A stretch of DNA of 64,000 nucleotides from Methanomassiliicoccales archaeon LGM-DZ1 (GTDB taxonomy: Archaea > Thermoplasmatota > Thermoplasmata > Methanomassiliicoccales > Methanomethylophilaceae): NCBI GenBank assembly GCA_030168595.1, contig CP115556.1, positions 1,364,001 through 1,428,000 of the forward strand. Direction: 5' to 3'. This document shows, piece by piece, positions 1 to 64,000 of this stretch. The translations under genes were made by a program, and so were the position numbers. The notes beneath the pieces are model-generated. The model worked only from the letters and a program-made list of their open reading frames with translations. It searched no databases and was not told the origin of the DNA. How positions within the stretch are numbered: the stretch's first letter is position 1; every line of letters begins with the position of its first letter.

Positions 1-674
1 TCGGTCCCAGACTGGCTGGGACCCGCAAGTCCTCACGCGCCCACAGCATACCCATCGCTTTCCTTGGCGCCATGCTGCTGTGGTTCGGATGGTTCGGGTT
101 CAACGGAGGGTCCGGCCTTCTGGCCGATGCATCCGCAGTCCATGTGTTCTTCACCACCCAGGCCGCCGCTGTCTTCGGCATGGCCGCGTGGGGAGTCGCC
201 CAGTACATCAAGGTCGGGAGGGTCGGCGTCCTCGGGCTCATCGCGGGAGCGATCGCGGGGCTCGTCGCCATCACCCCCGGTGCGGCGTACCTCGGGTTCA
301 CCGAATCGATGTTCACGGGGGCGGTCGGCGGGGCCCTGTGCTTCTTCGCCGTCACCTTCATACACTCCAAGCTGAAGTTCGATGATGCTCTGGATGTCTT
401 CGGCGTCCACGGCGTCGGAGGGATCTGGGGAGCGATCGCCACCGGCATCTTCGCGGACCCGGACCTTTCCGGCGGCGTCGCCGGGCTCATCCACGGCGGC
501 ACCGACCTGTTCATCGGGCAGATCGCGGCAGTCGCCTTCACCGTCATCTTCTGCTTCGCCATGTCGTATGCGATCATCTGGGTCATCTCCAGGTTCATGA
601 AGGTCCGCATACCCGAGGCCGAGGAGTCCATAGGGCAGGACATCGTTGAGCACGGGGAGCCGGCATATCTCTGA
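1..674 (+). CDS. amt: Ammonium transporter Amt, 5' truncated by window edge
   Basis: Integral membrane protein that conducts ammonium/ammonia into the cell. The frame is open from the first bases of the window, so the true start lies upstream and only about the last 224 residues are seen. Family motifs are present: a LWFGWFGFNGGS segment, and a VHGVGG segment near the end with the pore-lining histidine region. Successive hydrophobic helices fill the rest and the tail is short and acidic. The gene stops 11 bases before glnK, the usual amt-glnK pairing in which the PII protein closes the channel. Family assignment is firm; substrate is from family knowledge. Confidence 0.95.
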   Translation, partial: GPRLAGTRKSSRAHSIPIAFLGAMLLWFGWFGFNGGSGLLADASAVHVFFTTQAAAVFGMAAWGVAQYIKVGRVGVLGLIAGAIAGLVAITPGAAYLGFTESMFTGAVGGALCFFAVTFIHSKLKFDDALDVFGVHGVGGIWGAIATGIFADPDLSGGVAGLIHGGTDLFIGQIAAVAFTVIFCFAMSYAIIWVISRFMKVRIPEAEESIGQDIVEHGEPAYL

Positions 675-685
675 GGTGAAATGGA

Positions 686-1066
686 ATGAAGATGGTCGTA
701 GCGATAGTGCGCCCCGAGAAGTACCAGGACGTCAAGGACGCCCTCAAGGCCAAGGGGATCACCGGGATGACGTTCACCCACGTCACCGGCCGCGGGAAGC
801 AGGCAGGGGTCAAGTTCACCAACAGGGTCGGCGAGTTCGTCGTCGACGAGATCGAGAAGGTCAAGATCGAGATCGCCGTCGAGGACGATCACGTCCCCTG
901 CGTGATCGACACTGTCTGCAAGGCCGCCAAGACCGGCCGGAGCGGTGACGGATGGATCTTCATCGTCCCCATAGACGAGGCTGTGAGGATCAGCACCTAC
1001 AAGACCCCTGAGGACTCCGGCGGGGAAGCTCCCGCCGAAGACCGGGGCGGGGAGGAGGAACCCTGA
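686..1066 (+). CDS. glnK: Nitrogen regulatory PII protein GlnK
   Basis: A 126-residue PII signalling protein, expected to form a trimer that binds ATP/ADP and 2-oxoglutarate and blocks the adjacent Amt channel. The N-terminal MKMVVAIVRPEKYQDVKDAL, the EKVKIEIAV strand and the B-loop TGRSGDGWIFI identify the family. Two positions differ from the Escherichia coli pattern: the T-loop residue equivalent to uridylylated Tyr51 is Phe (RVGEF), and the lysine of GDGKIF is Trp. The acidic Gly/Glu-rich last 20 residues are an extension beyond the usual end. It lies 11 bases after amt and should be co-transcribed with it. Confidence 0.94.
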   Translation: MKMVVAIVRPEKYQDVKDALKAKGITGMTFTHVTGRGKQAGVKFTNRVGEFVVDEIEKVKIEIAVEDDHVPCVIDTVCKAAKTGRSGDGWIFIVPIDEAVRISTYKTPEDSGGEAPAEDRGGEEEP

Positions 1067-1127
1067 AAAGGTCCGGGCAGGTGAACGGGCCCGGAAGGCA
1101 ATCTCCTCCATCAGAACGCTTCTCGGA

Positions 1128-1148
1128 CCGCAGGGTCCATCCCTGCGG
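1128..1148 (+). terminator. Hairpin terminator of amt-glnK
   Basis: A perfect 8-bp inverted repeat, CCGCAGGG / CCCTGCGG with a five-base loop, is followed by T-rich sequence (1153-1177). It lies 62 bases after glnK. The rest of the gap up to the tRNA (about 1180-1356) shows no convincing gene or structure. Confidence 0.6.
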
Positions 1149-1356
1149 CCCGTTATTTTCAATGTTAATTTTTCAATGTCGATCGGCCGATGAGCCGATA
1201 TCCTGCATGCATCTCGGCAGGCAGTTTCTCTCTCGACCGTGCAAGCGGCCGTCTCGGAACAAGGCCGCATCGATGATCAGGCCCTGTATCATCAAGTATG
1301 CTTGAACAGGACAATGGCGCCCCAATCCCTAAGAAGGCGGCAGGCTGTAAAACGTA

Positions 1357-1434
1357 TGGTAGCGAGGGGTCGATTTGAACGACCGATCTCCGGGTTATGA
1401 GCCCGACGGGATATCCTGGCTACCCTACCTCGCT
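1357..1434 (-). tRNA. Initiator tRNA-Met (CAT)
   Basis: The minus strand folds as a tRNA: acceptor AGCGAGG with CCTCGCT, anticodon CAT in the loop CTCATAA, T-arm with GTTCAAATC, discriminator A and an encoded CCA (1357-1359). The A1-U72 closing pair and the run of G-C pairs in the anticodon stem (GGG/CCC) are marks of the archaeal initiator, distinguishing it from the elongator tRNA-Met at 54977. No intron is seen. Confidence 0.95.
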
Positions 1435-1460
1435 ATGATGTGCCCTACACTTGGCTTACT

Positions 1461-1470
1461 ATTTAAATTT
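1461..1470 (-). promoter_or_regulatory. TATA box of initiator tRNA-Met
   Basis: The AT-rich element AAATTTAAAT (minus strand) is centred about 31 bases upstream of the tRNA 5' end, the usual archaeal TATA position. Confidence 0.55.
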
Positions 1471-1489
1471 CGTGAAGGGCGAAACGGTT

Positions 1490-1822
1490 TCAGAAGAGCT
1501 TCTTCAGGAACATCAGGTCCTGGATCTTGCCTTTGATCGAGATCTTCTTGGTCACGTACGCACGCATGGGCCTGAGGTCCCCGTCGACCAGCTGCTGGAA
1601 ATACTCCGGGGTGGTGGTGACCGTGATGTCCGCACCTTCTACGAACTCCGGTTTGAAATCGGAGATCTTCGCATCGGAGAGCTTCATGGAGTATTTCTCC
1701 TCTCCGAGGTCGAAGTTCACGGTCTTCACGAGGTCTTTCGTCTTCTCGTGAACGTCTGCGTCGTCGGCCATCCTCTTATTGGCCTTATCAATGAGTTCCT
1801 GTATGGTCGCTTCCATGGTCAT
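1490..1822 (-). CDS. SCP2 sterol-binding-domain-like protein
   Basis: A small soluble protein of about 110 residues. The pattern of a short N-terminal helix, then NFDLGEEKYSMKL, a strand with ADITVTTTPEYFQQLVDGDL and a basic end containing KGKIQDLMFLKKLF matches the SCP2-like lipid-binding fold found in many archaea, where its role is unknown. ATG codons at 1822 and 1816 are possible starts; TTG at 1828 is less likely. It begins 6 bases after the rnhB stop and probably shares that transcript. Confidence 0.75.
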   Translation of the reverse strand: MTMEATIQELIDKANKRMADDADVHEKTKDLVKTVNFDLGEEKYSMKLSDAKISDFKPEFVEGADITVTTTPEYFQQLVDGDLRPMRAYVTKKISIKGKIQDLMFLKKLF

Positions 1823-1828
1823 GGTCAA

Positions 1829-2479
1829 TCACCAATCGTCCAGTGTCGTGTTCTTTCCTTTCGAGAGCATTGCCTTGACAGGTTCCCACGATTTTCTAGC
1901 GTGTGGCGGTGCACAGCGGTGGTTCTTAATCCATTTTTCTATGAAGTCAACGGTCACGGGGTCGCTAGGGTAGCCGGAGCCTACCGGCATGCCGAACTCC
2001 CCGCGGTAGCCCTCCACGATGCGGTCCCTGGTCACCTTGGCCATAATCGAGGCGGCCGATACCGTCGGGTAATTGGCATCGGCCTTATGCTCTGCCTTGA
2101 CCGTTATGCCCCCGGCCATCCTGGACAGCGTCCCGGCGAACCTTCCGGTATTGGGGTCGGGGCAGTCGGCGACCGCGAGGTCGCAGGGGTGCATGGCCGC
2201 GAGCGCGGCGAAACGTTCCAGTTCGATCATGTTCAGGGATTTGGCGCTCATTTCGGAGTCGATGGTCTCGGCCTCGATGACCGCGACCTCCCAGTGCGGC
2301 ACGGTGCGCGCGATCTCATCATACAGCGATTCCCTCTTGGCGGGGGTCAGCATCTTGGAGTCCTTCACGCCGAGCTCCCTGAGGGCGGCGTCATCGTCCG
2401 ACCATACGGCACCCACGACGAGAGGCCCGAGCATCGGCCCGCGGCCGGCCTCATCGATCCCGCATATCATCGTGCCCAT
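1829..2479 (-). CDS. rnhB: Ribonuclease HII
   Basis: Endonuclease that cuts the RNA strand of RNA-DNA hybrids and removes misincorporated ribonucleotides. The start at 2479 gives MGTMICGIDEAGRGPMLGPL, placing the catalytic Asp-Glu of the GIDEAGRGP motif near the N-terminus. KDSK, the later ADCPDPNTG region and SAASIMAKVTRD are also typical. The protein is 216 residues, normal for the archaeal family. A TATA-like GATTTATCC about 25 bases upstream supports a leaderless start; the open frame upstream to 2539 lacks family sequence. Confidence 0.93.
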   Translation of the reverse strand: MGTMICGIDEAGRGPMLGPLVVGAVWSDDDAALRELGVKDSKMLTPAKRESLYDEIARTVPHWEVAVIEAETIDSEMSAKSLNMIELERFAALAAMHPCDLAVADCPDPNTGRFAGTLSRMAGGITVKAEHKADANYPTVSAASIMAKVTRDRIVEGYRGEFGMPVGSGYPSDPVTVDFIEKWIKNHRCAPPHARKSWEPVKAMLSKGKNTTLDDW

Positions 2480-2594
2480 GCGGCCTCCATGCAGCTGCGC
2501 GGATAAATCGGGAACGGTCGTGCAGCGGATGCCGTCCAACCCTCTTTCGGGTTATCCTATATGATTTAAGTAATTCGTTCTTTACCGCTGTCAT

Positions 2595-3500
2595 ATGGCA
2601 TTGAAGTGTGACGTGCAGTACAGCAGGGGATCCACGGGGTTCAGGCTCTCTAAAGTAGGGGTCTCCGGCGTGCGCAAGCCGGTCCTGATCGCAAGGCCCG
2701 GGATGAACAGCCCCCTGAGCAACGTCGTCAACTGCTCATTCGACATCTTCGTGGACCTTCCGGCCGCGCAGAGGGGCAGCCACCTGTCGAGGAACGTCGA
2801 GGTCCTCAGGGCGGTCGCCGAGGAGAGCATTTCCCATCCCGTCGACGGCCTGGAGAACCTGGCCGCCGATATGGTCAGGAAGCTCCTCGTCAAGCACGAG
2901 TATGCCATGAACGCCTACGTCACCATCACCGCCGAGTACTTCAGGCCCAGGAAGACCCCCTCGGGCAGGGACACCCTCGAGGGCTACACGCTCCTGGCGG
3001 GCGCCACCGGCACCAGGGACGGGGAGATCAGGAAGACCATCGGGTGCGAGGCCGTGGGCATGACCGCCTGCCCCTGCGCCCAGGAGACCGTCGGGGAGCT
3101 CCTCAACGTCGAGGACCCCGGCTTCCCCATGATGTCCCACAACCAGAGGAACGTATGCTCCATCGTGATCACCACCGGGCCCGAGGAGAGCATCGAGGCC
3201 GATGATCTGATCGATCTCGCGGAGAAGTCAGTCTCCAGCCCCACCTTCGAGCTCCTCAAGAGGGAGGACGAGGGAAGGGTCGTCATCAACGCCCATGAGA
3301 ACACCCGTTTCGTGGAGGATGTCGTGAGGAACGGCCTCACCCTGGTCGTCACCAACTTCCCGAAGCTTCCCGATGATTGCGAGGTCAAGGTCTCTTCCGA
3401 CTCGGAGGAGTCCATCCACAAGCACAACGCCTATGCCGAGCGCACCGCCACCATGGGCGAGCTCCGCGAGGAGTTCGCGCAGAAGGTCCAGGCGCTCTGA
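2595..3500 (+). CDS. mptA: GTP cyclohydrolase IV MptA
   Basis: Iron-dependent GTP cyclohydrolase that makes 7,8-dihydroneopterin 2',3'-cyclic phosphate, the first step of methanopterin synthesis. The 301-residue protein has the FolE2/MptA fold signatures: MTACPCAQETV with the metal-binding cysteine region, MMSHNQRNVC with the following histidine, and VDLPAAQRGSHLSRN near the N-terminus. It is divergent from rnhB across a short AT-rich promoter gap. Its presence supports a methanopterin-using methanogen. Confidence 0.93.
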   Translation: MALKCDVQYSRGSTGFRLSKVGVSGVRKPVLIARPGMNSPLSNVVNCSFDIFVDLPAAQRGSHLSRNVEVLRAVAEESISHPVDGLENLAADMVRKLLVKHEYAMNAYVTITAEYFRPRKTPSGRDTLEGYTLLAGATGTRDGEIRKTIGCEAVGMTACPCAQETVGELLNVEDPGFPMMSHNQRNVCSIVITTGPEESIEADDLIDLAEKSVSSPTFELLKREDEGRVVINAHENTRFVEDVVRNGLTLVVTNFPKLPDDCEVKVSSDSEESIHKHNAYAERTATMGELREEFAQKVQAL

Positions 3501-3594
3501 AGATCCTTTTTCAGGCGTGTCATGCCTGCGGAGGGGCGCTCATGCCTCTCTGCAGATCTCCTGGGACAGTGTTTCCGCCCCGTACTGTCGTTCT

Positions 3595-3615
3595 GCCCGG
3601 GGAACTCATCCGGGC
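3595..3615. terminator. Hairpin between convergent mptA and the TPD nuclease gene
   Basis: GCCCGG / CCGGGC inverted repeat with a nine-base loop lies in the 200-base gap between two convergent genes. No strong T-run follows, so the terminator call is tentative. The remainder of the gap shows nothing else. Confidence 0.35.
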
Positions 3616-3700
3616 ACTCCGGCGGCCGTTTTATGAATCTACTTTGAAAAAATGCAGACGGGCGCCGCAGGCATGGCCTGCTCCGCCGTCTGCGACTGGC

Positions 3701-4462
3701 TCAGATCCTGCTGAGCTTCTTGTCCATGATCCCGATGTCCTCGACGGTTATGCCGTCGGGGGCCTCGAGGCCGTCGAGATGGCCGGTCCAGTAGACGACC
3801 ACTCCGGGGCCGAACAGCTCGGTATAGGGGATGAGCTGGTTCTTGCAGTTGTAACGGAACTCCACGGCATCGCCGAACGAGGCCTTGCTCTCGATCCAGC
3901 GGATCTCCCTGCCCTCGAACTCCATCGGGGAGTCCAGGAGGCAGTCGGGGGTCTTGCCGGTCGCTCCGGCGGCCCTCTCCTCCTCTTCCGTTTTGTATGA
4001 AACGTCTTGGCCGTCCAGCCATTCCCAGAGGAGCCCTTCTCCCCATTTCCCGCGTTCCTTCTGCCTCTGGTCGGCCTGGGGGGAGTAGACGATGTCCTTC
4101 TCGGTTGCCTCGCGCAGCTCGGCCGCGGTCTCGGGGCTGTCCAGCAGGGAAGGGTCGCGGACGTATTCCCAGAAGACCTTCTTGGTGCACCCGTCCTCGA
4201 GGAATATGGTCATGGCCGTCAGCATCGGCGGGTATCCCAGGCGGTCGGCGATGGAGCAGATGCTCTCGCCGCCGGTCCAGTCGCGGAGGATCTCCCTGGA
4301 CTTCTTCCTGACCGTGTGGAACTTCTTCTTGACGGTCCTGTTGACCTTCTGGGTATACAGGGTCTCGAGGAAGCGGGCATCGTAGCCCTCTCCCTCCAGG
4401 CGCTCTATGTCGTCCTTGCTGTTGAGCTCGCCGTAGATCCTGGAGTACTCTCCGTATTCCAT
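3701..4462 (-). CDS. CDIN1/C15orf41-like TPD-motif nuclease
   Basis: A 253-residue protein with an N-terminal helical, HTH-like part (about 1-110) and a C-terminal restriction-endonuclease-like domain. The active-site pattern is visible: GEGLLWEWL (residue 142 region), GKTPDCLLDSP carrying the TPD motif (171-173), then RWIESKASFGD with E191-x-K193. This arrangement is that of the archaeal/eukaryotic TPD family that includes human CDIN1 (C15orf41), mutated in congenital dyserythropoietic anaemia type I. Nuclease activity and substrate are inference. It follows the upstream flavoprotein gene by 4 bases and is probably co-transcribed with it. Confidence 0.75.
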   Translation of the reverse strand: MEYGEYSRIYGELNSKDDIERLEGEGYDARFLETLYTQKVNRTVKKKFHTVRKKSREILRDWTGGESICSIADRLGYPPMLTAMTIFLEDGCTKKVFWEYVRDPSLLDSPETAAELREATEKDIVYSPQADQRQKERGKWGEGLLWEWLDGQDVSYKTEEEERAAGATGKTPDCLLDSPMEFEGREIRWIESKASFGDAVEFRYNCKNQLIPYTELFGPGVVVYWTGHLDGLEAPDGITVEDIGIMDKKLSRI

Positions 4463-4466
4463 CGGA

Positions 4467-5837
4467 TCACTGTCTGAACTGCCTGACCAGGTCCTCGACG
4501 GCGGCGAACACGGGCTCCCTCACCATGGCGGTAGGGGGGCAGTAGGCGTTCTCGCCGTTCGCAAGGAACTCCTCGGCAGTGGTCCCGGCGGCGATGACCG
4601 CCGTCATCCAGTCGATGCGTCCGGTGGTGTTCTCGCCTGCGACGATCTGGCACCCGATGATGCGGTGGGTGGCGCGGTCCCCTATGACCTTCACGGTCAT
4701 GCGCTTGGCGCCGGGGAAGTACCTGGCGCGGGTGAGGCCTTCGGCCCTGCCGGTGGCGGTGTCCGCTCCGTACCAGGAGGCAAGTCCCAGCGACATCCCG
4801 GTGCCGGCGATCTCCATCTCCCCGATGGGGCTAACCCACGGGCTCAGGGTGGGCCCGCAGATCTCGCGGCGGCCGACGGCGTTGGTCCCGGCGACCCTGC
4901 CCTCCTTGACGTCGGACGATCCGAGCTGGCTCATGGTGGGCCCGGGGTAGACCCCGGACTGGCACTGGATGACGTCCCCGCATGCGAGGACATCGGGCAT
5001 GAGCCTCCCGCGCCTGTAGCACTGCATCGTGGGCGCGACCGCGACGGCGCCGAGCTGGCCGATGTCGAGGCCCAGCTGCTTGGCGATGTCGGTGTTGGCG
5101 CGGACCCCGGTGGCGAAGATGACGATGTCCGCCGGATAGGTCTTGCCCAGGGACTCGACGCCCTCGGCCTTCCCATTGCCGGTGACCTTCTGGACGGGCG
5201 CCTTCAGGACGATGGTGACGCCCTGGTCCTCCAGGTATTTCTGGACCTGGGCGGCCATGTCGGCATCCGCGATCCTGGGTATGACCTGGTCCATCATCTC
5301 GATGACGGTGACGTCCTTGCCGATGTTGTTGAGGGCGATGGCGAGCTCGAGCCCGATGACGCCCGCTCCGGCGATGACGACGTTCCTGGCGGTCTTCAGG
5401 CAGGCCTCTATCTTCCTGCCGTCCTCGACGGTCCTGACGGTGAACACGCCGGGGAGGTCCTTCCCCTCGATCGGGGGCACGAAGACCCTGCCGCCCGTGG
5501 CGAGGACCAGCGAGTCGTACTCGTAGGTCTTCCCGCCTGCGGTCACGGTCTTGGTGACGGTGCCGTCCTTGGCCCTGTCGTTGACGGCCGACTCCACCTT
5601 GGTGCGGGTCAGGACCTTTATCCTCCTCTCGGACGCGTACCACTCGGGGGTGTGCATTATCATCTGGTCCCAGGTGGACTTCCCCTCGAGGACCCAGGGG
5701 ATCATGCAGGGTGAGTATGCGATATCGCAGTCCTCGGTGATCACGGTGATGTCCGCTTCGGGGTCTGCCGCACGGGCAGCGGACGCGGCCGACATGCCGG
5801 CGGCGCCCGATCCGACTACTATGACTTTCTTCGCCAT
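4467..5837 (-). CDS. FAD-dependent NAD(P)H oxidase / CoA-disulfide reductase family protein
   Basis: A 456-residue pyridine nucleotide-disulfide oxidoreductase. It has an N-terminal FAD dinucleotide fold (VVGSGAAGMSAA), a single redox cysteine in AYSPCMIPWVL (Cys44, the position that cycles as a sulfenic acid or CoA disulfide), a second dinucleotide fold (VVIAGAGVIGLELA) for NAD(P)H, the FAD-closing VLACGDV segment and a C-terminal dimerisation domain. Whether it reduces CoA disulfide, oxygen, persulfide or another disulfide cannot be told. A TATA element near 5870 places it at the head of a two-gene unit with the downstream nuclease. Confidence 0.88.
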   Translation of the reverse strand: MAKKVIVVGSGAAGMSAASAARAADPEADITVITEDCDIAYSPCMIPWVLEGKSTWDQMIMHTPEWYASERRIKVLTRTKVESAVNDRAKDGTVTKTVTAGGKTYEYDSLVLATGGRVFVPPIEGKDLPGVFTVRTVEDGRKIEACLKTARNVVIAGAGVIGLELAIALNNIGKDVTVIEMMDQVIPRIADADMAAQVQKYLEDQGVTIVLKAPVQKVTGNGKAEGVESLGKTYPADIVIFATGVRANTDIAKQLGLDIGQLGAVAVAPTMQCYRRGRLMPDVLACGDVIQCQSGVYPGPTMSQLGSSDVKEGRVAGTNAVGRREICGPTLSPWVSPIGEMEIAGTGMSLGLASWYGADTATGRAEGLTRARYFPGAKRMTVKVIGDRATHRIIGCQIVAGENTTGRIDWMTAVIAAGTTAEEFLANGENAYCPPTAMVREPVFAAVEDLVRQFRQ

Positions 5838-5958
5838 TTGAATGCCTGCGTCGCCATGCCCCTATGATATTAAAAACACGCGAGGGCGGGGGCCCGCGTG
5901 CGAGTCCCAGCGGTCCGCCTGCCAAGGTTAATAATCTGCCGGGGCGTGCGGACGGGCG

Positions 5959-6960
5959 ATGAAGAAGGAAAGAGTTCCGAGCGAGCCCGAGGCCGTCTGG
6001 TCCGAGAAGGACATGGCCGGAGGGGAGGCCGTGGATGCCCAGGTGATCATCCTGCGCACCAACGGCTGCTGCTGGGCCAAAGCGGGCAGGGGAGGCTGCA
6101 CCATGTGCGGCTACCGCACCGCCTCCATGAGCGGGGTCACAGCGGAGGACCTCAACAAACAGGTCGATCTGGCACTTTCTAAATACCGCGGCGAGCCGTT
6201 CGTGAAGATCTACACCTCGGGGAGCTTCTTCGACACCGAGGAGATCCCGGCGGCCGTCAGGGACAGGATCTTCGATGAGTACGGCGGATGCAGGCGCATC
6301 CTGGTCGAGAGCCGTCCGGAGTTCCTCACCGGGGACCTGCTTTCCGTCCTCCCGCGGCAGATGACCGTGGCACTGGGCCTCGAGTCGTCCGACGAGGAGG
6401 TCCTCAGGACCTGCGTCAACAAGGGATTCACGGCCGCCCAGAGCAGGGAGGCCGGCATGCGCCTGAAGGACGCCGGGCTGGGGGTGAGGACGTACCTGCT
6501 CCTGAAGCCGCCGTTCCTGAGCGAATCCGATGCGATCGAGGATGCGGTGTCGTCCGCGCTCTTCGCCGATCCCTTCTCCGACGAGATATCGGTGAACCCC
6601 CTCAACATCCAGCACGGAACCGTCGTTGAAAGGCTGTGGAAGCGCGGCGAGTTCCGCTCCCCGTGGATTTGGAGCCTCATAGAGGTCATGAAGCGTCTGT
6701 CCGGGAAGGTGAACGCCAGGCTCATGAGCTCTCCCTCCGGCGGAGGGTCCCAGAGAGGGGTCCACAACTGCGGCGCCTGCGACCAGCGCGCGCTGGCCGC
6801 GGTGGAGAGGTTCTCCTTCTCGCAGGACCCCCGCGACCTGGACTGCGGCGGATGCGAATGTAAATCTACCTGGGAGCGCTATCTCGCCGCCGAGAAGATG
6901 CTGGGCACCGCCGACGATGTCGGCAGGGTGCTGGCCAATGAACTCAACATCAGAGGCTGA
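5959..6960 (+). CDS. raSEA: Archaeosine biosynthesis radical SAM protein RaSEA
   Basis: Radical SAM enzyme of the family that, with ArcS, converts lysine-modified preQ0 at position 15 of archaeal tRNA into archaeosine. The 333-residue protein carries the iron-sulfur motif NGCCWAKAGRGGCTMCGY (cysteines 37/38, 47 and 50), typical of this group and unlike the standard CxxxCxxC. Further matches are KIYTSGSFFD, ESRPEF, GLESSDEEV and a C-terminal cysteine cluster (NCGACDQRA, DCGGCECKS). TATA-like GGTTAATAATC lies about 28 bases upstream of the ATG. No arcS or tgt gene is in the window. Confidence 0.82.
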   Translation: MKKERVPSEPEAVWSEKDMAGGEAVDAQVIILRTNGCCWAKAGRGGCTMCGYRTASMSGVTAEDLNKQVDLALSKYRGEPFVKIYTSGSFFDTEEIPAAVRDRIFDEYGGCRRILVESRPEFLTGDLLSVLPRQMTVALGLESSDEEVLRTCVNKGFTAAQSREAGMRLKDAGLGVRTYLLLKPPFLSESDAIEDAVSSALFADPFSDEISVNPLNIQHGTVVERLWKRGEFRSPWIWSLIEVMKRLSGKVNARLMSSPSGGGSQRGVHNCGACDQRALAAVERFSFSQDPRDLDCGGCECKSTWERYLAAEKMLGTADDVGRVLANELNIRG

Positions 6961-6973
6961 GAACGTGGAAGGA

Positions 6974-7306
6974 ATGACGGAATTCGACATAAAGAGAGGC
7001 TGGTACAGCAAGATCGAGGGCGGGAAGCTGAAGGACATAATGCAGAACGTCTTCGGCTCCGTCAGGGAGGAGAACGGGGCCCTCGTCTCATCGTACGGCG
7101 CCATGTCCCGCATCGAGGCGAAGATCATCTCGAAGAGCGTCCTCGGGGTCTCCACCGTGAACGTCGAGAACGCGAGGGACCTCCCCGACGAGACCGTCCT
7201 CGACTCCAAGAGGAAGCTCAACGAGTTCCTCCTCGAGGCCACCGGGTTCACCCCCAAGGACCGCCTCAAGCGCGCCAAGGACAAGGCCAAGAACGGGACC
7301 CTGTGA
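6974..7306 (+). CDS. Small archaeal protein of DUF5611 type
   Basis: A 110-residue, Lys/Glu-rich soluble protein beginning MTEFDIKRGWYSKIEGGKL. The YGAMSRIEAKI segment and the SKRKLNEFLLEATGFT helix resemble an uncharacterised euryarchaeal family I recall as DUF5611. The ATG at 6974 is preceded by a purine-rich GGAAGG; the gene follows raSEA by 13 bases, so co-transcription is likely. Function unknown. Confidence 0.6.
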   Translation: MTEFDIKRGWYSKIEGGKLKDIMQNVFGSVREENGALVSSYGAMSRIEAKIISKSVLGVSTVNVENARDLPDETVLDSKRKLNEFLLEATGFTPKDRLKRAKDKAKNGTL

Positions 7307-7314
7307 CCCGCTCG

Positions 7315-7331
7315 GCGGGCGGTCCGCCCGC
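7315..7331 (+). terminator. Hairpin after the DUF5611-like gene
   Basis: GCGGGC / GCCCGC inverted repeat with a five-base loop lies 9 bases after the gene, before the ribosomal protein promoter. No U-run follows directly. Confidence 0.4.
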
Positions 7332-7396
7332 GGCAGGCGCCAAACCCCTTCCCGCATTAGTTCCCGCGCGATTGTATTAATAAGAAAGCGGGGGCC

Positions 7397-7410
7397 ACCT
7401 TTTTATATGC
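7397..7410 (+). promoter_or_regulatory. TATA promoter of the ribosomal protein cluster
   Basis: CTTTTTATATGC is an excellent archaeal TATA element. The same 12 bases recur in front of another ribosomal protein gene, eS1 (around 54024-54035). Transcription should start near 7430, about 175 bases before the uL3 start codon. Confidence 0.65.
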
Positions 7411-7606
7411 GATGTTGCTAGCACCCCTCAGATTGAGCACTCTGTGCCGACCAGACGTATCGGGCAATGCAGAAGCAACCCATCGTTCATTTCATGTCGG
7501 AAAACGACGTTTTTCGAGATGGATACGGCGTCACGGTCGGTTCACGAAGGCGTTCGTCTGATGAATCGCGAGGTTAGCGAAGATACCCTCGCAGGTATGT
7601 GGAAAT
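7411..7606 (+). promoter_or_regulatory. Long structured leader upstream of uL3
   Basis: This stretch has no convincing gene. GTTGCT (7414-7419) can pair with AGCAAC (7474-7479), extended by CGAT (7410-7413) with ATCG (7482-7485) across a two-base bulge. Nearer the gene, GCGAGG (7568-7573) pairs with CCTCGC (7587-7592), 14 bases before the uL3 ATG. Most genes in this window have almost no leader, so a long foldable leader on the ribosomal protein cluster may be a control site. Function is inference, and the first stem may lie partly upstream of the transcript start. Confidence 0.35.
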
Positions 7607-8611
7607 ATGCCGCAAACAAGACGCCCAACAAAGGGTTCCAGGGCATACGGCCCTAGGAAGAGAGCAAAGTCGCAGATGCCCAGGCTGGACAGCTGGCCCG
7701 AGATCTCCGGCGCGCCCAAGATACAGGGATTCGCCGGCTACAAGGCCGGGATGACCCACGCGTTCGTCGTCGACAAACGCGCGAAGAGCACCACCTCCGG
7801 CATGGAGGTCCAGGTGCCCGTGACCGTCATCGAGGTCCCGCCCATGAAGATCGCCGCCGTCAGGTTCTACGAGAACACCATTCTCGGCCTGAAGACTGCC
7901 GGCGAGGTCTGGGCCAAGGAAGCGGACATCGACCCTCTCCTGAACAGGAGGGTCAATGTGCCCAAGAAAGGAGAGCCCGACTACTCCAAGTTCGACGGCC
8001 TCGACATCGAGGACGTCCGCGTCCTCGCCTACACCCAGCCCAAGCTCGTGTCCGGCGTGCCCAAGAAGGTCCCCGACCTGATGGAGCTCAGGATCGGCGG
8101 AGGCAAGTCCGTGCAGGAGCGCGTCGATTACGCGAAGAGCATTCTCGGCAAAGAGGTCCCCGTGACCGATTTCGCCGCCGAGGGCGCCTTCATCGACGTC
8201 ATCGCCATCACCACCGGAAAGGGATTCCAGGGAGCCACCAAGAGGTGGGGAATCAAGCTGCTGTCCCACAAGAACAGCAAGCACCGCCGCGGTGTCGCCA
8301 ACCTCGGACCCAAGAGGCCCGGATACGTCAGGAGCACCGTGCCCCTGGCCGGTCAGATGGGATACCACCAGAGGACCGAGCTGAACAAGAAGATCATCAA
8401 GGTCGGAACCGACGGTAAAGAGGTCAACCCCCAGGGAGGCTTCGTCAACTACGGAGAGGTCAGGAGCACCTACGTCCTCGTCCACGGATCCGTTCCCGGT
8501 CCCGCGAAGAGGCTCATCAGGTTCAGGGACGGCACCCGCGTGCCCGCCAAGGCCGACACCAGCGCCGCCGAGGTAACCTTCGTGTCCACCCAGTCCCAGC
8601 AGGGAGCGTGA
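7607..8611 (+). CDS. rpl3: 50S ribosomal protein uL3
   Basis: First gene of the ribosomal protein cluster, 334 residues, the normal archaeal length. It helps form the peptidyl-transferase region of 23S rRNA. The start at 7607 gives MPQTRRPTKGSRAYGPRKRA and then GFAGYKAGMTHAFVVD, both typical of archaeal L3. GVANLGPKRPGYVRSTVPLA with the following basic loop marks the conserved C-terminal half. Confidence 0.97.
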   Translation: MPQTRRPTKGSRAYGPRKRAKSQMPRLDSWPEISGAPKIQGFAGYKAGMTHAFVVDKRAKSTTSGMEVQVPVTVIEVPPMKIAAVRFYENTILGLKTAGEVWAKEADIDPLLNRRVNVPKKGEPDYSKFDGLDIEDVRVLAYTQPKLVSGVPKKVPDLMELRIGGGKSVQERVDYAKSILGKEVPVTDFAAEGAFIDVIAITTGKGFQGATKRWGIKLLSHKNSKHRRGVANLGPKRPGYVRSTVPLAGQMGYHQRTELNKKIIKVGTDGKEVNPQGGFVNYGEVRSTYVLVHGSVPGPAKRLIRFRDGTRVPAKADTSAAEVTFVSTQSQQGA

Positions 8612-8616
8612 TTCGA

Positions 8617-9393
8617 ATGACCACAACCAACGTTTATTCCGTGAAGGGAGAGGTCGCCGGAACCGTCGATGTGCCCGCGGCGTTCGCCTCCGAGTACAGG
8701 CCCGACCTCATCAAGAAAGCGATCCTTGCCGCGGCAGCCAACGGAAGGCAGCCCTACGGACCCAACAAGATGTCCGGAATGAGGCACTCCGTCAGCACCT
8801 GGGGCAAGGGACGCGGTGTCGCCCGCGTCCAGAGGCTCCACGACGGAAGGAGGGCAACCCAGTCCCCTAACAACATCTCGGGACGCAGGGCCCACCCGCC
8901 GAAAGTCGAGAAGATCTGGACCCAGAAGGTCAACAGGAAGGAGCTCAAGATGGCCCGCCTCTCCGCCCTCGCCGCAACCGCCAACGCGGAGTGCGTGAAG
9001 GCCCGCGGACACGTCTTCGATGACAAGGTCTCCTTCCCCATCGTGGTCGACGACGCCCTCAACGAGGTCAAGACCGCTGCGGAGGTCAGGCAGCTCTTCG
9101 ACGCCATCGGGATCGGATACGATGTCGACCGCGCGAAGGACGGGACCAAGATCCGCGCCGGAAAGGGAAAGATGAGGAACAGGAAGTACAGGACCCCTGT
9201 CTCCGTCCTTATAGTAATATCTGATAAGGACAGGAAGGCCGCCGTCTTCTCCGGCGCCGGCAACCTGCCCGGTGTGGATGTCGAGGAGATCAGCACCCTG
9301 AACACCAGCCTGCTCGCTCCCGGAGGAGACGCCGGAAGGCTCACCGTCTACACCAAATCCGCAATCGAGAAGATCGGAGAGTGGACCGAATGA
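8617..9393 (+). CDS. rpl4: 50S ribosomal protein uL4
   Basis: 258-residue uL4, which lines the peptide exit tunnel. SGMRHSVSTWGKGRGVARV is the extended tunnel loop, and GAGNLPGVDV near the C-terminus is characteristic. The ATG at 8617 is chosen over the in-frame GTG at 8608 that overlaps the uL3 stop. Confidence 0.96.
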   Translation: MTTTNVYSVKGEVAGTVDVPAAFASEYRPDLIKKAILAAAANGRQPYGPNKMSGMRHSVSTWGKGRGVARVQRLHDGRRATQSPNNISGRRAHPPKVEKIWTQKVNRKELKMARLSALAATANAECVKARGHVFDDKVSFPIVVDDALNEVKTAAEVRQLFDAIGIGYDVDRAKDGTKIRAGKGKMRNRKYRTPVSVLIVISDKDRKAAVFSGAGNLPGVDVEEISTLNTSLLAPGGDAGRLTVYTKSAIEKIGEWTE

Positions 9394-9671
9394 AGCAGAG
9401 CGATGTGCTCATCAAGCCGTACGTGACCGAGAAGTCCCTCAACCTCATGAACGGGACTCCCATCCAGAAGTTCAAGGACGGCAACAAGATCGAGTTCCTG
9501 GTCAACAGGGACGCTGACAAGGCAGACATCAAGACCGCCTTCGAAGAGTACTTCGAGGTCAAGGTCGAGAAGGTCTGGACCAGAATCCAGAAAGACGGCA
9601 AGCATGCCATCATCAAGCTCGCGGAGGGCTACTCTGCAGAGGATGTCGGCACGAGGGTCGGAGTGTTCTGA
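9390..9671 (+). CDS. rpl23: 50S ribosomal protein uL23
   Basis: 93-residue uL23, which binds at the tunnel exit and docks SRP and SecY. VLIKPYVTEKSLNLM and IEFLVNRDADKADIK are the usual motifs. The ATG overlaps the uL4 stop (ATGA), indicating translational coupling. Confidence 0.96.
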   Translation: MKQSDVLIKPYVTEKSLNLMNGTPIQKFKDGNKIEFLVNRDADKADIKTAFEEYFEVKVEKVWTRIQKDGKHAIIKLAEGYSAEDVGTRVGVF

Positions 9672-9680
9672 GGTGAGATC

Positions 9681-10379
9681 ATGGGAAAAAGACTGATTCC
9701 GCAGAGGAGAGGCTCGGGCAGCGACCACATGCGCTCCCCCTCCCACAGGCATGTCGACGACATCAGGATCCCCCACTACGCCCAGGCGGAAGGAACCATC
9801 AAGGACCTTATCCAGGCCCCCGGAAGGACCAGCCCCCTGGCCGTCGTGGACTTCGGCGGCAAGAAGAGCTACCAGCTCGCCGTCGAGGGAACCAAGGTCG
9901 GTCAGAAGATATACATCGGCACCAAGGACGCCGATGTCGGGAACATCCTCGCTCTCGGCAACATCCCCGAGGGAACCCTCGTCCACAACGTCGAGGGACA
10001 GCCCCTCGACGGAGGCAAGTTCGTCAAGACCGCCGGAACCTCCGCGCTCGTCGTCAGCCGCGGGAAGACCGTCGTCCTGACCATGCCGTCCGGAGAGCTG
10101 AAGGAATTCGACCCCAACTGCCGCGCAGTCGTCGGGGTCGTCGCCGGAGGCGGAAGGACCGACAAGCCCCTCGCCAAGGCCGGTAAGAACTACCTGACCC
10201 TCAGGTCCAGGTCTGTTGCGAACAAGAAGACGAGCGGTGTCGCGATGAACGCGGTCGACCACCCGAACGGCGGAGGAAGCCACCCGCATGTCGGAGGACC
10301 CAACTGCCACGGCAGGACCGCGCCTCCCGGCCAGAAGGCTGGATTCATCGCGCCCAAGAAGAAGATCAAGAGGAAGTGA
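9681..10379 (+). CDS. rpl2: 50S ribosomal protein uL2
   Basis: 232-residue uL2, needed for subunit association and peptidyl transfer. It starts MGKRLIPQRRGSGS and carries GGGSHPHVGGPNC with the conserved histidine, then a basic tail ending KKKIKRK. It begins 9 bases after uL23. Confidence 0.97.
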   Translation: MGKRLIPQRRGSGSDHMRSPSHRHVDDIRIPHYAQAEGTIKDLIQAPGRTSPLAVVDFGGKKSYQLAVEGTKVGQKIYIGTKDADVGNILALGNIPEGTLVHNVEGQPLDGGKFVKTAGTSALVVSRGKTVVLTMPSGELKEFDPNCRAVVGVVAGGGRTDKPLAKAGKNYLTLRSRSVANKKTSGVAMNAVDHPNGGGSHPHVGGPNCHGRTAPPGQKAGFIAPKKKIKRK

Positions 10380-10384
10380 CCTAA

Positions 10385-10846
10385 ATGGCAAAGAAAATCA
10401 TGGGATCCGCGAAATCTTCCAGGAGAAAACTGAGGAAGAAGGCATCCGCGATCCAGGCGAGGAGGAAGAAGGAGTTCATGTTCAGGGGATACACCCTTGA
10501 ACAGCTCCAGTCCATGCCCTTCGACCAGGTCCTCGAGCTCCTGCCGTCCAGGGCGAGGAGGACCTACCTCCGCGGGCTGAACTACGAACAGCAGATCGTC
10601 TACGACAAGCTGTCCGGCGAGAACAACGGAGTCGTCAGGACCCACCGCAGGGACCTGCCCATCCTCCCCTCGTTCGTCGGGAAGACCGTCGCTGTATACG
10701 ACGGCCACCAGTTCGTCAACGTCGACATCAAGCCCGAGATGATCGGATGCAACCTCGGCGAGTTTGTGATCAACAGGAAGATGCCGCAGCACTCCGGACC
10801 CGGAGTCGGTGCGACCAGGTCCTCCAAGTTCATGCCGCTGAAGTGA
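10385..10846 (+). CDS. rps19: 30S ribosomal protein uS19
   Basis: 153-residue archaeal uS19 of the 30S head. RTHRRDLPILPSFVGKTVAV and GEFVINRKMPQHSGPGVGAT are the conserved parts; the archaeal N-terminal extension (RRKKEFMFRGYTLEQLQSM) is present. Confidence 0.96.
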   Translation: MAKKIMGSAKSSRRKLRKKASAIQARRKKEFMFRGYTLEQLQSMPFDQVLELLPSRARRTYLRGLNYEQQIVYDKLSGENNGVVRTHRRDLPILPSFVGKTVAVYDGHQFVNVDIKPEMIGCNLGEFVINRKMPQHSGPGVGATRSSKFMPLK

Positions 10847-10857
10847 GGTGTCGAATC

Positions 10858-11313
10858 ATGGCTACAAACAAAGGCTACACAACTGTTTCGGACCCCGACA
10901 CCACCGCCAAGGCCCTGTCCAAGGAGCAGCCCATCTCCCCCAAGTTCGCCCGCGAGGTCGCGGGTCTGATCAGGGGGATGAAGGTCCCCGAGGCCAGGAA
11001 GACCCTGGAGGGCGTCATCGCCAAAGAGGTCCCCGTTCCCCTGAGGAGATACAACAAGCGTGTCTCCCACAAGGCGAACGTCGGGCCCGGAAGGTATCCG
11101 GTCAAAGCGTCCAAGGCCATACTCGCCGCTCTGGAGAGCGCGGCCTCCAACGCCGACTACAAGGGACTCGACTCCGCATCCATGGAGATCTCCACGATCT
11201 CCATCTCCCGCGGACAGGTCATCCCCGGGCACAGGCCCAGGGCGCAGGGACGCGCCACCCAGTGGAACCAGGAGACCGCGAACATCGAGATCATCCTCTC
11301 GGAGGTTGAGTGA
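10858..11313 (+). CDS. rpl22: 50S ribosomal protein uL22
   Basis: 151-residue uL22, whose hairpin reaches the exit tunnel. The start MATNKGYTT at 10858 follows the uS19 stop by 11 bases. RYNKRVSHKANVGPGRYPVK and GQVIPGHRPRAQGRATQWN fit the archaeal/eukaryotic family. Confidence 0.95.
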   Translation: MATNKGYTTVSDPDTTAKALSKEQPISPKFAREVAGLIRGMKVPEARKTLEGVIAKEVPVPLRRYNKRVSHKANVGPGRYPVKASKAILAALESAASNADYKGLDSASMEISTISISRGQVIPGHRPRAQGRATQWNQETANIEIILSEVE

Positions 11314-11314
11314 A

Positions 11315-12025
11315 ATGGCATCAGAAAGGAAATTCGTCGCCGAGAACGTCCGCAGGGTCCTGCTCAAGGAGTACCTCATGAAAGAGGTCTCCCGCGCGGG
11401 ATTCGGCGGCCTCGACGTCCAGAGGACCCCCATGGGGACCCGCATCATCCTCTCCACCGAGAGGCCCGGGCTCGTCATCGGCCGCCGCGGCCAGACGATC
11501 AAGAACCTGACCACCGTCATCGAGGACAGGTTCGGGTTCGAGAACCCCCAGATCGAGGTCGAGGAGGTCAAGGACGTCTCCCTCAACGCTCAGATCATGG
11601 CTGAGAAGCTCGCCTTCTCCCTCGAGAGGGGATGGCACTTCAGGCGCGCAGGCCACGCGACCCTCAGGAGGGTCATGGACGCCGGCGCCCGCGGATGCTA
11701 CATCATCGTCGCAGGGAAGCTGAGCGGACAGAGGCACAGGACCGAGAAGTTCAAGGAAGGCTCCATCAAATACTGCGGTGAGCCCAAGATCCAGTTCGTC
11801 GACCACGGATACGCGGTCGCCAAGCTCAAGATGGGAATCATCGGAGTCACCGTGGAGATCATGCAGAACACCGCGAAGCTCCCCGCCGAGATCGCTGTCG
11901 CCGGAAAGGACGAGGCCGCCCAGAAGCTGCCCGACCTGTTCGGCCCGAACGCCGTCGCCGCGCAGGCCGCCCCCGCCGAGGGAGCAGAGCCTGCCGAGGC
12001 CGCGCCCGCTGAGGAGGCGCAGTGA
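11315..12025 (+). CDS. rps3: 30S ribosomal protein uS3
   Basis: 236-residue uS3, an mRNA entry-site protein with an N-terminal KH domain (GLVIGRRGQTIKNLT is the GxxG loop). The last 35 residues are an Ala/Glu/Pro-rich acidic tail, likely disordered, as seen in several proteins of this window (eS1 has a similar one). The ATG is one base after the uL22 stop. Confidence 0.96.
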   Translation: MASERKFVAENVRRVLLKEYLMKEVSRAGFGGLDVQRTPMGTRIILSTERPGLVIGRRGQTIKNLTTVIEDRFGFENPQIEVEEVKDVSLNAQIMAEKLAFSLERGWHFRRAGHATLRRVMDAGARGCYIIVAGKLSGQRHRTEKFKEGSIKYCGEPKIQFVDHGYAVAKLKMGIIGVTVEIMQNTAKLPAEIAVAGKDEAAQKLPDLFGPNAVAAQAAPAEGAEPAEAAPAEEAQ

Positions 12026-12027
12026 CC

Positions 12028-12231
12028 ATGGCAGCACTCAAGGTCGCCGACATCAGGAAGATGTCCGCTGAAGAGCGCAACGAGAAACTGAAGGAGCTCA
12101 GGAACGAGCTCATGCACGAGAGGGGTGTCTCCGCTATGGGAGGCGCTCCCTCGAGCCCCGGCATCATCCGCTCCCTCAGGCTCAGCATCGCCCGCATCCT
12201 GACCGTCCAGAAGGAGGAGGAGAAGCTCTGA
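12028..12231 (+). CDS. rpl29: 50S ribosomal protein uL29
   Basis: 67-residue two-helix uL29 near the tunnel exit. MSAEERNEKLKELRNELMHE and RLSIARILTVQKEE are typical. ATG 12028 is preferred to the in-frame GTG at 12022 that overlaps uS3. Confidence 0.93.
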   Translation: MAALKVADIRKMSAEERNEKLKELRNELMHERGVSAMGGAPSSPGIIRSLRLSIARILTVQKEEEKL

Positions 12232-12530
12232 TGTCTGAGATCTGCCCGAAGTGCGGCCTGCCGAAAGAGCTCTGCATGTGCGAGGAGATCGCACGCGAAC
12301 AGCAGAGCGTCAGGATATCGATTGACAGCCGCAGATACGGTAAGACCGTCACCGTCATCGACGGCATCGACGGCAACGACATCGACATCAACGACCTCGC
12401 GAAGACTCTCAAGAGCCGCTGCGCGGCCGGCGGCACCTGCAAGGACGGGCGCATCGAACTCCAGGGCGACCACAAGAAAAAGGTCAAGGCCGTCCTGGAA
12501 GAGATGGGATTCCGCACCGAAGTAAGGTAA
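12231..12530 (+). CDS. Translation initiation factor aIF1 (SUI1 family)
   Basis: 99-residue SUI1/eIF1 homologue that guards start-codon selection on the small subunit. An N-terminal zinc-type motif (CPKCGLPKELCMC) precedes the SUI1 domain with RRYGKTVTVIDGID and RCAAGGTCKDGRIELQGDHK. Its start codon overlaps the uL29 stop by one base (TGATG). This position inside the ribosomal cluster is standard for Euryarchaeota. It ends in TAA, one of only two TAA stops seen. Confidence 0.93.
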   Translation: MSEICPKCGLPKELCMCEEIAREQQSVRISIDSRRYGKTVTVIDGIDGNDIDINDLAKTLKSRCAAGGTCKDGRIELQGDHKKKVKAVLEEMGFRTEVR

Positions 12531-12534
12531 GCAG

Positions 12535-12789
12535 ATGAATCGCACCGAATTCATGAGATCCGAACTCATAGGCCTCGACGTGAGTGTGCTGTCAGCGCCG
12601 TTCTCCGGTATATCCGGAAGAGTGGTCGACGAGACGAAGAACACGTTCACCATTGAATCGGCCGGAACTGAGAGAATGGTCCCCAAGTCGGGGAACGAGT
12701 TCAGGTTCATGTACAACAACGAGCAGATAGACATCGAAGGAAGCAAACTCCTTCACCGACCCGAAGACAGGATGAAGAAGGTTAGGTGA
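12535..12789 (+). CDS. rnp1: Ribonuclease P protein component 1 (Rnp1/POP4)
   Basis: 84-residue Sm-like barrel protein, the archaeal homologue of p29/Pop4, which binds the specificity side of RNase P RNA for tRNA 5' processing. SELIGLDVSVLSAPFSGISG, then GRVVDETKNTFTIES and MVPKSGNEFRF match the family. It lies between aIF1 and uS17, the conserved archaeal order. Confidence 0.9.
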   Translation: MNRTEFMRSELIGLDVSVLSAPFSGISGRVVDETKNTFTIESAGTERMVPKSGNEFRFMYNNEQIDIEGSKLLHRPEDRMKKVR

Positions 12790-12794
12790 GAAAA

Positions 12795-13127
12795 ATGACA
12801 GCAGAAATCAGGAACATCGGCATCGAGGTCAAAGCACCGCAGGGCGAGTGCAGCGACCCGTGCTGCCCCTTCCACGGAACCCTTTCCGTGAGGGGACAGG
12901 TCATCGACGGAGTGGTCGCAAGCGTGAAGATGAACTCAACCGTCATCGTGAAGCGCGACTACCTCAAGAAAGACGAGAAGTACGAGAGGTACATGAAGAA
13001 GTCCGCAAGGTACGCGGCCCACGCGCCCGCCTGCCTCGGGCTCAAAGCGGGCGACTCCGTGAGGATCATGGAGTGCCGCCCCATCTCCAAGACCGTTTCG
13101 TACGTCGTGATCGAGAAGAGGGACTGA
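12795..13127 (+). CDS. rps17: 30S ribosomal protein uS17
   Basis: 110-residue archaeal uS17. IEVKAPQGECSDPCCPFHG is the archaeal N-terminal part, followed by the OB-fold with VIVKRDYLKKDEKYERYMK and GDSVRIMECRPISKTVSYVV. ATG 12795 is chosen; the frame upstream begins with GTG 9 bases earlier. Confidence 0.95.
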   Translation: MTAEIRNIGIEVKAPQGECSDPCCPFHGTLSVRGQVIDGVVASVKMNSTVIVKRDYLKKDEKYERYMKKSARYAAHAPACLGLKAGDSVRIMECRPISKTVSYVVIEKRD

Positions 13128-13128
13128 G

Positions 13129-13527
13129 ATGAAGGGAATCGCAGGACACCAGATCAGGGGAGTGCAGCAGGAGACCGAGCTCACGGTCATCGACAACACC
13201 GGAGCCAAGGTCATCTCCATCATCACCGTTCCCAGCTACCACGGCGTCAGCAGGAGGATCCCCAAGGCCGGAGTCGGCGACTTCGTCATCGCCTCCGTCA
13301 AGAAAGGGACCCCCGCCATGAGGAGGCAGATCGTCTTCGCCGTCATCGTCCGCCAGAAGCGCCCCTACAGGCGCCCCGACGGCACGATGATCTTCTTCGA
13401 GGACAACGCGGCCGTTCTCGTGACCGACACCGGAGAGACCAAGGGAACCGACATCAAGGGCCCCGTCGCCAGGGAGGCCGCCGACAGGTGGCCCAGGATC
13501 GCAGCGACCGCGAGCACCATCGTGTGA
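13129..13527 (+). CDS. rpl14: 50S ribosomal protein uL14
   Basis: 132-residue uL14, part of the factor-binding intersubunit face. LTVIDNTGAKVISIITV and the ending DRWPRIAATASTIV are conserved in archaeal and eukaryotic members. It starts one base after the uS17 stop. Confidence 0.96.
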   Translation: MKGIAGHQIRGVQQETELTVIDNTGAKVISIITVPSYHGVSRRIPKAGVGDFVIASVKKGTPAMRRQIVFAVIVRQKRPYRRPDGTMIFFEDNAAVLVTDTGETKGTDIKGPVAREAADRWPRIAATASTIV

Positions 13528-13531
13528 GGCA

Positions 13532-13909
13532 ATGGACATGGTTAGCAGCAAAGCAAGGGTGCAGAGGAAGGCTCAGGCCAACGCCCCTGCGCACACTAAG
13601 AGGAAAATGCTCTCCGCCCATCTCAGCGATGAGCTCGCGGAGAAGTACGGCAGGCGCACCGCGAGGGTCTGCGAAGGCGACACCGTCGCGATCGTCCGCG
13701 GAGACGAGGACATCAAAGGGACCGAGGGAAAGGTCGTCGAGGTCTTCACCAAGACCGGACGCGTCTCGATCGACGGAGTGACCATCAAGCAGGCAGACGG
13801 GACCGCCGTCGCCCGCCCGGTCCACGCCTCGAACCTCGTCATAGTCAAACTGAACCTCGAGGATCCCCTCAGGTCCAAGATCCTCGACAACAAGGAGGCA
13901 GCAGAATGA
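13532..13909 (+). CDS. rpl24: 50S ribosomal protein uL24
   Basis: 125-residue uL24, an assembly-initiating protein with a KOW motif (GDTVAIVRGDEDIKGTEGKV). Archaeal N-terminal sequence KRKMLSAHLSDELAEKYGRR is present. ATG codons at 13532 and 13538 are both possible starts. Confidence 0.94.
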   Translation: MDMVSSKARVQRKAQANAPAHTKRKMLSAHLSDELAEKYGRRTARVCEGDTVAIVRGDEDIKGTEGKVVEVFTKTGRVSIDGVTIKQADGTAVARPVHASNLVIVKLNLEDPLRSKILDNKEAAE

Positions 13910-14613
13910 GCGACCACATGAAGAGACTGGCTATGCCCAGGACCTGGGCCATCCCCAAGAAGACCCACGTCTGGGCGGCCAAGCAGAGGCCCGGAGCGCA
14001 CTCCGTGGACGAGTCCGTCCCTGCCGGCATGCTCCTCAGGGACATGCTCGGTGTCGCGGACACCGCCAAAGAGGCCAAGAGGATGATCGCCGACCGCGAC
14101 CTCATCGTCAACGGCAAGAAGGTCAAGGACGCCAAAGCGCCCGTCGGGATCATGGACACCGTCAGCATCCCGAAGCTGAACGCGAACTACAGGATGCTCC
14201 TCACCGGCAAGGGGAAGCTCACCGCCGTCCCCATCTCCGAGGAGGACACCAAGTGGTCCCTGTTCAGGGTCGAGGGCAAGAACAAGGTCGCCGGAGGCAA
14301 GCTCCAGGTCAACCTGTCCTCCGGGAGGAACATCCTCATCAGCGAGAACAAGTACAAGACCGGGGACACCCTCAAGATGACCTTCGAGGGCAACGAGGTC
14401 CTCGCAGTCTACCCCTACGATGTCAACGCCGTCGTGCTCGTCATCAACGGACGCCACGCCGGAAAGGTCGAGACCATCGCGTCCGTCAAGGACGGGTCCG
14501 CGACCGCCGCCGCCACCGTCACCTTCGAGAGCAAGACCGAGACCGTCAAGGACAACGTGTTCGTCATCGGCACCGGCAAGACCGAGATCGTTCTTCCGGA
14601 GGCTTCCGAATGA
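13906..14613 (+). CDS. rps4e: 30S ribosomal protein eS4
   Basis: 235-residue eS4, found only in archaea and eukaryotes. It has an N-terminal RNA-binding part (KRLAMPRTWAIPKKTHVW), an S4-type domain (LLRDMLGVADTAKEAKRMI) and a C-terminal KOW-like section. The start overlaps the uL24 stop (ATGA). Confidence 0.95.
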   Translation: MSDHMKRLAMPRTWAIPKKTHVWAAKQRPGAHSVDESVPAGMLLRDMLGVADTAKEAKRMIADRDLIVNGKKVKDAKAPVGIMDTVSIPKLNANYRMLLTGKGKLTAVPISEEDTKWSLFRVEGKNKVAGGKLQVNLSSGRNILISENKYKTGDTLKMTFEGNEVLAVYPYDVNAVVLVINGRHAGKVETIASVKDGSATAAATVTFESKTETVKDNVFVIGTGKTEIVLPEASE

Positions 14614-15128
14614 GCGAGAACGTCATGAGGGACCTCCGCATATCGAAGATCTCCGTCAACATCGGCGTCGGCGAGGCCGGCGAGAAGCTCGTCAAGGCCC
14701 AGAAGGTCCTCGAGATGGTCACCGGGCAGAAGTCTGTCCAGACCCTCTCCAAGACCGTCAACAGGGACCTCGGCATCCGTGAGGGCATGCCCCTCGGATG
14801 CAAGGTCACCCTCAGGGGAGAGAACGCCGAGAAGTTCCTCGCCCGCGCCCTGAGCATCAGGGAGAACCGCGTGTACGAGTACTCCTTCGACAAGGAGGGC
14901 AACATGTCCTTCGGTATCTCCGATTACACCGACTTCGACGGCATGAAGTACGACCCCGAGATCGGGATCTTCGGAATGGATGTCAACGTGGTCATCCGCA
15001 GGAAAGGCGGAGAGCGCGTCGAGAGGAGGGCTCTCCTCAGGAAGTCCATCCCCAAGGAGCACCGCGTCGGAAGGGACGAGGCCATCCAGTTCATGAAAGA
15101 CAAGTACAATGTCCAGGTGATCGAATGA
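14610..15128 (+). CDS. rpl5: 50S ribosomal protein uL5
   Basis: 172-residue uL5, which binds 5S rRNA in the central protuberance. [20 protein letters not shown] and [20 protein letters not shown] are diagnostic. The start overlaps the eS4 stop (ATGA). Confidence 0.96.
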
Positions 15129-15271
15129 AGCCCAAGAAACAGTACGGCAGGCAGGTCGGATGCGACCGCTGCGGCCGCAGGCGCGGTATTATAAGGAGGT
15201 ACGGGATGCACCTGTGCCGCCAGTGCTTCAGAGACATGGCCCCGGAGCTGGGCTTCAAGAAATATTCGTGA
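15125..15271 (+). CDS. rps14: 30S ribosomal protein uS14 (zinc type)
   Basis: 48-residue uS14 with four zinc-binding cysteines in CDRCGRRRG and [11 protein letters not shown], ending in the invariant GFKKYS. The start overlaps the uL5 stop (ATGA). Confidence 0.95.
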
Positions 15272-15281
15272 GGTGACATGA

Positions 15282-15671
15282 ATGCAGAGCGATCCACTCA
15301 ACGACGCAATGTGCGTCATAAAGAATGCATCGGTCAACGGAAAGGCGGAGTGCATCATCGCACCCTCCTCGAAGCTGATCGGCCGCGTGCTCAAAGTCAT
15401 GCAGGACTACGGATACATCAACCAGTTCGAGTTCGTCGAGGACGGCAAAGCGGGCAAGTTCCGCGTCCAGCTCAAAGGAGCCATCAACAACTGCGGTGTC
15501 ATAAAGCCCAGGTATTCCGTGAAAGTCGCGGACATCGAGACCTATGAGGCGAGGTACCTCCCCGCCCAGGATTTCGGGGTCCTCATCTTCACCACCACCG
15601 ACGGCGTCGTCGCCCAGGACAAAGCCAAAGAACTCGGCATCGGCGGAAAACTGCTTGCATACGTGTACTGA
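15282..15671 (+). CDS. rps8: 30S ribosomal protein uS8
   Basis: 129-residue uS8, which binds the central domain of 16S rRNA. DPLNDAMCVIKNA and the ending QDFGVLIFTTTDGVVAQDKA fit archaeal uS8. It starts 10 bases after uS14. Confidence 0.96.
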   Translation: MQSDPLNDAMCVIKNASVNGKAECIIAPSSKLIGRVLKVMQDYGYINQFEFVEDGKAGKFRVQLKGAINNCGVIKPRYSVKVADIETYEARYLPAQDFGVLIFTTTDGVVAQDKAKELGIGGKLLAYVY

Positions 15672-15680
15672 GGAACAAAG

Positions 15681-16238
15681 ATGACAGTTGCAGGGATAAT
15701 CGAAAGCCACATCGCCATACCCGATGGGGTCACCGTCTCTCTGGACGGGAACACCTTGACGGCCAAAGGGCCCAAAGGTGAACTGAGCAGAAACTTCTCG
15801 CACCCCCGCGTGAATGTCGTCGTTGCGGACGGGAAAGTCACAGTCAGCTGTGAATACCCGAGGATCAAGGACAAGGCCATGGTCGGAACCTACGCCGCCC
15901 ACATCAAGAACATGATCAAGGGCGTCACCGTCGGGTTCACCTACCACCTCAAGGTCGTGTTCTCCCACTTCCCTATGAAAGTGACCGTCAACGACAAAGA
16001 GAAGAGGGTCGAGGTCAACAACTACATGGGAGGGCACGCCCCCCGTTACGCCGTCATCGTCGGCGACTCCAAGGTGAAGATCAGCGGACAGGACATCACT
16101 GTCACCGGCATCTCCATCGAGGACGTCGGCCAGACCGCGGCCAACATGGAGAAGTCCACCATGAGGGGAGGCTTCGACAAGAGGGTCTTCGAGGACGGTA
16201 TCTACATTACCGGCAAGTCGCACAAGGTGAAAGAATGA
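15681..16238 (+). CDS. rpl6: 50S ribosomal protein uL6
   Basis: 185-residue uL6 near the sarcin-ricin loop. IPDGVTVSLDGNTLTAKGPK at the start and the duplicated domain with YMGGHAPRYAVIVGDSKVKI and GQDITVTGISIEDVGQTAAN identify it. Confidence 0.95.
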   Translation: MTVAGIIESHIAIPDGVTVSLDGNTLTAKGPKGELSRNFSHPRVNVVVADGKVTVSCEYPRIKDKAMVGTYAAHIKNMIKGVTVGFTYHLKVVFSHFPMKVTVNDKEKRVEVNNYMGGHAPRYAVIVGDSKVKISGQDITVTGISIEDVGQTAANMEKSTMRGGFDKRVFEDGIYITGKSHKVKE

Positions 16239-16909
16239 CCGTAAAGGAGTTCAAGGACCTTCCGGGATTCTCCGACAAGAACACTGAAGAGCTCTCGTCG
16301 ATCGGGATCACCACCGTTGACCAGCTGAAGGATGCTGTCAGCGACGAAGAGAAGTCCAAGGAGATCATCAAGGCGCTCACCGGCGTCGGCCCCAAGACCA
16401 TCGAGAAATGGCAGGCCGCGTTCGCCGGCGAGGAAGTCAAGGCCCCCGCGAAGAAGGAGGCCAAGGAAGAAGAGGCCGCAGAGGTCGTGGAGGCAAATGC
16501 CTACGCGGTCCAGCCCAAGCCCGAGCTCGACGACGAGACCGTCGAGGCGCTCGCGCAGAGGGCCGTCATCAGCGGCAAGCGCCCTGCTTTCAAGAGGCAG
16601 GAGTGGTACAGATACAAGATGCTCGGCGAGATGTGGAGGAAGCCCCGCGGAATCCACTCCAAGATGCGCAGGAGGTTCAAGAAGCGCCCTGCGATGGTGG
16701 AGATCGGCTACCGCGGACCCGCCAAGGCCAGGGACCTCCATCCCTCGGGATTCGAAGAGGTCATGGTCTACAACGCCGAGGACCTCGAGAAGATCGATCC
16801 CAAGAAGCAGGCAGCCCGCATCGGAAGGACCGTCGGAACGAAGAAGAGGGTCGCGATCGAGGACCGTGCCAAAGAGCTCGGTATCCGCGTCCTAAACAGG
16901 ATGGTGTGA
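16235..16909 (+). CDS. rpl32e: 50S ribosomal protein eL32 with N-terminal helix-hairpin-helix extension
   Basis: 224 residues. The C-terminal half (from about 105) is eL32: KRPAFKRQEWYRYKMLGEMW, KPRGIHSKMRRRFKKRP, then GYRGPAKARDLHPSG. The first 60 residues form a helix-hairpin-helix-type domain (LSSIGITTVDQLKDAVSDEE, TGVGPKTIEKW), joined by a Lys/Glu/Ala-rich linker. Such extensions occur in several euryarchaeal eL32 proteins. The start overlaps the uL6 stop (ATGA). Confidence 0.94.
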   Translation: MTVKEFKDLPGFSDKNTEELSSIGITTVDQLKDAVSDEEKSKEIIKALTGVGPKTIEKWQAAFAGEEVKAPAKKEAKEEEAAEVVEANAYAVQPKPELDDETVEALAQRAVISGKRPAFKRQEWYRYKMLGEMWRKPRGIHSKMRRRFKKRPAMVEIGYRGPAKARDLHPSGFEEVMVYNAEDLEKIDPKKQAARIGRTVGTKKRVAIEDRAKELGIRVLNRMV

Positions 16910-16912
16910 TCA

Positions 16913-17371
16913 ATGGCAGACCTTAGCAACCAGAAGAGGCTTGCCGCCGAGATACTCAAGTGCGGCATCCACAGGGTCTGGATCGACCCCGAGAAGGAGG
17001 ACGACGTCGCCGAGTGCATCACCCGCTCCGACATCCGCACCGCTATCGCGTCCGGCACCATCAAGGCCAAGCCCAAGGAGGGTACCTCCAGGGGCAGGAT
17101 AAGGCACGCCCAGGCCCAGAAGGCCAAAGGCAAGAAGAAGGGGCCCGGAAGCACGAAGGGAACCCACAATGCGAGGGCGCCCCACAAGAAGGTCTGGATC
17201 CAGACCATCAGGCCCATCCGCGACGAGCTCAAGCAGCTCAGGGCAGATGGCAAGATCACCCCGTCCGTCTACAGGCTTTACTACAGGAGGGCCAAGGGAG
17301 GAGTCTACACTTCCCGCAGGAACCTCAGGCAGCATATGGTCATCGACGGCAATCTGAAGGAGGAGAACTGA
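16913..17371 (+). CDS. rpl19e: 50S ribosomal protein eL19
   Basis: 152-residue eL19. LSNQKRLAAEILKCGIHRVW and the basic stretch GTSRGRIRHAQAQKAKGKKK are typical. It forms intersubunit contacts in archaeal and eukaryotic ribosomes. Confidence 0.95.
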   Translation: MADLSNQKRLAAEILKCGIHRVWIDPEKEDDVAECITRSDIRTAIASGTIKAKPKEGTSRGRIRHAQAQKAKGKKKGPGSTKGTHNARAPHKKVWIQTIRPIRDELKQLRADGKITPSVYRLYYRRAKGGVYTSRRNLRQHMVIDGNLKEEN

Positions 17372-17871
17372 TGGCAACCGGACCTAGATACAACGTGGCG
17401 TTCCGCCGCAGAAGAGAGGGCCGCACCAACTACTACACCCGCCGCAAGCTCCTCGCGAGCCATGAGACCCGTGCAGTCGTCAGGAGGTCCAACAAGAACA
17501 TCACCGTTCAGTTCGCTGACTTCACGATGACCGGTGACAAGATCATCGCAGCCGCCGACACCAAGCAGTTCAAGGCCCTCGGATGGGAGCACTCCTGCTC
17601 CTCCATCCCCGCCGCCTACCTCGTCGGGTACGCTGCCGGCCTGAAGGCCAAGAAGGCCGGCGTCGAGTACGCAGTGCTCGATCTCGGCATGCAGAACCCC
17701 CAGCACGGCGGAGTCCTCTTCGCCGTCGCGAAGGGAATCATCGATGCGGGAGTCGAGGTCCCCGCCTCCGAGGACGTGTTCCCCGATGAGGACAGGATCA
17801 ACGGAAAGCACATCGACGACAAGATCGAAGCGGATGTAGCAAGCATGAAACAGAAACTGGAGGCTGAGTGA
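17371..17871 (+). CDS. rpl18: 50S ribosomal protein uL18
   Basis: 166-residue uL18, a 5S rRNA binder. It begins MATGPRYNVAFRRRREGRTN and contains TRRKLLASHETRAVVRRSNK. Its start codon shares one base with the eL19 stop (TGATG). Confidence 0.95.
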   Translation: MATGPRYNVAFRRRREGRTNYYTRRKLLASHETRAVVRRSNKNITVQFADFTMTGDKIIAAADTKQFKALGWEHSCSSIPAAYLVGYAAGLKAKKAGVEYAVLDLGMQNPQHGGVLFAVAKGIIDAGVEVPASEDVFPDEDRINGKHIDDKIEADVASMKQKLEAE

Positions 17872-17872
17872 A

Positions 17873-18565
17873 ATGGTCGACTGGATACCCAAGACCAGGC
17901 TGGGACATATGGTCCTAAACGGCGAGATCACGACCATGAGCGACGCCCTTGCCACCAAGCTGCCTCTCCGCGAGGCCGAGATCGTCGATATCCTGCTCCC
18001 CGACCTCCAGGACGAGGTCATCGACATGAACATGGTCCAGAGGATGACCGACTCCGGAAGGAGGGTCAGGTTCGCTGTGACCTGCATCGTCGGCAACGGC
18101 GACGGGTTCATCGGAATGGGCAGGGCCAAAGGGAAAGAGGTCGGGCCTACCATCAAGAAGGCCATCGACAACGCCAAGCTGAACATCATCGAGATCAAGA
18201 GGGGCTGCGGGTCCTGGGAATGCGGATGCGGAACCGTTCACTCGCTGCCTTTCGAGGTCATCGGACGCTCCGGCTCCGTCACCGTCTACCTCCGCCCCGC
18301 TCCCCGCGGTATCGGACTGGCCGTCGGCGACGTGGCCAAGAGCCTGCTCACCATCGCCGGTGTCCACGACTCCTGGGGATTCGCCACCGGCAACACCAAG
18401 ACCAAGGTCAACTACTGCATGGCGACCTTCGACGCTCTCCGCCAGACCGCGAAGATCAGGGTCACCGAGCAGCAGGCTGAGAAGCTCAAGATCGCTTCCG
18501 GCCCCATCGGGATCGCCAACAGCGACAGCACCCAGGCCGGAGACGGCGACTACAGGGAGGAGTGA
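17873..18565 (+). CDS. rps5: 30S ribosomal protein uS5
   Basis: 230-residue archaeal uS5, important for decoding accuracy. GNGDGFIGMGRAKGKEVGPT and RPAPRGIGLAVGDVAKSLLT are family hallmarks. The start is one base after the uL18 stop. Confidence 0.96.
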   Translation: MVDWIPKTRLGHMVLNGEITTMSDALATKLPLREAEIVDILLPDLQDEVIDMNMVQRMTDSGRRVRFAVTCIVGNGDGFIGMGRAKGKEVGPTIKKAIDNAKLNIIEIKRGCGSWECGCGTVHSLPFEVIGRSGSVTVYLRPAPRGIGLAVGDVAKSLLTIAGVHDSWGFATGNTKTKVNYCMATFDALRQTAKIRVTEQQAEKLKIASGPIGIANSDSTQAGDGDYREE

Positions 18566-18567
18566 AG

Positions 18568-19032
18568 ATGGCATACATCGTTATCCGTGTGGTCGGGACT
18601 GTCAGCGTTCCACGCGACATCAAGGAGACTATGAGGCTGATGGGCCTTAACAGGGTCAACCATGCCGTCATTGTCCCCGAGACCGACAGCTACAAAGGGA
18701 TGCTGTACAAGATCAAGGACTTCTGCACCTTCGGCAAGGCCGATGCCGAGACCATCGCCGCCCTCCTCAGGGAGCGCGGGATGATCGCCGGCGACGTCGC
18801 CCTGACCGACGACTACGTGAAGGAGAAGACCGAGTTCGCCACCATCGACGACCTCGCCAAGGCTGTCGCCGCCGATGAGTACAAGCTCAAGGATGTCGAG
18901 GGCCTCAAGCCTGTCATCCGCCTCCACCCTCCCATCGGAGGATACGAGGGCAACAAGCGCTCCGTCCAGAACGGCGGGGCCCTGGGCGACAGGAAAGAGA
19001 AGATCAACGACCTCGTCAAGAGGATGCTCTGA
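18568..19032 (+). CDS. rpl30: 50S ribosomal protein uL30
   Basis: 154-residue archaeal uL30, longer than the bacterial form. IVIRVVGTVSVPRDIKETMR and LNRVNHAVIVPETDSYKGML match. ATG 18568 is chosen over GTG 18562. Confidence 0.94.
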   Translation: MAYIVIRVVGTVSVPRDIKETMRLMGLNRVNHAVIVPETDSYKGMLYKIKDFCTFGKADAETIAALLRERGMIAGDVALTDDYVKEKTEFATIDDLAKAVAADEYKLKDVEGLKPVIRLHPPIGGYEGNKRSVQNGGALGDRKEKINDLVKRML

Positions 19033-19041
19033 GGTGGAATA

Positions 19042-19464
19042 ATGCCCAGCAGGACAAAGAAATTCAGAGGTCTCAGGACCCACGGCCGCGGCAAGAAATC
19101 CGGCCGCGGCGCCGGTATCATCGGCGGCCGCGGTAACGCGGGCATCGGGAAGACCGGTAAGATCTGGATGCTCAAATACGACAGGGATCACTTCGGACGC
19201 CACGGCTTCAAGAGGCCGCAGTCCGTCGTGAAGGCGAACAGCACGATCAACGTCTCCGAGCTCAAGAAGTGCATGGACACGTTCATCGCGCAGGGCTTCG
19301 CCAAGAAGGATGGGGAGAAATACACCGTCAACCTCACCGACGCGCACATCGACAAGCTCCTGGGAAGCGGCAACATCGACATCGCTGTCGATGTGACCGT
19401 TGCAGAGGCGTCCGCCAAGGCCAAAGAGAAGATCGAGGCCGCCGGCGGCAGCATCGCCGAGTGA
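19042..19464 (+). CDS. rpl15: 50S ribosomal protein uL15
   Basis: 140-residue uL15. The Gly/Arg-rich N-terminal half (HGRGKKSGRGAGIIGGRGNA) threads through 23S rRNA; HFGRHGFKRPQSV follows. It closes the ribosomal protein run before secY. Confidence 0.95.
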   Translation: MPSRTKKFRGLRTHGRGKKSGRGAGIIGGRGNAGIGKTGKIWMLKYDRDHFGRHGFKRPQSVVKANSTINVSELKKCMDTFIAQGFAKKDGEKYTVNLTDAHIDKLLGSGNIDIAVDVTVAEASAKAKEKIEAAGGSIAE

Positions 19465-19483
19465 TACGGGGTGTGTTGTCCCA

Positions 19484-21025
19484 ATGGATGATGAACAACC
19501 GAGCCTGCTCTACAAGGTGAAACCCCTTGGGGACAGGCTCCCCGCCGTCAAACGTCCTGAGGGCCATGTGGCCTTCAGGACCAAGATGATGTGGGTCATT
19601 GTCATCCTGGTCCTTTACTTCGTGATGTCCAACGTCTATATCTGGGGGCTCGATCAGACCGAGTCCCTGGATATATTCGCGCAGTACAGGACCATCATGG
19701 CCGGAGCCTCGGGAACCATCCTGCAGCTCGGTATCGGCCCCATCGTCACTGCATCCATCATAATGCAGCTTTTCGTTGGTGCCAAGATCATCAAATTGGA
19801 CCTAAGCAACAAAAAGGACAAGGCATGCTATCAGTCGGTCCTGAAGCTCCTTGTCATCATCATGATCTTCGTGGAGGCCATCCCGCAGGTCTACGGATAT
19901 CTCGTCCCTTCGGACACGTTCGTGGACATGTTCGGGAGCGCGGGCTCCAAGCTCATGATCATACTACAGCTCTTCGTCGGCTCCTATCTCATATTCCTCT
20001 TCGATGAGGTGATATCCAAATGGGGCATCGGGAGCGGCATATCGCTGTTCATCGCCGCAGGCGTAGCACAGGCGATATTCACCGGAACGCTCAACTGGTA
20101 CGCTGTCGACGACAGCGCGGCGACGTCGCTGAGCAACCCGCCCGCGGGAACCATTCCCAAGGCGATCTACGTGCTGATGAACACGAACTCGTCCGACATG
20201 ATGAACGGCGGGTATGAGACGATATTCCTGGGCCAGCCGAACCCCATGGTGGCGCTGGTCGGTACCGTCGTGATATTCCTGGTCGTCGTGTACCTGGAGT
20301 CGAGCCGCATAGAACTGCCCATATCGCACGGCAATGCGAGGGGTGCCAGAGGCAAGTACCCTATCAAGCTGATGTACTCGAGCAACATCCCGGTCATCCT
20401 GATGTCCGCCCTGCTGGCGAACATAAGCATGATCTGCCTGCTGTTCTACACCAACGGCTTCCTCAGCAGCATACCCTTCCTCGGTGCCAACGACTCCATC
20501 GGATACTATGAGTCCGGGAGCACCACTGCATCCGCAGGTATGGCATGGTATCTGTCGACGCCGCAGGGTCTGACCGATTGGCTGCTGCCGATCCTGAATC
20601 CGTCCAGCTACGGCAACGGGCACTCAGTGCTGCAGAACCTGTGCCATGTGGGCATCTACGTGGGCGTGATGGTCCTGGGTTCCATAATGTTCGCCAAGTT
20701 CTGGGTGGAGACCACCAACCTCGGTTCCGAGTCCGTGGCCAAGAACATCCAGAGGAGCGGCATGCAGATCCCCGGATTCAGGCGCGAGCCGCGTGTCCTC
20801 AAGAGGGTGCTGGACAGGTACATCCCTACCATCACCGTACTCTCGGGAGCGCTCGTAGGTCTCCTGGCGGCCGTGGCCGATATGATCGGCACCGTCGGCA
20901 ACGCGACCGGTACAGGTCTGCTGCTGACCGTCGGTATCATCATCAGGTTCTACGAGGCGCTGGGCCGCGAGCAGATGATGGAGATGAACCCCATGATGAG
21001 AGGGTTCTTCGGATCGGAGGATTGA
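19484..21025 (+). CDS. secY: Preprotein translocase subunit SecY
   Basis: 513-residue channel subunit of the Sec translocon (Sec61 alpha homologue) with about ten membrane helices. ASGTILQLGIGPIVTASIIM, the GIGSGISLFIAAGV helix, LPISHGNARGARGKYPIKLM (the cytosolic loop that binds the ribosome) and YIPTITVLSGALVGLLAAVA are diagnostic. The start ATG at 19484 gives MDDEQPSLLYKVKPLGDRLP. In many archaea adkA follows secY; here it is missing and an unrelated-type Adk sits at 40608. Confidence 0.97.
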   Translation: MDDEQPSLLYKVKPLGDRLPAVKRPEGHVAFRTKMMWVIVILVLYFVMSNVYIWGLDQTESLDIFAQYRTIMAGASGTILQLGIGPIVTASIIMQLFVGAKIIKLDLSNKKDKACYQSVLKLLVIIMIFVEAIPQVYGYLVPSDTFVDMFGSAGSKLMIILQLFVGSYLIFLFDEVISKWGIGSGISLFIAAGVAQAIFTGTLNWYAVDDSAATSLSNPPAGTIPKAIYVLMNTNSSDMMNGGYETIFLGQPNPMVALVGTVVIFLVVVYLESSRIELPISHGNARGARGKYPIKLMYSSNIPVILMSALLANISMICLLFYTNGFLSSIPFLGANDSIGYYESGSTTASAGMAWYLSTPQGLTDWLLPILNPSSYGNGHSVLQNLCHVGIYVGVMVLGSIMFAKFWVETTNLGSESVAKNIQRSGMQIPGFRREPRVLKRVLDRYIPTITVLSGALVGLLAAVADMIGTVGNATGTGLLLTVGIIIRFYEALGREQMMEMNPMMRGFFGSED

Positions 21026-21030
21026 GGTAA

Positions 21031-21708
21031 ATGGCGAACCCTGGAAGCCCTGAGCAGATGCGTCAGATGCAGCAGGACATGCCGCAGATGCCGAAAGGCA
21101 CCATGCTGGCTATGATGTTCACGCTGCTGATCATGATGGTCGTCGTGCAGTTCAGGTCAGCGATCGGCGAGGCCCTGGACGTGGTGTTCAGCGTCATCGA
21201 TTTCGACGGGAAGTACCCCGTCCTCACCCTGGTGCTGGGAGGGCTCATTATGATCACCCTCTCCACCACCATCAGGGCGGCGCTCTCGCACCCCATCGAG
21301 CAGGCGAAGAACCAGCATATCCAGTCCGAGTTCAACTCCGAGCTGAGGAAGGCCAGGCTGGAGAACAACCTCTACAAGATGAAGAAGCTCACCGAGGAGC
21401 AGCCCAAGATCATGGCCGGGTCGATGCAGCAGAGCACCGACATGATGAAGGTCATGCCGATCACCATGCTGGTCGTCATCCCCATCTATGCCTGGGTCTG
21501 GTTCTTCGTGAACAACACCGTTCCCGATGACCTCATCGACATAGTCATGCCGTGGGGGACCGCCAACCTTCTTGACTACATCTGGTTCATGCCGATCTGG
21601 ATCATCGTCTACACGCTGATCAGCCTGCCCATCGGGCAGCTCGAGAACAAGGCTGTGACCTACATACTCCTGAAGAGGCGCCTGAGACAGCTGGAGTCTG
21701 AAGAATGA
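21031..21708 (+). CDS. EMC3/TMCO1-like membrane insertase (DUF106)
   Basis: 225-residue membrane protein of the archaeal DUF106 family, which is related to YidC/Oxa1, EMC3 and TMCO1. There are three clear membrane segments (about 27-45, 60-78 and 150-172), with a charged Lys/Glu-rich cytosolic coiled section between the second and third (EFNSELRKARLENNLYKMKK), the expected topology. Location five bases after secY fits a role in membrane protein insertion. The following cmk-cbf5 frame overlaps its stop. Confidence 0.88.
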   Translation: MANPGSPEQMRQMQQDMPQMPKGTMLAMMFTLLIMMVVVQFRSAIGEALDVVFSVIDFDGKYPVLTLVLGGLIMITLSTTIRAALSHPIEQAKNQHIQSEFNSELRKARLENNLYKMKKLTEEQPKIMAGSMQQSTDMMKVMPITMLVVIPIYAWVWFFVNNTVPDDLIDIVMPWGTANLLDYIWFMPIWIIVYTLISLPIGQLENKAVTYILLKRRLRQLESEE

Positions 21709-23231
21709 GGATAACCATCAGCGGTCCTCCCGGTTCCGGGAAGACCACTCTCTGCGGCATGCTGTCCGAGGCCCTCGGCCTCAGGGCGGTCGTCTTCGGC
21801 CAGGTCTTCAGGCAGATGGCCGCGGAGAAGGGGATGACGCTGGGGGAGTTCGGGGCCCTGGCAGAGAAAGATCCCTCTATAGACGCGGGCATCGACGAGC
21901 GCATCGTCGAGACGGCCCGTGCCAACCCCGACATCATTCTGGAATCCCGCCTTTCCGCATACATGCTCACGCGCAACGGCATCCCGGCGTTCCGCATCTA
22001 TCTAGATGCGAGCCCCGAGGTCCGCATGTCGCGCATAGGGGTGCGCGAGGACAAGGACATGGGGACCGCGGTGCAGGAGACCATCGACCGTCAGAAGTCG
22101 GAGGCCACCCGCTACATGAAGTATTATAACATCGACATCGGGGACAAGAGCGTCTACGACCTCATCCTCGATACCGCCGAGTACACTCCTGAGCAGGAGC
22201 TCGGGATCATTCTCGACGCTATCAGGGCCCGCGAGGGCGCCCGAGATATGCTGGTCAAGGATGCGAAAGCGATCCCGGACAAATGGGGCAAGCGCCCGTC
22301 CGACCGGACCATAGGTGAGCTTCTGGAAGCAGGCGTCATCGCCCTCGACAAGCCGCGCGGGCCGACATCCCATCAGGCCACCGCCTGGGCGAGATCGGCT
22401 CTCCACTGCGAGAAGATCGGCCACGGCGGCACCCTGGACCCTTATGTTTCCGGCATACTCCCTATCTGCACCGGCAAGGCCGTCCGCCTGACGGACGTGG
22501 TCCTCTCATCGGACAAGGAGTACGTGTGCCTCATGAGGCTCCACGCGGACCGCCCCGAGGCGGAGATCCGCAGGGTCATGTCGAAGTTCGTCGGCAGGAT
22601 ATACCAGCTTCCGCCGGTCAGGAGCGCTGTCAAGAGGCAGCTCCGCATCAGGAATGTGAAGGAGCTGGAGGTCCTGGATATCAAAGGAAGGGATGTGCTG
22701 TTCCGCATCTCCTGCGACGCCGGGACATACGTCCGCACCCTGTGCACCGACATCGGCGACCTGCTGCTGTGCGGGGCATCGATGACCGAGCTCCGGAGGA
22801 CCCGTTCGGGCAGGATGACCGAGGACGGCGCCGCCACCCTCCAGGACCTGACCGACGCGTACATATTCTGGCAGCAGGACGGCCACGGGGAATGGCTCAG
22901 GAGCATCATCAGGCCCATGGAGGTCCTGGTGGACCCGCTCCCGAAGGTCATCGCCAAGGCCACCGCCGTAGACGCGCTGTGCCACGGGGCGGACCTCAGC
23001 GTCAAAGGTGTCCACATGCTCGACCCGGAGATCAGGAAGAACGCGCTGGTCGCCGTCATGACGGCCCGCGGCGAGCTGGTGGCGCTCGGCAAGATGATGC
23101 TCTCCTCCGAGAAGCTCATGGCCGCCGACTCGGGGATAGCCGTGCACATCACCCGTGTGCTGATGGAACCGGGGCATTATCCCAGGATGTGGAAGTACTC
23201 CACCGACCTGGCCGATGTCCCGAAGCAATGA
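21705..23231 (+). CDS. Cytidylate kinase-Cbf5/TruB pseudouridine synthase fusion
   Basis: One unbroken 508-residue frame. Residues 1-178 are an archaeal cytidylate kinase: P-loop SGPPGSGKTTLCGML, the VFGQVFRQMAAEKGM region, SRLSAYM, and the usual ending YDLILDTAEYTPEQELGIIL. Residues from about 183 are Cbf5, the H/ACA-guided pseudouridine synthase: KWGKRPSDRTIGELLEAGVI, LDKPRGPTSHQ, GGTLDPYVSGILPI with catalytic Asp245, then CDAGTYVRTLCTDIGD and a C-terminal PUA domain. In many archaea these are neighbouring genes, often with eL34/eL14 between. An internal ATG at 22248 (codon 182) could start a separate Cbf5. The start overlaps the DUF106 stop (ATGA). Confidence 0.9.
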   Translation: MRITISGPPGSGKTTLCGMLSEALGLRAVVFGQVFRQMAAEKGMTLGEFGALAEKDPSIDAGIDERIVETARANPDIILESRLSAYMLTRNGIPAFRIYLDASPEVRMSRIGVREDKDMGTAVQETIDRQKSEATRYMKYYNIDIGDKSVYDLILDTAEYTPEQELGIILDAIRAREGARDMLVKDAKAIPDKWGKRPSDRTIGELLEAGVIALDKPRGPTSHQATAWARSALHCEKIGHGGTLDPYVSGILPICTGKAVRLTDVVLSSDKEYVCLMRLHADRPEAEIRRVMSKFVGRIYQLPPVRSAVKRQLRIRNVKELEVLDIKGRDVLFRISCDAGTYVRTLCTDIGDLLLCGASMTELRRTRSGRMTEDGAATLQDLTDAYIFWQQDGHGEWLRSIIRPMEVLVDPLPKVIAKATAVDALCHGADLSVKGVHMLDPEIRKNALVAVMTARGELVALGKMMLSSEKLMAADSGIAVHITRVLMEPGHYPRMWKYSTDLADVPKQ

Positions 23232-23321
23232 CCCAGACATCCGTTCAATATATCTCGGGCGCAGGCCGGTCAAGATGCAAATCGGGCAATCCTTTTTACA
23301 TTGGACGGCAATCATGCACCG

Positions 23322-23666
23322 ATGGGAATCTTCTCGAAAAGCGAGACGGTGCTTCAGCTGGACCGCAAGGTCGTCGGAGAGGTCAATCTCCAGAGCGATA
23401 CCGGTACAGGCTATGACAACGTCCTGCATATCCCGTTCGGGGTCAAGAAGGGCCGCAAGGTCCGCGTGTCGGTCGAATCCGACAGGCCCGTCGACGTAGC
23501 GCTGGCATATGGGGATTTCTCCTCAGCCGGCCATAAAGAGGGGATGACCGAGGGCACTCTGGGGCCGTTCGACACCAAGGACTACACCGATATGGCGCTC
23601 TTCCTGGGTGTGTACCCCGGCGACAGGGCCACGGTCTCCGTCAGAGTATGGACGGATAAGAAATGA
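23322..23666 (+). CDS. Conserved hypothetical beta-rich protein
   Basis: 114 residues, no signal peptide or membrane helix. Short alternating strands (KVVGEVNLQSDTGTG, RKVRVSVESDRPVDVALAYG, RATVSVRVWTDKK) suggest a small beta-sandwich. I do not recognise the family. CTTTTTACA about 27 bases upstream of ATG 23322 supports a leaderless start. Its stop overlaps the start of the TAG-containing membrane protein gene (ATGA), so the two proteins probably act together, perhaps this one as a soluble partner. Confidence 0.6.
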   Translation: MGIFSKSETVLQLDRKVVGEVNLQSDTGTGYDNVLHIPFGVKKGRKVRVSVESDRPVDVALAYGDFSSAGHKEGMTEGTLGPFDTKDYTDMALFLGVYPGDRATVSVRVWTDKK

Positions 23667-24796
23667 CAAGGATCGTGAAGGGTAGGAAGGTAAAATACTG
23701 GGAGGATTCGCTCCCCAGCAGCGTCACCGAGCTCAGCTCGTTCGACCGCACTGTGCTGATCCTGTGGGCGCTGAGCCTCCTGGCCAGCCTCGCGGCCCTG
23801 TCGTATTTCATATATGCCAGCACATTCGACAAGTACGTCTCCGTCTAGGTCCTGGCGGCCCCGTTCATCCTAGTCGGCGTCTATTACATGCTGGACAACT
23901 TCCTGCGCGGAAACAAGGCGTACCTGCTCTTCCTGGTGATGGTCGGCATCATCGTGGGAGTGCTGATAGCCATAGATGTCCACAGCTACGGTTCCGTAGC
24001 GCTGTTCATCGCTGAGATAGCCGTGGGGTCCGTGGGAGTGGCGGTCGTCGTGGCCTCCATCCAGAAGCTGATCTTCTTCAGGACCCTGCATTCGGTCAGG
24101 TACATGAACATCAAGGCCAAGCGCAGCCTGGGCGACAGGGTGGTATCGTTCATGTTCAACGTCCCGCCGGACATCGACACCAGGAGGATCGAGCTGACCT
24201 TCAGCAAGAGCTTCAAGTTCCCCTGGAAGGACATGTTCACCACCGCCATGCTCTCCATGGCCGTCGGGCTCTTCGTCTGGATCTATTTCTCCATGAACCC
24301 GGTGGCGTCCGACGACAGCATCACCGATGCATCGCTCTCGGTCTTCACCGTCATCCTCTACGTCCCGATCATCACCATGACCTTCAGCATCTACAAGACC
24401 GTGGATGCCAGGGTCGAGAGTGATTTCGAGCCGTACAGGCTGTACAACGGCGTCGTGGCCACCATCCAGAGGATGGCCCTCCCGGTCCTCGCCGTCCTGC
24501 TGTACGTTTACTACAAGATCGACAATACCGACGATTACAGCTCCGTCCTGCAGTTCATCATAATCTCCGCGGTCGTCATCTTCTTCGTGGTCATGCTGAC
24601 CTCGGCGATCTACTATCGCACCCTTTCCGACGGAGTGGTCGCGGACATCGAGCAGAAGAACAAGATCTTCATCCCTGTCTCCCTCTTCGCCAACCTGAAG
24701 AACGAGAGCCGCAAGGACAAGAAAACCGTCCCCGGGACGCCCGAGAGGGACGAGTCGGACATCAGCAAGCTCGATATCTCTTACAGGTCCGACTGA
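23663..24796 (+). CDS. Polytopic membrane protein with in-frame TAG (candidate pyrrolysine)
   Basis: Read through one TAG at 23846-23848 this is a 377-residue protein with codon 62 as the candidate pyrrolysine; without readthrough it is a 61-residue fragment and an orphan frame. Codons before and after the TAG are in the same frame, and no start codon precedes the downstream part until 23888, inside a membrane helix. Helices are near 29-52, 63-78, 86-104, 109-130, then after a soluble section (about 140-185) near 195-215, 225-245, 270-285 and 295-315, ending in a charged tail. Codon 62 sits in the short loop between the first two helices. Family not recognised. Alternatives are a nonsense mutation or sequence error. 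Confidence 0.7.
23846..23848 (+). other. In-frame TAG, candidate pyrrolysine codon
   Basis: The context is GTC TCC GTC TAG GTC CTG GCG, with uninterrupted hydrophobic coding sequence on the 3' side. Pyrrolysine decoding needs PylS and tRNA-Pyl elsewhere in the genome; none is in this window. Confidence 0.6.
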
Positions 24797-24807
24797 GGCC
24801 TGTTCTC

Positions 24808-24844
24808 TTCCGCCCGGGCCTAAGAAGATCCGGCCCGGGCGGAA
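24808..24844. terminator. Strong bidirectional hairpin between convergent genes
   Basis: A perfect 13-bp inverted repeat (TTCCGCCCGGGCC / GGCCCGGGCGGAA) with an 11-base loop lies between two convergent gene ends, followed by GATTTTATCTTTC on the + strand. Confidence 0.7.
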
Positions 24845-24861
24845 TCATTCGATTTTATCTT

Positions 24862-25341
24862 TCAATCGTCGTAGAAACGGGAGAGGCTCGGGTTGGCGCG
24901 CCCGGGAGCCGCCCATCCGTTGATGATGGGCTTGAAGACCTCCATGGATGACATCCCTTTGGTCTTCCTGAGGCCGATGATCTCGGGCTCATGGCTGTTG
25001 CTGATGATGATCCTGTACTGCTGCTCCGTCTTGTCGACGGTGACGGCCGGCCCTCCGAAGTCCTTCAGGGCCTTCAGGATTACATCGGCCATCAGCTGGA
25101 TGTCCTCGGGAGTGTAGGAATCCGGGACGGTCAGCATGAAGTCGCTCTCCTCGGTCTGCCCGTTGAGCCTGAACTGGACGTCGGCCGCGGACATCAGTTT
25201 CCTGAATTTATCCTCCTTCTCGCCTTCCCCGGCGAGCGCGGTGATCCTCTTCCTGAAGGTTTCGGCGATGTCGAGGTACATGGCCTCCTCGCCAAGGATG
25301 CTGAACATACCGCTCTGATGCGCGAAGCCGTTAATAGGCAT
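24862..25341 (-). CDS. Conserved hypothetical protein
   Basis: About 159 residues, soluble, without signal or membrane segments. Visible parts are a helix with YLDIAETFRKRITALAGEGE, a strand ADVQFRLNGQTEESDFMLTV, and a closing GLRKTKGMSSMEVFKPIING. I do not recognise the family. ATG 25341 lies about 25 bases from an AATTAATATTT element, which fits leaderless expression; ATG 25308 is an alternative. It is divergent from trpS and appears to share that AT-rich element. Confidence 0.6.
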   Translation of the reverse strand: MPINGFAHQSGMFSILGEEAMYLDIAETFRKRITALAGEGEKEDKFRKLMSAADVQFRLNGQTEESDFMLTVPDSYTPEDIQLMADVILKALKDFGGPAVTVDKTEQQYRIIISNSHEPEIIGLRKTKGMSSMEVFKPIINGWAAPGRANPSLSRFYDD

Positions 25342-25357
25342 TCGCACGCCTCAGCGC

Positions 25358-25371
25358 CCCAAATATTAATT
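25358..25371. promoter_or_regulatory. Shared bidirectional TATA element of trpS and the divergent hypothetical gene
   Basis: AAATATTAATT is about 25-30 bases from both divergent start codons (25341 minus, 25395 plus). No other AT-rich element is present in the gap, so one near-symmetric element may serve both directions. Confidence 0.45.
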
Positions 25372-25394
25372 GCAGGCGCTCTTATCCGTCTTCA

Positions 25395-26516
25395 ATGGCC
25401 GAGGATTTCAAGGTCACCCCGTGGGAGGTGACCGGCGACATAGATTACGGCGTCCTGATGAAGAGGTTCGGTACCTCTCCGGTCGACAAGACGGTGCTCG
25501 ACCGCATCGCACGCTACGGGGACATCCATTTCATGCTCAGGCGCGGCATCTTCTACTCGCACCGCGACCTGATCCCGCTCCTCGACTCCTATGACAAAGG
25601 GGACCGCTTCTGGCTCTATACCGGGAGAGGCCCGTCGGGGAACACGCATCTGGGACATATCATGCCCTGGATATTCAACAAGTGGGTGCAGGACAACTTC
25701 CATGTAAGGATGCTGTTCCAGATGACCGATGACGAGAAGTTCCTGTTCAAGGACCTCACCCTGCACGACACCCGCAGCATGGCCTACGAGAACGCCCTCG
25801 ACTTCGCCGCCCTGGGGTTCGACCCGGACAGCACCAAGATACTCGTGGACACCGAGAACATCGGCACCCTGTACCCGCTGGCCCTCCAGGTGGCCAAGAA
25901 GGTCACCTTCAGCACCGCCAAGGATGTCTTCGGCTTCGAGGGGTCCTCCAACATCGGCAAGATCTTCTTCACCGCGCTGGAGTCCGCCCCCGCGTTCCTG
26001 CCGAGCGTCATCGAGGGCAGGCCGACCCCGGTCCTGATCCCCGCCGGCATCGACCAGGACCCGCACTTCAGGGTCACCCGCGACGTCGCCCCCGGCCTCG
26101 GGTTCCCCAAGCCCAGCCTGCTCTACTGCAAGATGTGCCCCAGCCTGAGCGGCGGGGACAAGATGTCCTCGTCCGATCCGATGGCCACCATATACACCAC
26201 CGATACCCCCAAGCAGGTCAAGAAGAAGGTCGGCAGGGCGTTCACCGGCGGGTGCGTCAGCGTCGACGAGCAGCGCGAGAAGGGCGGGAACCCCGATGTC
26301 TGCGCCGTGTTCAAGTACAACTTCTATCTCTTCGAGCATGACGACGCCAAACTGGAGGAGATGGCGCGCAGGTGCAGGAACGGCGAGGTCCTGTGCGGCG
26401 AATGCAAGGTCGCGCTGACCCAGAAGATAAACGTCTTCCTCGAGGCCCACCAGGCCAAGAGGGAGGAGGCCAAGGAGATCGTCGCTAAAATGGCCTACGG
26501 CGGCTTCAAATGGTGA
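25395..26516 (+). CDS. trpS: Tryptophanyl-tRNA synthetase
   Basis: 373-residue class I synthetase charging tRNA-Trp. The ATP-binding HIGH-type motif is GRGPSGNTHLGHIMPW and the KMSKS-type motif is GGDKMSSSDP. The N-terminal extension (MAEDFKVTPWEVTGDIDYGV) and GIDQDPHFRVTRDVA are those of the archaeal/eukaryotic type. pheS follows by four bases, making a synthetase operon. Confidence 0.97.
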   Translation: MAEDFKVTPWEVTGDIDYGVLMKRFGTSPVDKTVLDRIARYGDIHFMLRRGIFYSHRDLIPLLDSYDKGDRFWLYTGRGPSGNTHLGHIMPWIFNKWVQDNFHVRMLFQMTDDEKFLFKDLTLHDTRSMAYENALDFAALGFDPDSTKILVDTENIGTLYPLALQVAKKVTFSTAKDVFGFEGSSNIGKIFFTALESAPAFLPSVIEGRPTPVLIPAGIDQDPHFRVTRDVAPGLGFPKPSLLYCKMCPSLSGGDKMSSSDPMATIYTTDTPKQVKKKVGRAFTGGCVSVDEQREKGGNPDVCAVFKYNFYLFEHDDAKLEEMARRCRNGEVLCGECKVALTQKINVFLEAHQAKREEAKEIVAKMAYGGFKW

Positions 26517-26520
26517 GATA

Positions 26521-28035
26521 ATGGTCGCGAAAGAAGTAATCGATGGTCTTAGCTACAACGAGAAGAAACTGCTCCTGGCACTTGCGAAGGCTGGAGGCTC
26601 CGCAGCGCCGGAGGACCTTGTCCGGGGCGGAGCGTTCTCCCTCGGCGTGGAGGCCATGGGAGCGGCCTCCAGGCTGTCCTTCAAGGGGCTTGCCTCCATC
26701 AAGGAGAGCAGCGAGAAGTTCTACGAGCTCACCGATCCGGAGGCGTCCGCCAAGGACCTTCCCGAGAGGCATGCGCTCGAGGCAATCTCGGCGGCCGGCG
26801 GGAGGATGACCCTGGCCGACCTGGCCTCCGCCATACCCGGGGAGGACAAGATCGCCGTCGGCTGGCTCATGAAGAAGAAGCTGGCCGTCATGGACAGGTC
26901 AGGGGAGAACTCCCTGCAGCTCACCGACGCAGGCCGCGCCGCCCTCGGCAGCTCGATGCCCGACGAGCAGCTCATAGCCAGGATGCTCAAAGCGCCCGTC
27001 CCCGAGGCGGAGGCCGACCCGAAGGCCGTGAAGGACCTCAAGGGCCGCAAGGGCATGATCCGCGAGACTGAGGACGTCCGGAGGCAGATATCGCTTACCG
27101 ATGAGGGCAAGGAGGCCGCCGCCTCCGGCATCGAGCTCAGGGAGGAAGTGGCCGACGTCACCGACACGCTGATCCAGAGCGGGAAATGGAAGGACGTCGA
27201 TTACCGCTCCTACGATGTCCAGGCCCTCGCTCCGACGGTGTACGCCGCGAAGAAGAACCCCCTGACGCGCCTCGGCAACGAGGTTCGCCGGCTGTTCTGC
27301 GACATGGGGTTCACCGAGATGTCCTCGGAGTACGTCCAGCCCGCGTTCTGGAACATGGACGCCCTGTTCATCCCGCAGGACCATCCGGCCCGCGATATGC
27401 AGGACACTTTCTTCCTGGAGCATCCTGCGTCCATACCCCTGACCGACAGGGCGCTGGTGGAGAAGATCAAGGCCATCCATGAGAACGGCGGCGGCACCGG
27501 GTCCACGGGCTGGGGCGGGACCTGGTCCGAGGAGAAGGCGGCCCAGGCGCTGCTCAGGACCCACAGCACCGTGAGCTCCATAAGGTACATCGCGGCCCAT
27601 CCCGACGCGCCCCAGAAAGCGTTCTCCATCTCGCGCATCTTCAGGAAGGAGTCCATCGACGCCACCCACCTGCCCGAGTTCTCGCAGATCGAGGGCATCG
27701 TGATCGACGAGAACGCCAGCCTGGACATGCTGATCTCCCTCATCCGCGAGTTCTATTCCAGGATGGGGTTCGATCAGATCCACGTGAGGCCCAGCTACTT
27801 CCCGTACACCGAGCCCTCCCTGGAGCTCGAGGTGTTCTTCCACGGGAAATGGCTCGAACTGGGAGGCGCCGGCATCTTCAGGCCGGAGGTCGTCGCCCCG
27901 TTCGGCGTGAAATGCCCCGTCATGGCCTGGGGATTCGGCTTCGAGAGGCTGGCCATGCTCAAATGGGACATCAAGGACATCAGGGACCTGTACATCTCCG
28001 ATATCGATTCCCTGAGGAAGAGCACGGTCTTCTGA
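26521..28035 (+). CDS. pheS: Phenylalanyl-tRNA synthetase alpha subunit
   Basis: 504-residue archaeal-type catalytic alpha subunit. The first 200 residues are repeated winged-helix-like units (LSYNEKKLLLALAKAGGSAA, ITLTDAG-like segments) that bind tRNA. The class II core follows: motif 2 region FSISRIFRKESIDATHLPEF, FHQIEG-type SQIEGIVIDE, and motif 3 AWGFGFERLAMLKWDIKDIR. The beta subunit gene is not in the window. Confidence 0.96.
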   Translation: MVAKEVIDGLSYNEKKLLLALAKAGGSAAPEDLVRGGAFSLGVEAMGAASRLSFKGLASIKESSEKFYELTDPEASAKDLPERHALEAISAAGGRMTLADLASAIPGEDKIAVGWLMKKKLAVMDRSGENSLQLTDAGRAALGSSMPDEQLIARMLKAPVPEAEADPKAVKDLKGRKGMIRETEDVRRQISLTDEGKEAAASGIELREEVADVTDTLIQSGKWKDVDYRSYDVQALAPTVYAAKKNPLTRLGNEVRRLFCDMGFTEMSSEYVQPAFWNMDALFIPQDHPARDMQDTFFLEHPASIPLTDRALVEKIKAIHENGGGTGSTGWGGTWSEEKAAQALLRTHSTVSSIRYIAAHPDAPQKAFSISRIFRKESIDATHLPEFSQIEGIVIDENASLDMLISLIREFYSRMGFDQIHVRPSYFPYTEPSLELEVFFHGKWLELGGAGIFRPEVVAPFGVKCPVMAWGFGFERLAMLKWDIKDIRDLYISDIDSLRKSTVF

Positions 28036-28051
28036 AATGCCGTCTCGGGCG

Positions 28052-28075
28052 CCGGCGCCTTTGCAGGAGCGCCGG
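28052..28075. terminator. Hairpin after pheS
   Basis: CCGGCGC / GCGCCGG inverted repeat with a ten-base loop lies in the short gap between pheS and the convergent HTH gene. Confidence 0.45.
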
Positions 28076-28109
28076 GCCCGGTCAGCCCCGGTCAGGCCAT
28101 CGAAATATC

Positions 28110-29342
28110 TCAGAGCGCCTGGAATCCCGGGTCCGTTCCTTCCGACACAGCATCGATCATGTGCCTGTACGCCGGACGGCGCCCTTCGGGAGCAGACTGC
28201 CAGGCCTTCTCAAGGTTATCCATCGTGGCCGCGGTGTCCTTCTCGGCGAACGCTATGCGGGCGCGGGTGCAGAATATCCTGTCGATCCACGCTCCGTCCA
28301 GGGTCCTCAGCGTCTCGTTGGCGGCGATGTCGCAGAGCTCCCTGGCCTTCTCCAGGTTGCCGATGCTGGCATGCGCCTCGGCGGCAATCTCGGCAGGCAG
28401 GGGCCCGCCGACCTCCTCCATGGCGCGCTCGGCTATCGTTGCTGCCTCCTCGTAGCGCTTCTGCAGCACCAGGATCTGTGACCTGACCTCGAGAGCATGC
28501 CTGGACCCTATCCCGGCCAGTTTGCCGAGGCATTCCTCGGCATCCTTCACGGAACGGAGCCCGATCGATGTCTCGGCCATGAGCCAGAACAGGTGCTCGC
28601 TGTACTCCGGGACCGCCTTGACGGCCCTGAGGTCGCAGTAGAGCTCCTCGGAGGGGCAGAACAGCGCGTTCTAATCCATGGTTTCGGCGAGGATGTTGGC
28701 CTCGATGTTCCTGCCCGCCTTGTTCAGGTGGTACAGTCTCTCGGCCCTGTTCCCGCTTTTGAGCCAGTAGTCGGCGGCCCAGCTGTGCCAGGAGCGGAGG
28801 GAGAAGGGATCGGCCAGCCGGATGAACGCTTCTGCAGTCCTCTCCGGTATGCAGATGTACCCGCGGAAATCGGTCGGGATCGTCCCGGAGGTCATCCCCG
28901 GAAGGTCCTTCTTCAGGATCGGTTTGCGGAAGACGCAGGCCCTGCCGACCGCATCGCGGTCCGCCTGGCTCATGCACTTCCACTTCCCTTCCGGATTGCA
29001 GCGGCTGATGTCCAGGAGCATATCGGTGTCGATGCCCTTCTTCTCCAGGTTGGCCTTGAGCTTCCTCCCCTCCCCCGCGCCTATCGGCGTGAGGCAGTAG
29101 ACGAAGCGCTTGGCCGGGGTTCCGTTCAGATGCGCCTGCCACCTTTCCACGAATCCGTACTCCTCAAGCTTCTTCAGATCGATAGATACATGCGCGCGGG
29201 AGATCCCGGCGGCGGATGCTATCCCGTCCTGAGTGAGCTCGCGGGGGACGTCGAAGTTCTGTTTCGGGTACACGCTCGGAAATCTGAGCATGTGAAGCAG
29301 GATGCGTTCTTTCACGGTCAGGCAATAAGTTTGTTCCATCAT
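28110..29342 (-). CDS. Winged-helix/helical-repeat regulator with in-frame TAG (candidate pyrrolysine)
   Basis: Read through a TAG at 28671-28673 the gene encodes about 410 residues. The N-terminal 75 form a winged helix (LTVKERILLHMLRFP, LTQDGIASAAGISRAHVSID, LKKLEEYGFVERW); a central part runs to the TAG at codon 224 in TMD-TAG-NALFCPSEEL; the C-terminal 185 are TPR-like helix pairs (LVLQKRYEEAATIAERAMEE, SIGNLEKARELCDIAANETL). The helical repeats continue smoothly in the same frame on both sides, and the part after the TAG has no start codon until the Met at 28580, 30 codons later. A TATA element (CCTTTAAATCC) near 29375 suggests starts at 29342/29339. Family not recognised; a DNA-binding sensor or regulator is inference. 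Confidence 0.7.
28671..28673 (-). other. In-frame TAG, candidate pyrrolysine codon
   Basis: Minus-strand context is ATG GAT TAG AAC GCG CTG TTC. The next in-frame stop is TGA at 28110-28112, 187 codons further on. Confidence 0.6.
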
Positions 29343-29535
29343 ATCCAGGATCGAAGATTTTCGCATCCGGATTTAAAGGCATACTATTGCAATCAGAGAT
29401 ACGGATTACAGACAGCCAGGCGTGTCTTTACCTGCATGTAATGCCTGGGGCAGGGAAAAATTAACAACTATTAATCAGCAGTTGGTTCCATCTAGTAAAA
29501 AACATATTCATCTTGGTCTTTTGTGCAAATCTGTA

Positions 29536-30588
29536 ATGCTGGCCGTAATCAGATGTATGCAGGATATTTCCTCGCGCAACATCACCGATTCCCTGCTCGC
29601 GTCCGGGGGCTGGACCGATGAGGGGAAAATCGGAGATTTAGTGTTCTATACAAAAAATGACTTAGTAATGGCTGAGATCCAGGACCTCCACATCCGCCGC
29701 GACGGGCTCGATGCGCAGATCGCGGAAGCAGGATGGAAGCCAGATGCCGTCATCTTCCCCTCTGAGCATGCATCATCGAGCGGCACCCCTGCGCTGACCG
29801 TCCATCCTATAGGCAATTACGAGGACTGCAGGCTCGGCGGCAGGGCGGAGACCCTGGTCCCGTCCGCGCCGGCCCTCATGAGCAACGCTCTGCGTACGAT
29901 CAAGGCGAAATGCAATCTGCCGGAGTTCAGCATCTGCTTCGAGGCGACGCACCACGGCCCGTACATGGAGACGCCTGCGTTCTTCATAGAAATAGGAAGC
30001 GATGAGAACCACTGGGGCAGGAAGGACGCGGCGGCGCTGCAGGCGTCGGTCATAGAGGACTTCCCGCGCGACAATGATTACTCTACGGTCATCGGCATCG
30101 GCGGGGGCCATTATGCCCCGCGCTTCACCGAGCTCGCCCTGACGAGGAAGGTGAACTTCGGGCACATCGTGCCCACTTACAGGACGGACAACGCCTCAGA
30201 CGAGGCGGCGGCCCGCATGATCAGGCAGGCAGCCGAGAAGACAGGCACCAAAACGGCCTTCCTGCACCGGAAGTCCATGAACGGGCCGTCGGCCGCGAGG
30301 CTGACGAACCTTGCCGAATCCGAGGGCATCGAGGTCATCAAGAAGGATTGCTTCGAGCCCCTCGGCCCGGAGCGAAGGCCGGTCACCCGGCCCTGTGCGA
30401 ATCGACGTGGGTGCCGGAGAACGGCTGCCCGAGGATCGCCTTCTCCAGCTCGGCGAGGTTCCTGCCGTCCACCATCTCGATGTCGATGCGGTCCTTCTCG
30501 GCGATCTTCACGCCCATCGGGTCGAAGACGCTGGATTTCCCGGCCGCATGGCCGCTGTAGACGATATGACCCAGCTCCTCAATGGTGA
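29536..30588 (+). CDS. dtdA: D-aminoacyl-tRNA deacylase DtdA, with 3' run-on
   Basis: Zinc-dependent archaeal-type enzyme that removes D-amino acids from mischarged tRNA. SEHASSSGTPALTVHPIGNY, CFEATHHGPYMETPAFFIEI and IGIGGGHYAPRFTELAL carry the metal-binding histidines and glycine-rich motifs of the family. ATG 29536 gives MLAVIRCMQD, aligning with the usual start. The family normally ends near the GIEVIKKD segment (about 30350), but here the frame has no stop and continues about 80 Arg-rich codons to 30588, antisense to the end of pyrH. The extension looks non-native: either a 3' frameshift or a real overlap. Confidence 0.85.
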   Translation: MLAVIRCMQDISSRNITDSLLASGGWTDEGKIGDLVFYTKNDLVMAEIQDLHIRRDGLDAQIAEAGWKPDAVIFPSEHASSSGTPALTVHPIGNYEDCRLGGRAETLVPSAPALMSNALRTIKAKCNLPEFSICFEATHHGPYMETPAFFIEIGSDENHWGRKDAAALQASVIEDFPRDNDYSTVIGIGGGHYAPRFTELALTRKVNFGHIVPTYRTDNASDEAAARMIRQAAEKTGTKTAFLHRKSMNGPSAARLTNLAESEGIEVIKKDCFEPLGPERRPVTRPCANRRGCRRTAARGSPSPARRGSCRPPSRCRCGPSRRSSRPSGRRRWISRPHGRCRRYDPAPQW

Positions 30589-31084
30589 GGCTGCTGTACT
30601 TCACGGCGTCCGGGTTCTTGCGGGGGTCGTCTGAGTACACGGCGTCCACGGAGGTGGCGTTGACTATGCGGTCGGCGCTCCATCTCTCGGCGACCATCGC
30701 GGAGACGGCATCGGTCGTGTGGCCCGGCTCGGTGCCTCCCATGACCGGGATCTTTATCTTCCCGACCTTCGCCACGGTGCCCTCCACGGTGGGGGAGATG
30801 TCCATCGACGAGAAGTCCTTCCCGAGCGCCAGGGCGAGGAGCTTGGCGTTGATCCTGGTGGAGTCTATGCCCATGATGTCCAGGTCGTACTCGGACCCTC
30901 CGAGCTCCCTGCCGGTCGTCGCGTAATAGCGGGCTGTCTTCCCGCCGCCGACGACAATGATCATGCTGACCTTTCCGGATGCTTCCCTGAGCATATGTGC
31001 CAGACTGCTGATGTAGGCTGCATCGTCCCTGCCGGGGATCAGTATGGAGCCCCCGATGGAGATGACCACTCTCTGATTAGCCAT
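30383..31084 (-). CDS. pyrH: Uridylate kinase (archaeal UMP kinase)
   Basis: 233-residue amino-acid-kinase-fold enzyme phosphorylating UMP to UDP. RVVISIGGSILIPG is the N-terminal phosphate-binding motif; VVGGGKTARYYATTGRELGG, VMGGTEPGHTTDAVSAMVAE and NATSVDAVYSDDPRKNPDAV are typical. Start ATG 31084 gives MANQRVV. It is convergent with and overlaps the open frame of dtdA, and divergent from the aRF1 gene across a very short AT-rich promoter. Confidence 0.94.
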   Translation of the reverse strand: MANQRVVISIGGSILIPGRDDAAYISSLAHMLREASGKVSMIIVVGGGKTARYYATTGRELGGSEYDLDIMGIDSTRINAKLLALALGKDFSSMDISPTVEGTVAKVGKIKIPVMGGTEPGHTTDAVSAMVAERWSADRIVNATSVDAVYSDDPRKNPDAVKYSSLTIEELGHIVYSGHAAGKSSVFDPMGVKIAEKDRIDIEMVDGRNLAELEKAILGQPFSGTHVDSHRAG

Positions 31085-31093
31085 TCTTAACCC

Positions 31094-31131
31094 TTTTATA
31101 CGCAAGCGCGATGGGTATAATAATTATTGTT
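31094..31131. promoter_or_regulatory. Compact divergent promoter of pyrH and the aRF1 gene
   Basis: Two AT-rich elements lie within 40 bases. CCTTTTATACG (about 31092-31102) is 25-30 bases upstream of the aRF1 TTG start on the + strand. GTATAATAATTATTG (about 31115-31129) is placed for pyrH on the - strand. Each gene's TATA lies within or beside the other's start region, so the promoters overlap. Confidence 0.45.
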
Positions 31132-32380
31132 GGAGGCTTTGGAAACGGCAATAGACAATTCTGTCAGCAAGGCCAGGTATGATTTCAAGAAAGCCATGGA
31201 CGAGATCCGCGGCTATCGAGGAAAAGGCACCGAGCTCATCTCGGTGTACATCCCGTTCGGAAAGCTCGTATCGGACGTCATGGCCTACCTCAGGAACGAG
31301 GAATCGGCGGCGTCGAACATCAAGTCGAAGACCACGATGAAGAACGTGACGGGCGCCATCGAGTCGGTCGCTGCCCGTCTGAAGACATTCGACAAGATCC
31401 CGGAGAACGGGATCGTCATCTTCTGCGGCGAGGTCCCCCGCGCGGGCGACCAGACCAAGATGGTCCAGTACGTCATCAACCCGCCCGAGGCCATCACCGC
31501 CTTCCTGTACAGGTGCGACGCGCAGTTCTTCACCGAGCCCCTCGACGGCATGCTCGTCGACAAGAGGTACTACGGGCTCATAGTCATAGACAGGAAGGAA
31601 GCTACCATCGGCATGCTGGCCGGGACCAGGATCAAGGTGCTGAAGCACTACGACTCCCTCGTCCCCTCGAAGCACCACCAGGGAGGTCAGTCCTCCGTGC
31701 GTTTCGAGAGGCTCATCGAGATCGCCGCCCACGAGTTCTTCAAGAAGGTCGCCGACGGATGCACCACCTGCTTCCTGGACAGCATCCTGGACATGGAGGG
31801 CATCCTCGTCGGAGGGCCCGGCATGACGAAGGACTTCTTCATCAACAACGAGTACCTCCACCATGAGCTCCTCAAGAAGGTCGTCAGGCCGTTCTTCGAC
31901 ACCGGCTATACCGACGAGTCGGGGCTGAAGGAGCTCGTCGAGGCCGCCCAGGGCGTCATCGTGGACATGCAGATCACGTCCGAGAGGGACATGATGCAGC
32001 GCCTGTTCAAGGAGATCAGGAAGGAGGACGGCGGGCTCTCCGCCTACGGCGAGGACATGGTCCGCAAGTGCGCCGAGATGGGGGCGGTCGATACGTTCCT
32101 CATCTCCAGCAAACTGAAGAAATACCGCATAAAGGCCGTATGCCCGAACGGCCACGAGACGATGATGACCGTGGATGACCCAGACGCTCCGGTCAAGTGC
32201 CCGGAGTGCGGGTTCGGCGCCAAGGTCGCGGAGAGCAAGGACCTCATCGATGACTTCTTCGAGATGTCCGAGCTCTACAATTCGAGCATCCAGCTCATCT
32301 CCGGCGATTCCGAGGAGGGGGAGATGCTCTACAGGGCGTTCGGCGGCATCGCAGCGCTGCTGCGTTACAAGGTCGGATGA
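31127..32380 (+). CDS. Peptide chain release factor aRF1
   Basis: 417-residue archaeal class I release factor. Stop-codon reading motifs are present: NIKS in AASNIKSKTTMKNV and YxCxxxF in YRCDAQFF. The catalytic GGQ is in SKHHQGGQSSVRFERL, and a C-terminal zinc-type knuckle reads CPNGHETMM..CPECGFGAK. The N-terminus lacks an ATG: TTG codons at 31127, 31130 and 31139 are the only sensible starts before ARYDFKKAMDEIRGYRGKGT. If UAG is read as pyrrolysine, this factor competes at UAG. argS follows by 6 bases. Confidence 0.93.
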   Translation: MLEALETAIDNSVSKARYDFKKAMDEIRGYRGKGTELISVYIPFGKLVSDVMAYLRNEESAASNIKSKTTMKNVTGAIESVAARLKTFDKIPENGIVIFCGEVPRAGDQTKMVQYVINPPEAITAFLYRCDAQFFTEPLDGMLVDKRYYGLIVIDRKEATIGMLAGTRIKVLKHYDSLVPSKHHQGGQSSVRFERLIEIAAHEFFKKVADGCTTCFLDSILDMEGILVGGPGMTKDFFINNEYLHHELLKKVVRPFFDTGYTDESGLKELVEAAQGVIVDMQITSERDMMQRLFKEIRKEDGGLSAYGEDMVRKCAEMGAVDTFLISSKLKKYRIKAVCPNGHETMMTVDDPDAPVKCPECGFGAKVAESKDLIDDFFEMSELYNSSIQLISGDSEEGEMLYRAFGGIAALLRYKVG

Positions 32381-32386
32381 TTCGGC

Positions 32387-34138
32387 ATGAAAGCACAGGA
32401 ACAGTTCGAAAAGGAATGCGAAGAGGCCGTTGTCAAGGCCCTCGCCGGCATGGGGGCCCCTGCCGACCTGAAGATCGTGAAGGAGGTCCCGGAGCAGGCG
32501 GACCTGGCCGTGCCGTGCTTCGCCTTCTCGAAGGCGCTCAGGGCGCCCCCGAAGGCGATCGCGGAGCAGATCGCATCGGCCATAAAGGCGCCGTGCGGGC
32601 TCATCGCCGGCGTCGAGGCCGTGAACGGCTATCTGAACTTCACCGCGGACCCGACGGCCATCGTCACCGATGTCCTGCAGGAGGTCTCGGAGAAGAAGCA
32701 GGACTTCGGGAAATCGCGGCCGACCGGCCTCAGGGTGAACGTCGAGCACACCTCCACCAACCCCACCGGGCCGGTGCACGTGGGACGTGCCAGGAACCCC
32801 ATCATCGGCGACACGCTGGCACGCTGCCTCAGGATGCGCGGGCACGACGTCACCACCGAGTACTACGTGAACGACGTCGGGAAGCAGATGGTCATCATGG
32901 CCTGGGGGGCCGAGAACATCACTCCCGAGGAGGTCAGGGAGGAGATCGCCCAGACCGAGAAGCCCGATGACAGGGACAAGATCGACCACAGGCTGGTCTA
33001 CAACTACCGCGCCGCCACCAAGAAGATCCACGGCAACCCCGCCCTGGAGGAGGAGATCGCCGAGATGATCAGGAAGTTCGAGGCCGGCGACGAGGGCACC
33101 GTCGCCCGCGTCGGGAAGGTCGCGGAGACCATGCTCGGGGGCATCCGCCAGACCCTCGCCGACATGAACGTGGTCCTCGACAGGTACACCTGGGAGTCCC
33201 AGTTCATCAAGAACGGCGCCGCCAGGGATGTCGTGAAGAAGCTCCAGGAGAGCAAGTACGCCGGCCAGGCCGAGGACGGGGCATGGTATGTGGACCTCAA
33301 GGACTTCGGGATCCACGGCAAGAACACCAAGTTCACCTTCACCAGGTCGGACGGGACCACCCTCTACACGACCAGGGACCTCGCCTACCACCTCGACAAG
33401 TTCTCCCGCTCCGACCGCACCATCGACGTGCTGGGAGAGGACCAGAAACTGGGGTCCCAGCAGCTCTGCTCCGCCCTCTCCATCATGGGCGTCGAGAGGA
33501 AGCCCGAGGCCCTGTTCTACGCCTTCGTCTCCCTGCCCGAGGGCAGGATGTCCACGAGGAAGGGCGTCGTGGTCTACCTCGACGACCTCATCGACGAGGC
33601 CACCGAGCGCGCCGCCAAGGCCATCAGGGACGGCAACAAGTGCGCCGGGATGACGGATGCGGAGATCGACAGGATCGCCCACGACATCGGGGTCGGGGCG
33701 GTCAGGTACAACATCGTCCGCGTCGGCGCCGACAAGCAGCTCGTCTTCAAATGGGAGGATGCGCTCAGCTTCGACGGGAACTCCGGGCCGTACCTGCAGT
33801 ACGTTCACGCCAGGGCCTGCAGCATACTCCGCAAGGCCGGGGATTTCAAGCGCATCACCGACGGGTCCCTGCTCAAGGACGAGTACGAGATCAGGCTGGC
33901 CAAGACCCTGGCCAGGTTCGAGAGCGTCCTCGCGGACATCGATGCGACCAAGAGGGTCAGCATGATGCCCGCCTACGGCCATGAGGTGGCCGTCGCCTTC
34001 AACCAGTTCTACGCCCAGGTCCCGGTCCTCCAGGCCGGCGCCGAGAGGGATGCGAGGCTTACCCTCGTCGAATGCACCAAGTACGTCCTCAGCAACGTCC
34101 TCTGGTGCCTGGGCATGGGCGCCCCCGAGGCGATGTGA
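32387..34138 (+). CDS. argS: Arginyl-tRNA synthetase
   Basis: 583-residue class I synthetase. The N-terminal additional domain is followed by NVEHTSTNPTGPVHVGRARN with the HIGH-type HVGR, and YVNDVGKQM. The MSTRKGVVVYLDDLIDEA segment matches the KMSKS region. The C-terminal anticodon-binding helices end in CTKYVLSNVLWCLGMGAPEA. Co-directional with aRF1 and the following GNAT gene. Confidence 0.96.
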   Translation: MKAQEQFEKECEEAVVKALAGMGAPADLKIVKEVPEQADLAVPCFAFSKALRAPPKAIAEQIASAIKAPCGLIAGVEAVNGYLNFTADPTAIVTDVLQEVSEKKQDFGKSRPTGLRVNVEHTSTNPTGPVHVGRARNPIIGDTLARCLRMRGHDVTTEYYVNDVGKQMVIMAWGAENITPEEVREEIAQTEKPDDRDKIDHRLVYNYRAATKKIHGNPALEEEIAEMIRKFEAGDEGTVARVGKVAETMLGGIRQTLADMNVVLDRYTWESQFIKNGAARDVVKKLQESKYAGQAEDGAWYVDLKDFGIHGKNTKFTFTRSDGTTLYTTRDLAYHLDKFSRSDRTIDVLGEDQKLGSQQLCSALSIMGVERKPEALFYAFVSLPEGRMSTRKGVVVYLDDLIDEATERAAKAIRDGNKCAGMTDAEIDRIAHDIGVGAVRYNIVRVGADKQLVFKWEDALSFDGNSGPYLQYVHARACSILRKAGDFKRITDGSLLKDEYEIRLAKTLARFESVLADIDATKRVSMMPAYGHEVAVAFNQFYAQVPVLQAGAERDARLTLVECTKYVLSNVLWCLGMGAPEAM

Positions 34139-34139
34139 T

Positions 34140-34637
34140 ATGGACTTCCGGCCCATGAAGCTCAAGGACATCAAGAAGGTCCGCGAACTGGAGCTGTCCT
34201 GCATAAAGGAGTACTTCAGCGAGACCATCGAGAACAAGTGGGAGGACCTTCCGCAGGAGTGGAAGGACAACCTCGGGGCGAGCAGCCCCAACCATTTCCG
34301 CCCCTACCTGGAGAGCGGGCTGAGCTTCGTGGCCGAGGAGGACGGGGAGATCTACGGGTTCATCTTCGCGCAGATGCTCCACCATATCGCAGACTGCACC
34401 AATCTCGTATGGATTGAGAACATGGGGGTCGACCCCATCGTCCGCAGGAACGAGATCGGCTACAGGCTCCTCAGGGAGACCCTCCGTGCGGGACGCGCCG
34501 CGGGAGGAGAGGTCGCCCACAGCATGATCGAACAGGACAATGCGCCCTCGATCATGCTCCACAAGAAGATCGGGTTCTTCATCGACAGGCGCGCAGTGGC
34601 GCTGATGGACCTTAAGGACCCGAAACTGAAGCTCTGA
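34140..34637 (+). CDS. GNAT-family N-acetyltransferase
   Basis: 165 residues with the GNAT acetyl-CoA fold: N-terminal helix (LKDIKKVRELELSCIKEYFS), central strand LVWIENMGVDPIVRRNEIGY ending in the pyrophosphate-binding turn, and C-terminal SIMLHKKIGFFIDRRAVALM. The Q/RxxGxG/A loop is altered (RRNEIGYRLL). Substrate cannot be told. The ATG overlaps the end region of argS by one base spacing, so it is in the same transcript. Confidence 0.8.
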   Translation: MDFRPMKLKDIKKVRELELSCIKEYFSETIENKWEDLPQEWKDNLGASSPNHFRPYLESGLSFVAEEDGEIYGFIFAQMLHHIADCTNLVWIENMGVDPIVRRNEIGYRLLRETLRAGRAAGGEVAHSMIEQDNAPSIMLHKKIGFFIDRRAVALMDLKDPKLKL

Positions 34638-34728
34638 CGGCCCGGCACCGGCGTTTCTGCCTGCCGGCCGGCGGATCATATCTCAAAAATCCCCGAAAGG
34701 GTAAGGGGTTTGATCGGTGAGGCACGCC

Positions 34729-35031
34729 TCACTCAGAACCTTTGGATTCCTTCTCTGCCTTCTTCCTGTCATCGGCCGCGGAAATGGCTGCCTTGGTCCT
34801 GACAGTGGCCCTGGTGATGATCATGGTCATCGCGACGGCGAGGCAGGTGACGAGGAGAGCGTAGATGGTCTTCCCGACAAGGCTGTCATCATCATGGAAG
34901 ACCGCGCTGACCGCGGACTGGATGGCGCCGTTCCAGGCAAGCGCAGCGACGAGCCCGAACGCGGAGATGATCAGCGCGGAGAGGGACTCGAGGAACTGCA
35001 GTTTGAAGGGTTTAACTTCAGCGTCTGCCAT
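34729..35031 (-). CDS. Small two-helix membrane protein, DUF5654-like
   Basis: 100 residues with two hydrophobic helices (about 17-38 and 56-74), a short charged N-terminus (MADAEVKPFKLQFLESL) and a Lys/Glu tail. The LESLSALIISAFGLVAALAW segment matches my memory of the archaeal DUF5654 family. TATA-like CCTTTAATATG lies upstream. Function unknown. Confidence 0.6.
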   Translation of the reverse strand: MADAEVKPFKLQFLESLSALIISAFGLVAALAWNGAIQSAVSAVFHDDDSLVGKTIYALLVTCLAVAMTMIITRATVRTKAAISAADDRKKAEKESKGSE

Positions 35032-35115
35032 ACTCCGCAGACTGCTGATGGCATATTAAAGGTATCGGCTTATGCAAAAGGGGGGCCGGACCCCTATCGG
35101 GGCCCGAAAGGGGTT

Positions 35116-35913
35116 TCACTTCCTCCTGGAGGAGACGTACTTGAGCTTCTTGCCCTCTCCGTCCTTTCCGGAGGATTTCTTGGCCTTCTTCTCATCGGCC
35201 AGTTCCGAGAAGGAAGATGCCTCCTTCTCCTTGGGTTCCTCGGCTGGCACGGCTTCCTTGGACTCGGAGGATGCATCGTAGCGCCTCCTCTCGGTAGAGG
35301 CCTTCTTCTCGGCGGGGGCCTTGGAGTCCTTCCCGGCCTTCTTCTCCTCTTCGAGCTGGGTGAAGGTGGTGGTGGGCTTCGCCTTGGGGTTCGACCTGAT
35401 GTAATAGAGCACGGCGATCACGATTATGATCGCGATCGCTATGATCGCGATGTAAGACGTTGCCTTGTCCCAGATGCCCTTGTCGACATGCACTTCGACC
35501 GAGGTGGTGCCGATGGAGGTCTGGTCGCCGGTCGTGCTCTCGTCCCCGTCCTCATCGATGTAGGCATAGACGGTGACCGTGTGGTTCCCGCTGCTCAGGG
35601 ATATCGACAGGGTAACGGTCTGCGTTCCTTCGGAGAGCCCGGTCTTCATGACAGTCTTGTCCGGGTCGGATTCGTCGTACGAGTCCACGTACATCTTGAA
35701 CAGCACGTTGCTCTCCGCGGTCAGGCTCACCGGCACATCGATGTGCCCGGATTCCCCGTCCTTCCAGTCGTCATCGGCTGTTGCGGTGCCGATGCCGTTG
35801 GTGGCGGCATCCGATGCGCTTGCAGCCACGGCGGCCGCGGCGACGGCCAGCAGGGCCGCCAGGGACAGTGCCAGGAGCCTGCCGGCGTTCTTTCCGGCGA
35901 ATGCCTGGCTCAT
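35116..35913 (-). CDS. Secreted, C-terminally anchored beta-domain protein
   Basis: 265 residues: an N-terminal signal/anchor (AGRLLALSLAALLAVAAAAV), an extracellular domain of about 110 residues with CARDB-like strands (GHIDVPVSLTAESNVLFKMY, GTQTVTLSISLSSGNHTVTV), a membrane helix (IAIIAIAIIIVIAVLYYI, about 151-168) and a Lys/Glu-rich cytosolic tail ending KLKYVSSRRK. The start overlaps the purP stop (ATGA), so it is co-expressed with purP although no functional link is apparent. Function unknown. Confidence 0.7.
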   Translation of the reverse strand: MSQAFAGKNAGRLLALSLAALLAVAAAAVAASASDAATNGIGTATADDDWKDGESGHIDVPVSLTAESNVLFKMYVDSYDESDPDKTVMKTGLSEGTQTVTLSISLSSGNHTVTVYAYIDEDGDESTTGDQTSIGTTSVEVHVDKGIWDKATSYIAIIAIAIIIVIAVLYYIRSNPKAKPTTTFTQLEEEKKAGKDSKAPAEKKASTERRRYDASSESKEAVPAEEPKEKEASSFSELADEKKAKKSSGKDGEGKKLKYVSSRRK

Positions 35914-37067
35914 GTTATGATCTCCTCGAGCCTCTCCTGCTCTATGGCCTTGCGGACCTCCATGGAGAGGCGCCTCCCGGTGCTCATGTTGGTCCTCCAC
36001 AGGGTGTTGCCGTAGGGGTGTCCGACGGACATGTGGACGTTGGTCCCTCCTCCGATCCTGGGGGCGACATCGTAGATGTAGAAGTTGAGGTCCTTGTCGA
36101 CGCAGGTCTGGAGGCAGAAGGGCCCGATGATCCCGGGCTTGTAGTACTCCTGGGTCGCTTTGACGTACTTCTCGGCCATCGCGAACGCCTTGTCGAGCAG
36201 GGACTCCCTGAGGGTGGCGGAGTTGTGGCCGCAGACGGTGTACTCCGGGATTATGCCGTCGTCCTCGAGCTCGACCTGCTGCTTCCCGGGGAGCCTCACG
36301 TAGCCGTCCAGCGAGGACTCGAACCTCCAGTCGATGCCGAGCAGCTCCACTTTCTCTCCCTTCTCCTCGAGGGGGTCGTAGAAGAAGTCGAGGTTGAAGA
36401 CGGGGCCGATGATGTACTGCTCCATCCTGGCGTGCTTCTCGAAGTCCTCGTCGAGAACGCCCTGCTTGATCAGCTCCTGGCTCTTCTCCACGTACTGGTC
36501 GTAGTCCTTGGCAGTGAAGAACCCGCGCTCGAGCTTCTTGACGTGGTGGTGGACCTTGATGATGGTCAGCCCGTCGATGTCCTCGGGCTTCTCGACCTTC
36601 TTGGGGTAGGGGAGGTTGGCCTTCTCGAGGAGCCAGTAGTAGTCCTTCGGCCCGCCCCTCTCCTCGGAGCGGAGCAGGTTCCTGCTGCCGACCATGGGGA
36701 CCTTGAAATTGTCCTCCACGTCATCGATGCTGCAGTAGGAGGTGAACGACCTGTTGGGCACCCACAGGGTGTTGGTGTTGATCAGATACTCCTGGTTCTC
36801 CGGCTTCATGATGTCGCCGAACTTATCGAGGATCATCGTGTCGTCGACGACTCCGCGGATGAGGTTGCCGTCGGCGTCCCTCTGCGATCTGAAGTAGTTG
36901 TTGAAGGTCCGTTCCCTTCCTTTCTGGCACACTGCGAGGGTGCGGAAGCCTTCCGACACCGCTCCGTCGCAGGTGTCGAGCGAGGAATGCGAGGCGAGGA
37001 CCCCGATCCTGGCCTTCTCCTGATCGTAGCGTCCCAGATTGGCAAGCACTTCGTCTCTGCTGATCAT
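35910..37067 (-). CDS. purP: Formate-dependent FAICAR synthetase PurP
   Basis: 385-residue ATP-grasp enzyme that formylates AICAR with formate and ATP in archaeal purine synthesis. GVLASHSSLDTCDGAVSEGF at the N-terminus, then IGPVFNLDFFYDP, GIDWRFESSLDGYVRLP and YDVAPRIGGGTNVHMSVGHP are strongly conserved. Start ATG 37067 gives MISRDEVLANLG. Archaea-specific route; supports the archaeal assignment. Confidence 0.95.
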   Translation of the reverse strand: MISRDEVLANLGRYDQEKARIGVLASHSSLDTCDGAVSEGFRTLAVCQKGRERTFNNYFRSQRDADGNLIRGVVDDTMILDKFGDIMKPENQEYLINTNTLWVPNRSFTSYCSIDDVEDNFKVPMVGSRNLLRSEERGGPKDYYWLLEKANLPYPKKVEKPEDIDGLTIIKVHHHVKKLERGFFTAKDYDQYVEKSQELIKQGVLDEDFEKHARMEQYIIGPVFNLDFFYDPLEEKGEKVELLGIDWRFESSLDGYVRLPGKQQVELEDDGIIPEYTVCGHNSATLRESLLDKAFAMAEKYVKATQEYYKPGIIGPFCLQTCVDKDLNFYIYDVAPRIGGGTNVHMSVGHPYGNTLWRTNMSTGRRLSMEVRKAIEQERLEEIIT

Positions 37068-37169
37068 GGAATTACCTGTGTGAAGGTAAAACAAGCCTTC
37101 TATTTAACATAATATAAGGAGGGGTCCGCTGTCCCCGGCGCCTCCTGGGCAGGCATCCTCTGTGCCGGG

Positions 37170-38420
37170 TCAGATGAAGACCGAGATCACCGATACCAGG
37201 ATGATGGAGCCGACGAGGTCCATCACCGACGAGGTGATCGGTATCGACTCATCGTCCGGGTCCAGGCCGAACTTGGTCGATGCCACGGCCACGTAGTAGG
37301 ACAGCAGGCTCAGGACGGCGGTGGTGATCATCCCGGCGGCCATTATGATGGCCATGGATGTCAGGAAGCCGATCCCGCTCCCGCCGTTGACGAGGATGCA
37401 TGCCGCGTAGGATATGGTGCCGATGTAGGCGAAGGTGATGACCGAGCAGACCAGGATCATCGCGAACTCTCCCCCGGCGCCTTTGGGGTTCCACCTGGGG
37501 GAGAGCGTACCCAGGTGGATGGCGGAGGAGAGCTTGGAGGTGAGCATCCCGGACAGGGCGTTCCCCTGGTTCAGGAACGCCGGCATCATGATCATGAGGA
37601 CGCCGTACTGCACCAGGGAGTCCTCCTCGTCCTGGATGACGATCCCCGCCCCGATCTCGAATATGAGGCAGAACATCAGGACCGGGAGGGAGGCGTAGAA
37701 GATCCTCTTGGCCTCTCCGGAGAAGTCCCTGCGGCTGGTCTTGGCCTTCAGCATGCGCCAGGTGTACAGCGCGGTGACGGCGATGATGGCGACCGTCATT
37801 ATTATGGTGGCCGTCTCCCCCCAGCTGTAATCGTCCATCTCGAGGAAGACCCAGGTGGCGAAGAATATCATCGGGACGGTGACTATGTCGCCGATGGCCG
37901 CGATGAGGGGGGCCGTGATGTTGTCCACGTCCCATTCCCTCTTGTTCCCGACGTAGGCGATCAAGATGTTGAAGCACACCACGATGATCCCGGCCAGGAA
38001 CCCTCCCACCGAGGAGATGAAGATGAGGTCCCAGATGTCGGCGTTCCCTCCGAACCAGATCAGCGCGACGAGCCAGGTGACGGCACCCATGGCGATGCTC
38101 ATGATGAGCGAGAGCGCTATGGCGGAGTCGAAGTTGGCGCGGAGAACCGTTCCCTTCCTGAGGCTCATCTCGAAGGTACCGATGTTCATGGCGGTGCCTA
38201 TCCTGGAGCCCATCGCGCCGAAGATGTTCCCGCGCATCCCTATCGCGGAGTAGATGAGGATCATCATCCCCGAGATGGTCAGGATGTAATCTTCCATGCT
38301 GTTGAGGACGAGGCCGGCGAAAAGATCGGCGGTGCCGGCGATGCAGAGGGCGGCGAGACCCATGATTATCGCGGACCCGTAGCGGGCCAGGAATCCGTCA
38401 GATCTCTTCTGCCTATCCAT
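37170..38420 (-). CDS. MgtE/SLC41-type divalent cation transporter (membrane domain)
   Basis: 416 residues with about ten membrane helices in two repeats. Each repeat has an MgtE pore-type motif: SRIGTAMNIGTFEMSLRKGT in the first half and LTSKLSSAIHLGTLSPRWNP in the second. There is no cytosolic CBS or N domain, so it resembles archaeal two-repeat/SLC41 forms rather than bacterial MgtE. The start at 38420 is fixed by a strong ribosome binding site (GGAGGT, 38428-38433), unusual here because most genes look leaderless. It is divergent from two PhoU/TrkA-C genes, a frequent pairing in archaea. Confidence 0.85.
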   Translation of the reverse strand: MDRQKRSDGFLARYGSAIIMGLAALCIAGTADLFAGLVLNSMEDYILTISGMMILIYSAIGMRGNIFGAMGSRIGTAMNIGTFEMSLRKGTVLRANFDSAIALSLIMSIAMGAVTWLVALIWFGGNADIWDLIFISSVGGFLAGIIVVCFNILIAYVGNKREWDVDNITAPLIAAIGDIVTVPMIFFATWVFLEMDDYSWGETATIIMTVAIIAVTALYTWRMLKAKTSRRDFSGEAKRIFYASLPVLMFCLIFEIGAGIVIQDEEDSLVQYGVLMIMMPAFLNQGNALSGMLTSKLSSAIHLGTLSPRWNPKGAGGEFAMILVCSVITFAYIGTISYAACILVNGGSGIGFLTSMAIIMAAGMITTAVLSLLSYYVAVASTKFGLDPDDESIPITSSVMDLVGSIILVSVISVFI

Positions 38421-38427
38421 CCGAAGA

Positions 38428-38433
38428 ACCTCC
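38428..38433 (-). promoter_or_regulatory. Ribosome binding site of the MgtE-type gene
   Basis: GGAGGT seven bases before the ATG at 38420. A TATA-like TTTATAAG near 38470 is about 50 bases upstream of the start, leaving a real leader of about 25 bases. Confidence 0.6.
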
Positions 38434-38585
38434 TCAGACCATGCGATCGAGTGCGACAAGGCATCTCTCTTATAAATGAAAGACGGGAAGAGGCCCCGCA
38501 TGCCTGCGGACAGCACGTGCCAGCCGTTCAGATGGGAGTCTGGGACCGATGCAGACTGGTTGTATTGATAGTGATAATCATATAT

Positions 38586-38606
38586 CGGCGATGCAATATT
38601 TCGCCG
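38586..38606. repeat. Inverted repeat in the MgtE/PhoU-TrkA divergent gap
   Basis: CGGCGA (38586-38591) and TCGCCG (38601-38606) flank nine bases. It lies 80 bases before the PhoU/TrkA-C gene. It could be an operator or chance in GC-rich DNA. The rest of the 266-base gap shows promoters only. Confidence 0.35.
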
Positions 38607-38686
38607 TAAATTCCGTTCAAGGGTGAAAGGAACTTGGTTATCTGCGTCGGCCGGAGACTCTCCGGCATGGTCCCGGGGGCGTCCGG

Positions 38687-39403
38687 ATGAGCGAACCCGA
38701 AGACATCTCGGAACTCAAACACATAGATATGACCGTGCGCGAGCTGCTCACGGAGATGAAGGATTCTTCCGAGGTCATCGTCGACCTCGCATACGCATCG
38801 CTGATGTACAACAGCACCAGCATGGCTGAGAAAGTGCGCGAGATCGAGGACGAGATGGACGATCTGAAGTTCGCCACCCGTTACAAGGTCCTCCTGTCCA
38901 GCAGAACCAGGGAGGACGCCAGGCAGCTGTCCGGTCTCCTGGAGGTCGCTTCCGCCGCCGACAGGATCTCGGACGCCGCCTCCGATATAGTGGGCCTGCT
39001 GAGGTTCCCTCCCGAAAAGCGCCCGTTCATCACCGAGATGCTCTCGGAGGCCGACGAGAAGATCAGGATGATCAGGATCGCCGACGGGTCGAGCATGGCC
39101 GGGAACACGATCGGCAAGCTCGCCGTCGAGGCCAACACCGGCTGCAAGATCATCGCCGTCAAGAACCGCCGCGGGTGGACCTACGACCCCGAGGGAAGCG
39201 CCAAGCTCCGCGCGGGGGACACCATCATCGTCCGCGGGACCGACGACGGGGCCGACCTGCTCACCGAGTACGCTTCGGGCAAGAAGGAGTGGGAGTTCGA
39301 AGAACCTGTCTCCGAGGAGGAAGAGGAGACCTCGGACAAGGAGGACGAGAAGAACGAGGAGGAGCTGACCCAGGAGCTCAACGGGGAGGGCGATGGAGAA
39401 TGA
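38687..39403 (+). CDS. PhoU-domain/TrkA-C (RCK-C) regulatory protein 1
   Basis: 238 residues. Residues 1-110 are a helical PhoU-like domain (VRELLTEMKDSSEVIVDLAY, EVASAADRISDAASDIVGLL). Residues 125-205 are a TrkA-C ligand-binding domain (IRIADGSSMAGNTIGKLAVE, GCKIIAVKNRRGWTYDPEGS, LRAGDTIIVRGTDDGADLL). The tail is highly acidic. This architecture accompanies archaeal MgtE-like or potassium transport genes and probably senses a cytosolic ligand. Here it is divergent from the MgtE-type gene and overlaps its paralogue. Confidence 0.82.
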   Translation: MSEPEDISELKHIDMTVRELLTEMKDSSEVIVDLAYASLMYNSTSMAEKVREIEDEMDDLKFATRYKVLLSSRTREDARQLSGLLEVASAADRISDAASDIVGLLRFPPEKRPFITEMLSEADEKIRMIRIADGSSMAGNTIGKLAVEANTGCKIIAVKNRRGWTYDPEGSAKLRAGDTIIVRGTDDGADLLTEYASGKKEWEFEEPVSEEEEETSDKEDEKNEEELTQELNGEGDGE

Positions 39404-39981
39404 TGAGCCGTCTAGCCGCCATGCTCACCGAGCTCAAGGACACCTCCGAGATGATGATCGATCTGGCATATTCGTCCCTGCTCTATGACAACACTGAGAT
39501 CGCCGAGGAGGTCATCTCCCTCTCCAACAGCCTCGACGGGCTGAGCGAGCGCATACAGGACGAGATGGCCAAGTCCGGCCAGAGCAATTCCGAGGAGGTT
39601 TACAGGGCGATTGTCACCGTGACCCTCATGGACAGGATAATGGACATCGCCCACGCGGCGGAATCCATCGCCGACGTGGTCATCCGCGGTCTCGCGGAGC
39701 ACCCCGTCCTCGCCATGTCCATCAGGGAGGCGGACACCACCATGTGCCTCGCCAAGGTCGCCGACGATTCGATCCTGGCAGGGAAGACCTTCGGAGAGGT
39801 CTCCCTCAGCACCGTCAGCGGCATGTTCGTCATCGCGGTCAGGCGCGGCGACGACTACATCTTCGGCCCCGGGGAGGAGACGAAGATGGAGGCCGGCGAC
39901 ATCCTCATAGCCAGAGGGCCCGAGGAAGGGGTATCCTACTTCAAGGACCTCGCCGACGGTACCGAGAAATCTCTGGACTGA
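39400..39981 (+). CDS. PhoU-domain/TrkA-C (RCK-C) regulatory protein 2
   Basis: 193-residue paralogue of the preceding gene with the same order: PhoU-like helices (LAAMLTELKDTSEMMIDLAY, IMDIAHAAESIADVVIRGLA), then TrkA-C (LAKVADDSILAGKTFGEVSL, MFVIAVRRGDDYIFGPGEET, MEAGDILIARGPEEG). It lacks the acidic tail. ATGATG at 39400 overlaps the upstream stop, so the two are translationally coupled and may form a heteromer regulating the MgtE-type transporter. Confidence 0.82.
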   Translation: MMSRLAAMLTELKDTSEMMIDLAYSSLLYDNTEIAEEVISLSNSLDGLSERIQDEMAKSGQSNSEEVYRAIVTVTLMDRIMDIAHAAESIADVVIRGLAEHPVLAMSIREADTTMCLAKVADDSILAGKTFGEVSLSTVSGMFVIAVRRGDDYIFGPGEETKMEAGDILIARGPEEGVSYFKDLADGTEKSLD

Positions 39982-39995
39982 CGGTTTTTATCCCA

Positions 39996-40373
39996 TCAGG
40001 CCGCCAGGGCGATCCCCGCCCAGCGTCCGGCGGCCGCTCCGCCCAGGCAGAGGACCACGGTCCCGAGGAAGTTCATCGCTGCGTCGCCGAAGCGCCCGTT
40101 CGAGAACAGCACCGTGGTGTCCAGCGCGAACGTGGACATGGTGGTGAACGCTCCGAAGAAGCCGGTGAACATCAGCAGCCTGGCCTCCTGCGATATGCCG
40201 GTGAGGCTGAACGTCAGGAGCGCCAGCAGGAAAGACCCGATGAAGTTGACCGCGAGGGTGGCCCACGGGAACTGCGTCGAGTCGATATAATAGATGAACA
40301 GGTAGCGGACGGCCGCTCCGATAGCTCCGCCGGCAGCGACGATGAGAAGGCATGCAGGCAGGCTCAGTTCCAT
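39996..40373 (-). CDS. crcB: Fluoride channel CrcB/Fluc
   Basis: 125-residue four-helix membrane protein of the dual-topology fluoride exporter family. GGAIGAAVRYLFIYY, TLAVNFIGSFLLALLTF and GFFGAFTTMSTFALDT are the signature segments (pore Asn, and the Phe/Ser/Thr-rich helix break). A TATA element about 30 bases upstream makes it apparently leaderless, leaving no room for a fluoride riboswitch. Confidence 0.92.
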   Translation of the reverse strand: MELSLPACLLIVAAGGAIGAAVRYLFIYYIDSTQFPWATLAVNFIGSFLLALLTFSLTGISQEARLLMFTGFFGAFTTMSTFALDTTVLFSNGRFGDAAMNFLGTVVLCLGGAAAGRWAGIALAA

Positions 40374-40450
40374 GAACGGTCGCCAGAGGCGGGACGGATA
40401 AATAATTGACGGGACCGAAGCCGGAACCTATCAGAAGTTAGAATGAGAAG

Positions 40451-40526
40451 TGGTAGCCCCGACCAGATTCGAACTGATGTCCAAAGATCCAGAGTCTCCG
40501 ATGATTGACCACTACACTACGGGGCT
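40451..40526 (-). tRNA. tRNA-Gln (CTG)
   Basis: Minus-strand cloverleaf with acceptor AGCCCCG/CGGGGCT, D-arm with GTAGTGTAGTGGT, anticodon loop CTCTGGA giving anticodon CTG (stem GGAGA/TCTTT with two G-U pairs), T-arm GTTCGAATC, discriminator A and encoded CCA. No intron. Confidence 0.92.
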
Positions 40527-40530
40527 ATTG

Positions 40531-40550
40531 AACCGCCATATCCGGCGGTT
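40531..40550. repeat. Inverted repeat just upstream of tRNA-Gln
   Basis: AACCGCC / GGCGGTT perfect 7-bp arms with a six-base loop sit 4 bases from the tRNA 5' end, between it and a TATA-like GCTTAATAAC (40552-40561). It may be a processing or 5' trailer structure. Confidence 0.35.
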
Positions 40551-40569
40551 GTTATTAAGCGTTTCTGTT

Positions 40570-40588
40570 GTGCCCCCAGAGGGGGCAC
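40570..40588 (-). terminator. Hairpin after adk
   Basis: GTGCCCCC / GGGGGCAC, 8-bp arms with a three-base loop, 20 bases downstream of the adk stop. Confidence 0.5.
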
Positions 40589-40607
40589 GGGATAGGCATC
40601 CCGGGAA

Positions 40608-41246
40608 TCACTGGAGGACCGCTTCGACCTTCTTGAAGATCTCGTTGATGTCGCCGACGCCGTCGATCCTGACGAGCTTGCCGGCGTTCTTGTAGTAGCC
40701 GATGAGGGGCTCGGTGTTCTTGTGGTAGGTCTCGAGCCTCTTCTTGACGGTCTCCTCCTTGTCATCGTCCCTCTGGTAGAGCTTGGATCCGCACTTGTCG
40801 CAGATGCCGTCGACCTTCGGAGGGTTGTTGGTGAGGTGGTACACCGCGTTGCACTCGGGGTTGGGGCAGGAGCGCCTCTGGGTCAGCCTCTTGACGAGGA
40901 TGTCGTCGGCCACGTCGATGTCGAGGGCGAGGTCGATGTTCAGCTCCTTGTCGAGGGCCTCCGCCTGCTCGATGGTCCTGGGGAACCCGTCGAAGATGAT
41001 GCCGGGGACCTTGCCGAGGCTCCTGATCTTCTCCTTCATGAGGTTGATGATGACCTCGTTGGGGACGAGCCCTCCGGCGTCCATGTACTTCTTGGCGGTC
41101 TTGCCCAGCTCGGTCCCGTTCCTGACGGCCTCGCGGAGCATGTCGCCCGTGGAAAGTCTGACGTATCCGAGCTCGGTCTCGATCTTCTCTCCCTGGGTTC
41201 CTTTCCCGGCCCCGGGGGGTCCCAGAAGTACAATCATGGATTTCAT
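40608..41246 (-). CDS. adk: Adenylate kinase with zinc-type lid
   Basis: 212-residue enzyme interconverting AMP, ADP and ATP. P-loop LLGPPGAGKGTQGEKI, RLSTGDMLREAV, FDGFPRTIEQAEAL and a lid holding CPNPECNAVYH...CDKCGSKLYQR (four cysteines for zinc) show the bacterial-type long form, unlike the AdkA normally encoded after secY in archaea. ATG 41246 sits about 25 bases from CTTTTAACC and looks leaderless. Confidence 0.95.
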   Translation of the reverse strand: MKSMIVLLGPPGAGKGTQGEKIETELGYVRLSTGDMLREAVRNGTELGKTAKKYMDAGGLVPNEVIINLMKEKIRSLGKVPGIIFDGFPRTIEQAEALDKELNIDLALDIDVADDILVKRLTQRRSCPNPECNAVYHLTNNPPKVDGICDKCGSKLYQRDDDKEETVKKRLETYHKNTEPLIGYYKNAGKLVRIDGVGDINEIFKKVEAVLQ

Positions 41247-41321
41247 ATGGGACGGTAGAAGGAAGGCGGTTAAAAGGGTGATGGGCGGGGCGGCGCCCCG
41301 CCGAAGCTTTTCGCGCTGCTG

Positions 41322-41855
41322 TCAGGCGATGACGCCCTTCAGCCTGTAGGCGCCGTACATCCTGACGATTCCGGCGGCGGCCACGAAGGCGCCGATCACG
41401 ATCATCACGACGTCCGCCGTGTCGTCGAGGTTGAAGAGGGCGATGATGCCGGTGACGATCATCAGCACCGCGACGGCGACGTTGACGATCTTGGAGCCGC
41501 TGTCCGGGAGGCCGAAGGCCGGGATGCCGAGCAGGGCGAGGACGCCGATCACGATCAGGCCCACGGCCAGAAGGGCCATGAGGACGTCCGAGATCAGTGC
41601 CGGGACCAGTATGAGGATGAGTCCGAGCAGGAGGTAGAGCCCTCCCATGAGCATCCCTCCCCCGCCGAATCCGACGGAGGCGGCGCCTACGAATATCAGG
41701 ACCGCCCAGATGACCAGGATCACGCCGACGGCGATCAGGATTATCTCCAGGGCATCCTCGCCGAGGACGGCTATGGCTATACCGACAATAAGTGCCAGGA
41801 GCCCTTCGGCGAACTGCATCGCGCAGAGCTTCTTGCGTTCGTTCACGCTTATCAT
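41322..41855 (-). CDS. HdeD/DUF308-type membrane protein
   Basis: 177 residues, almost entirely hydrophobic, with about six short helices in the pattern of HdeD-like proteins (EGLLALIVGIAIAVLG, GGLYLLLGLILILVPA, VAVAVLMIVTGIIALF). HdeD is linked to acid resistance in enteric bacteria; the archaeal role is unknown. Leaderless start suggested by AATTATACG about 27 bases upstream. Confidence 0.72.
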   Translation of the reverse strand: MISVNERKKLCAMQFAEGLLALIVGIAIAVLGEDALEIILIAVGVILVIWAVLIFVGAASVGFGGGGMLMGGLYLLLGLILILVPALISDVLMALLAVGLIVIGVLALLGIPAFGLPDSGSKIVNVAVAVLMIVTGIIALFNLDDTADVVMIVIGAFVAAAGIVRMYGAYRLKGVIA

Positions 41856-41961
41856 GAGGCGGGAATCGGCGCCGGCCCGTATAATTGTGGCGACCGCGCA
41901 GAGGCATCGCGCGCATGCGCATTCTTATAACCAATAACGTGAATCGGCATGGCCGATAGAA

Positions 41962-43401
41962 ATGGCCCTGGACGAGAAGATATTGAAGCAGCTGGAGGCT
42001 GTCGTCGGGAAGGACGGCATATCCACAAGCGCAGCGGTGCTGTACACCTACGGTTTCGACGCATCCGTGTACCACAGCAGCCCGGATGTGGTCGTCCAGC
42101 CCACATCCACCGAGCAGGTGTCCGAGATCATGAAGATCGCCTACGCGAACGGCATACCTGTGGTGCCGAGGGGCGCCGGGACCGGGCTCTGCGGCGCCGC
42201 CGTCCCCATCATGGGCGGGATCTGCCTCGCGATGCAGAAGATGAACAGGATCCTCAACGTCAGCGTCAAGGACCTCTGGGTCGACGTCGAGGCCGGGGTC
42301 GTATACAACGACCTCAACGCCGAGCTCGCCAAGTACGGGTTCTTCTTCCCCCCGTCCCCCGGGTCCGGGGAGGCGTGCCAGGTCGGCGGCATGGTCGCCA
42401 CCAACGCCTCCGGCATGAGGGCCGTCAAGTACGGGGCCACCAGGGACTACGTCCTCGGTCTGACGTTCGTCAGGGCCAACGGGGACATCGTCCGCTGCGG
42501 CACCAGGACCATCAAGGATGCTTCCGGGTACCAGCTGGCACGCCTCATGTGCGGGTCCGAGGGGACCCTCGGGGTCATCACCGAGATAACCTTCAAGCTG
42601 ACCACCAAGCCGAAGAAGTCCGCCTCCGCCCTGGTGACCTTCGGCTCCGTCGTCCAGGCCGGGAAATGCATCTCCGCCATCATCGCCAAGCCCCTCATCC
42701 CCGCATCCTGCGAGCTGCTGGACTCCACCTCCATCGAGGCGGTCAACAAGGCCAGGGGCCACCCGCTCCCCGATGCCGAGGCCATAATCATCGTCGAGGT
42801 CGACGGCGAGACCGACGAGGTCATCAGGAGGGACCTGAAGGTGGTCGAGGAGGTCGCCGCCGAGCAGGGCGCCGAGTCCGTGACCCCGTCCTTCGACAGC
42901 GCGCAGATCGCTAAGTGGACGGACGCCAGGAAGTCCGTCCTCGCCTCGCTCTCCGCCCTGATGCCCGGCTACTCCTGCGTCTCGCTGGCGGACGACATGG
43001 GCGTGCCGGTGTCCCGCGTGCCCGAGGCCGTCGAGAAGTTCCAGGCCATCGCCAAGAAGAACAACGTCATAGTCGCCGTCTACGGCCACGCCTCGGACGG
43101 GAACCTCCACAGCAAGATGCTCCTGAAGGTCGGCGACGCCGACGAGTGGGACCGCGGGATCAAGACCGCGGACGAGATCTTCGATGCCTCCATATCCCTG
43201 GGCGGGACCGTCACCGGGGAGCACGGGGTCGGGATCTCCAAGGCCGTGAAGTTCCAGGAGGAGAGGAAGACTGAGCTCGACTGCATCCTCGCGATCAAGC
43301 AGGCCATGGACCCCAAGAACATCCTGAACCCCGGGAAGGCCGCTCAGTGGCGCGGCACCGTCAAGAGGAACCTCAGGTATCCCTGCAAAGAGTATATGTG
43401 A
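41962..43401 (+). CDS. GlcD-type FAD-linked 2-hydroxyacid dehydrogenase
   Basis: 479-residue VAO/PCMH-family flavoprotein. The FAD-binding half has VVPRGAGTGLCGAAVPIMGG and FPPSPGSGEACQVGGMVATN; the cap domain ends with GHASDGNLHSKMLL and GTVTGEHGVGISKAVKF, the metal/substrate and FAD C-terminal motifs of D-lactate/glycolate dehydrogenases. No HdrD-like iron-sulfur subunit is adjacent. The electron acceptor is unknown; in these methanogens coupling to heterodisulfide metabolism has been suggested. Confidence 0.9.
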   Translation: MALDEKILKQLEAVVGKDGISTSAAVLYTYGFDASVYHSSPDVVVQPTSTEQVSEIMKIAYANGIPVVPRGAGTGLCGAAVPIMGGICLAMQKMNRILNVSVKDLWVDVEAGVVYNDLNAELAKYGFFFPPSPGSGEACQVGGMVATNASGMRAVKYGATRDYVLGLTFVRANGDIVRCGTRTIKDASGYQLARLMCGSEGTLGVITEITFKLTTKPKKSASALVTFGSVVQAGKCISAIIAKPLIPASCELLDSTSIEAVNKARGHPLPDAEAIIIVEVDGETDEVIRRDLKVVEEVAAEQGAESVTPSFDSAQIAKWTDARKSVLASLSALMPGYSCVSLADDMGVPVSRVPEAVEKFQAIAKKNNVIVAVYGHASDGNLHSKMLLKVGDADEWDRGIKTADEIFDASISLGGTVTGEHGVGISKAVKFQEERKTELDCILAIKQAMDPKNILNPGKAAQWRGTVKRNLRYPCKEYM

Positions 43402-43404
43402 ACC

Positions 43405-43427
43405 GGGCGGGCCTTCACGGCCTGCCC
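43405..43427 (+). terminator. Terminator of the GlcD-type gene
   Basis: GGGCGGGCC / GGCCTGCCC hairpin (nine pairs, one G-U) with a five-base loop is followed by a T-rich run at 43430-43446. Confidence 0.7.
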
Positions 43428-43490
43428 AATTTTCTTTCCTTTTTTCTAACTTGGTCTGCTGCCGATATCCGCCGAGCCGGGCGTGCCGGC

Positions 43491-44141
43491 TCAGGAGTAA
43501 TAGATCGTCGGCATGAACCAGAACGAGATGAACAGCACCACGGCGATCCCCATGGCGAGCGCGTAAACCCCAGTGTTCCACCTGAGGATCTTGGCGCCGT
43601 CGAGAGGGCCGAAGGGCAGCATGTTGAACAGTGCCAGCGAAGCGTTCATGCTTGCCATGAGGTAAACGGGGACGACATAGGCGGTCTCGTTCAGGACCAG
43701 GCTTCCCGCGATGCCGACGGCCGCGAGGAACATGTTGACCGCGGGCCCGGCGATGCTTATCCTGCCGTTGTCCTCCACGGTCATGTTCCCCCTGATGTAA
43801 ACCGCCCCGGGGGCGGCGAAGAGGAAGCCGAAGACGGACATGACGAGGGCCAGCAGGAGGCCCATCGGGTACATCCTGTACTCTGCCCAGCATCCGAGGT
43901 CCTGGGACATGAACTTGTGGCCCATCTCGTGGCCCACGAAGCTCAGGAGCATGATGACGAAGATGACCGCGAACATCGCCCCGTACTCCGAGCCGCCGAA
44001 GTGGCGCTCGAAATAGTCCGCCACGCTCCCGGACCTGAACATGATGACGACCGCGGCCGTCAGGACAAGCGTGGAGATGAATATGTCGCGGATCTCGCGG
44101 GGACTGAAACTGTGGGCGCTGGACAACCTGCCGCTCATCAT
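43491..44141 (-). CDS. Site-2-protease-like M50 membrane metalloprotease
   Basis: 216-residue polytopic membrane protein. The zinc-binding HEMGHKFMSQ lies in a membrane helix and the third ligand Asp in FNMLPFGPLDGAKIL, the two signatures of S2P/M50 rhomboid-like intramembrane proteases. The PGAVYIRGNM strand and GPAVNMFLAA helix between them also fit. Substrate unknown. Starts at 44141 or 44138. Confidence 0.85.
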   Translation of the reverse strand: MMSGRLSSAHSFSPREIRDIFISTLVLTAAVVIMFRSGSVADYFERHFGGSEYGAMFAVIFVIMLLSFVGHEMGHKFMSQDLGCWAEYRMYPMGLLLALVMSVFGFLFAAPGAVYIRGNMTVEDNGRISIAGPAVNMFLAAVGIAGSLVLNETAYVVPVYLMASMNASLALFNMLPFGPLDGAKILRWNTGVYALAMGIAVVLFISFWFMPTIYYS

Positions 44142-44175
44142 GACCGCTCCTAGTCTGCATACGTAAAAGCCAATC

Positions 44176-44186
44176 ACTTATAAATC
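44176..44186. promoter_or_regulatory. Shared TATA element of divergent M50 protease and PUA/PAPS-reductase genes
   Basis: CTTATAAAT is centred about 27 bases from the ATG at 44208 on one side and about 40 from the ATG at 44141 on the other. It is the only AT-rich element in the 66-base gap, and its TTATAA core is symmetric. Confidence 0.5.
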
Positions 44187-44207
44187 GGGAGCGGATGGGC
44201 ATCAGAG

Positions 44208-46331
44208 ATGGATGCTCAACCGAGGAACGCGGCCAACGGCAAGGAGACCATGAGGTGGTGCGACGCCTGCGGCACGCTGATCCTGGGAGCGCGCTGCTCC
44301 GTATGCGGTTCCGCCGGCAGGGAGTTCGAGGTCAACAGCCCCGGCGACATACGCCCCTGCATGGGGGACAGCAGGGGCATCCTCGAAGGTCTCCTCAGGG
44401 ACGCCTTCGGCACCGCCGCCCCCATCGAGCGCAAGGAGGTGTTCTTCAACAAGGTGCCGGGCGAGGACCGCACGGACGAGATCGTGGCCCACGGGTCCGT
44501 CATAGGCATCCTCAGGTTCGACATCCCGTCCGAGAGGCTGCAGGTGGAGCTGCGCCTGCGCGGCGCGGAGCTGTTCGCGCCCGCAGCTTCGAAGAACGTC
44601 GTGTCGATCTCCGGCGTCTCGGGGCACCTCAAAGGCAAAGGCGTGGCGGGGGAGAACGTCTCTGCCATCATCGGGGAGTTCCGCAGCGGAGACCCCATCA
44701 TCGTCAGGAAAGGCACCAAGACCGGCCCCGGCGTGGCCATGGCCGATTCGGCGGACATGAGGTCCGCCGAGAAAGCGCTCCGCGTGAGGGACCTCGGGGC
44801 CCCGTCCGGCCTGCCCCTGTCCCCGGATGCCGATGATAGGACATTCGTCGCCTGCAACAGGGAGCACCTGGAATCCATAGAGCGCAGGGCCGTGGGGGAG
44901 ATCCGCAGCTACGTGAAGGGCAGGAAGCAGCCGGTCACGGTGTCGTTCTCGGGAGGGAAGGACTCCCTCGCCGCCTGCGGGCTCGCTATCGAGGCCGTCG
45001 GGTCCCCGGAGCTGCTCTTCACCGACACCGGCCTGGAGTTCCCGGAGACGGTCGCGTACGTCAGGCGCTTCGCGGAGGAGAAGGGGCTGAAGCTGCATGC
45101 CGCCGAGGCGGGGAGCGCGTTCCGCGACAACGTCGATACCTTCGGCCCTCCCGCAAAGGATTTCAGGTGGTGCTGCAAGGTCTGCAAGCTCGGCCCGATA
45201 ACCGACCTCATCGCCCGCGACTTCCCCCGCGGGACCGTCACTTGCGAGGGGAACCGCTCCCTGGAGTCTTTCTCCCGCTCCGGGACGGAGTTCGTGTCGA
45301 GGAACCCCTTCGTCCCCAACCAGACCAACCTCAACCCGGTCAGGGATTGGTGCGCGGCCGAGATCTGGGGCTACATCTGGATGAAGGGCCTGGACTACAA
45401 TCCCCTGTACAACAGGGACTTCGAGAGGATCGGGTGCTACCTGTGCGCCTCTTGCCTCGCCAGCGAATGGAGGAACACCAAGAGGATCCACCCGGAGATG
45501 TACTCGGATTGGGAGGCGTACCTTCACAGGTACGCCGAGTCCAGGGGCCTGCCGCCCGAGTACGTGGACCTCGGCTTCTGGAGGTGGAAGGTCCTCCCCC
45601 CGAAGATGAGGCAGCTGGCGGACAGCATGGGGCTGGACCTCCGTGGCGGCCCGGAGGGCGGCGGGATGTCCATGAAGCTCATGAAGGGCGCCTCGGTGTG
45701 CGTCGCCGGCGGTTATTCCATGGAGGCCGTGGCCACGATGCCGAGGAAGAGGGATTTCTCGTACGTGGAGGATGCCCTGAGGACCGTCGGCGAGGTGAAG
45801 TACTCGCCGGAGTTCGAGATCGCCCTGGTGAGGACGCCTTACGGGCGCGCAAGGCTGTTCGGCGGGGGGCAGATCTCCGTGACGGCGGAGAACGCGGAGG
45901 ATGCCGAGCGCATGTTCGCCAAGGCCGGGAAGGCCCTGGTCCGCGCCGAGCTGTGCACCGAGTGCGGAATCTGCGCCAAGTCCTGCCCCAGGCACGCCAT
46001 CAGGATAAAGGGGGGCATGAGGGTCGACCCGGAGAGATGCACCTCCTGCGGCAGGTGCGAGGCTTCGTGCATGGTCGTTCACTTCTACGACAAGATCATG
46101 GAAGGGAAGGCCGCGCCGGCCCCGGAGAAGTGCCAGGTGTCTCCGGGCCCCGCTGACAGCAGGGGGCCCCGCAGGGAACGCTCCGGTCCCGGCCGGCGCG
46201 GGAGGTACTCCGCCGGCAGGTATTCTGGGCAGAGGCGCGGACGGGCGCCCTCCGGATCCCCGCGCAGGGAAGGGAACGGGCATCCGCGGGACCGCAGGCG
46301 GGACGGCGGACGGGCGCCTCCCCGCCCGTGA
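44208..46331 (+). CDS. Zn-ribbon/PUA/PAPS-reductase-like/ferredoxin multidomain protein
   Basis: 707 residues. Order: Zn ribbon (WCDACGTLI..CSVCGSA, 17-34), a middle domain with a PUA-like C-terminal part (AIIGEFRSGDPIIVRKGTKT, about 150-200), an adenine nucleotide alpha-hydrolase/PAPS reductase domain (VSFSGGKDSLAACGLAIEAV, LLFTDTGLEFPET, FRWCCKVCKLGPI) with further cysteines (GCYLCASCLASEW), then two 4Fe-4S motifs (CTECGICAKSCP, CTSCGRCEASCM). The last 65 residues are Arg/Gly/Pro-rich and likely disordered, suggesting nucleic acid contact. Related archaeal proteins exist without known function; PUA plus PP-loop hints at sulfur transfer to RNA. That is inference. Confidence 0.85.
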   Translation: MDAQPRNAANGKETMRWCDACGTLILGARCSVCGSAGREFEVNSPGDIRPCMGDSRGILEGLLRDAFGTAAPIERKEVFFNKVPGEDRTDEIVAHGSVIGILRFDIPSERLQVELRLRGAELFAPAASKNVVSISGVSGHLKGKGVAGENVSAIIGEFRSGDPIIVRKGTKTGPGVAMADSADMRSAEKALRVRDLGAPSGLPLSPDADDRTFVACNREHLESIERRAVGEIRSYVKGRKQPVTVSFSGGKDSLAACGLAIEAVGSPELLFTDTGLEFPETVAYVRRFAEEKGLKLHAAEAGSAFRDNVDTFGPPAKDFRWCCKVCKLGPITDLIARDFPRGTVTCEGNRSLESFSRSGTEFVSRNPFVPNQTNLNPVRDWCAAEIWGYIWMKGLDYNPLYNRDFERIGCYLCASCLASEWRNTKRIHPEMYSDWEAYLHRYAESRGLPPEYVDLGFWRWKVLPPKMRQLADSMGLDLRGGPEGGGMSMKLMKGASVCVAGGYSMEAVATMPRKRDFSYVEDALRTVGEVKYSPEFEIALVRTPYGRARLFGGGQISVTAENAEDAERMFAKAGKALVRAELCTECGICAKSCPRHAIRIKGGMRVDPERCTSCGRCEASCMVVHFYDKIMEGKAAPAPEKCQVSPGPADSRGPRRERSGPGRRGRYSAGRYSGQRRGRAPSGSPRREGNGHPRDRRRDGGRAPPRP

Positions 46332-46361
46332 AGATTTATAAGGCCCACAGGATGCTCCATC

Positions 46362-47093
46362 ATGGACTCCCCGATATTCTACATCGCGGCCGTTCTCGCC
46401 TTCGCGCCTGCTCTGGCACTGATGTACGCTCTCGTCAGGAAGTACACCTATCCGTACACCGACCATCCTTACTTCGGGGACCCCATGTTCTTCGGGCTCT
46501 TCGCTGTCGGGCTCATAGCGGGGACGGTGATGTTCATGGTGTACACCTACATCATGAACGCGATCCTGGGGATCATCCTCTTCTCCGTGGTCCAGTGCCT
46601 GGCACTTGTCGTGGTCATGAACCTGAAGCGTTTCCGCGGCCACTCGGAGAGCATATTCTACGGCCTGGCGTTCGGCCTCGGTGCCGGATGCGCCACCGGG
46701 ACGGGGTTCATCTATTACATCGCGTCGGCCACCGACAGCCTCGGGGACAGCGTGGACGTCGCAGGGTACGCTTACCTGTTCATCATGTCGCTGTCAATGC
46801 TGTTCGAGTACTCAGCCGTGGGGATCGACATCGGCAACGGGATCGCGCGCCATGCTCCCATGCAGTACGCGGCCTCCGCGATGATCTGGAACCTGGTCTT
46901 CTGGATAGTGGTGTATGTTTCCCTGGACAACTCCGACAGCGCCATCATGTACGTGGCGGCCGCGGCCGTGCTGGCACTTTCCGCGATATATCTGTGCGCA
47001 GGGGCGCTCAGGGAGATACCCCGCATGGTCAGGGAAGTCGATTCCCAGAACAGGAAGGGGAAGAAAGGGAAGAATTCCCGAGACAGCCTCTGA
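46362..47093 (+). CDS. Polytopic membrane protein of unknown function
   Basis: 243 residues with about seven membrane helices (for example FYIAAVLAFAPALALMYALV, FFGLFAVGLIAGTVMFMVYT, ILGIILFSVVQCLALVVVMN) and a Lys-rich cytosolic tail. The helix with GLAFGLGAGCATGTGFIYYI and the FEYSAVGIDIGN segment recall PrsW-like or CAAX-type membrane proteins, but no catalytic EExxR is visible. TATA ATTTATAAG lies about 27 bases upstream. Its end overlaps the convergent Zn-ribbon gene by 65 bases. Confidence 0.65.
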   Translation: MDSPIFYIAAVLAFAPALALMYALVRKYTYPYTDHPYFGDPMFFGLFAVGLIAGTVMFMVYTYIMNAILGIILFSVVQCLALVVVMNLKRFRGHSESIFYGLAFGLGAGCATGTGFIYYIASATDSLGDSVDVAGYAYLFIMSLSMLFEYSAVGIDIGNGIARHAPMQYAASAMIWNLVFWIVVYVSLDNSDSAIMYVAAAAVLALSAIYLCAGALREIPRMVREVDSQNRKGKKGKNSRDSL

Positions 47094-47592
47094 AACGGCA
47101 TCGCGAGCGCTTGTAGCGCCCGTACTTGGTCTCGTAGACCAGGCACCTGTCCAGCATGGCCGAGAGCATCTTTTCGGCGTTCTTCGGCTCGAACTGCCTG
47201 AGGTCATCGACGGTCCATTCGCCGTAGATCCTGTCCAGCCCTTCCGCTAGGATCTCCATCTTCGCTTCCGGGCCCGAAGCGCGCTTGTACTCGTACTTCA
47301 GGACGGATCCGGGGTCGGACGGGTCGGGAAGGGCGGTCTCTTCTTCCGCAGGCAGGGACCCGGCGGCCCATTCCGTGTCCGCAGGGGACCGTCTCATGCC
47401 CTGCCTCGCCCCGTCACGCAGGGTAATCGCCTCGATGCGCCTGCGGAGCAGCTCCTGGTCGCGGGCCCTGAACAGCAGGGCCCTTTCGGAGGTGACGTCG
47501 GCGTTCCCGCAGTAGGGGCATACGGTCCTGCCGTCCTTCTCGTCGATGATCCTGGGGCGCCTGCAGTTCCCGCATCTGATGATCGCGAACAT
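47029..47592 (-). CDS. Zinc-ribbon protein of unknown function
   Basis: 187 residues. An N-terminal zinc ribbon (RCGNCRRPRIIDEKDGRTVC, then PYCG) is followed by a charged helix (RARDQELLRRRIEAITLRDG) and a globular C-terminal half with LKYEYKRASGPEAKMEILAE and YGEWTVDDLRQFEPKNAEKM. The ribbon resembles those of archaeal DUF1922-type proteins. It starts one base after the pdaD stop and is the last gene of a pac2-pdaD-ribbon unit. The final 20 residues lie antisense to the neighbour's end. Confidence 0.65.
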   Translation of the reverse strand: MFAIIRCGNCRRPRIIDEKDGRTVCPYCGNADVTSERALLFRARDQELLRRRIEAITLRDGARQGMRRSPADTEWAAGSLPAEEETALPDPSDPGSVLKYEYKRASGPEAKMEILAEGLDRIYGEWTVDDLRQFEPKNAEKMLSAMLDRCLVYETKYGRYKRSRCRFRGCLGNSSLSSPSCSGNRLP

Positions 47593-47593
47593 C

Positions 47594-48070
47594 TCAGTCT
47601 CTGAAGTCCGTGAAGACGACCGCCGAGACGCAGCACCCGTACTCGCCGTCGGGCACCGTCTGGTTCTCCACCCTGCAATGGACCTCTCCGAACTCCACGC
47701 CGCGTATGCGGGACATCTCGCGCATCTTGTTCCTGAGCTCTTCCGCCAGGTCCTCGCCGGACCCGTGGAGGTGGCCTTCGGCGACATATCCGCCGTGCCC
47801 GTCCTTCCTGAAGGCGTAGGCGACCCCGGACGAGATGACGTCTCCCGATCTCCCGCGCATCTGGGACAGCACGCAGAAGGTCACCATGCCCATCGGGATC
47901 TCGCAGACGTCCACCTGCTCGGCGCCGTCGGGTATGACCGATGAGACTGCGACGAGGTTCTGCTCGCTGATGTGCGCTTTCAGGAGTGCCAGGTCGAACG
48001 CGTTGAGGTCCGACACAGGGCTGGCGGCCTGGCCGGAGGTCACGAAGAAATGTTTCGGTACGGTCTGCAT
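47594..48070 (-). CDS. pdaD: Pyruvoyl-dependent arginine decarboxylase
   Basis: 158-residue proenzyme. VPKHFFVTSGQAASPVSDLN and AFDLALLKAHISEQNLVAVS lead to the self-cleavage site Ser43-Ser44 in AVSSVIPDGAE, where Ser44 becomes the pyruvoyl group. HLHGSGEDLAEELRNKMREM is also conserved. It makes agmatine, needed for polyamines and for agmatidine in archaeal tRNA-Ile. Downstream of the PAC2 gene by 18 bases. Confidence 0.93.
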   Translation of the reverse strand: MQTVPKHFFVTSGQAASPVSDLNAFDLALLKAHISEQNLVAVSSVIPDGAEQVDVCEIPMGMVTFCVLSQMRGRSGDVISSGVAYAFRKDGHGGYVAEGHLHGSGEDLAEELRNKMREMSRIRGVEFGEVHCRVENQTVPDGEYGCCVSAVVFTDFRD

Positions 48071-48088
48071 ATTGCTCTCTCCGAGTTC

Positions 48089-48907
48089 TCATCCGTAGAT
48101 GCTGTGGTTGATCGTCTGTTGCTGCATCTGCGCCTTTATCCTGCCGTCGATCTCGTTGGCCTCGTTGGTGAGCGGGGACGGGTCGACGTCCAGGCCAGGG
48201 ATGAGCGTGGAAAGGGGCCCGAGGAGCCAGGATGCCGCCCTCGGGTCGGGCAGCTGCGGGTTGGCCGGGGACAGGACGCATTCCACTTCCCTCCCCTGCT
48301 GCTCCCCCTTGAAGAGCATGACCCCGGAGACGCCGCGGACTATGCCGTCCTTCATTAGCTTGAGGCCGCTGTCCTCCATGCGCTTCCTGGCGCTGTCGGT
48401 GGACCCGAGCCCCAGGAGCTCGGTCTGGTCGGGGGAGATCCTGGGTATGCCGTCGACGCAGACGATCTCCTCCACGCCCAGGCTGTCCAGCGCCTCCAGT
48501 ATGGAGTCGCAGATGCAGCCGGTGTGCTCCGGCCTGGGTGCGATCTCCGAGGTGACGATGACAATGTCGCGCTTCTTGCGGGATGCGCGCTTCTTCACAG
48601 CCGCCGCGGCCGGCGCTTCGGAGGCGCTCCCCTCGGTTCCGTCGGCCGCCTTCTTTGCGGGCTTGCGCCTCTTCCTGGGGAGCTGCCCGGCGTAGATCCT
48701 GACGGGCGGGTAGCACCTCCCTTCCTGGACGAAGGCGTACGGGGGCAGCTCAGTCGAGTCGACGGCGGCCGCCACATGCAGTCCCAGCGTCCTCGCCAGG
48801 TAGCTCGATACGATCCATCCCACGAGCCCGACGTTGGGGAAGCCGACCACCGCGATGGGGTCCTCCAGCGGCTCATCGGCGTATCTCAGCACCTTGAATT
48901 CCGACAT
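48089..48907 (-). CDS. PAC2-family protein (proteasome assembly chaperone-like)
   Basis: 272-residue member of the PAC2 family. AVVGFPNVGLVGWIVSSYLA at the N-terminus and EEIVCVDGIPRISPDQTELL in the core are characteristic. A Lys/Ala-rich insertion (about 78-112, KRRKPAKKAADGTEGSASEA) interrupts the domain and is probably a disordered loop. Eukaryotic homologues assist 20S proteasome assembly; the archaeal role is less clear. Confidence 0.82.
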   Translation of the reverse strand: MSEFKVLRYADEPLEDPIAVVGFPNVGLVGWIVSSYLARTLGLHVAAAVDSTELPPYAFVQEGRCYPPVRIYAGQLPRKRRKPAKKAADGTEGSASEAPAAAAVKKRASRKKRDIVIVTSEIAPRPEHTGCICDSILEALDSLGVEEIVCVDGIPRISPDQTELLGLGSTDSARKRMEDSGLKLMKDGIVRGVSGVMLFKGEQQGREVECVLSPANPQLPDPRAASWLLGPLSTLIPGLDVDPSPLTNEANEIDGRIKAQMQQQTINHSIYG

Positions 48908-48961
48908 CGCGGGGTCGGCATGCGGTAAAGTTATTAAAACGTCCGCAGAGTGGACCGGAGC

Positions 48962-50233
48962 ATGTCGAATACCATCAGGAAAGCGGAGACCGCCGGCGGG
49001 ATCCCGGTCCTAACAGAGCCTATGGACGGAAGTGCCAGCGCAGGGTTCATGATAGCGGTGAGGACAGGGTCGCGCGACGAGCGCGACGGCATACGCGGCC
49101 TCTCGCATCTCCTGGAGCACACGGTGTTCAGGGAGACCCGCAGCATGGACTCGTTCCAGATGGCGAAGCTTATGGAGGGGAACGGCGGGGAGCTCAACGC
49201 CTTCACCGCCAAGGAGATGACCGGTTTCTACGGGATCACCCTGAAAGAGACCTCCGATGTCGCGATGAGGTGCGTGGCGGACATCGTCGCCAACCCCCTA
49301 ATCAACGAGAAGGACACGGAACTGGAGAAGCAGATCGTCCTCCAGGAGCTGAGCATGGTGAAATCGGAGCCGGAGGAGTACGTCCACGACCTGTTCGAGA
49401 GCGACCTGTGGAAAGGGGAGCAGCTGGGATATGACGAGGGCGGCACCGAGGAGAGCGTCAGGCCGCTCACCCACACGGACCTGCGTCAGTACTACTCGGA
49501 GAGGTACGGCAGGCCGAACCTCGCCGTGTTCGCCACCGGCGGCATAGACCCGGACAGGGTACTGTCCTGGGCGGAGGACAGCCTGGACGGGATGTCGGCG
49601 CCGGTCGTCGGAGCAAGGGTCCCTCCCAAGATGCCGGGAGCGTCGCACACGGTCCATGCGTCCGCGGCGGAGCATGTGAACATCGGCTTCGGGTTCCCCG
49701 TGGGGGAAGGCACCGAGGCCGAGCGCTATGCCGAGTCCGTCCTCGCCTCTGTCCTCGGCGCCGGGACCAGCTCGAGGCTGTTCCAGAGGGTCCGCGAGAA
49801 GAACGCGCTGGTCTACTCCATCTACGAGACCGCGGAGCATTACAGCGACGCCGGGTACGTGGTATCGTTCATGTCGTGCACCCCGTCGAACGTCCCGAAG
49901 GCCCTGGAGGAGACCGCGAAGGCGCATGCCGAGTTCAGGAAGGAAGGGCTGGAGAAGGATGAGCTCTCCCGGACCAAGAACCTCCTGAAAGGGGAGATAG
50001 CCAGGTCCGCCGAGACTACCGACGGGCGCATCTACAGGATGTGCCGGGGATTCATGACCCACGGCGCCGCCCACAGCGCCAGGGAGACCATGGACCTCAT
50101 CGACTCGGTGACCGAGGACGATGTCATGGCCGCCGCCGACAGGGTTTTCAGGGCCGACAGGCTCAACATCACAGTCCTCGGGAAGCTCGGCCGCCGGGCC
50201 GGGGCCTTCGACTTCTCGTCGCTGGACGTCTGA
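48962..50233 (+). CDS. M16-family zinc peptidase
   Basis: 423 residues. The inverted zinc motif HxxEH is HLLEH (49-53) in GLSHLLEHTVFRETR, with the distal acidic ligand region ELNAFTAKEMTGFYG. The C-terminal half carries VREKNALVYSIYETAEHYSD, the R/Y pair used for peptide binding. The two-domain length is that of mitochondrial processing peptidase beta and bacterial PqqL/YmxG types. M16 proteins are unusual in archaea, so bacterial origin is plausible. GTTATTAAAA lies about 25 bases upstream. Confidence 0.9.
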   Translation: MSNTIRKAETAGGIPVLTEPMDGSASAGFMIAVRTGSRDERDGIRGLSHLLEHTVFRETRSMDSFQMAKLMEGNGGELNAFTAKEMTGFYGITLKETSDVAMRCVADIVANPLINEKDTELEKQIVLQELSMVKSEPEEYVHDLFESDLWKGEQLGYDEGGTEESVRPLTHTDLRQYYSERYGRPNLAVFATGGIDPDRVLSWAEDSLDGMSAPVVGARVPPKMPGASHTVHASAAEHVNIGFGFPVGEGTEAERYAESVLASVLGAGTSSRLFQRVREKNALVYSIYETAEHYSDAGYVVSFMSCTPSNVPKALEETAKAHAEFRKEGLEKDELSRTKNLLKGEIARSAETTDGRIYRMCRGFMTHGAAHSARETMDLIDSVTEDDVMAAADRVFRADRLNITVLGKLGRRAGAFDFSSLDV

Positions 50234-50716
50234 GCCGGCCGCGTCCCTGAAGCCGGAGATGACGTGGAGGACCGCGCTGCCGGCCGATCCCCTCGAGGCC
50301 GCGACCTCGGGGGTCAGGTCCTCGCTCATGGTGGCCATGTCCTTCACCTCAATGGCCACGAACTTCACGGACAGCGGCATCTTCTCGGGTTCCATCTGCC
50401 TGCCGATCTTCAGCGCGGTGGCTATGTTGATGTCGTGCGAGGGGACGCTCGCGACGGTGGACTCGAAATCGGCCACATCGAAGATCAGGACGGTCCCGGG
50501 GCCGTACTGCCCCGTCTGTATGGCGTCGACGAACACGGCGTACGAGTACCCCTCTATGACCGGGAGAACCTCCAGCCCGCCGATCGCTTCCGCGAAGCAG
50601 TCGACGTCCTCCATACCCATCGCCTTGATGTCGTCGGAGACTTTCAGCCCAACCGAGTCGTCGCTCATTATCGGGCTGCCGAGGCCGACCACCGCTATGC
50701 GTCCGTTCAGAGCCAT
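49298..50716 (-). CDS. Hydrogenase maturation protease, with long 3' run-on
   Basis: The first 158 residues (50716 to about 50240) are a HycI/HyaD/FrhD-type endopeptidase that trims the C-terminus of [NiFe]-hydrogenase large subunits: VVGLGSPIMSDDSVGLKV with the metal-binding Asp, YAVFVDAIQTGQYGPGTVL, and SHDINIATALKI with the His ligand. The family normally ends at the HVISGFRD segment. No stop occurs there, and the frame stays open about 310 more codons, antisense to the M16 gene, to a TAG at 49298-49300. The extension has no recognisable protein character. A small indel near 50230 or a real long antisense overlap are the options. TCTTTTAAG 29 bases upstream supports start 50716. Confidence 0.75.
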   Translation of the reverse strand: MALNGRIAVVGLGSPIMSDDSVGLKVSDDIKAMGMEDVDCFAEAIGGLEVLPVIEGYSYAVFVDAIQTGQYGPGTVLIFDVADFESTVASVPSHDINIATALKIGRQMEPEKMPLSVKFVAIEVKDMATMSEDLTPEVAASRGSAGSAVLHVISGFRDAAGSDVQRREVEGPGPAAELPEDCDVEPVGPENPVGGGHDIVLGHRVDEVHGLPGAVGGAVGHESPAHPVDAPVGSLGGPGYLPFQEVLGPGELILLQPFLPELGMRLRGLLQGLRDVRRGARHERYHVPGVAVMLRGLVDGVDQRVLLADPLEQPRAGPGAEDRGEDGLGIALGLGAFPHGEPEADVHMLRRGRMDRVRRSRHLGRDPCSDDRRRHPVQAVLRPGQYPVRVYAAGGEHGEVRPAVPLRVVLTQVRVGERPDALLGAALVISQLLPFPQVALEQVVDVLLRLRFHHAQLLEDDLLLQFRVLLVD

Positions 50717-50822
50717 TGTACCGCACGGAGCATGGCCTCCGCATCTTAAAAGATGCTTCCGGCGGCTCCTGCGCGCCACGCGCGCGATGTTCCTTTAATA
50801 TCAGGGAGAGGATGACTGCGCT

Positions 50823-51632
50823 ATGGAGATCAGGGTCCGCACCGAGCAGATAATCAACGGGCAGGGCGTGACCAACCGCCAGCTCGAGGCCCTGATCGCG
50901 GTGGCGAAGACGGGGAGCATGACCGCGGCCGCCCGCGAGCTCGGCATCTCGGTGCCGGTGGTCCACCGCTACATCTCGAACATCGAATCGGCGGCGGGCG
51001 TCCCCGTGACCGTCTCGACCCCCTCGGGCACATCTCTGACCGCGGTCGGGAAGGAGATCGCCGAGAGGTTCACCGAGTCGGAGGCCAGGGTCTCGGACGA
51101 CAGGGGCTTCACGGTGTGCTGCAGCCCGGTGACCGAGGAGCTCATGACCTCGGTGTTCTCCTCCCTCAAGCTCACGGACGTCGAGCTCGTGATATCGGAC
51201 GACGTGCACAACGTCAGGATGATGAAGGAGGGCCTCGCGGACCTGGCCCTCATCGACGACCCGCTCTATCTCTACGACTTCGACGAGATGGGGTACGACA
51301 TGGACGAGGTCGGCTACATGGGGATGGTCTATGTGGACAACGGCCCCGAGTTCATCCGCTACAAGTACGGGGCGCAGAGGGTCGCGTTCATGTTCCTGGA
51401 GTCCATGAACAGGGAGCACACGGTCGTTTCGGAGACGTACTCCCTGTCGGAGATGCTCGGATCGGGCAAGAGCTTCTTCGTCGACGAGTACCTGCTGACC
51501 AGGAAGCGCCTGAAGATCAAGTCCGCCGTGGACCCCGGGGTGCTCAGGCATGCGATAACCGCGGTCTTCAGGGAGAACGACCGCACGGCGGAGAAGATAA
51601 TCGCGTCGGTCAAGGCGAGGCATCTGGCCTGA
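50823..51632 (+). CDS. LysR/ModE-type winged-helix regulator
   Basis: 269 residues. The N-terminal helix-turn-helix (LEALIAVAKTGSMTAAAREL, then GISVPVVHRYISNIE) is the LysR/ModE type. The remainder is a periplasmic-binding-like sensor fold (FTVCCSPVTEELMTSVFSSL, DVELVISDDVHNVRMMKEGL, ADLALIDDP). Ligand unknown; molybdate/tungstate or an organic effector are possible. It lies just upstream of hdrC and may control it. CCTTTAATATC about 30 bases upstream is its TATA box. Confidence 0.78.
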   Translation: MEIRVRTEQIINGQGVTNRQLEALIAVAKTGSMTAAARELGISVPVVHRYISNIESAAGVPVTVSTPSGTSLTAVGKEIAERFTESEARVSDDRGFTVCCSPVTEELMTSVFSSLKLTDVELVISDDVHNVRMMKEGLADLALIDDPLYLYDFDEMGYDMDEVGYMGMVYVDNGPEFIRYKYGAQRVAFMFLESMNREHTVVSETYSLSEMLGSGKSFFVDEYLLTRKRLKIKSAVDPGVLRHAITAVFRENDRTAEKIIASVKARHLA

Positions 51633-51669
51633 ACCTGCCGGGCGTTGGGGACTGTAGAATATTTAAGTA

Positions 51670-51718
51670 TACCTTATAAGGTAACCCTAACCGTTCCGGA
51701 CCGTTCCCTGTTAAATAT
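51670..51718 (+). promoter_or_regulatory. hdrC-hdrB promoter with palindrome and tandem repeat
   Basis: A perfect 14-bp palindrome TACCTTATAAGGTA (51670-51683) is followed by CCGTTCC twice (51691-51697 and 51701-51707), exactly ten bases apart, directly before a TATA-like TTAAATAT (51711-51718). The ATG of hdrC is at 51750. The repeats have the spacing of one helical turn and look like a regulator site. Confidence 0.5.
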
Positions 51719-51749
51719 CTTCAGAAAATTTTCGCATCCAGTGAACGTC

Positions 51750-52259
51750 ATGGACGCTACTGAAGTCAAATACGACCCGGAATTCGAGAAGAGGCTCGCC
51801 GAACTCGGAGGAGCAGACGCCAAGCTCTGCTTCCAGTGCGGAACCTGCACCGCCGGATGCCCCTCCGGAAGGAGGACCTCCTACAGGGTCAGGAAGCTCG
51901 TCAGGATGGCCCAGCTCGACATGAAGGAGCAGATCATCAGCTCCGACGAGCTCTGGATGTGCAGCACCTGCTACACCTGCGTGGAGAGGTGCCCCCGCCG
52001 CGTCCCCATCGTGGACATCGTCATCGCGCTCAGGAACATGGCCGTCGCCGAGGGCCACATCAAGCCCGCCCACAAGAAGACCGCGACCAACCTGTACACC
52101 ATGGGCCACACCGTCCCCATCAACGACAACATCAAGGCCATGAGGAAGTCCCTCGGGCTGCCCGAGGTCCCCCCTACCGTCCTCAGCAACCAGAACGCGT
52201 TCGCCGACCTCAAGAAGATCATGGATGCGGCCGGATTCAACAAGATCGTGGAGGAGTGA
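51750..52259 (+). CDS. hdrC: CoB-CoM heterodisulfide reductase subunit HdrC
   Basis: 169-residue iron-sulfur subunit with two 4Fe-4S motifs: CFQCGTCTAGCP and CSTCYTCVERCP. It passes electrons from HdrA to the HdrB active site, where CoM-S-S-CoB is reduced. NLYTMGHTVPINDNIKAMRK is conserved in HdrC. An in-frame GTG at 51741 is an alternative start. No hdrA is adjacent. Confidence 0.94.
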   Translation: MDATEVKYDPEFEKRLAELGGADAKLCFQCGTCTAGCPSGRRTSYRVRKLVRMAQLDMKEQIISSDELWMCSTCYTCVERCPRRVPIVDIVIALRNMAVAEGHIKPAHKKTATNLYTMGHTVPINDNIKAMRKSLGLPEVPPTVLSNQNAFADLKKIMDAAGFNKIVEE

Positions 52260-52261
52260 AA

Positions 52262-53107
52262 ATGGCAAAATACGCTTTCTTCCTTGGATGCATCGCGCCC
52301 CTCAGGTACCCCGGTGTCGAGAAGTCGACCCGTGTCGTCTGCGAGAAGCTCGGGATCGAGCTCGTCGACCTGAACGACGCCTCCTGCTGCCCCGCACCCG
52401 GAGTCATCAGGGCCTTCAGCAAGACCACCTGGCTCGCTGCCGCCGCGAGGAACCTCGCGCTCGCCGAGAAGATGGGCCTGCCCATCCTGACCATCTGCAA
52501 CGGATGCTACGGATCCCTCTTCGAGGCCGCCCATGAGCTCAAGGAGAACCCCGAGGAGCTCGCCAAGGTCAACGAGATCCTGAAGGAGATCGGCCTGCAC
52601 TACAACGGGACCACCGAGGTCCACCACTTCGCCGAGGTGTTCTACAAGGAGGTCGGGATCGAGAAGATCAAGGCCGCCGTCACCAAGCCCCTCAACTACG
52701 GCATCGCCGTCTTCTACGGATGCCACTTCCTGAAGCCCGGGCACCTGAAGAACCTCGATGATACCGAGAACCCCAAGATTCTCGACGAGCTCGTCGAGGC
52801 CACCGGATGCAAGAGCCTCCCGAGGAAGCAGAAGACCCTCTGCTGCGGATCCGGAGGAGGTCTGAAGGCCGCGTTCGGAGATGTCGCCAACGAGTTCACC
52901 AAGACCAACCTGGAGAACATGAAGGAGTCCGGAGCCCAGTTCATCGTCGATGTCTGCCCGTTCTGCCACCTGCAGTTCGACACTACCCAGGAGGCCCTCG
53001 GGTACAACATCCCCGTGCTCCACCTCTCCCAGCTCTACGGCATCGCCATGGGCATGTCCGAGGACGAGCTCGGACTCTCCGCCCACAAGGTGAAGGTCGT
53101 CCTCTGA
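52262..53107 (+). CDS. hdrB: CoB-CoM heterodisulfide reductase subunit HdrB
   Basis: 281-residue catalytic subunit with two CCG-type cysteine repeats that bind the noncubane iron-sulfur clusters: FFLGCIAPLRYPG, ASCCPAPG, CNGCYGSLFEA, then FYGCHFLKPG, LCCGSGGG, CPFCHLQF. It reduces the CoM-CoB heterodisulfide formed by methyl-CoM reductase. The start is 2 bases after the hdrC stop. Confidence 0.95.
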   Translation: MAKYAFFLGCIAPLRYPGVEKSTRVVCEKLGIELVDLNDASCCPAPGVIRAFSKTTWLAAAARNLALAEKMGLPILTICNGCYGSLFEAAHELKENPEELAKVNEILKEIGLHYNGTTEVHHFAEVFYKEVGIEKIKAAVTKPLNYGIAVFYGCHFLKPGHLKNLDDTENPKILDELVEATGCKSLPRKQKTLCCGSGGGLKAAFGDVANEFTKTNLENMKESGAQFIVDVCPFCHLQFDTTQEALGYNIPVLHLSQLYGIAMGMSEDELGLSAHKVKVVL

Positions 53108-53214
53108 GGACGTAAACTCTCCGGGGCCTCCGGGCCCCCTTTTATCTATTGAACACTGCGGATCCGAACCTTTTCGGGGTGTCTTATAAAGGTACGCAAG
53201 CATTTTGTACTCCG

Positions 53215-53937
53215 ATGTTGACCCAGGAAGACGCGGAACGCGCCGCCCGGAAGGCGGTCATGAACTACAGCGCCGCGGCTGCCCGCGATGTATCGGAAAG
53301 GGCCCTGGCCGGAGGGCTCGACCTGATTTCCCTGATAACCAACGGCTACACCGCCGGGATCAAGGAGATCGGGAGGCAGTACGACCGCAGGGAGATCATG
53401 CTCCCGCAGCTGATGGCCGCAGGCAGCGCGATGAAGGCGGGAGTCGATATCCTGACGCCCCACCTGGGCAATCCCTCCGACGGGTCGATGCTGGGGAGGT
53501 TCGTCATCTGCACCATAGAAGGCGACATCCACTCGATCGGCAAGGACATCTGCGCCGCCCTCCTGCAGGCCGCCGGCTTCTCGGTCGTCAACCTGGGGCG
53601 CGACGTGCGCGTGAAGTTCATCGTGGACGCCGTGGAGGACGACGGCGCGGTGGCCGTGGGGACGTCTGCGCTCATGACCTCCACCATGGTCAACCAGAGG
53701 CGCCTGGAGGAGATGATGGCCGACAGGGGCCTCAAGGGCAAGGTCGTCACCAATGTCGGCGGGGGCCCTGTGACCCAGGACTGGGCGGACGAGATCGGCG
53801 CCGATGTGTTCTCCGAGAATGCGGAGGACTGCGTCCGGAAGATGCGCGCTGCGCTCGGGGAGAAGGGCAACGGCGCCGCTCCCGCCGGAACGTCTTCCGA
53901 TGAGAATGTTATAAATAATAGTGGTACCACCCACTGA
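53215..53937 (+). CDS. Methyltransferase corrinoid protein (MtaC/MtmC/MttC family)
   Basis: 240 residues. A helical cap (1-90) is followed by a cobalamin-binding Rossmann domain with D104-x-H106-x-x-G in EGDIHSIGKDI, where the histidine ligates cobalt. Then SVVNLGRDVRVKFIVDAVE and VVTNVGGGPVTQDWADEIGA. The last 20 residues are Gly/Ala/Ser-rich. It accepts a methyl group from a substrate-specific methyltransferase; no MtxB, MtxA or activase gene is next to it, so the substrate is unknown. TCTTATAAAG about 28 bases upstream of ATG 53215 supports a leaderless start. Confidence 0.9.
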   Translation: MLTQEDAERAARKAVMNYSAAAARDVSERALAGGLDLISLITNGYTAGIKEIGRQYDRREIMLPQLMAAGSAMKAGVDILTPHLGNPSDGSMLGRFVICTIEGDIHSIGKDICAALLQAAGFSVVNLGRDVRVKFIVDAVEDDGAVAVGTSALMTSTMVNQRRLEEMMADRGLKGKVVTNVGGGPVTQDWADEIGADVFSENAEDCVRKMRAALGEKGNGAAPAGTSSDENVINNSGTTH

Positions 53938-53953
53938 TGGAATAAATTATATT

Positions 53954-54005
53954 TTTAGGTGAATTTTCCAATTGCTGGACATTGAGGAAAATACAAAAAC
54001 CTAAA
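53954..54005 (+). terminator. Long imperfect hairpin after the corrinoid protein gene
   Basis: TTTAGGT (53954-53960) pairs with ACCTAAA (53999-54005), and inside it TTTTCC (53964-53969) with GGAAAA (53986-53991). It is AT-rich and lies 17 bases after the stop, before the eS1 promoter. Confidence 0.45.
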
Positions 54006-54023
54006 TTTGGTCCATTCTGGCAA

Positions 54024-54035
54024 TCTTTTTATATG
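54024..54035 (+). promoter_or_regulatory. TATA promoter of eS1
   Basis: CTTTTTATATGC, identical over 12 bases to the promoter of the uL3 cluster. It is about 40 bases upstream of the eS1 ATG. Confidence 0.6.
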
Positions 54036-54072
54036 CTCCGAAGATAGGCTGACAGCAATAGGAGTTACCGAA

Positions 54073-54888
54073 ATGGCAGCACCCGGAGCAGAGAAGAGGG
54101 CCGCAGAGGCCAAAGCAGCCGCTGAGAAGGCGGCGGCGACCGCGGCAGAGCCCGCCAAGGATACGAAGAAGACCGCGCCGGCGGCGAAGACCGCAGGCGG
54201 CAGGAAGAGCAAGGACAAATGGAAGGCCAAGGAATGGTACCAGATCCACGCTCCCCGCATGTTCAACGAGATCGTCGTCGGAGAGACCCCCGCCGTCGAC
54301 CCCGAGGCCCTCCTGAACAGGAAGGTCGAGATCACCGTCAAGGACCTGACCGGCGACCTCACCAGGATGCACATCAAGCTGAAGTTCAAGATCGTCGGTG
54401 TCGACGGGCACGAGGCCAAGACCGAGTTCATCGGCCACGAGTTCGCCGCCGACCACGTCCGCAGGCTCACCCGCAGGAAGAAGACCAAGACCGACCACGT
54501 CGTCGATGTCACCACTGCCGACGGCTACGTTGTTAGGATCAAGACGATGGCCATCGCCGACCGCAGGATCCAGTCCTCCCAGGAGGACGCGATGCGCGCC
54601 GCCATCGGAGAGTACCTGGTGAACTTCGCCAAGGAGAAGAAGCTGTCCGATGTCGTGAAGGCTGTCATCTCCGGAGACATGTCCAAGGACACTGCCAAGG
54701 CCTGCCACGTCATCGTCCCCATCAAGAGGGTCGAGATCCGCAAGACCGAGGTCCTCAGGAAGGGAGAGGGAGAGCCCGAGCCCATCATCGAGGCCCCCCA
54801 GCCCGAGGAAGCTCCTGCCGAGGAAGCCCCCGCAGAGGCCGCTGAGGCTCCTGCCGAGGAAGCTCCTGCCGAGGAGACCAAGGAGTGA
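54073..54888 (+). CDS. rps3ae: 30S ribosomal protein eS1 (S3Ae)
   Basis: 271 residues. The first 50 are an Ala/Lys/Glu-rich leader, the core (about 55-220) is eS1 (KEWYQIHAPRMFNEIVVGET, LTGDLTRMHIKLKFKIVGVD, RRLTRRKKTKTDHVVDVTTA), and the last 40 are a Pro/Ala/Glu repeat tail (EEAPAEEAPAEAAEAPAEE). Both low-complexity ends are probably disordered. eS1 binds near the mRNA exit site. ATG 54073 gives MAAPGAEKRA. Confidence 0.95.
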   Translation: MAAPGAEKRAAEAKAAAEKAAATAAEPAKDTKKTAPAAKTAGGRKSKDKWKAKEWYQIHAPRMFNEIVVGETPAVDPEALLNRKVEITVKDLTGDLTRMHIKLKFKIVGVDGHEAKTEFIGHEFAADHVRRLTRRKKTKTDHVVDVTTADGYVVRIKTMAIADRRIQSSQEDAMRAAIGEYLVNFAKEKKLSDVVKAVISGDMSKDTAKACHVIVPIKRVEIRKTEVLRKGEGEPEPIIEAPQPEEAPAEEAPAEAAEAPAEEAPAEETKE

Positions 54889-54892
54889 ACCC

Positions 54893-54914
54893 CCCGCAGG
54901 CGCAGGCCTGCGGG
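54893..54914 (+). terminator. Hairpin after eS1
   Basis: CCCGCAGG / CCTGCGGG perfect 8-bp arms with a six-base loop, 5 bases after the stop. Confidence 0.6.
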
Positions 54915-54976
54915 ACCTAAACCTCTTCCGCCCATCCAATAGGGTTATAAACCCTGAGAGGATGGGGCGGTTCAGC

Positions 54977-55086
54977 GCCGGGATGGCTCAGCCTGGTAGA
55001 GCGTCGGACTCATAGGGTTTGGTTTAATTACTGACCTCACCAGGGAAATCCGAAGGCCGAGGGTTCGAACCCCTCTCCCGGCACCA
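54977..55086 (+). tRNA. Elongator tRNA-Met (CAT) with intron
   Basis: Acceptor GCCGGGA/TCCCGGC, D-arm GGCTCAGCCTGGTAGAGC, anticodon stem TCGGA/TCCGA with loop CTCATA-A, T-arm GTTCGAACC, discriminator A and encoded CCA. A 33-base intron (55015-55047) interrupts between positions 37 and 38, the canonical archaeal site cut by the tRNA splicing endonuclease. TTATAAA at about 54944-54951 is the promoter. The A/T-richer block starts directly downstream. Confidence 0.93.
55015..55047 (+). other. tRNA-Met intron
   Basis: 33 bases between anticodon position 37 and 38, from GGGTTTGG to CAGGGAA. Exon joining restores the loop CTCATAA. Confidence 0.85.
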
Positions 55087-55166
55087 ACCTTTATCATCTC
55101 AGGACTGCGATGCTGTCATCGGCCTGCGGTTTCTTGTTGCAACTATGAATCAGCAGGTCGCTTTTT

Positions 55167-55198
55167 GAATGGGGCGGTCTTTAAATGGGGCGGCTTTT
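55167..55198 (+). repeat. Tandem 16-bp repeat at the CobN-like promoter
   Basis: GAATGGGGCGGTCTTT (55167-55182) is followed at once by AAATGGGGCGGCTTTT (55183-55198), 13 of 16 bases identical. The TCTTTAAAT across the junction is the best TATA element for the CobN-like gene. Confidence 0.6.
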
Positions 55199-55220
55199 TC
55201 AGTCACAATGATTATGTTCG

Positions 55221-55237
55221 TTGGAACTATCATCCAA
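55221..55237. promoter_or_regulatory. Candidate operator TTGGA-N7-TCCAA at the CobN-like gene
   Basis: TTGGAACTATCATCCAA ends five bases before the ATG at 55243, close to the predicted transcript start. The same 17-base layout recurs at 61841-61857. Placement downstream of TATA fits a repressor. Confidence 0.55.
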
Positions 55238-55242
55238 TCATA

Positions 55243-58200
55243 ATGGGCGAACTTCTCATCACCGTGGTTTCTGTGTCCATGCCGGCAGTTCTGTCCACGT
55301 GCGAGTATGCCTCTTTGCATAAGATTCGGGGAGTGAGGTTCTCGGTCTCATACGTTGGTCAGGGACATGGCAGTATCGAAGGGATTCTCGGAGACATAGA
55401 GTCGGCCGATGCTCTTGTCATAGATCTCATGGGCCTTTCCAGCGCAGATTGCCGCATGATTGTCTCTGCAGCTAAAAAATGCAAAGGCATTCGCGTAACA
55501 GCGGGAGGGATGGCTCCCAATTTGGCCCGGATCGGAGGGTATGATGCATCGCGTTTCAGGATGAGCGCTGCCGATGAAGAGAACCTCCATCGTATCAGCC
55601 AATGTTGGAAACGGGCGGAAACCAGGGATATGGAATACATCTACAGCCTCATTCTCGGGCATTACCTAGGGATTCGCAGCGTGGAAGAGAAGGAGTACCC
55701 GGAGGTCAGAGAGGGAGTTTACCTGAAAGATCCGGACACCGGCGAAGAATGCCCGGATGTCGGCTCATACCTGTCTGCCCACAGTTTCGGGAAGAAGGAG
55801 GGAACGGTGATGATGGCGTACAGCGGCAGCAGCTATCCCTATGACAGCAGAAAAGTCGCCGAACGCATGTTCGCGGCATTAGGCGGTTTCGCCGACGTCA
55901 TCCCTGTTGCAATGAACAGTTACAGCGTGGACAGTGCAGACGAGCTGAGGAGGATCGCCGGAAAACCCGATGTCATCGTCAATCTGCTGCCGTTCCGCTT
56001 CCTCGCGGGCCCCATGGGAGGGGACAGTGGCTCTGCCGTAGATCTCCTCAGGGAGTTCGGGGCTCCGATCCTCTCTCCGTTCATCATGACAGGCACTTCT
56101 CGCGGTGATTGGATGCGTTCAAAAACGGGCGTCGATGCCATGGAGTTCATGCTGGACATATTCCTTCCCGAACTCGACGGAGCCGTCTGCACCATTCCTG
56201 TAGGCACATCCGAACCCATGCCGTCTTCAGAAGGTTTTCCGCCGGGCGCATCCGAGATAGATCCGCTTGATGATAGGATTTCAAGGATCGCCGGAAAGGT
56301 CCGCGGTCTTCTGAGGCTTCGCCACAAATCCGAAACGGAGAAAAAAGTGGCGATCATCGCATACAATTATCCTCCGGGAGAGGGAGAACTCTTCGGCGGT
56401 TCCTTCATCGACGGAGCAGGGTCTCTGTCAAGCATCTTATCGATGCTAGCGACGGCAGGTTATGATACCGTTCCTATGAGCGCAGGAGAGATAATCAGCA
56501 GGTTTCTTTCCGACGGGATACTCAACGGCGGAGATTGGCTGGCTCCGACCGGGGCCGTCATCAGGAGCCTGCCGAGGGGAAACCATCCCTGCGAGATCTC
56601 GGCAAGATGGGGACCGGAACCGGGAAAGATCATGGTCTCGGACGGGAAATACCTGATCCCAGGGATCGTCGACGGCAATGTGTTCATCGGCATCCAGCCC
56701 GCCAGAGTGCCGGAGAAAGGGGACATAAGCGGATCCTACCACGATGATTCGCTTCTGCCGCACCACCAATATCTGGCATTTTACGAATGGCTGCAGAGGG
56801 ATTTCGGGGCCGACGCGATCGTGCATCTCGGAACCCATGGAACTCTGGAGTTCCTGCCCGGGAAGGAGCAGGCCATGTCGGGGCAGTGCTATCCGGATAT
56901 GCTGATGGGGGACCTGCCGCACTTCTACATCTATTATTCCGGGAACCCCTCGGAGGCGATGATCGCGAAAAGGCGTTCCCATGCGGCGATAGTGAGCTAC
57001 ATGCCTCCGCCGTTTGTCCGCAGCGGGACATACGGCGCCCTTGCAGAATTGGAATCCGAGATAGCGGAACTGCGTGAGAGTTCAAAGGCCGATTCCGGCC
57101 GCGCCGAGATGCTGAAGGACAGCATAGTCAGGAAAGCTGCAGAAATGCGCTTGCCGACAGACATCGAAGAGCTAGAGGATGAACTTGTCAATATTCGCAA
57201 CTCTCTCATCCCGAACGGACTCCATGTGTTCGGGAAGGGGATGTCGGCGGAAGATGCTGCCTGCTGTGCGGCGGAATCTCTCCGCTTCCCCCATGACGGG
57301 CTTCCTTCTCCGGAATCACTGAACGGAATCTCCGACGGGGAACTGGCAGAAGCTGTTTCTGAATATGCTGCGGACGGCAGAGTGCCTTCTTCAGCAGCAG
57401 ATGTCGAAGGAATCGCTGTTTTTCTCGAATATGCAAAGAAAGTCATGTCGGCGGCCGAACATCCCGAAGAGGAAGAGGGTCTGCTGACAGCACTGAACGG
57501 AGGTTACATCGAGGCCGCCCAAGGGGGCGATTCTCTGAAAGATCCGGAAGTCTTGCCATCGGGGCGCAACATCGTGCAGTTCAATCCTTTTCATATTCCC
57601 ACGCAGGCAGCTTTCAAGAGAGGTGCGGATGCCGCCCGCGATCTCATAGACCAGTACCGCCGGGACAGCGGCAGATGGCCCCGCCGTGTGGCCCTGGTTC
57701 TCTGGGGACTGGAGACTTCCAGGACGCAGGGCATGACAATAGGGCAGATCTGCGGGTATCTGGGTCTCCGCATGGTCTCTCAATCGGGAGACTTCGTTTC
57801 CCGCTTCGAGCCCATTCCGATTGAGGAGCTGGGGCGCCCCCGCATCGATGTCACAGTATCCATGTGCGGATTCTTCCGCGATATGTTCCCCAATCTCGTC
57901 ACGGGGCTGGCAAAGATCTTTGAGACGGTCGGGAAGCTGGATGAGCCGGAAGAGCAGAACTATATCAAGGCCGGCGACCGCAGAAACCTTGAATATCTCT
58001 CCGTCGCTGGCTATTCAGGAAAAGAGGCCGAGGATCTGGCCTTCTGCCGCCTGTTCGGTCCTGAAAGGGGAGAGTACGGAACCTCGGTCACTGCTGCTGT
58101 GAAAAGTTCCTCTTGGAAAGAGGAATCGGAGCTGGGCGGCATGTTCATTGACAGTCTCCGTTTTGCATATACTGCAGAACGCCGGGGAGAAGACATCGCC

Positions 58201-58767
58201 GGCCTCCTGGAACATAACTACAGTGCCGTCGATGTTGTATCTCAGGTAAGGGACAGCAAAGACCGCGAGATCATTGATCTCGATCACTATTATGAGTTCC
58301 TCGGCGGGCTTTCCAAGGCAGTAGAAGTGAGTTCCGGCGCCAAACCGGAGGTCTACGTAGTGGACGACAGCGGTCCGAGAACGAAGACCGAGCCCGCCGC
58401 CCGTTCTTTCGAAAGAGGTCTCAGGACCCGCCTTCTCAATCCCAAGTGGATAGACGGGCTGCTGAAAACCGAATATCACGGTGCCCAGAAGATCAACGAA
58501 CGTTTCGAGAACACGCTCGGACTTGCCGCTACAGTAGGCTGCGTCAATACGGGGGCTTTCAGCGACCTTCTGTCACGCTATGTCCTAGACAAGAATACCA
58601 GAGACTGTGTGAAGGCCAACAACCCTTGGGCTTATATGTCCATGATCAAAAGGCTCTCGGAAGCTTACGAACGCGGATACTGGAAAGCTACAGACGAAGA
58701 GCTCAATGCCTTGAAGAAGGAGTTCGAGGATGTCGAAGGGGAGTTGGAAGATGTTTCTGACCGCTGA
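55243..58767 (+). CDS. CobN-like chelatase-family large subunit
   Basis: 1174 residues of the CobN/BchH/ChlH family. The hallmark segment VHLGTHGTLEFLPGKEQAMS (about residue 526) is followed by CYPDMLMGDLPHFYIYYSGN and AKRRSHAAIVSYMPPPFVR. C-terminal VALVLWGLETSRTQGMTIGQ, FFRDMFPNLV and AYMSMIKRLSEAYERGYWKA also match. True cobaltochelatase needs CobS/CobT or ChlI/ChlD-type ATPases, and none is here. Instead the gene faces an iron-type ABC importer and shares an operator with it. That context resembles HmuS, the CobN-like protein of Bacteroidota haem-uptake operons that removes iron from haem. Cobalamin synthesis is the alternative. ATG 55243 is chosen over the upstream open frame. The stop abuts that of the importer ATPase. 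Confidence 0.88.
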   Translation: MGELLITVVSVSMPAVLSTCEYASLHKIRGVRFSVSYVGQGHGSIEGILGDIESADALVIDLMGLSSADCRMIVSAAKKCKGIRVTAGGMAPNLARIGGYDASRFRMSAADEENLHRISQCWKRAETRDMEYIYSLILGHYLGIRSVEEKEYPEVREGVYLKDPDTGEECPDVGSYLSAHSFGKKEGTVMMAYSGSSYPYDSRKVAERMFAALGGFADVIPVAMNSYSVDSADELRRIAGKPDVIVNLLPFRFLAGPMGGDSGSAVDLLREFGAPILSPFIMTGTSRGDWMRSKTGVDAMEFMLDIFLPELDGAVCTIPVGTSEPMPSSEGFPPGASEIDPLDDRISRIAGKVRGLLRLRHKSETEKKVAIIAYNYPPGEGELFGGSFIDGAGSLSSILSMLATAGYDTVPMSAGEIISRFLSDGILNGGDWLAPTGAVIRSLPRGNHPCEISARWGPEPGKIMVSDGKYLIPGIVDGNVFIGIQPARVPEKGDISGSYHDDSLLPHHQYLAFYEWLQRDFGADAIVHLGTHGTLEFLPGKEQAMSGQCYPDMLMGDLPHFYIYYSGNPSEAMIAKRRSHAAIVSYMPPPFVRSGTYGALAELESEIAELRESSKADSGRAEMLKDSIVRKAAEMRLPTDIEELEDELVNIRNSLIPNGLHVFGKGMSAEDAACCAAESLRFPHDGLPSPESLNGISDGELAEAVSEYAADGRVPSSAADVEGIAVFLEYAKKVMSAAEHPEEEEGLLTALNGGYIEAAQGGDSLKDPEVLPSGRNIVQFNPFHIPTQAAFKRGADAARDLIDQYRRDSGRWPRRVALVLWGLETSRTQGMTIGQICGYLGLRMVSQSGDFVSRFEPIPIEELGRPRIDVTVSMCGFFRDMFPNLVTGLAKIFETVGKLDEPEEQNYIKAGDRRNLEYLSVAGYSGKEAEDLAFCRLFGPERGEYGTSVTAAVKSSSWKEESELGGMFIDSLRFAYTAERRGEDIAGLLEHNYSAVDVVSQVRDSKDREIIDLDHYYEFLGGLSKAVEVSSGAKPEVYVVDDSGPRTKTEPAARSFERGLRTRLLNPKWIDGLLKTEYHGAQKINERFENTLGLAATVGCVNTGAFSDLLSRYVLDKNTRDCVKANNPWAYMSMIKRLSEAYERGYWKATDEELNALKKEFEDVEGELEDVSDR

Positions 58768-59559
58768 TCAGGCACGATCTGCGACACGGTCGTTCCCGTC
58801 ATCATAAGCACGGACGAACAGCCCATGGCGGTCTTCCATTATCTCTGCAGACACTCCGTAAACATCCATGATCATCTTCGGAGTTATGACATCCTCAGGT
58901 TTCCCGATATCGTAGACGCTTCCGTTGTGGAGCACCATCACCTTATCAGAATATCTGATGGCCAGATTGAGGTCGTGCAGAGCGACCACGAGGCACGATT
59001 CCCGCTCCCTGGTAAGTTTCTTCATGATCCTCATCGTATCCTGCTGATTGCGCAGGTCGAAAGAACTGGTAGGTTCATCGAAAACATAGAACGACGGACG
59101 CTGTGCCAGAGCGCGTGCGATGAAGGCGCGTTGACGCTGGCCACCTGAGAGATTCTCGATATTGATGCCTGAATATGCGTTGACGTTCATGTCGATCATG
59201 GCCTGGGCGGCTATCTCGAGATCCTCATGCGTGTATGACCATTCGACATAAGGGCGCCTTCCGATGAGGACGAGATCGTAGACCGTGCTGTGCCCTGCTG
59301 TGCCTATCGTCTGTGGGACATAAGCAACAAGTTTCGCCATCTCTTTCGGGTCCATGGCCAGAAGGTCCCTGCCGTCAACCGTTACCGTGCCTGCTTTGGG
59401 AGGGATGACTCCGCAGAGGGTCTTGATGAGCGTGGATTTTCCGCATCCGTTGGGGCCCAGAATCGTAAGCAGCTCTCCGCTTTCTGCTGTGAATCCTACG
59501 TCCTTGATTACGCAATGGGGTCCGTATCCTTGGGCAATGCCTTCTGCTTCCAGTTTCAC
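58768..59559 (-). CDS. Iron/cobalamin-type ABC transporter ATPase
   Basis: 263 residues, FecE/BtuD/HmuV type. Walker A is LGPNGCGKSTL, the Q-loop is AYVPQTIGTAG, the signature LSGGQRQRAFIARALAQ, Walker B FYVFDEPTSSFDL and the switch histidine VALHDLNLAIRYSDKV. The start is GTG at 59559, overlapping the permease stop (GTGA). The last gene of the fecB-fecCD-fecE order; its TGA (minus strand) directly abuts the TGA of the CobN-like gene. Confidence 0.95.
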   Translation of the reverse strand: MKLEAEGIAQGYGPHCVIKDVGFTAESGELLTILGPNGCGKSTLIKTLCGVIPPKAGTVTVDGRDLLAMDPKEMAKLVAYVPQTIGTAGHSTVYDLVLIGRRPYVEWSYTHEDLEIAAQAMIDMNVNAYSGINIENLSGGQRQRAFIARALAQRPSFYVFDEPTSSFDLRNQQDTMRIMKKLTRERESCLVVALHDLNLAIRYSDKVMVLHNGSVYDIGKPEDVITPKMIMDVYGVSAEIMEDRHGLFVRAYDDGNDRVADRA

Positions 59560-60725
59560 AGCCTATCTCCCCATCTTTTCCCGCTGATCATCCAGAGGAA
59601 GAAAATCCCGCCGATCACATACATGATTATCCCCACCGGTATCTGCTCAGGCCTGAGAATCACTCTGGAAATCACATCCGATACCATCAGAATGGACGAT
59701 CCCAGGAGGGCCGAGGCCGGGATCACATAGCGCGTGTCGTTCCCTATCACCATGCGGATCATATGGGGTGCCATGAGGCCGATGAATCCTATCACGCCTG
59801 TGAATGCGACGCAGGCGGCCGATACCAAAGTGCATACGATCAATCCGTTGCGGCGCAGCTTGTAAACATCAAGCCCTACGTTTCTGGCGATCTCATCGCC
59901 TGCCGAAAGGCTGTTTATGTCCAGCGAAATCTTCTCGAGATAGATCGTGCAAATGATGACAATCGGCGTAAGCACGATCACCGCGCCCCAGGTCGCGTTC
60001 CACATGCCGCCCATGAGCCAGTTGGTTATCTTGCGGAGCGCTTCATCATCGGAAACATACTGCGAAAGCGATATGCCGGCCGAGAAGAGATAGCTGATGA
60101 CCACTCCTGCCAGGATGAGCGTGGCACGGGAAGCATTCTTCGAAGCGATTTTGAGCACCAGCAATATGCTCACCAATCCGAACATGAACGCGAAGGCCAC
60201 CAGCAGTATGTTTTCCGCAGAGGTGCTGGCGAACCCGAGGTTCCATTCGTCGTGGAACCAGCTCCCGAAAAGCTCGGAGCCAAACACGATGGTCATAGCA
60301 GCACCGAACGATGCCGCTGTCGAGACGCCCAATGTGAAAGGGCTGACGAGCGGGTTTCTCAGCAGCCCCTGCATAACTGTCCCGGCAGCTGCCAGGCTGA
60401 ATCCTGTCAGCAGGCAGAGGAGCGTCCTCGGCAGCCGGGAATTCATCACTATGTCGTCGTACCAATCTTTCGACGGGAGGTCTACCCACGCAGGGAATAT
60501 GTGGTGGAACACGACGGCCAATGTATCGGAGAACGGGATGTTCACGGATCCGATGGCCAAGGAGCAGACGAAGGCTATCGCGGCCGTAACCGACATCAGC
60601 AGGATGAACTGCGTTTTGCGTTTCTTCGAGGCGCTGTAAGATCCCTCTATGCGGTCCTGCTCCCTTTCCGTCTCCTTTGCCTTGACGAGGCGGTCTTTTT
60701 CTGCGGCCTCAGCGTTTTCGTCCAT
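59556..60725 (-). CDS. FecCD-type ABC transporter permease
   Basis: 389 residues with about ten membrane helices of the BtuC/FecCD family. A charged cytosolic N-terminus of 40 residues (MDENAEAAEKDRLVKAKETE) is followed by SRLPRTLLCLLTGFSLAAAG, LLRNPLVSPFTLGVSTAASF, LINSLS-type DINSLSAGDEIARNVGLDVY (the coupling region to the ATPase), GFIGLMAPHMIRMVIGNDTR and the closing EQIPVGIIMYVIGG. ATG 60725 is 11 bases after the fecB stop. Confidence 0.95.
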   Translation of the reverse strand: MDENAEAAEKDRLVKAKETEREQDRIEGSYSASKKRKTQFILLMSVTAAIAFVCSLAIGSVNIPFSDTLAVVFHHIFPAWVDLPSKDWYDDIVMNSRLPRTLLCLLTGFSLAAAGTVMQGLLRNPLVSPFTLGVSTAASFGAAMTIVFGSELFGSWFHDEWNLGFASTSAENILLVAFAFMFGLVSILLVLKIASKNASRATLILAGVVISYLFSAGISLSQYVSDDEALRKITNWLMGGMWNATWGAVIVLTPIVIICTIYLEKISLDINSLSAGDEIARNVGLDVYKLRRNGLIVCTLVSAACVAFTGVIGFIGLMAPHMIRMVIGNDTRYVIPASALLGSSILMVSDVISRVILRPEQIPVGIIMYVIGGIFFLWMISGKRWGDRL

Positions 60726-60736
60726 CGGAAACCCGT

Positions 60737-61807
60737 TCAGACCAGCCCGCTTACCTCGACCAGTAAGTTCTCGGTCGAATAATCGAGGCCGAAAGCCTCG
60801 TTGATCTCTGTTATCTTCTCTTCTGCCGTTGTTCCGGTATCTGCGCCGAACGCCTGCGCGTACAGGATTTTGGAAACGCAGCAGAGGGCACCGTTTACAC
60901 AATCCGTCGAGAGCGCATAGACATGTTTGTCAGTGAAGCAGCTCAGTTTGGAGAGGTCGATCCCGTTGCCCGAGTCGAGGAACTTCTGCAGATTCTCTTC
61001 CGGAGTGTCCATGGTATAGAGGAACAGATATTCCAGCCCATGCTCCTTGTCGAAGTTCAGGATGACTTCCGGAGCCTGGTTGAAGTATACGGTGTCCTTG
61101 ACATTCGGGTCGATGATGTGCGTGTACGATTTACCGGAAACTTCTTCGATGGTCTTCACAGCGGCAGAGGCATGAGTATGGTAGAACCCGGACGAGCTCA
61201 TATAGAGGCAGAAATCCGCATCCGAGGTTGACGAAAGGTCGAAGCTCTTCGCGTAATCGCCGCATTCGTTGAAGATCTTCATGTATTTTTCATAATTCGA
61301 CTGAACTGTTTCAGTGGAGCCGAAGAGTTTTACGAGAATCTTGAGGTTATCCTCTATGACGTAGGGGTCGGTCAGGTCAAGGTAGATGACCTCTATGCCC
61401 ATTTCCTTCAATGCTTCCGCATTGGATAGACCCATGGTCACCGGGGTCAGGATGACCCTTGAATCATGCTTGAGCATAGTCTCTCCGTCAGGTTCCGAGT
61501 AGCTTCCTATGTTGTAGCTGTTCTCGAAGAATCTGGAGAACGTCATCCCGTATTTCGAATCAAGGCCTCCTACCTGATCTTCGACTCCGAGGATCTTCAG
61601 GAACACAGGGATGTATTTGTGCACAACCGAAACATTCTCTATCGGAACTTCCACGGAATGCGAAAATCCCGCAGTATCGGTGAACGTGTATCTGTCTGCA
61701 TCGTCGCTGCCGCCATCATCATCCGAATTCTGGCTGACTGAGATGGCGACTACAGCAATTGCAGCTACGGCAACCACTGCAATAATGGCTAGGTACTTGC
61801 TGTTCAT
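60737..61807 (-). CDS. FecB-type substrate-binding protein, membrane anchored
   Basis: 356 residues. An N-terminal membrane anchor (YLAIIAVVAVAAIAVVAISV) without a clear lipobox cysteine is followed by an Asp/Ser linker and the class III binding-protein fold: TDTAGFSHSVEVPIENVSVV, SRVILTPVTMGLSNAEALKE, MGIEVIYLDLTDPYVIEDNL, and the C-terminal lobe with HTHASAAVKTIEEVSGKSYT and QAPEVILNFDKE. It should capture haem, corrinoid or an iron chelate outside the cell. AATTAAAATA about 25 bases upstream and no leader; the candidate operator lies directly beyond that TATA. Confidence 0.92.
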   Translation of the reverse strand: MNSKYLAIIAVVAVAAIAVVAISVSQNSDDDGGSDDADRYTFTDTAGFSHSVEVPIENVSVVHKYIPVFLKILGVEDQVGGLDSKYGMTFSRFFENSYNIGSYSEPDGETMLKHDSRVILTPVTMGLSNAEALKEMGIEVIYLDLTDPYVIEDNLKILVKLFGSTETVQSNYEKYMKIFNECGDYAKSFDLSSTSDADFCLYMSSSGFYHTHASAAVKTIEEVSGKSYTHIIDPNVKDTVYFNQAPEVILNFDKEHGLEYLFLYTMDTPEENLQKFLDSGNGIDLSKLSCFTDKHVYALSTDCVNGALCCVSKILYAQAFGADTGTTAEEKITEINEAFGLDYSTENLLVEVSGLV

Positions 61808-61829
61808 CGATTTTGCAGGGTCAGTACAC

Positions 61830-61868
61830 TATTTTAATTGTTGGATGAATAATCCAATATAATTTATA
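61830..61868. promoter_or_regulatory. Divergent promoter with candidate operator TTGGA-N7-TCCAA
   Basis: The palindrome TTGGATGAATAATCCAA (61841-61857; 6-bp arms) is wedged between two TATA elements: AATTAAAATA (minus strand, about 61830-61839) for fecB and TATAATTTATA (61858-61867) for the repeat-protein gene. A regulator bound there could control both directions. The same layout occurs before the CobN-like gene. Confidence 0.6.
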
Positions 61869-61893
61869 CGTGCTTCACCTACAAAAATTCCAT

Positions 61894-62925
61894 ATGCTTT
61901 CGAAAACAAACATGTGCATCGCAGTTGTGATGGCAGTGGCCGTGGTCGGAGCGCTGGTCATTGCATACACCTATTACAACGACGATGATGACGGCGAGCA
62001 AGCAGATGTTTCGCTCATGGCGGACAACCTCGTCGACAACTATGCCAGTAAATTCGGAGATTTCTATGTTGCCGACGGTGCAACCTCGGACAGCGCGACT
62101 GTGATGACCGATACCGGTTCTGCGCGCCTGGCCCACACCCAGATCGTCTACAGGAATTCAGATAGCGCAAAGAGCGATTATGAGACCTTGGCCGCAGCAG
62201 TTGCCGCCAAAGAAGGATTCATGGGGGCCACCCCCTCCCAGATCACCGGCATCGATACCGATGGATTCGAGGGATTCACGGCATACAAGATCGATGTTCA
62301 GGTGGGCACCATGACCAAGTTCACCATAGTCTATTTTGCAGCCTATAGCGGGAATGTGGTATTGGACGGCACCAACAACGGGCTGTACCATGCAGGCTCG
62401 CTTGCCACAGATTCCGAGTTCAAGAGCGTGTTCTCTGCCATTCAAAGTTCTCTTACCCAGTCATGCTCCAGGAGCGCGGCAAACATGGCGGCATATGTCG
62501 ACGAATCCTACTCCGGAGGATTCGGCGATTTCTATGTTGTCGACGGTGCATCGGCCGATACAGCGTCTGCGCAGGCCGACACAGGCTCTGCCCGTCTGCC
62601 CTACAGCACAGTTACCTTCACCCTCGCCGATGATGCTGAGGCCCAGTACAATACCCTCGCGTCAGTTGTTGCCGCCAAAGAAGGATTCATGGGAGCCACG
62701 CCCTCCGAAGTGACGGGGATCTCAGGATTCGACGGCATCACAGCATACAAGATCGACGTTCAGGTGGGCACCATGACCAAGTTCACCATAGTCTATTTCG
62801 CAGCCTACAGCCACGGTGTGCTGATTGATTGCAGTAACACAGGTCTGTACTTCGCAGGCAGCCTGGCCGGAGACAGCGACATCGCCTCCGTGATGCAGGC
62901 GATATCCGATGCAGTCTATGCATGA
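61894..62925 (+). CDS. Membrane-anchored protein with two tandem ~156-residue repeats
   Basis: 343 residues: an N-terminal anchor (CIAVVMAVAVVGALVIAYTY), an acidic linker (NDDDDGEQ) and two repeats of 468 bases. Each repeat has FGDFYV(A/V)DGA at its start, a TDTGSARL or ADTGSARL turn, AAKEGFMGATPS, AYKIDVQVGTMTKFTIVYFA and AYSxxV. Family not recognised. It is divergent from the importer operon behind a shared operator, so an extracellular role in ligand capture is a reasonable guess. ATG 61894 fits the TATA at 61858; GTG 61870 is too close to it. Confidence 0.7.
   Translation: MLSKTNMCIAVVMAVAVVGALVIAYTYYNDDDDGEQADVSLMADNLVDNYASKFGDFYVADGATSDSATVMTDTGSARLAHTQIVYRNSDSAKSDYETLAAAVAAKEGFMGATPSQITGIDTDGFEGFTAYKIDVQVGTMTKFTIVYFAAYSGNVVLDGTNNGLYHAGSLATDSEFKSVFSAIQSSLTQSCSRSAANMAAYVDESYSGGFGDFYVVDGASADTASAQADTGSARLPYSTVTFTLADDAEAQYNTLASVVAAKEGFMGATPSEVTGISGFDGITAYKIDVQVGTMTKFTIVYFAAYSHGVLIDCSNTGLYFAGSLAGDSDIASVMQAISDAVYA
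62023..62922 (+). repeat. Two 468-bp direct repeats within the anchored protein gene
   Basis: Unit 1 is about 62023-62460 and unit 2 about 62491-62922. The conserved cores at 62200-62238 and 62668-62706, and at 62281-62348 and 62746-62813, are nearly identical in DNA, including most third codon positions, while the flanks have diverged. Confidence 0.75.
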
Positions 62926-63394
62926 ACCGGCAACGGATGCCCTTTTGCTGAGAGATAGGTTCCTCAAAAGCTACAGGGGGCCTTTCGGCCCCTTCACGGC
63001 CGATGAGGGATCTGACGCAGGGTATGCCTCCGCTTCCTCTCCTGACGGGGAAAGCACGACCGCGGTCGTCTTCGAAATTTGTGCGGATCCGATCCCGGAA
63101 TTCGCATCCAAAAAGCAATTCATAGAGTCCAAGCGCAAACGCCTGGGCCCTATGGGCAAATTGAAAGAGTTCGTTACCCCGGCAGGTTTTGACGAGTCGT
63201 ACGGAGGCATACTCAATTATCACCTTCTCGGGAAGACGGGCGGATTCTTCTTCTACACGGGCCGGAAAGGGGACGTTGTCATCTTCATACAGGCATACCA
63301 TACGGCCGGAAAGGAAACCATATCAGATGCCGACCGCGACGGGCTGATCCAGGCCGTCTTCGACACCCTGGCACGACTGTCGCATTGGAAATAA
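62918..63394 (+). CDS. Small soluble protein of unknown function
   Basis: 158 residues from ATG 62918 (ATG 62909 is also possible). It overlaps the preceding stop by 8 bases, so the two are coupled. Features: LLLRDRFLKSYRGPFGPFTA, a strand TTAVVFEICADPIPEF, a basic helix KKQFIESKRKRLGP, and YHLLGKTGGFFFYTGRKGDV followed by VIFIQAYHTAG. No signal peptide. No family recognised; context links it to the uptake cluster. It ends in TAA. Confidence 0.6.
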   Translation: MHEPATDALLLRDRFLKSYRGPFGPFTADEGSDAGYASASSPDGESTTAVVFEICADPIPEFASKKQFIESKRKRLGPMGKLKEFVTPAGFDESYGGILNYHLLGKTGGFFFYTGRKGDVVIFIQAYHTAGKETISDADRDGLIQAVFDTLARLSHWK

Positions 63395-63454
63395 TCCTGT
63401 GAGGCGTTGAGTAGGCAGATTTACTTTTAATCCTCATGCTGCATCCATGCAGCT

Positions 63455-64000
63455 ATGAGGCTCATCATCTACAACGGCAAGGGAGGCGTGGGCAAGACCT
63501 CTGTATCGGTCGCCACAGCGCTCCGTCTGGCACAGAAGGGCCACCGCACCATGCTCATGAGCGTGGACACCGCCCACTCGGTGGGGGATTCGCTCGATGT
63601 CAGGCTGGGCCCGGAGATTGTCAACGTGGCGCCCAACCTGGATGCCTTGGAGATCGATATCGTCCACGAGATGAAGACCAAATGGAACTCCATCAGCGAG
63701 TACCTTCAGGCCTTCATGCTCTCCCAGGGGCTGGACGGCATCACCGCCGATGAGATGGCCATCCTCCCGGGGATGGAGATGGTGGCGGCCCTGCTCTACG
63801 TCCTGACGTTCGAGAAGGAGGGCAGGTACGATGTCGTGGTCATCGATACCGCTCCGACCGGGGAGACCCTCAGGCTTCTCTCGTTCCCGGATGTCTCCAA
63901 CTGGTACATCGACAAGGTCTTCGCCGTCGTCTCCAGGCTCATGGGGCTGGCGAGGATGACTATAGGACATATGGTGGACTTCCCGCTGCCGACCAAGGAG
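63455..64000 (+). CDS. ArsA/Get3-type ATPase, 3' truncated by window edge
   Basis: The first 182 residues are seen. IIYNGKGGVGKTSVSVATAL is the deviant Walker A (KGGVGKT) with the signature lysine; the switch region DTAHSVGDSLDVRLGPEI and RYDVVVIDTAPTGETLRLLS (Walker B and A-loop) are those of ArsA/Get3 proteins, which handle arsenite efflux or tail-anchored protein delivery. In archaea without an arsenic operon the Get3-like role is favoured. CTTTTAATCC about 28 bases upstream of ATG 63455 suggests a leaderless start. Confidence 0.92.
   Translation, partial: MRLIIYNGKGGVGKTSVSVATALRLAQKGHRTMLMSVDTAHSVGDSLDVRLGPEIVNVAPNLDALEIDIVHEMKTKWNSISEYLQAFMLSQGLDGITADEMAILPGMEMVAALLYVLTFEKEGRYDVVVIDTAPTGETLRLLSFPDVSNWYIDKVFAVVSRLMGLARMTIGHMVDFPLPTKE

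Follow-up and report, generated by a model that had tools for sequence, protein, structure and literature searches.

The gut-type, methane-producing Methanomassiliicoccales archaeon LGM-DZ1 encodes a predicted nuclease of the TPD family (PF14811), an archaeal relative of human CDIN1 (C15orf41), which probably acts as a core, histone-independent house-keeping enzyme that cuts branched or unusual DNA in recombination or repair. The gene lies in a 64,000-nucleotide stretch of contig CP115556.1 that was analysed at its full length (the window), to which all coordinates of LGM-DZ1 features refer. This reading is supported by the Pfam match, active-site motifs shared by all 46 aligned sequences, a confident structural model (pLDDT 96.3), the occurrence of the gene in each of 45 near-complete genomes from LGM-DZ1's family, a link to a Cas4-like nuclease gene in related families and the lack of a histone match in most TPD-bearing genomes. 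The CDIN1 family is mutated in human inherited anaemia, and the nuclease prediction for C15orf41 reportedly stems from Babbs in 2013, according to papers that cite it.

The TPD gene and its protein

The TPD gene (3701..4462, reverse strand) is an open reading frame of 253 codons with an ATG start. A Pfam profile search identified TPD (PF14811.11) as the sole family on the 253-aa protein at E <= 0.001, with 145.8 bits (E 9.1e-43) against a cut-off of 27 and residues 110-242 aligned to profile positions 3-136 of 138, confirming that LGM-DZ1 carries a CDIN1 homologue as originally predicted. Exactly one TPD match was found in a genome-wide search of LGM-DZ1. Candidatus Methanomethylophilus sp. 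1R26 is the closest named relative among the best 80 of 276 matches, with 93% identity over the whole protein, which fits the placement of LGM-DZ1 in the host-associated family of its order. In a comparison with this relative (L092), the proportion of differences per site was 0.035 at nonsynonymous and 0.164 at synonymous sites, as for a working gene under purifying selection. Orthologues of C15orf41 have already been reported in Euryarchaeotes (excerpts of PMC7092493), and the gene is an ordinary chromosomal member of a known family.

The AlphaFold2 model of the protein is confident (pLDDT 96.3, pTM 0.88); its helical N-terminal half, about 120 residues long, is followed by an alpha/beta C-terminal domain. 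Within the N-terminal half, residues 49-90 (4193..4318, reverse strand) form a helix-turn-helix-like segment that VIA-align superimposes on two DNA-binding proteins, KorB (8qa9_B, Z 4.4, rmsd 2.0 over 42 residues) and IstA (8q4d_A, Z 4.0, rmsd 2.0 over 41); with both Z values below 8, the HTH-type N-terminus claimed earlier finds suggestive support. Residues 124-253 (3704..4093, reverse strand) form the predicted PD-(D/E)XK nuclease domain, the best VIA-align row being the restriction enzyme BsaWI (4zsf_A, Z 7.2, rmsd 3.0 over 120), and further rows for the C-terminal half included EcoT38I (Z 5.8), PspGI (5.6), EndoMS (5.4), Hjc (4.2) and Vsr (4.0). The top rows are mostly restriction-type or DNA-repair nucleases, with some non-nucleases among the 50 rows. 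Because every Z value here is below 8, where a match may reflect just a common arrangement, the fold is assigned from motifs and model in combination. No Foldseek match to the model reached E <= 0.001; the leading rows, with a best E of 0.2, included RNA polymerase subunit RPB5 chains and also BsaWI. A sequence search for solved relatives with the single TPD protein gave just a chance-level sigma-factor match (E 0.45), and a 19-row TPD profile had no match among solved structures. Motifs and model suggest a PD-(D/E)XK nuclease domain behind a helical half that contains a putative HTH. A similar layout is predicted for human CDIN1, with two HTH units and a PD-(D/E)XK domain (excerpts of PMC7261414), so that the two proteins are alike in having a TPD-family domain behind a putative helix-turn-helix and a predicted PD-(D/E)XK site.

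The residues of the predicted active site are conserved far beyond close relatives. An alignment of 46 sequences showed Glu142, Thr171, Pro172, Asp173, Lys193, Gln209 and Tyr213 to be invariant. The helix glutamate Glu142 (4037..4039, reverse strand) and the downstream helix residue Gln209 (3836..3838, reverse strand) are putative parts of the site, and the eponymous motif Lys170-Thr-Pro-Asp173 (3944..3955, reverse strand), whose lysine is kept in 44 of 46 rows, would supply a metal-binding aspartate. The E-x-K motif follows at Glu191-Ser-Lys193 (3884..3892, reverse strand); 44 rows have Glu at position 191, and Asp takes its place in the two most divergent ones, which are 25% identical to the LGM-DZ1 protein. 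Both motifs (T171-P172-D173 and E191-S192-K193) stand where the original prediction placed them, and its numbering of D173 and E191 is correct. The PD-(D/E)XK motif permits an E-to-D swap at position 191, and the acidic-acidic-lysine pattern (D173, E/D191, K193) was found in 46 of 46 rows. Such invariance is the pattern expected if a PD-(D/E)XK site is in use. Longer and more divergent TPD proteins occur in families f25 (L090) and f33 (L091), whose open frames span 379 and 355 aa; an N-terminal extension of basic, low-complexity sequence is present in both, and their motif reads D-x-K instead of E-x-K.

Distribution of TPD genes, Hjc and histones

A TPD match was identified in 92 of 102 genomes of LGM-DZ1's family, including all 45 near-complete ones (at least 90% complete, at most 5% contamination), and in 159 of 292 genomes sampled across the phylum, none of the latter 159 belonging to families f6, f7 or f8. 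Phage and plasmid records contained no TPD match, and neither did viral contigs when queried with the single protein, a search that reaches close relatives only; a mobile or phage origin was rejected on these grounds. TPD is thus a core chromosomal gene of LGM-DZ1's family with no sign of mobility. Statements on archaea beyond the phylum draw on published papers and control genomes, and the contig scan for TPD covered the best 80 of 276 matches, with more distant organisms beyond it. In one genome of the same family (G036:C13:5675-6827), two TPD matches lie in tandem, and one of the two contains an in-frame TAG. Its order, Methanomassiliicoccales, is known for reading UAG as pyrrolysine.

The Holliday-junction resolvase Hjc (PF01870) was matched in 244 of the 292 genomes, with one match in LGM-DZ1. 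Similarity to Hjc has been noted for the human protein (excerpts of PMC7261414), and the predicted PD-(D/E)XK fold of the LGM-DZ1 protein aligns with that of A. fulgidus Hjc at Z 4.2, but the TPD protein differs in the roughly 120 residues of its helical N-terminal half and in having no match to the Hjc profile PF01870 at E <= 0.001. It is conceivable, though unlikely, that TPD proteins are alternative Holliday-junction resolvases that stand in for Hjc. Consistent with such a substitution, no Hjc match at E <= 0.001 was found in 12 near-complete genomes from the order's other families (f2, f3 and f4), all of which carry TPD, in agreement with the Hjc enrichment described for the host-associated clade (excerpts of PMC7883539); the control genome of M. 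acetivorans likewise has TPD and no Hjc at E <= 0.001, and three Hjc-bearing control archaea have no TPD match. Only 4 of 159 near-complete genomes lack both genes (G161, G173, G197 and G236, the last with a weak Hjc match below the cut-off), compared with 8.7 expected (hypergeometric p 0.02, a value that ignores ancestry), a deficit that is no better than a hint. Against substitution, 108 of the 133 TPD-bearing genomes among the 266 sampled outside the family also encode Hjc, while 25 have TPD only, 112 Hjc only and 21 neither, so that no association was detected over these genomes (Fisher p 0.63) and simple replacement of Hjc by TPD was rejected. Furthermore, the near-complete Hjc-less cases fall mostly into one clade, and relaxing the threshold to E <= 1 revealed weak Hjc matches below the cut-off in M. 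acetivorans and in 7 of the 25 genomes that were searched again. By fold, BsaWI (Z 7.2) is closer to the TPD protein than Hjc (Z 4.2), and no activity on Holliday junctions was detected for the human protein (excerpts of PMC7261414).

Histones (PF00808) were matched in 22 of the 292 genomes, in two of them solely by scores under the family cut-off, and not in LGM-DZ1. At E <= 0.001, 148 of the 159 TPD-bearing genomes, some of them incomplete, had no PF00808 match, including all 26 from LGM-DZ1's family, and TPD in this phylum does not seem to depend on histones. In this the archaeal protein differs from human CDIN1, which works in complex with Codanin-1, a protein that binds the histone chaperone ASF1 (excerpts of PMC11911400), and the apparent histone independence of TPD bears on the human protein. 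Codanin-1 is described as younger than C15Orf41 (excerpts of PMC7092493) and is not known to be reported from the archaeal lineage.

The neighbouring flavoprotein gene

Directly upstream of the TPD gene, in the same direction and separated from it by four bases (4463-4466) as originally noted, lies the gene for a 456-aa flavoprotein (4467..5837, reverse strand). A Pyr_redox_2 match of 198.3 bits places the product among the pyridine nucleotide-disulfide oxidoreductases. Among NCBIfam models it fits CoA-disulfide reductase (TIGR03385) best, but its 276.9 bits stay well under that model's cut-off of 578.8, so that the earlier label "CoA-disulfide-reductase-like" is apt and membership of CoA-disulfide reductase itself falls short. 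Upstream of this pair, and divergent from it, are a gene for the archaeosine-biosynthesis radical SAM protein RaSEA (5959..6960, forward strand; TIGR01210, 329.8 bits, cut-off 212.15) and a DUF5611 gene, and the convergent downstream neighbour encodes the GTP cyclohydrolase MptA (2595..3500, forward strand; TIGR00294, 308.9 bits, cut-off 220).

The original prediction took this arrangement as a hint to the role of TPD, for example in the repair of oxidative damage. Inside LGM-DZ1's family the pair is indeed conserved: the flavoprotein gene lies directly upstream of TPD and co-directional with it in all 20 fetched loci and in 73 of the 80 named ones, two sets that share genomes. Gaps range from -11 to +59 bases in 72 of the 73 named pairs, and co-transcription is likely because this spacing is kept while protein identity to LGM-DZ1 falls to about 50%. 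Two of the seven named loci without the flavoprotein gene are cut by contig ends, and for L163, L165, L166, L169 and L171 the retrieved upstream sequence, 3.4 to 8 kb long, gave no flavoprotein match. Adjacency and spacing would fit a TPD protein that acts with the flavoprotein in oxidative stress, cutting oxidised DNA or being controlled by a thiol switch, a proposal that we nevertheless regard as improbable. Outside the family the pair is not conserved, an outcome that the original prediction itself named as refuting, so that its hint holds within the family and fails beyond it. The flavoprotein orthologue (51-57% identity) is located head-to-head with RaSEA and away from TPD in 12 of 12 genomes of the order's other families, at a distance of roughly 6 to 40 kb in the 8 genomes that have both genes on one contig. 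Likewise, no flavoprotein of the same cluster was found within 7 called genes of TPD in 20 loci outside the family (L072-L091), one of which, L072, has a flavoprotein match about 6 kb from TPD. Neighbouring genes were called as greedy longest open reading frames, by which GC-rich loci may show shadow frames, and conclusions on neighbours use just genes checked by profile or tblastn.

RaSEA is thus the older neighbour of the flavoprotein gene, and the flavoprotein-TPD pair looks like a rearrangement fixed within the history of LGM-DZ1's family. As a derived feature, the flavoprotein link is of little help in explaining the function of the TPD family, and an oxidative-repair operon was rejected as a general clue to that function. 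The simplest view is that the flavoprotein gene is co-transcribed with TPD and became its neighbour through a move of the TPD locus to the flavoprotein-RaSEA pair in the ancestry of LGM-DZ1's family.

Other neighbours of TPD raise the question of an RNA substrate, for instance in tRNA or transcript quality control. RaSEA is located upstream of TPD in L079, L081 and L082, a leucyl-tRNA synthetase gene lies upstream in L091, and convergent synthetase genes occur in L079 (histidyl) and L089 (class II, glycyl by eye). In addition, human Codanin-1 resembles CNOT1, a scaffold of RNA deadenylases (excerpts of PMC11911400). However, only one of the three synthetase genes shares the strand of TPD, the set of neighbours varies from lineage to lineage, and restriction-type and DNA-repair nucleases dominate the best fold rows, all of which makes an RNA-directed function a doubtful alternative. 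Synthetase genes stand beside TPD in three divergent lineages, a count that leaves aside how often this would occur by chance.

A Cas4-like nuclease gene beside TPD

In 11 of the 12 genomes of the order's other families (the exception being G255), and also in one genome of f9, another family of the class, TPD is directly followed by a gene for a Cas4-like nuclease, which, together with the separate place of the flavoprotein gene in the order's other families, leaves the suggested repair of oxidative damage unsupported. Among 120 compared loci, which include some genomes twice, the Cas4-like gene alone stands beside TPD in 10, and flavoprotein, TPD and Cas4-like genes form one row in another 10, two of which (L066 and L167) come from the same contig. 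Of the 26 genomes sampled from LGM-DZ1's family, 25 have no Cas4-like gene, LGM-DZ1 itself among them. The simplest history is that an old TPD-Cas4-like pair moved to the end of the flavoprotein gene in the ancestry of the family, and that the Cas4-like gene was later lost in most of its lineages.

All four Cas4-like neighbour proteins that were tested score 2 to 15 bits above the cut-off of the Cas4 model TIGR00372. Nine of nine aligned proteins share a conserved nuclease core and five invariant cysteines, four of which are placed as we would expect for the Cas4 Fe-S site. In these respects they resemble Cas4 and solo-Cas4 proteins, from which they differ by an insertion of about 150 residues that begins after the first cysteine, precedes the nuclease domain and contains four hydrophobic segments in all nine. 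The predicted model of the Cas4-like protein is poor (pLDDT 62.7). Proteins of this kind, possibly membrane-anchored PD-(D/E)XK nucleases, are encoded in L065, L066, L073-L078 and L085 (e.g. L066:8450-9439). A survey of Cas4 nucleases (excerpts of PMC5704561) mentions neither Thermoplasmata nor Methanomassiliicoccus nor C15orf41, and its sole use of "membrane" is unrelated. Similarly, no statement on a linkage of TPD with Cas4 or with a flavoprotein was found in the literature within reach, most subscription papers lying beyond it.

The two genes are separable. Among the matches listed, full-length Cas4-like proteins, selected as near end-to-end matches to the model with partial ones (G117, G233) excluded, occur in 42 sampled genomes outside LGM-DZ1's family, and 23 of these 42 have no TPD, so that an obligate partnership was rejected. 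It can be speculated, as a long shot, that TPD and the membrane-inserted Cas4-like nuclease formed an old two-nuclease module that processes recombination intermediates in Methanomassiliicoccales, also where Hjc is missing, and that the host-associated family of LGM-DZ1 afterwards retained Hjc or acquired it again, gave up the Cas4-like gene for the most part and placed TPD behind the flavoprotein gene. If true, this histone-free archaeal enzyme would reveal the substrate of human CDIN1.

A putative house-keeping DNA nuclease

We favour the reading of TPD as a nuclease for branched or unusual DNA, in which the helical, HTH-containing N-terminal half probably holds the DNA and the metal-dependent PD-(D/E)XK domain (E142, D173, E191, K193 and Q209) would cut it; catalysis, a DNA rather than an RNA substrate and a role in repair are what we infer from motifs, model and gene context. 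Counting against this reading are the negative activity assays of the human protein, the RPB5 chains in the Foldseek comparison, Z values below 8, the separable Cas4-like gene and the missing association with Hjc. With or without Codanin-1, the human protein displayed no nuclease activity on linear, circular, flap, fork or Holliday-junction DNA or on RNA (excerpts of PMC7261414), and a 2026 paper (excerpts of PMC13370696) indicates that no nuclease activity of CDIN1 has been published.

The present analysis adds to the known family an active site that is invariant in distant members, an older linkage with a Cas4-like nuclease gene and an apparent independence of histones. The comparison of gene neighbours argues against redox regulation of TPD and offers the older Cas4-like link instead. 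As human CDIN1 is without demonstrated nuclease activity, the archaeal homologue, being small, confidently modelled and from archaea without detectable histones in a lineage without reported Codanin-1, is a tractable stand-in for structure determination and substrate screening.

Follow-up and report, generated by a model that had tools for sequence, protein, structure and literature searches.

An in-frame TAG, most likely read as pyrrolysine, in a winged-helix/TPR regulator gene of a Methanomethylophilus species

The minus-strand gene at positions 28110–29342 of the analysed 64-kb stretch of DNA (the window) carries an in-frame TAG for which pyrrolysine is most likely the correct reading. Five observations jointly make this the best reading: the TAG interrupts a single gene, it is shared by a second strain, the part behind it is under selection, the genome possesses the pyrrolysine genes and TAG is rare as a stop codon.

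Gene structure and predicted protein

Translation of the minus strand leads from ATG 29342 through 223 codons to TAG (28673–28671) and through a further 186 codons to TGA 28112–28110, in agreement with the in-frame codon counts given in the preliminary description. Both sides of the TAG score as coding, with log-odds of +56 before and +50 after it. A second in-frame ATG upstream, at 29366, adds 8 codons; the reading from this position with TAG as sense, termed P0001, comprises 418 residues with the TAG at residue 232 and provides the residue numbers used below. The TATA-like motif at 29377–29371 and the starts of the relatives favour ATG 29342 as the probable start. The relevant features are:

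28110–29342, minus strand: whole gene with TAG read as sense, a winged-helix and TPR-solenoid regulator of ~410 aa ending with TGA 28112–28110
28671–28673, minus strand: in-frame TAG, codon 224 from ATG 29342 and codon 232 of P0001, most likely pyrrolysine
29076–29315, minus strand: winged-helix domain, P0001 residues ~18–97, with weak MarR/TrmB/HTH_Crp_2 matches below the curated cut-offs, conserved in orthologues
28143–28808, minus strand: predicted TPR-like alpha-solenoid, P0001 residues 187–408, continuing through the TAG codon
29371–29377, minus strand: TATA-like TTTAAAT, 29–35 nt upstream of ATG 29342, judged by eye without a statistical test
26521–28035, plus strand: pheS (PheRS alpha subunit), named from sequence, convergent neighbour of the regulator gene
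31127–32380, plus strand: release factor aRF1 with the standard motifs NIKS, YRCDAQF and GGQ, ~2 kb from the regulator gene

Pfam assigns to P0001, weakly, a MarR/TrmB/Crp-type winged helix (36–97) and a TPR_19 motif (300–348); a sequence relative in the PDB was not found. The structure model, derived from a two-sequence alignment and of low confidence over nearly half of its length, is poor before residue 190 and good after ~240, where most blocks reach a pLDDT of ~90, with values of 62–82 for the blocks around the TAG. It predicts paired helices from 187 to 408 and places residue 232 in a turn immediately following helix 220–229. According to this model, a product truncated at 232 would not correspond to a clean domain but would comprise the winged helix, the middle region and a short initial piece of the solenoid. 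The Foldseek matches are generic TPR superhelices. The combination of a DNA-binding or signalling module with a TPR superhelix recalls the HTH-TPR one-component and TPR STAND regulators (PlcR, 3u3w; STAND protein, 6mfv), but the resemblance exists at the fold level only (best E 0.0016) and the Pfam search matched no NTPase domain in P0001.

Orthologues and strain comparison

A protein search of the order revealed an orthologue in 58 of 61 Methanomassiliicoccales genomes. The matches of the relatives cross the TAG and cover query residues ~15–410 as one protein of ~410 residues, which implies that the TAG interrupts a single gene; among the best matches, only those of the window genome and the sister species show a stop across this region. 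Orthology is firm, as the convergent arrangement of the regulator gene and pheS recurs in each of the 13 congeneric genomes whose coordinates were compared. The orthologue comparison suggested in the preliminary description thus came out in favour of one continuous protein, the relatives not ending at the TAG codon, and its proposal of one winged-helix and helical-repeat protein read through TAG in a host with pyrrolysine machinery gains support from orthologues spanning the site. A chance open frame is ruled out by the homology on both sides of the TAG. The notion of two genes, the N-terminal part ending at the TAG and the C-terminal TPR part beginning at a later start, can draw on ATG 28580, the first behind the TAG to open a listed ORF (30 codons downstream; 156 aa). 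We nevertheless regard it as highly improbable, given the continuous single protein in relatives and the position of this ATG, which in the model would fall into the middle of the solenoid.

Residue 232 is unconstrained, since it varies among relatives (D, E, Q, Y, A, S, F, H, R, K, N or W in the alignment of 30 genomes), and none of the 29 other aligned genomes, those of PylS-bearing species included, has a TAG there. The sister species has the sense codon TCA at 232 and a TAG of its own 67 residues later, at a position that corresponds to residue 299 and is CTG in the window sequence. A short match to a winged-helix paralogue in a further genome (G012:C1:310541-310846) likewise contains an internal TAG of its own.

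The identical TAG is present in the regulator gene of Ca. Methanomethylophilus sp. 1R26, a separate assembly (L035) which over the compared stretch equals G061, a genome listed as the same species. As this assembly differs elsewhere, with 20 differing sites and one indel relative to the window gene, a sequencing or assembly error at the TAG base is unlikely, and we consider this explanation practically negligible. The changes between the strains comprise 9 synonymous and 2 nonsynonymous ones before the TAG (p = 0.0003) and 7 synonymous and 2 nonsynonymous ones after it (p = 0.003), compared with a nonsynonymous fraction of ~0.72 expected without selection. Purifying selection therefore conserves the part downstream of the TAG within the species. 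The ratio of downstream to upstream identity to the congeners is 0.56 for the window copy and lies within the range of the genus (0.41–0.65), arguing against a quicker decay after the TAG. The 1R26 draft (L057 / L035) contains a 1-bp deletion at codon 395, near the gene end, which alters the last residues only and may reflect a draft-assembly error or mild decay. This deletion and the lack of a TAG at this codon in the genes of relatives would fit a true stop in a gene that is being lost in the species and yields only a protein of 223–231 residues. Such a scenario is improbable, however, in view of the within-species selection and the absence of extra divergence behind the TAG, as well as the strong coding signal, the pyrrolysine machinery and the near absence of TAG stops described below.

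Decoding of UAG in the genome

The genome contains pylT, pylS, pylC and pylD together, and pylB ~1 Mb away in genome coordinates. ARAGORN reported no tRNA-Pyl; pylT was found instead by its anticodon-loop sequence CTCTAAA (CUA anticodon) at L037:8697-8768, immediately upstream of pylS on the same strand. The genes pylC and pylD follow pylS and were named by position and sequence, the match to PF21360 (PylC-like N-terminal domain) being below the cut-off and that of pylB above it. The same region (L037) harbours three methyltransferase-region ORFs, each with an in-frame TAG, and just upstream of pylT (L037:8200-8690) what appears to be the decayed remnant of a methyltransferase-like gene. The motifs of aRF1 are intact, such that termination should be able to compete at UAG and readthrough to rest on this competition, as reviewed for pyrrolysine archaea (PMC9499178). 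RNA folding behind the TAG, where a PYLIS-like stem-loop could be present but is not obligatory, gave a z-score of -1.42, with 18 of 200 shuffled sequences folding equally well.

The use of TAG as a stop was assessed in the window (71 genes) and in 20 further stretches of 400 kb in total (350 genes), together 464 kb and 421 genes. In the window no gene ends with TAG and two contain it inside. The standard-code stops in the 400 kb are 306 TGA, 30 TAA and 8 TAG; of the latter, three lie in the methyltransferase region, two open into long coding extensions and at most three resemble TAG stops. In the entire sample, at most three apparent TAG stops stand against four non-methyltransferase genes with a TAG inside. 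The window also has few TAA stops, so that the lack of TAG stops alone is not specific there; in the 400-kb sample, however, TAA stops (30) are clearly more numerous than TAG stops (8, five of them in readthrough genes). The window segment ~55000–60700, of lower GC content and with hardly any gene calls by the codon model, is possibly a mobile element. Besides the regulator gene, the following non-methyltransferase genes of the sample contain an in-frame TAG:

23663–24796, plus strand: membrane-protein gene, TAG 23846–23848, codon 62
L050:15756-17066, plus strand: TiaS (tRNA-Ile2 agmatinylcytidine synthetase), TAG at 15930, residue 59
L044:1061-1864, plus strand: GalE (UDP-glucose 4-epimerase), TAG at 1286, residue 76 of the called frame

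The first of them bears out the description of the regulator gene as the second pyrrolysine candidate of the window. Its TAG corresponds to CAG in 1R26 and the 13 further changes are all synonymous (13/0); it thus captures a sense-to-TAG difference inside one species. In TiaS, the TCKD domain match (1–148) spans the TAG, which is present in both strains and absent in six other congeners. In GalE, an above-cut-off match (2–264) crosses the TAG. Rough extrapolation from four genes per 464 kb suggests ~15 such genes in the 1.77-Mb genome, close to the 16 putative pyrrolysine-containing non-methyltransferase proteins of Ca. Methanomethylophilus alvus (Borrel et al. 2014, PMC4153887).

Interpretation and significance

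Our preferred scenario, to which we attach high confidence, is that of an ordinary regulator which acquired a TAG by chance and is still produced as full protein by pyrrolysine readthrough, the near-neutral change being kept. An order-wide winged-helix/TPR regulator gene beside pheS, in a UAG-decoding Methanomethylophilus species, would have undergone a change from a sense codon to TAG at a variable and probably exposed turn before the two known strains split. UAG would then be read as pyrrolysine because PylRS charges tRNA-Pyl and almost no gene needs TAG as a stop, giving rise to the full protein of ~410 residues; the sense-to-TAG change would be close to neutral and might for this reason have been kept. 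We infer the actual insertion of pyrrolysine, its efficiency and its neutrality, as well as the targets of the regulator.

The preliminary description had envisaged a sensor of the pyrrolysine supply, in which scarcity of charged tRNA-Pyl leads to termination at UAG and thereby to a functional winged-helix fragment with different regulation. The presence of the TAG in both strains is compatible with such a device, and the competition between termination and readthrough (PMC9499178) makes some truncated product conceivable. Under this idea, however, one would expect the TAG to be conserved, the gene to be tied to the pyrrolysine system and a domain border to fall at the TAG; none of the three expectations is borne out. 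The TAG at codon 232 is confined to this species in the alignment; the gene occurs in 24 of 26 genomes without PylS and in 34 of 35 with PylS, and thus shows no co-distribution; and the TAG is predicted to lie inside the solenoid, not at the end of the winged helix. Moreover, unrelated genes, including the housekeeping genes for TiaS and GalE, contain TAGs too. We consider the sensor very unlikely, and just as far-fetched a variant in which a TAG arising by chance yielded two regulator forms whose ratio follows the pyrrolysine supply and was co-opted as a species-specific switch.

Readthrough with pyrrolysine, the favoured interpretation, matches the situation in Ca. M. alvus, an archaeon of the same group with in-frame TAGs in ordinary genes whose relatives lack them, few TAG stops (1.6%; PMC4153887) and a pylTSCD cluster with a distant pylB (PMC3941956). 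This kind of protein was thus already described in 2014, and the regulator gene adds a member. None of the Ca. M. alvus genes in Table 7 of that study is named a winged-helix/TPR regulator, the 389-aa 'Sel-1 domain' entry being comparable by name only, and the two-strain selection test and the TAG at another codon in the sister species go beyond it. A 2009 study, as cited in PMC4153887, dealt with pyrrolysine in a non-methyltransferase protein and explained it as neutral; the gene concerned there is unrelated to the regulator gene, for which pyrrolysine is predicted from sequence.

The regulator gene shares the proposed reading of UAG as pyrrolysine with the methylamine methyltransferases MtmB, MtbB and MttB, and TAG-containing genes of a methyltransferase region occur in the genome. 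Pyrrolysine in these enzymes is conserved and catalytic, whereas codon 232 of the regulator is unconstrained. Kivenson et al. reportedly described an archaeal code in which every TAG signifies pyrrolysine, which would predict the reading of the regulator-gene TAG proposed here.

The regulator gene provides a clear example, backed by selection, of the spread of pyrrolysine to ordinary proteins, and the variation of TAGs between sister species and even strains renders the idea of a neutral spread directly testable. Standard gene callers would split such TAG-containing proteins in two. TiaS, a tRNA-modifying enzyme, is held to be essential in archaea, and its TAG-bearing gene would make AUA decoding and viability dependent on the pyrrolysine supply.
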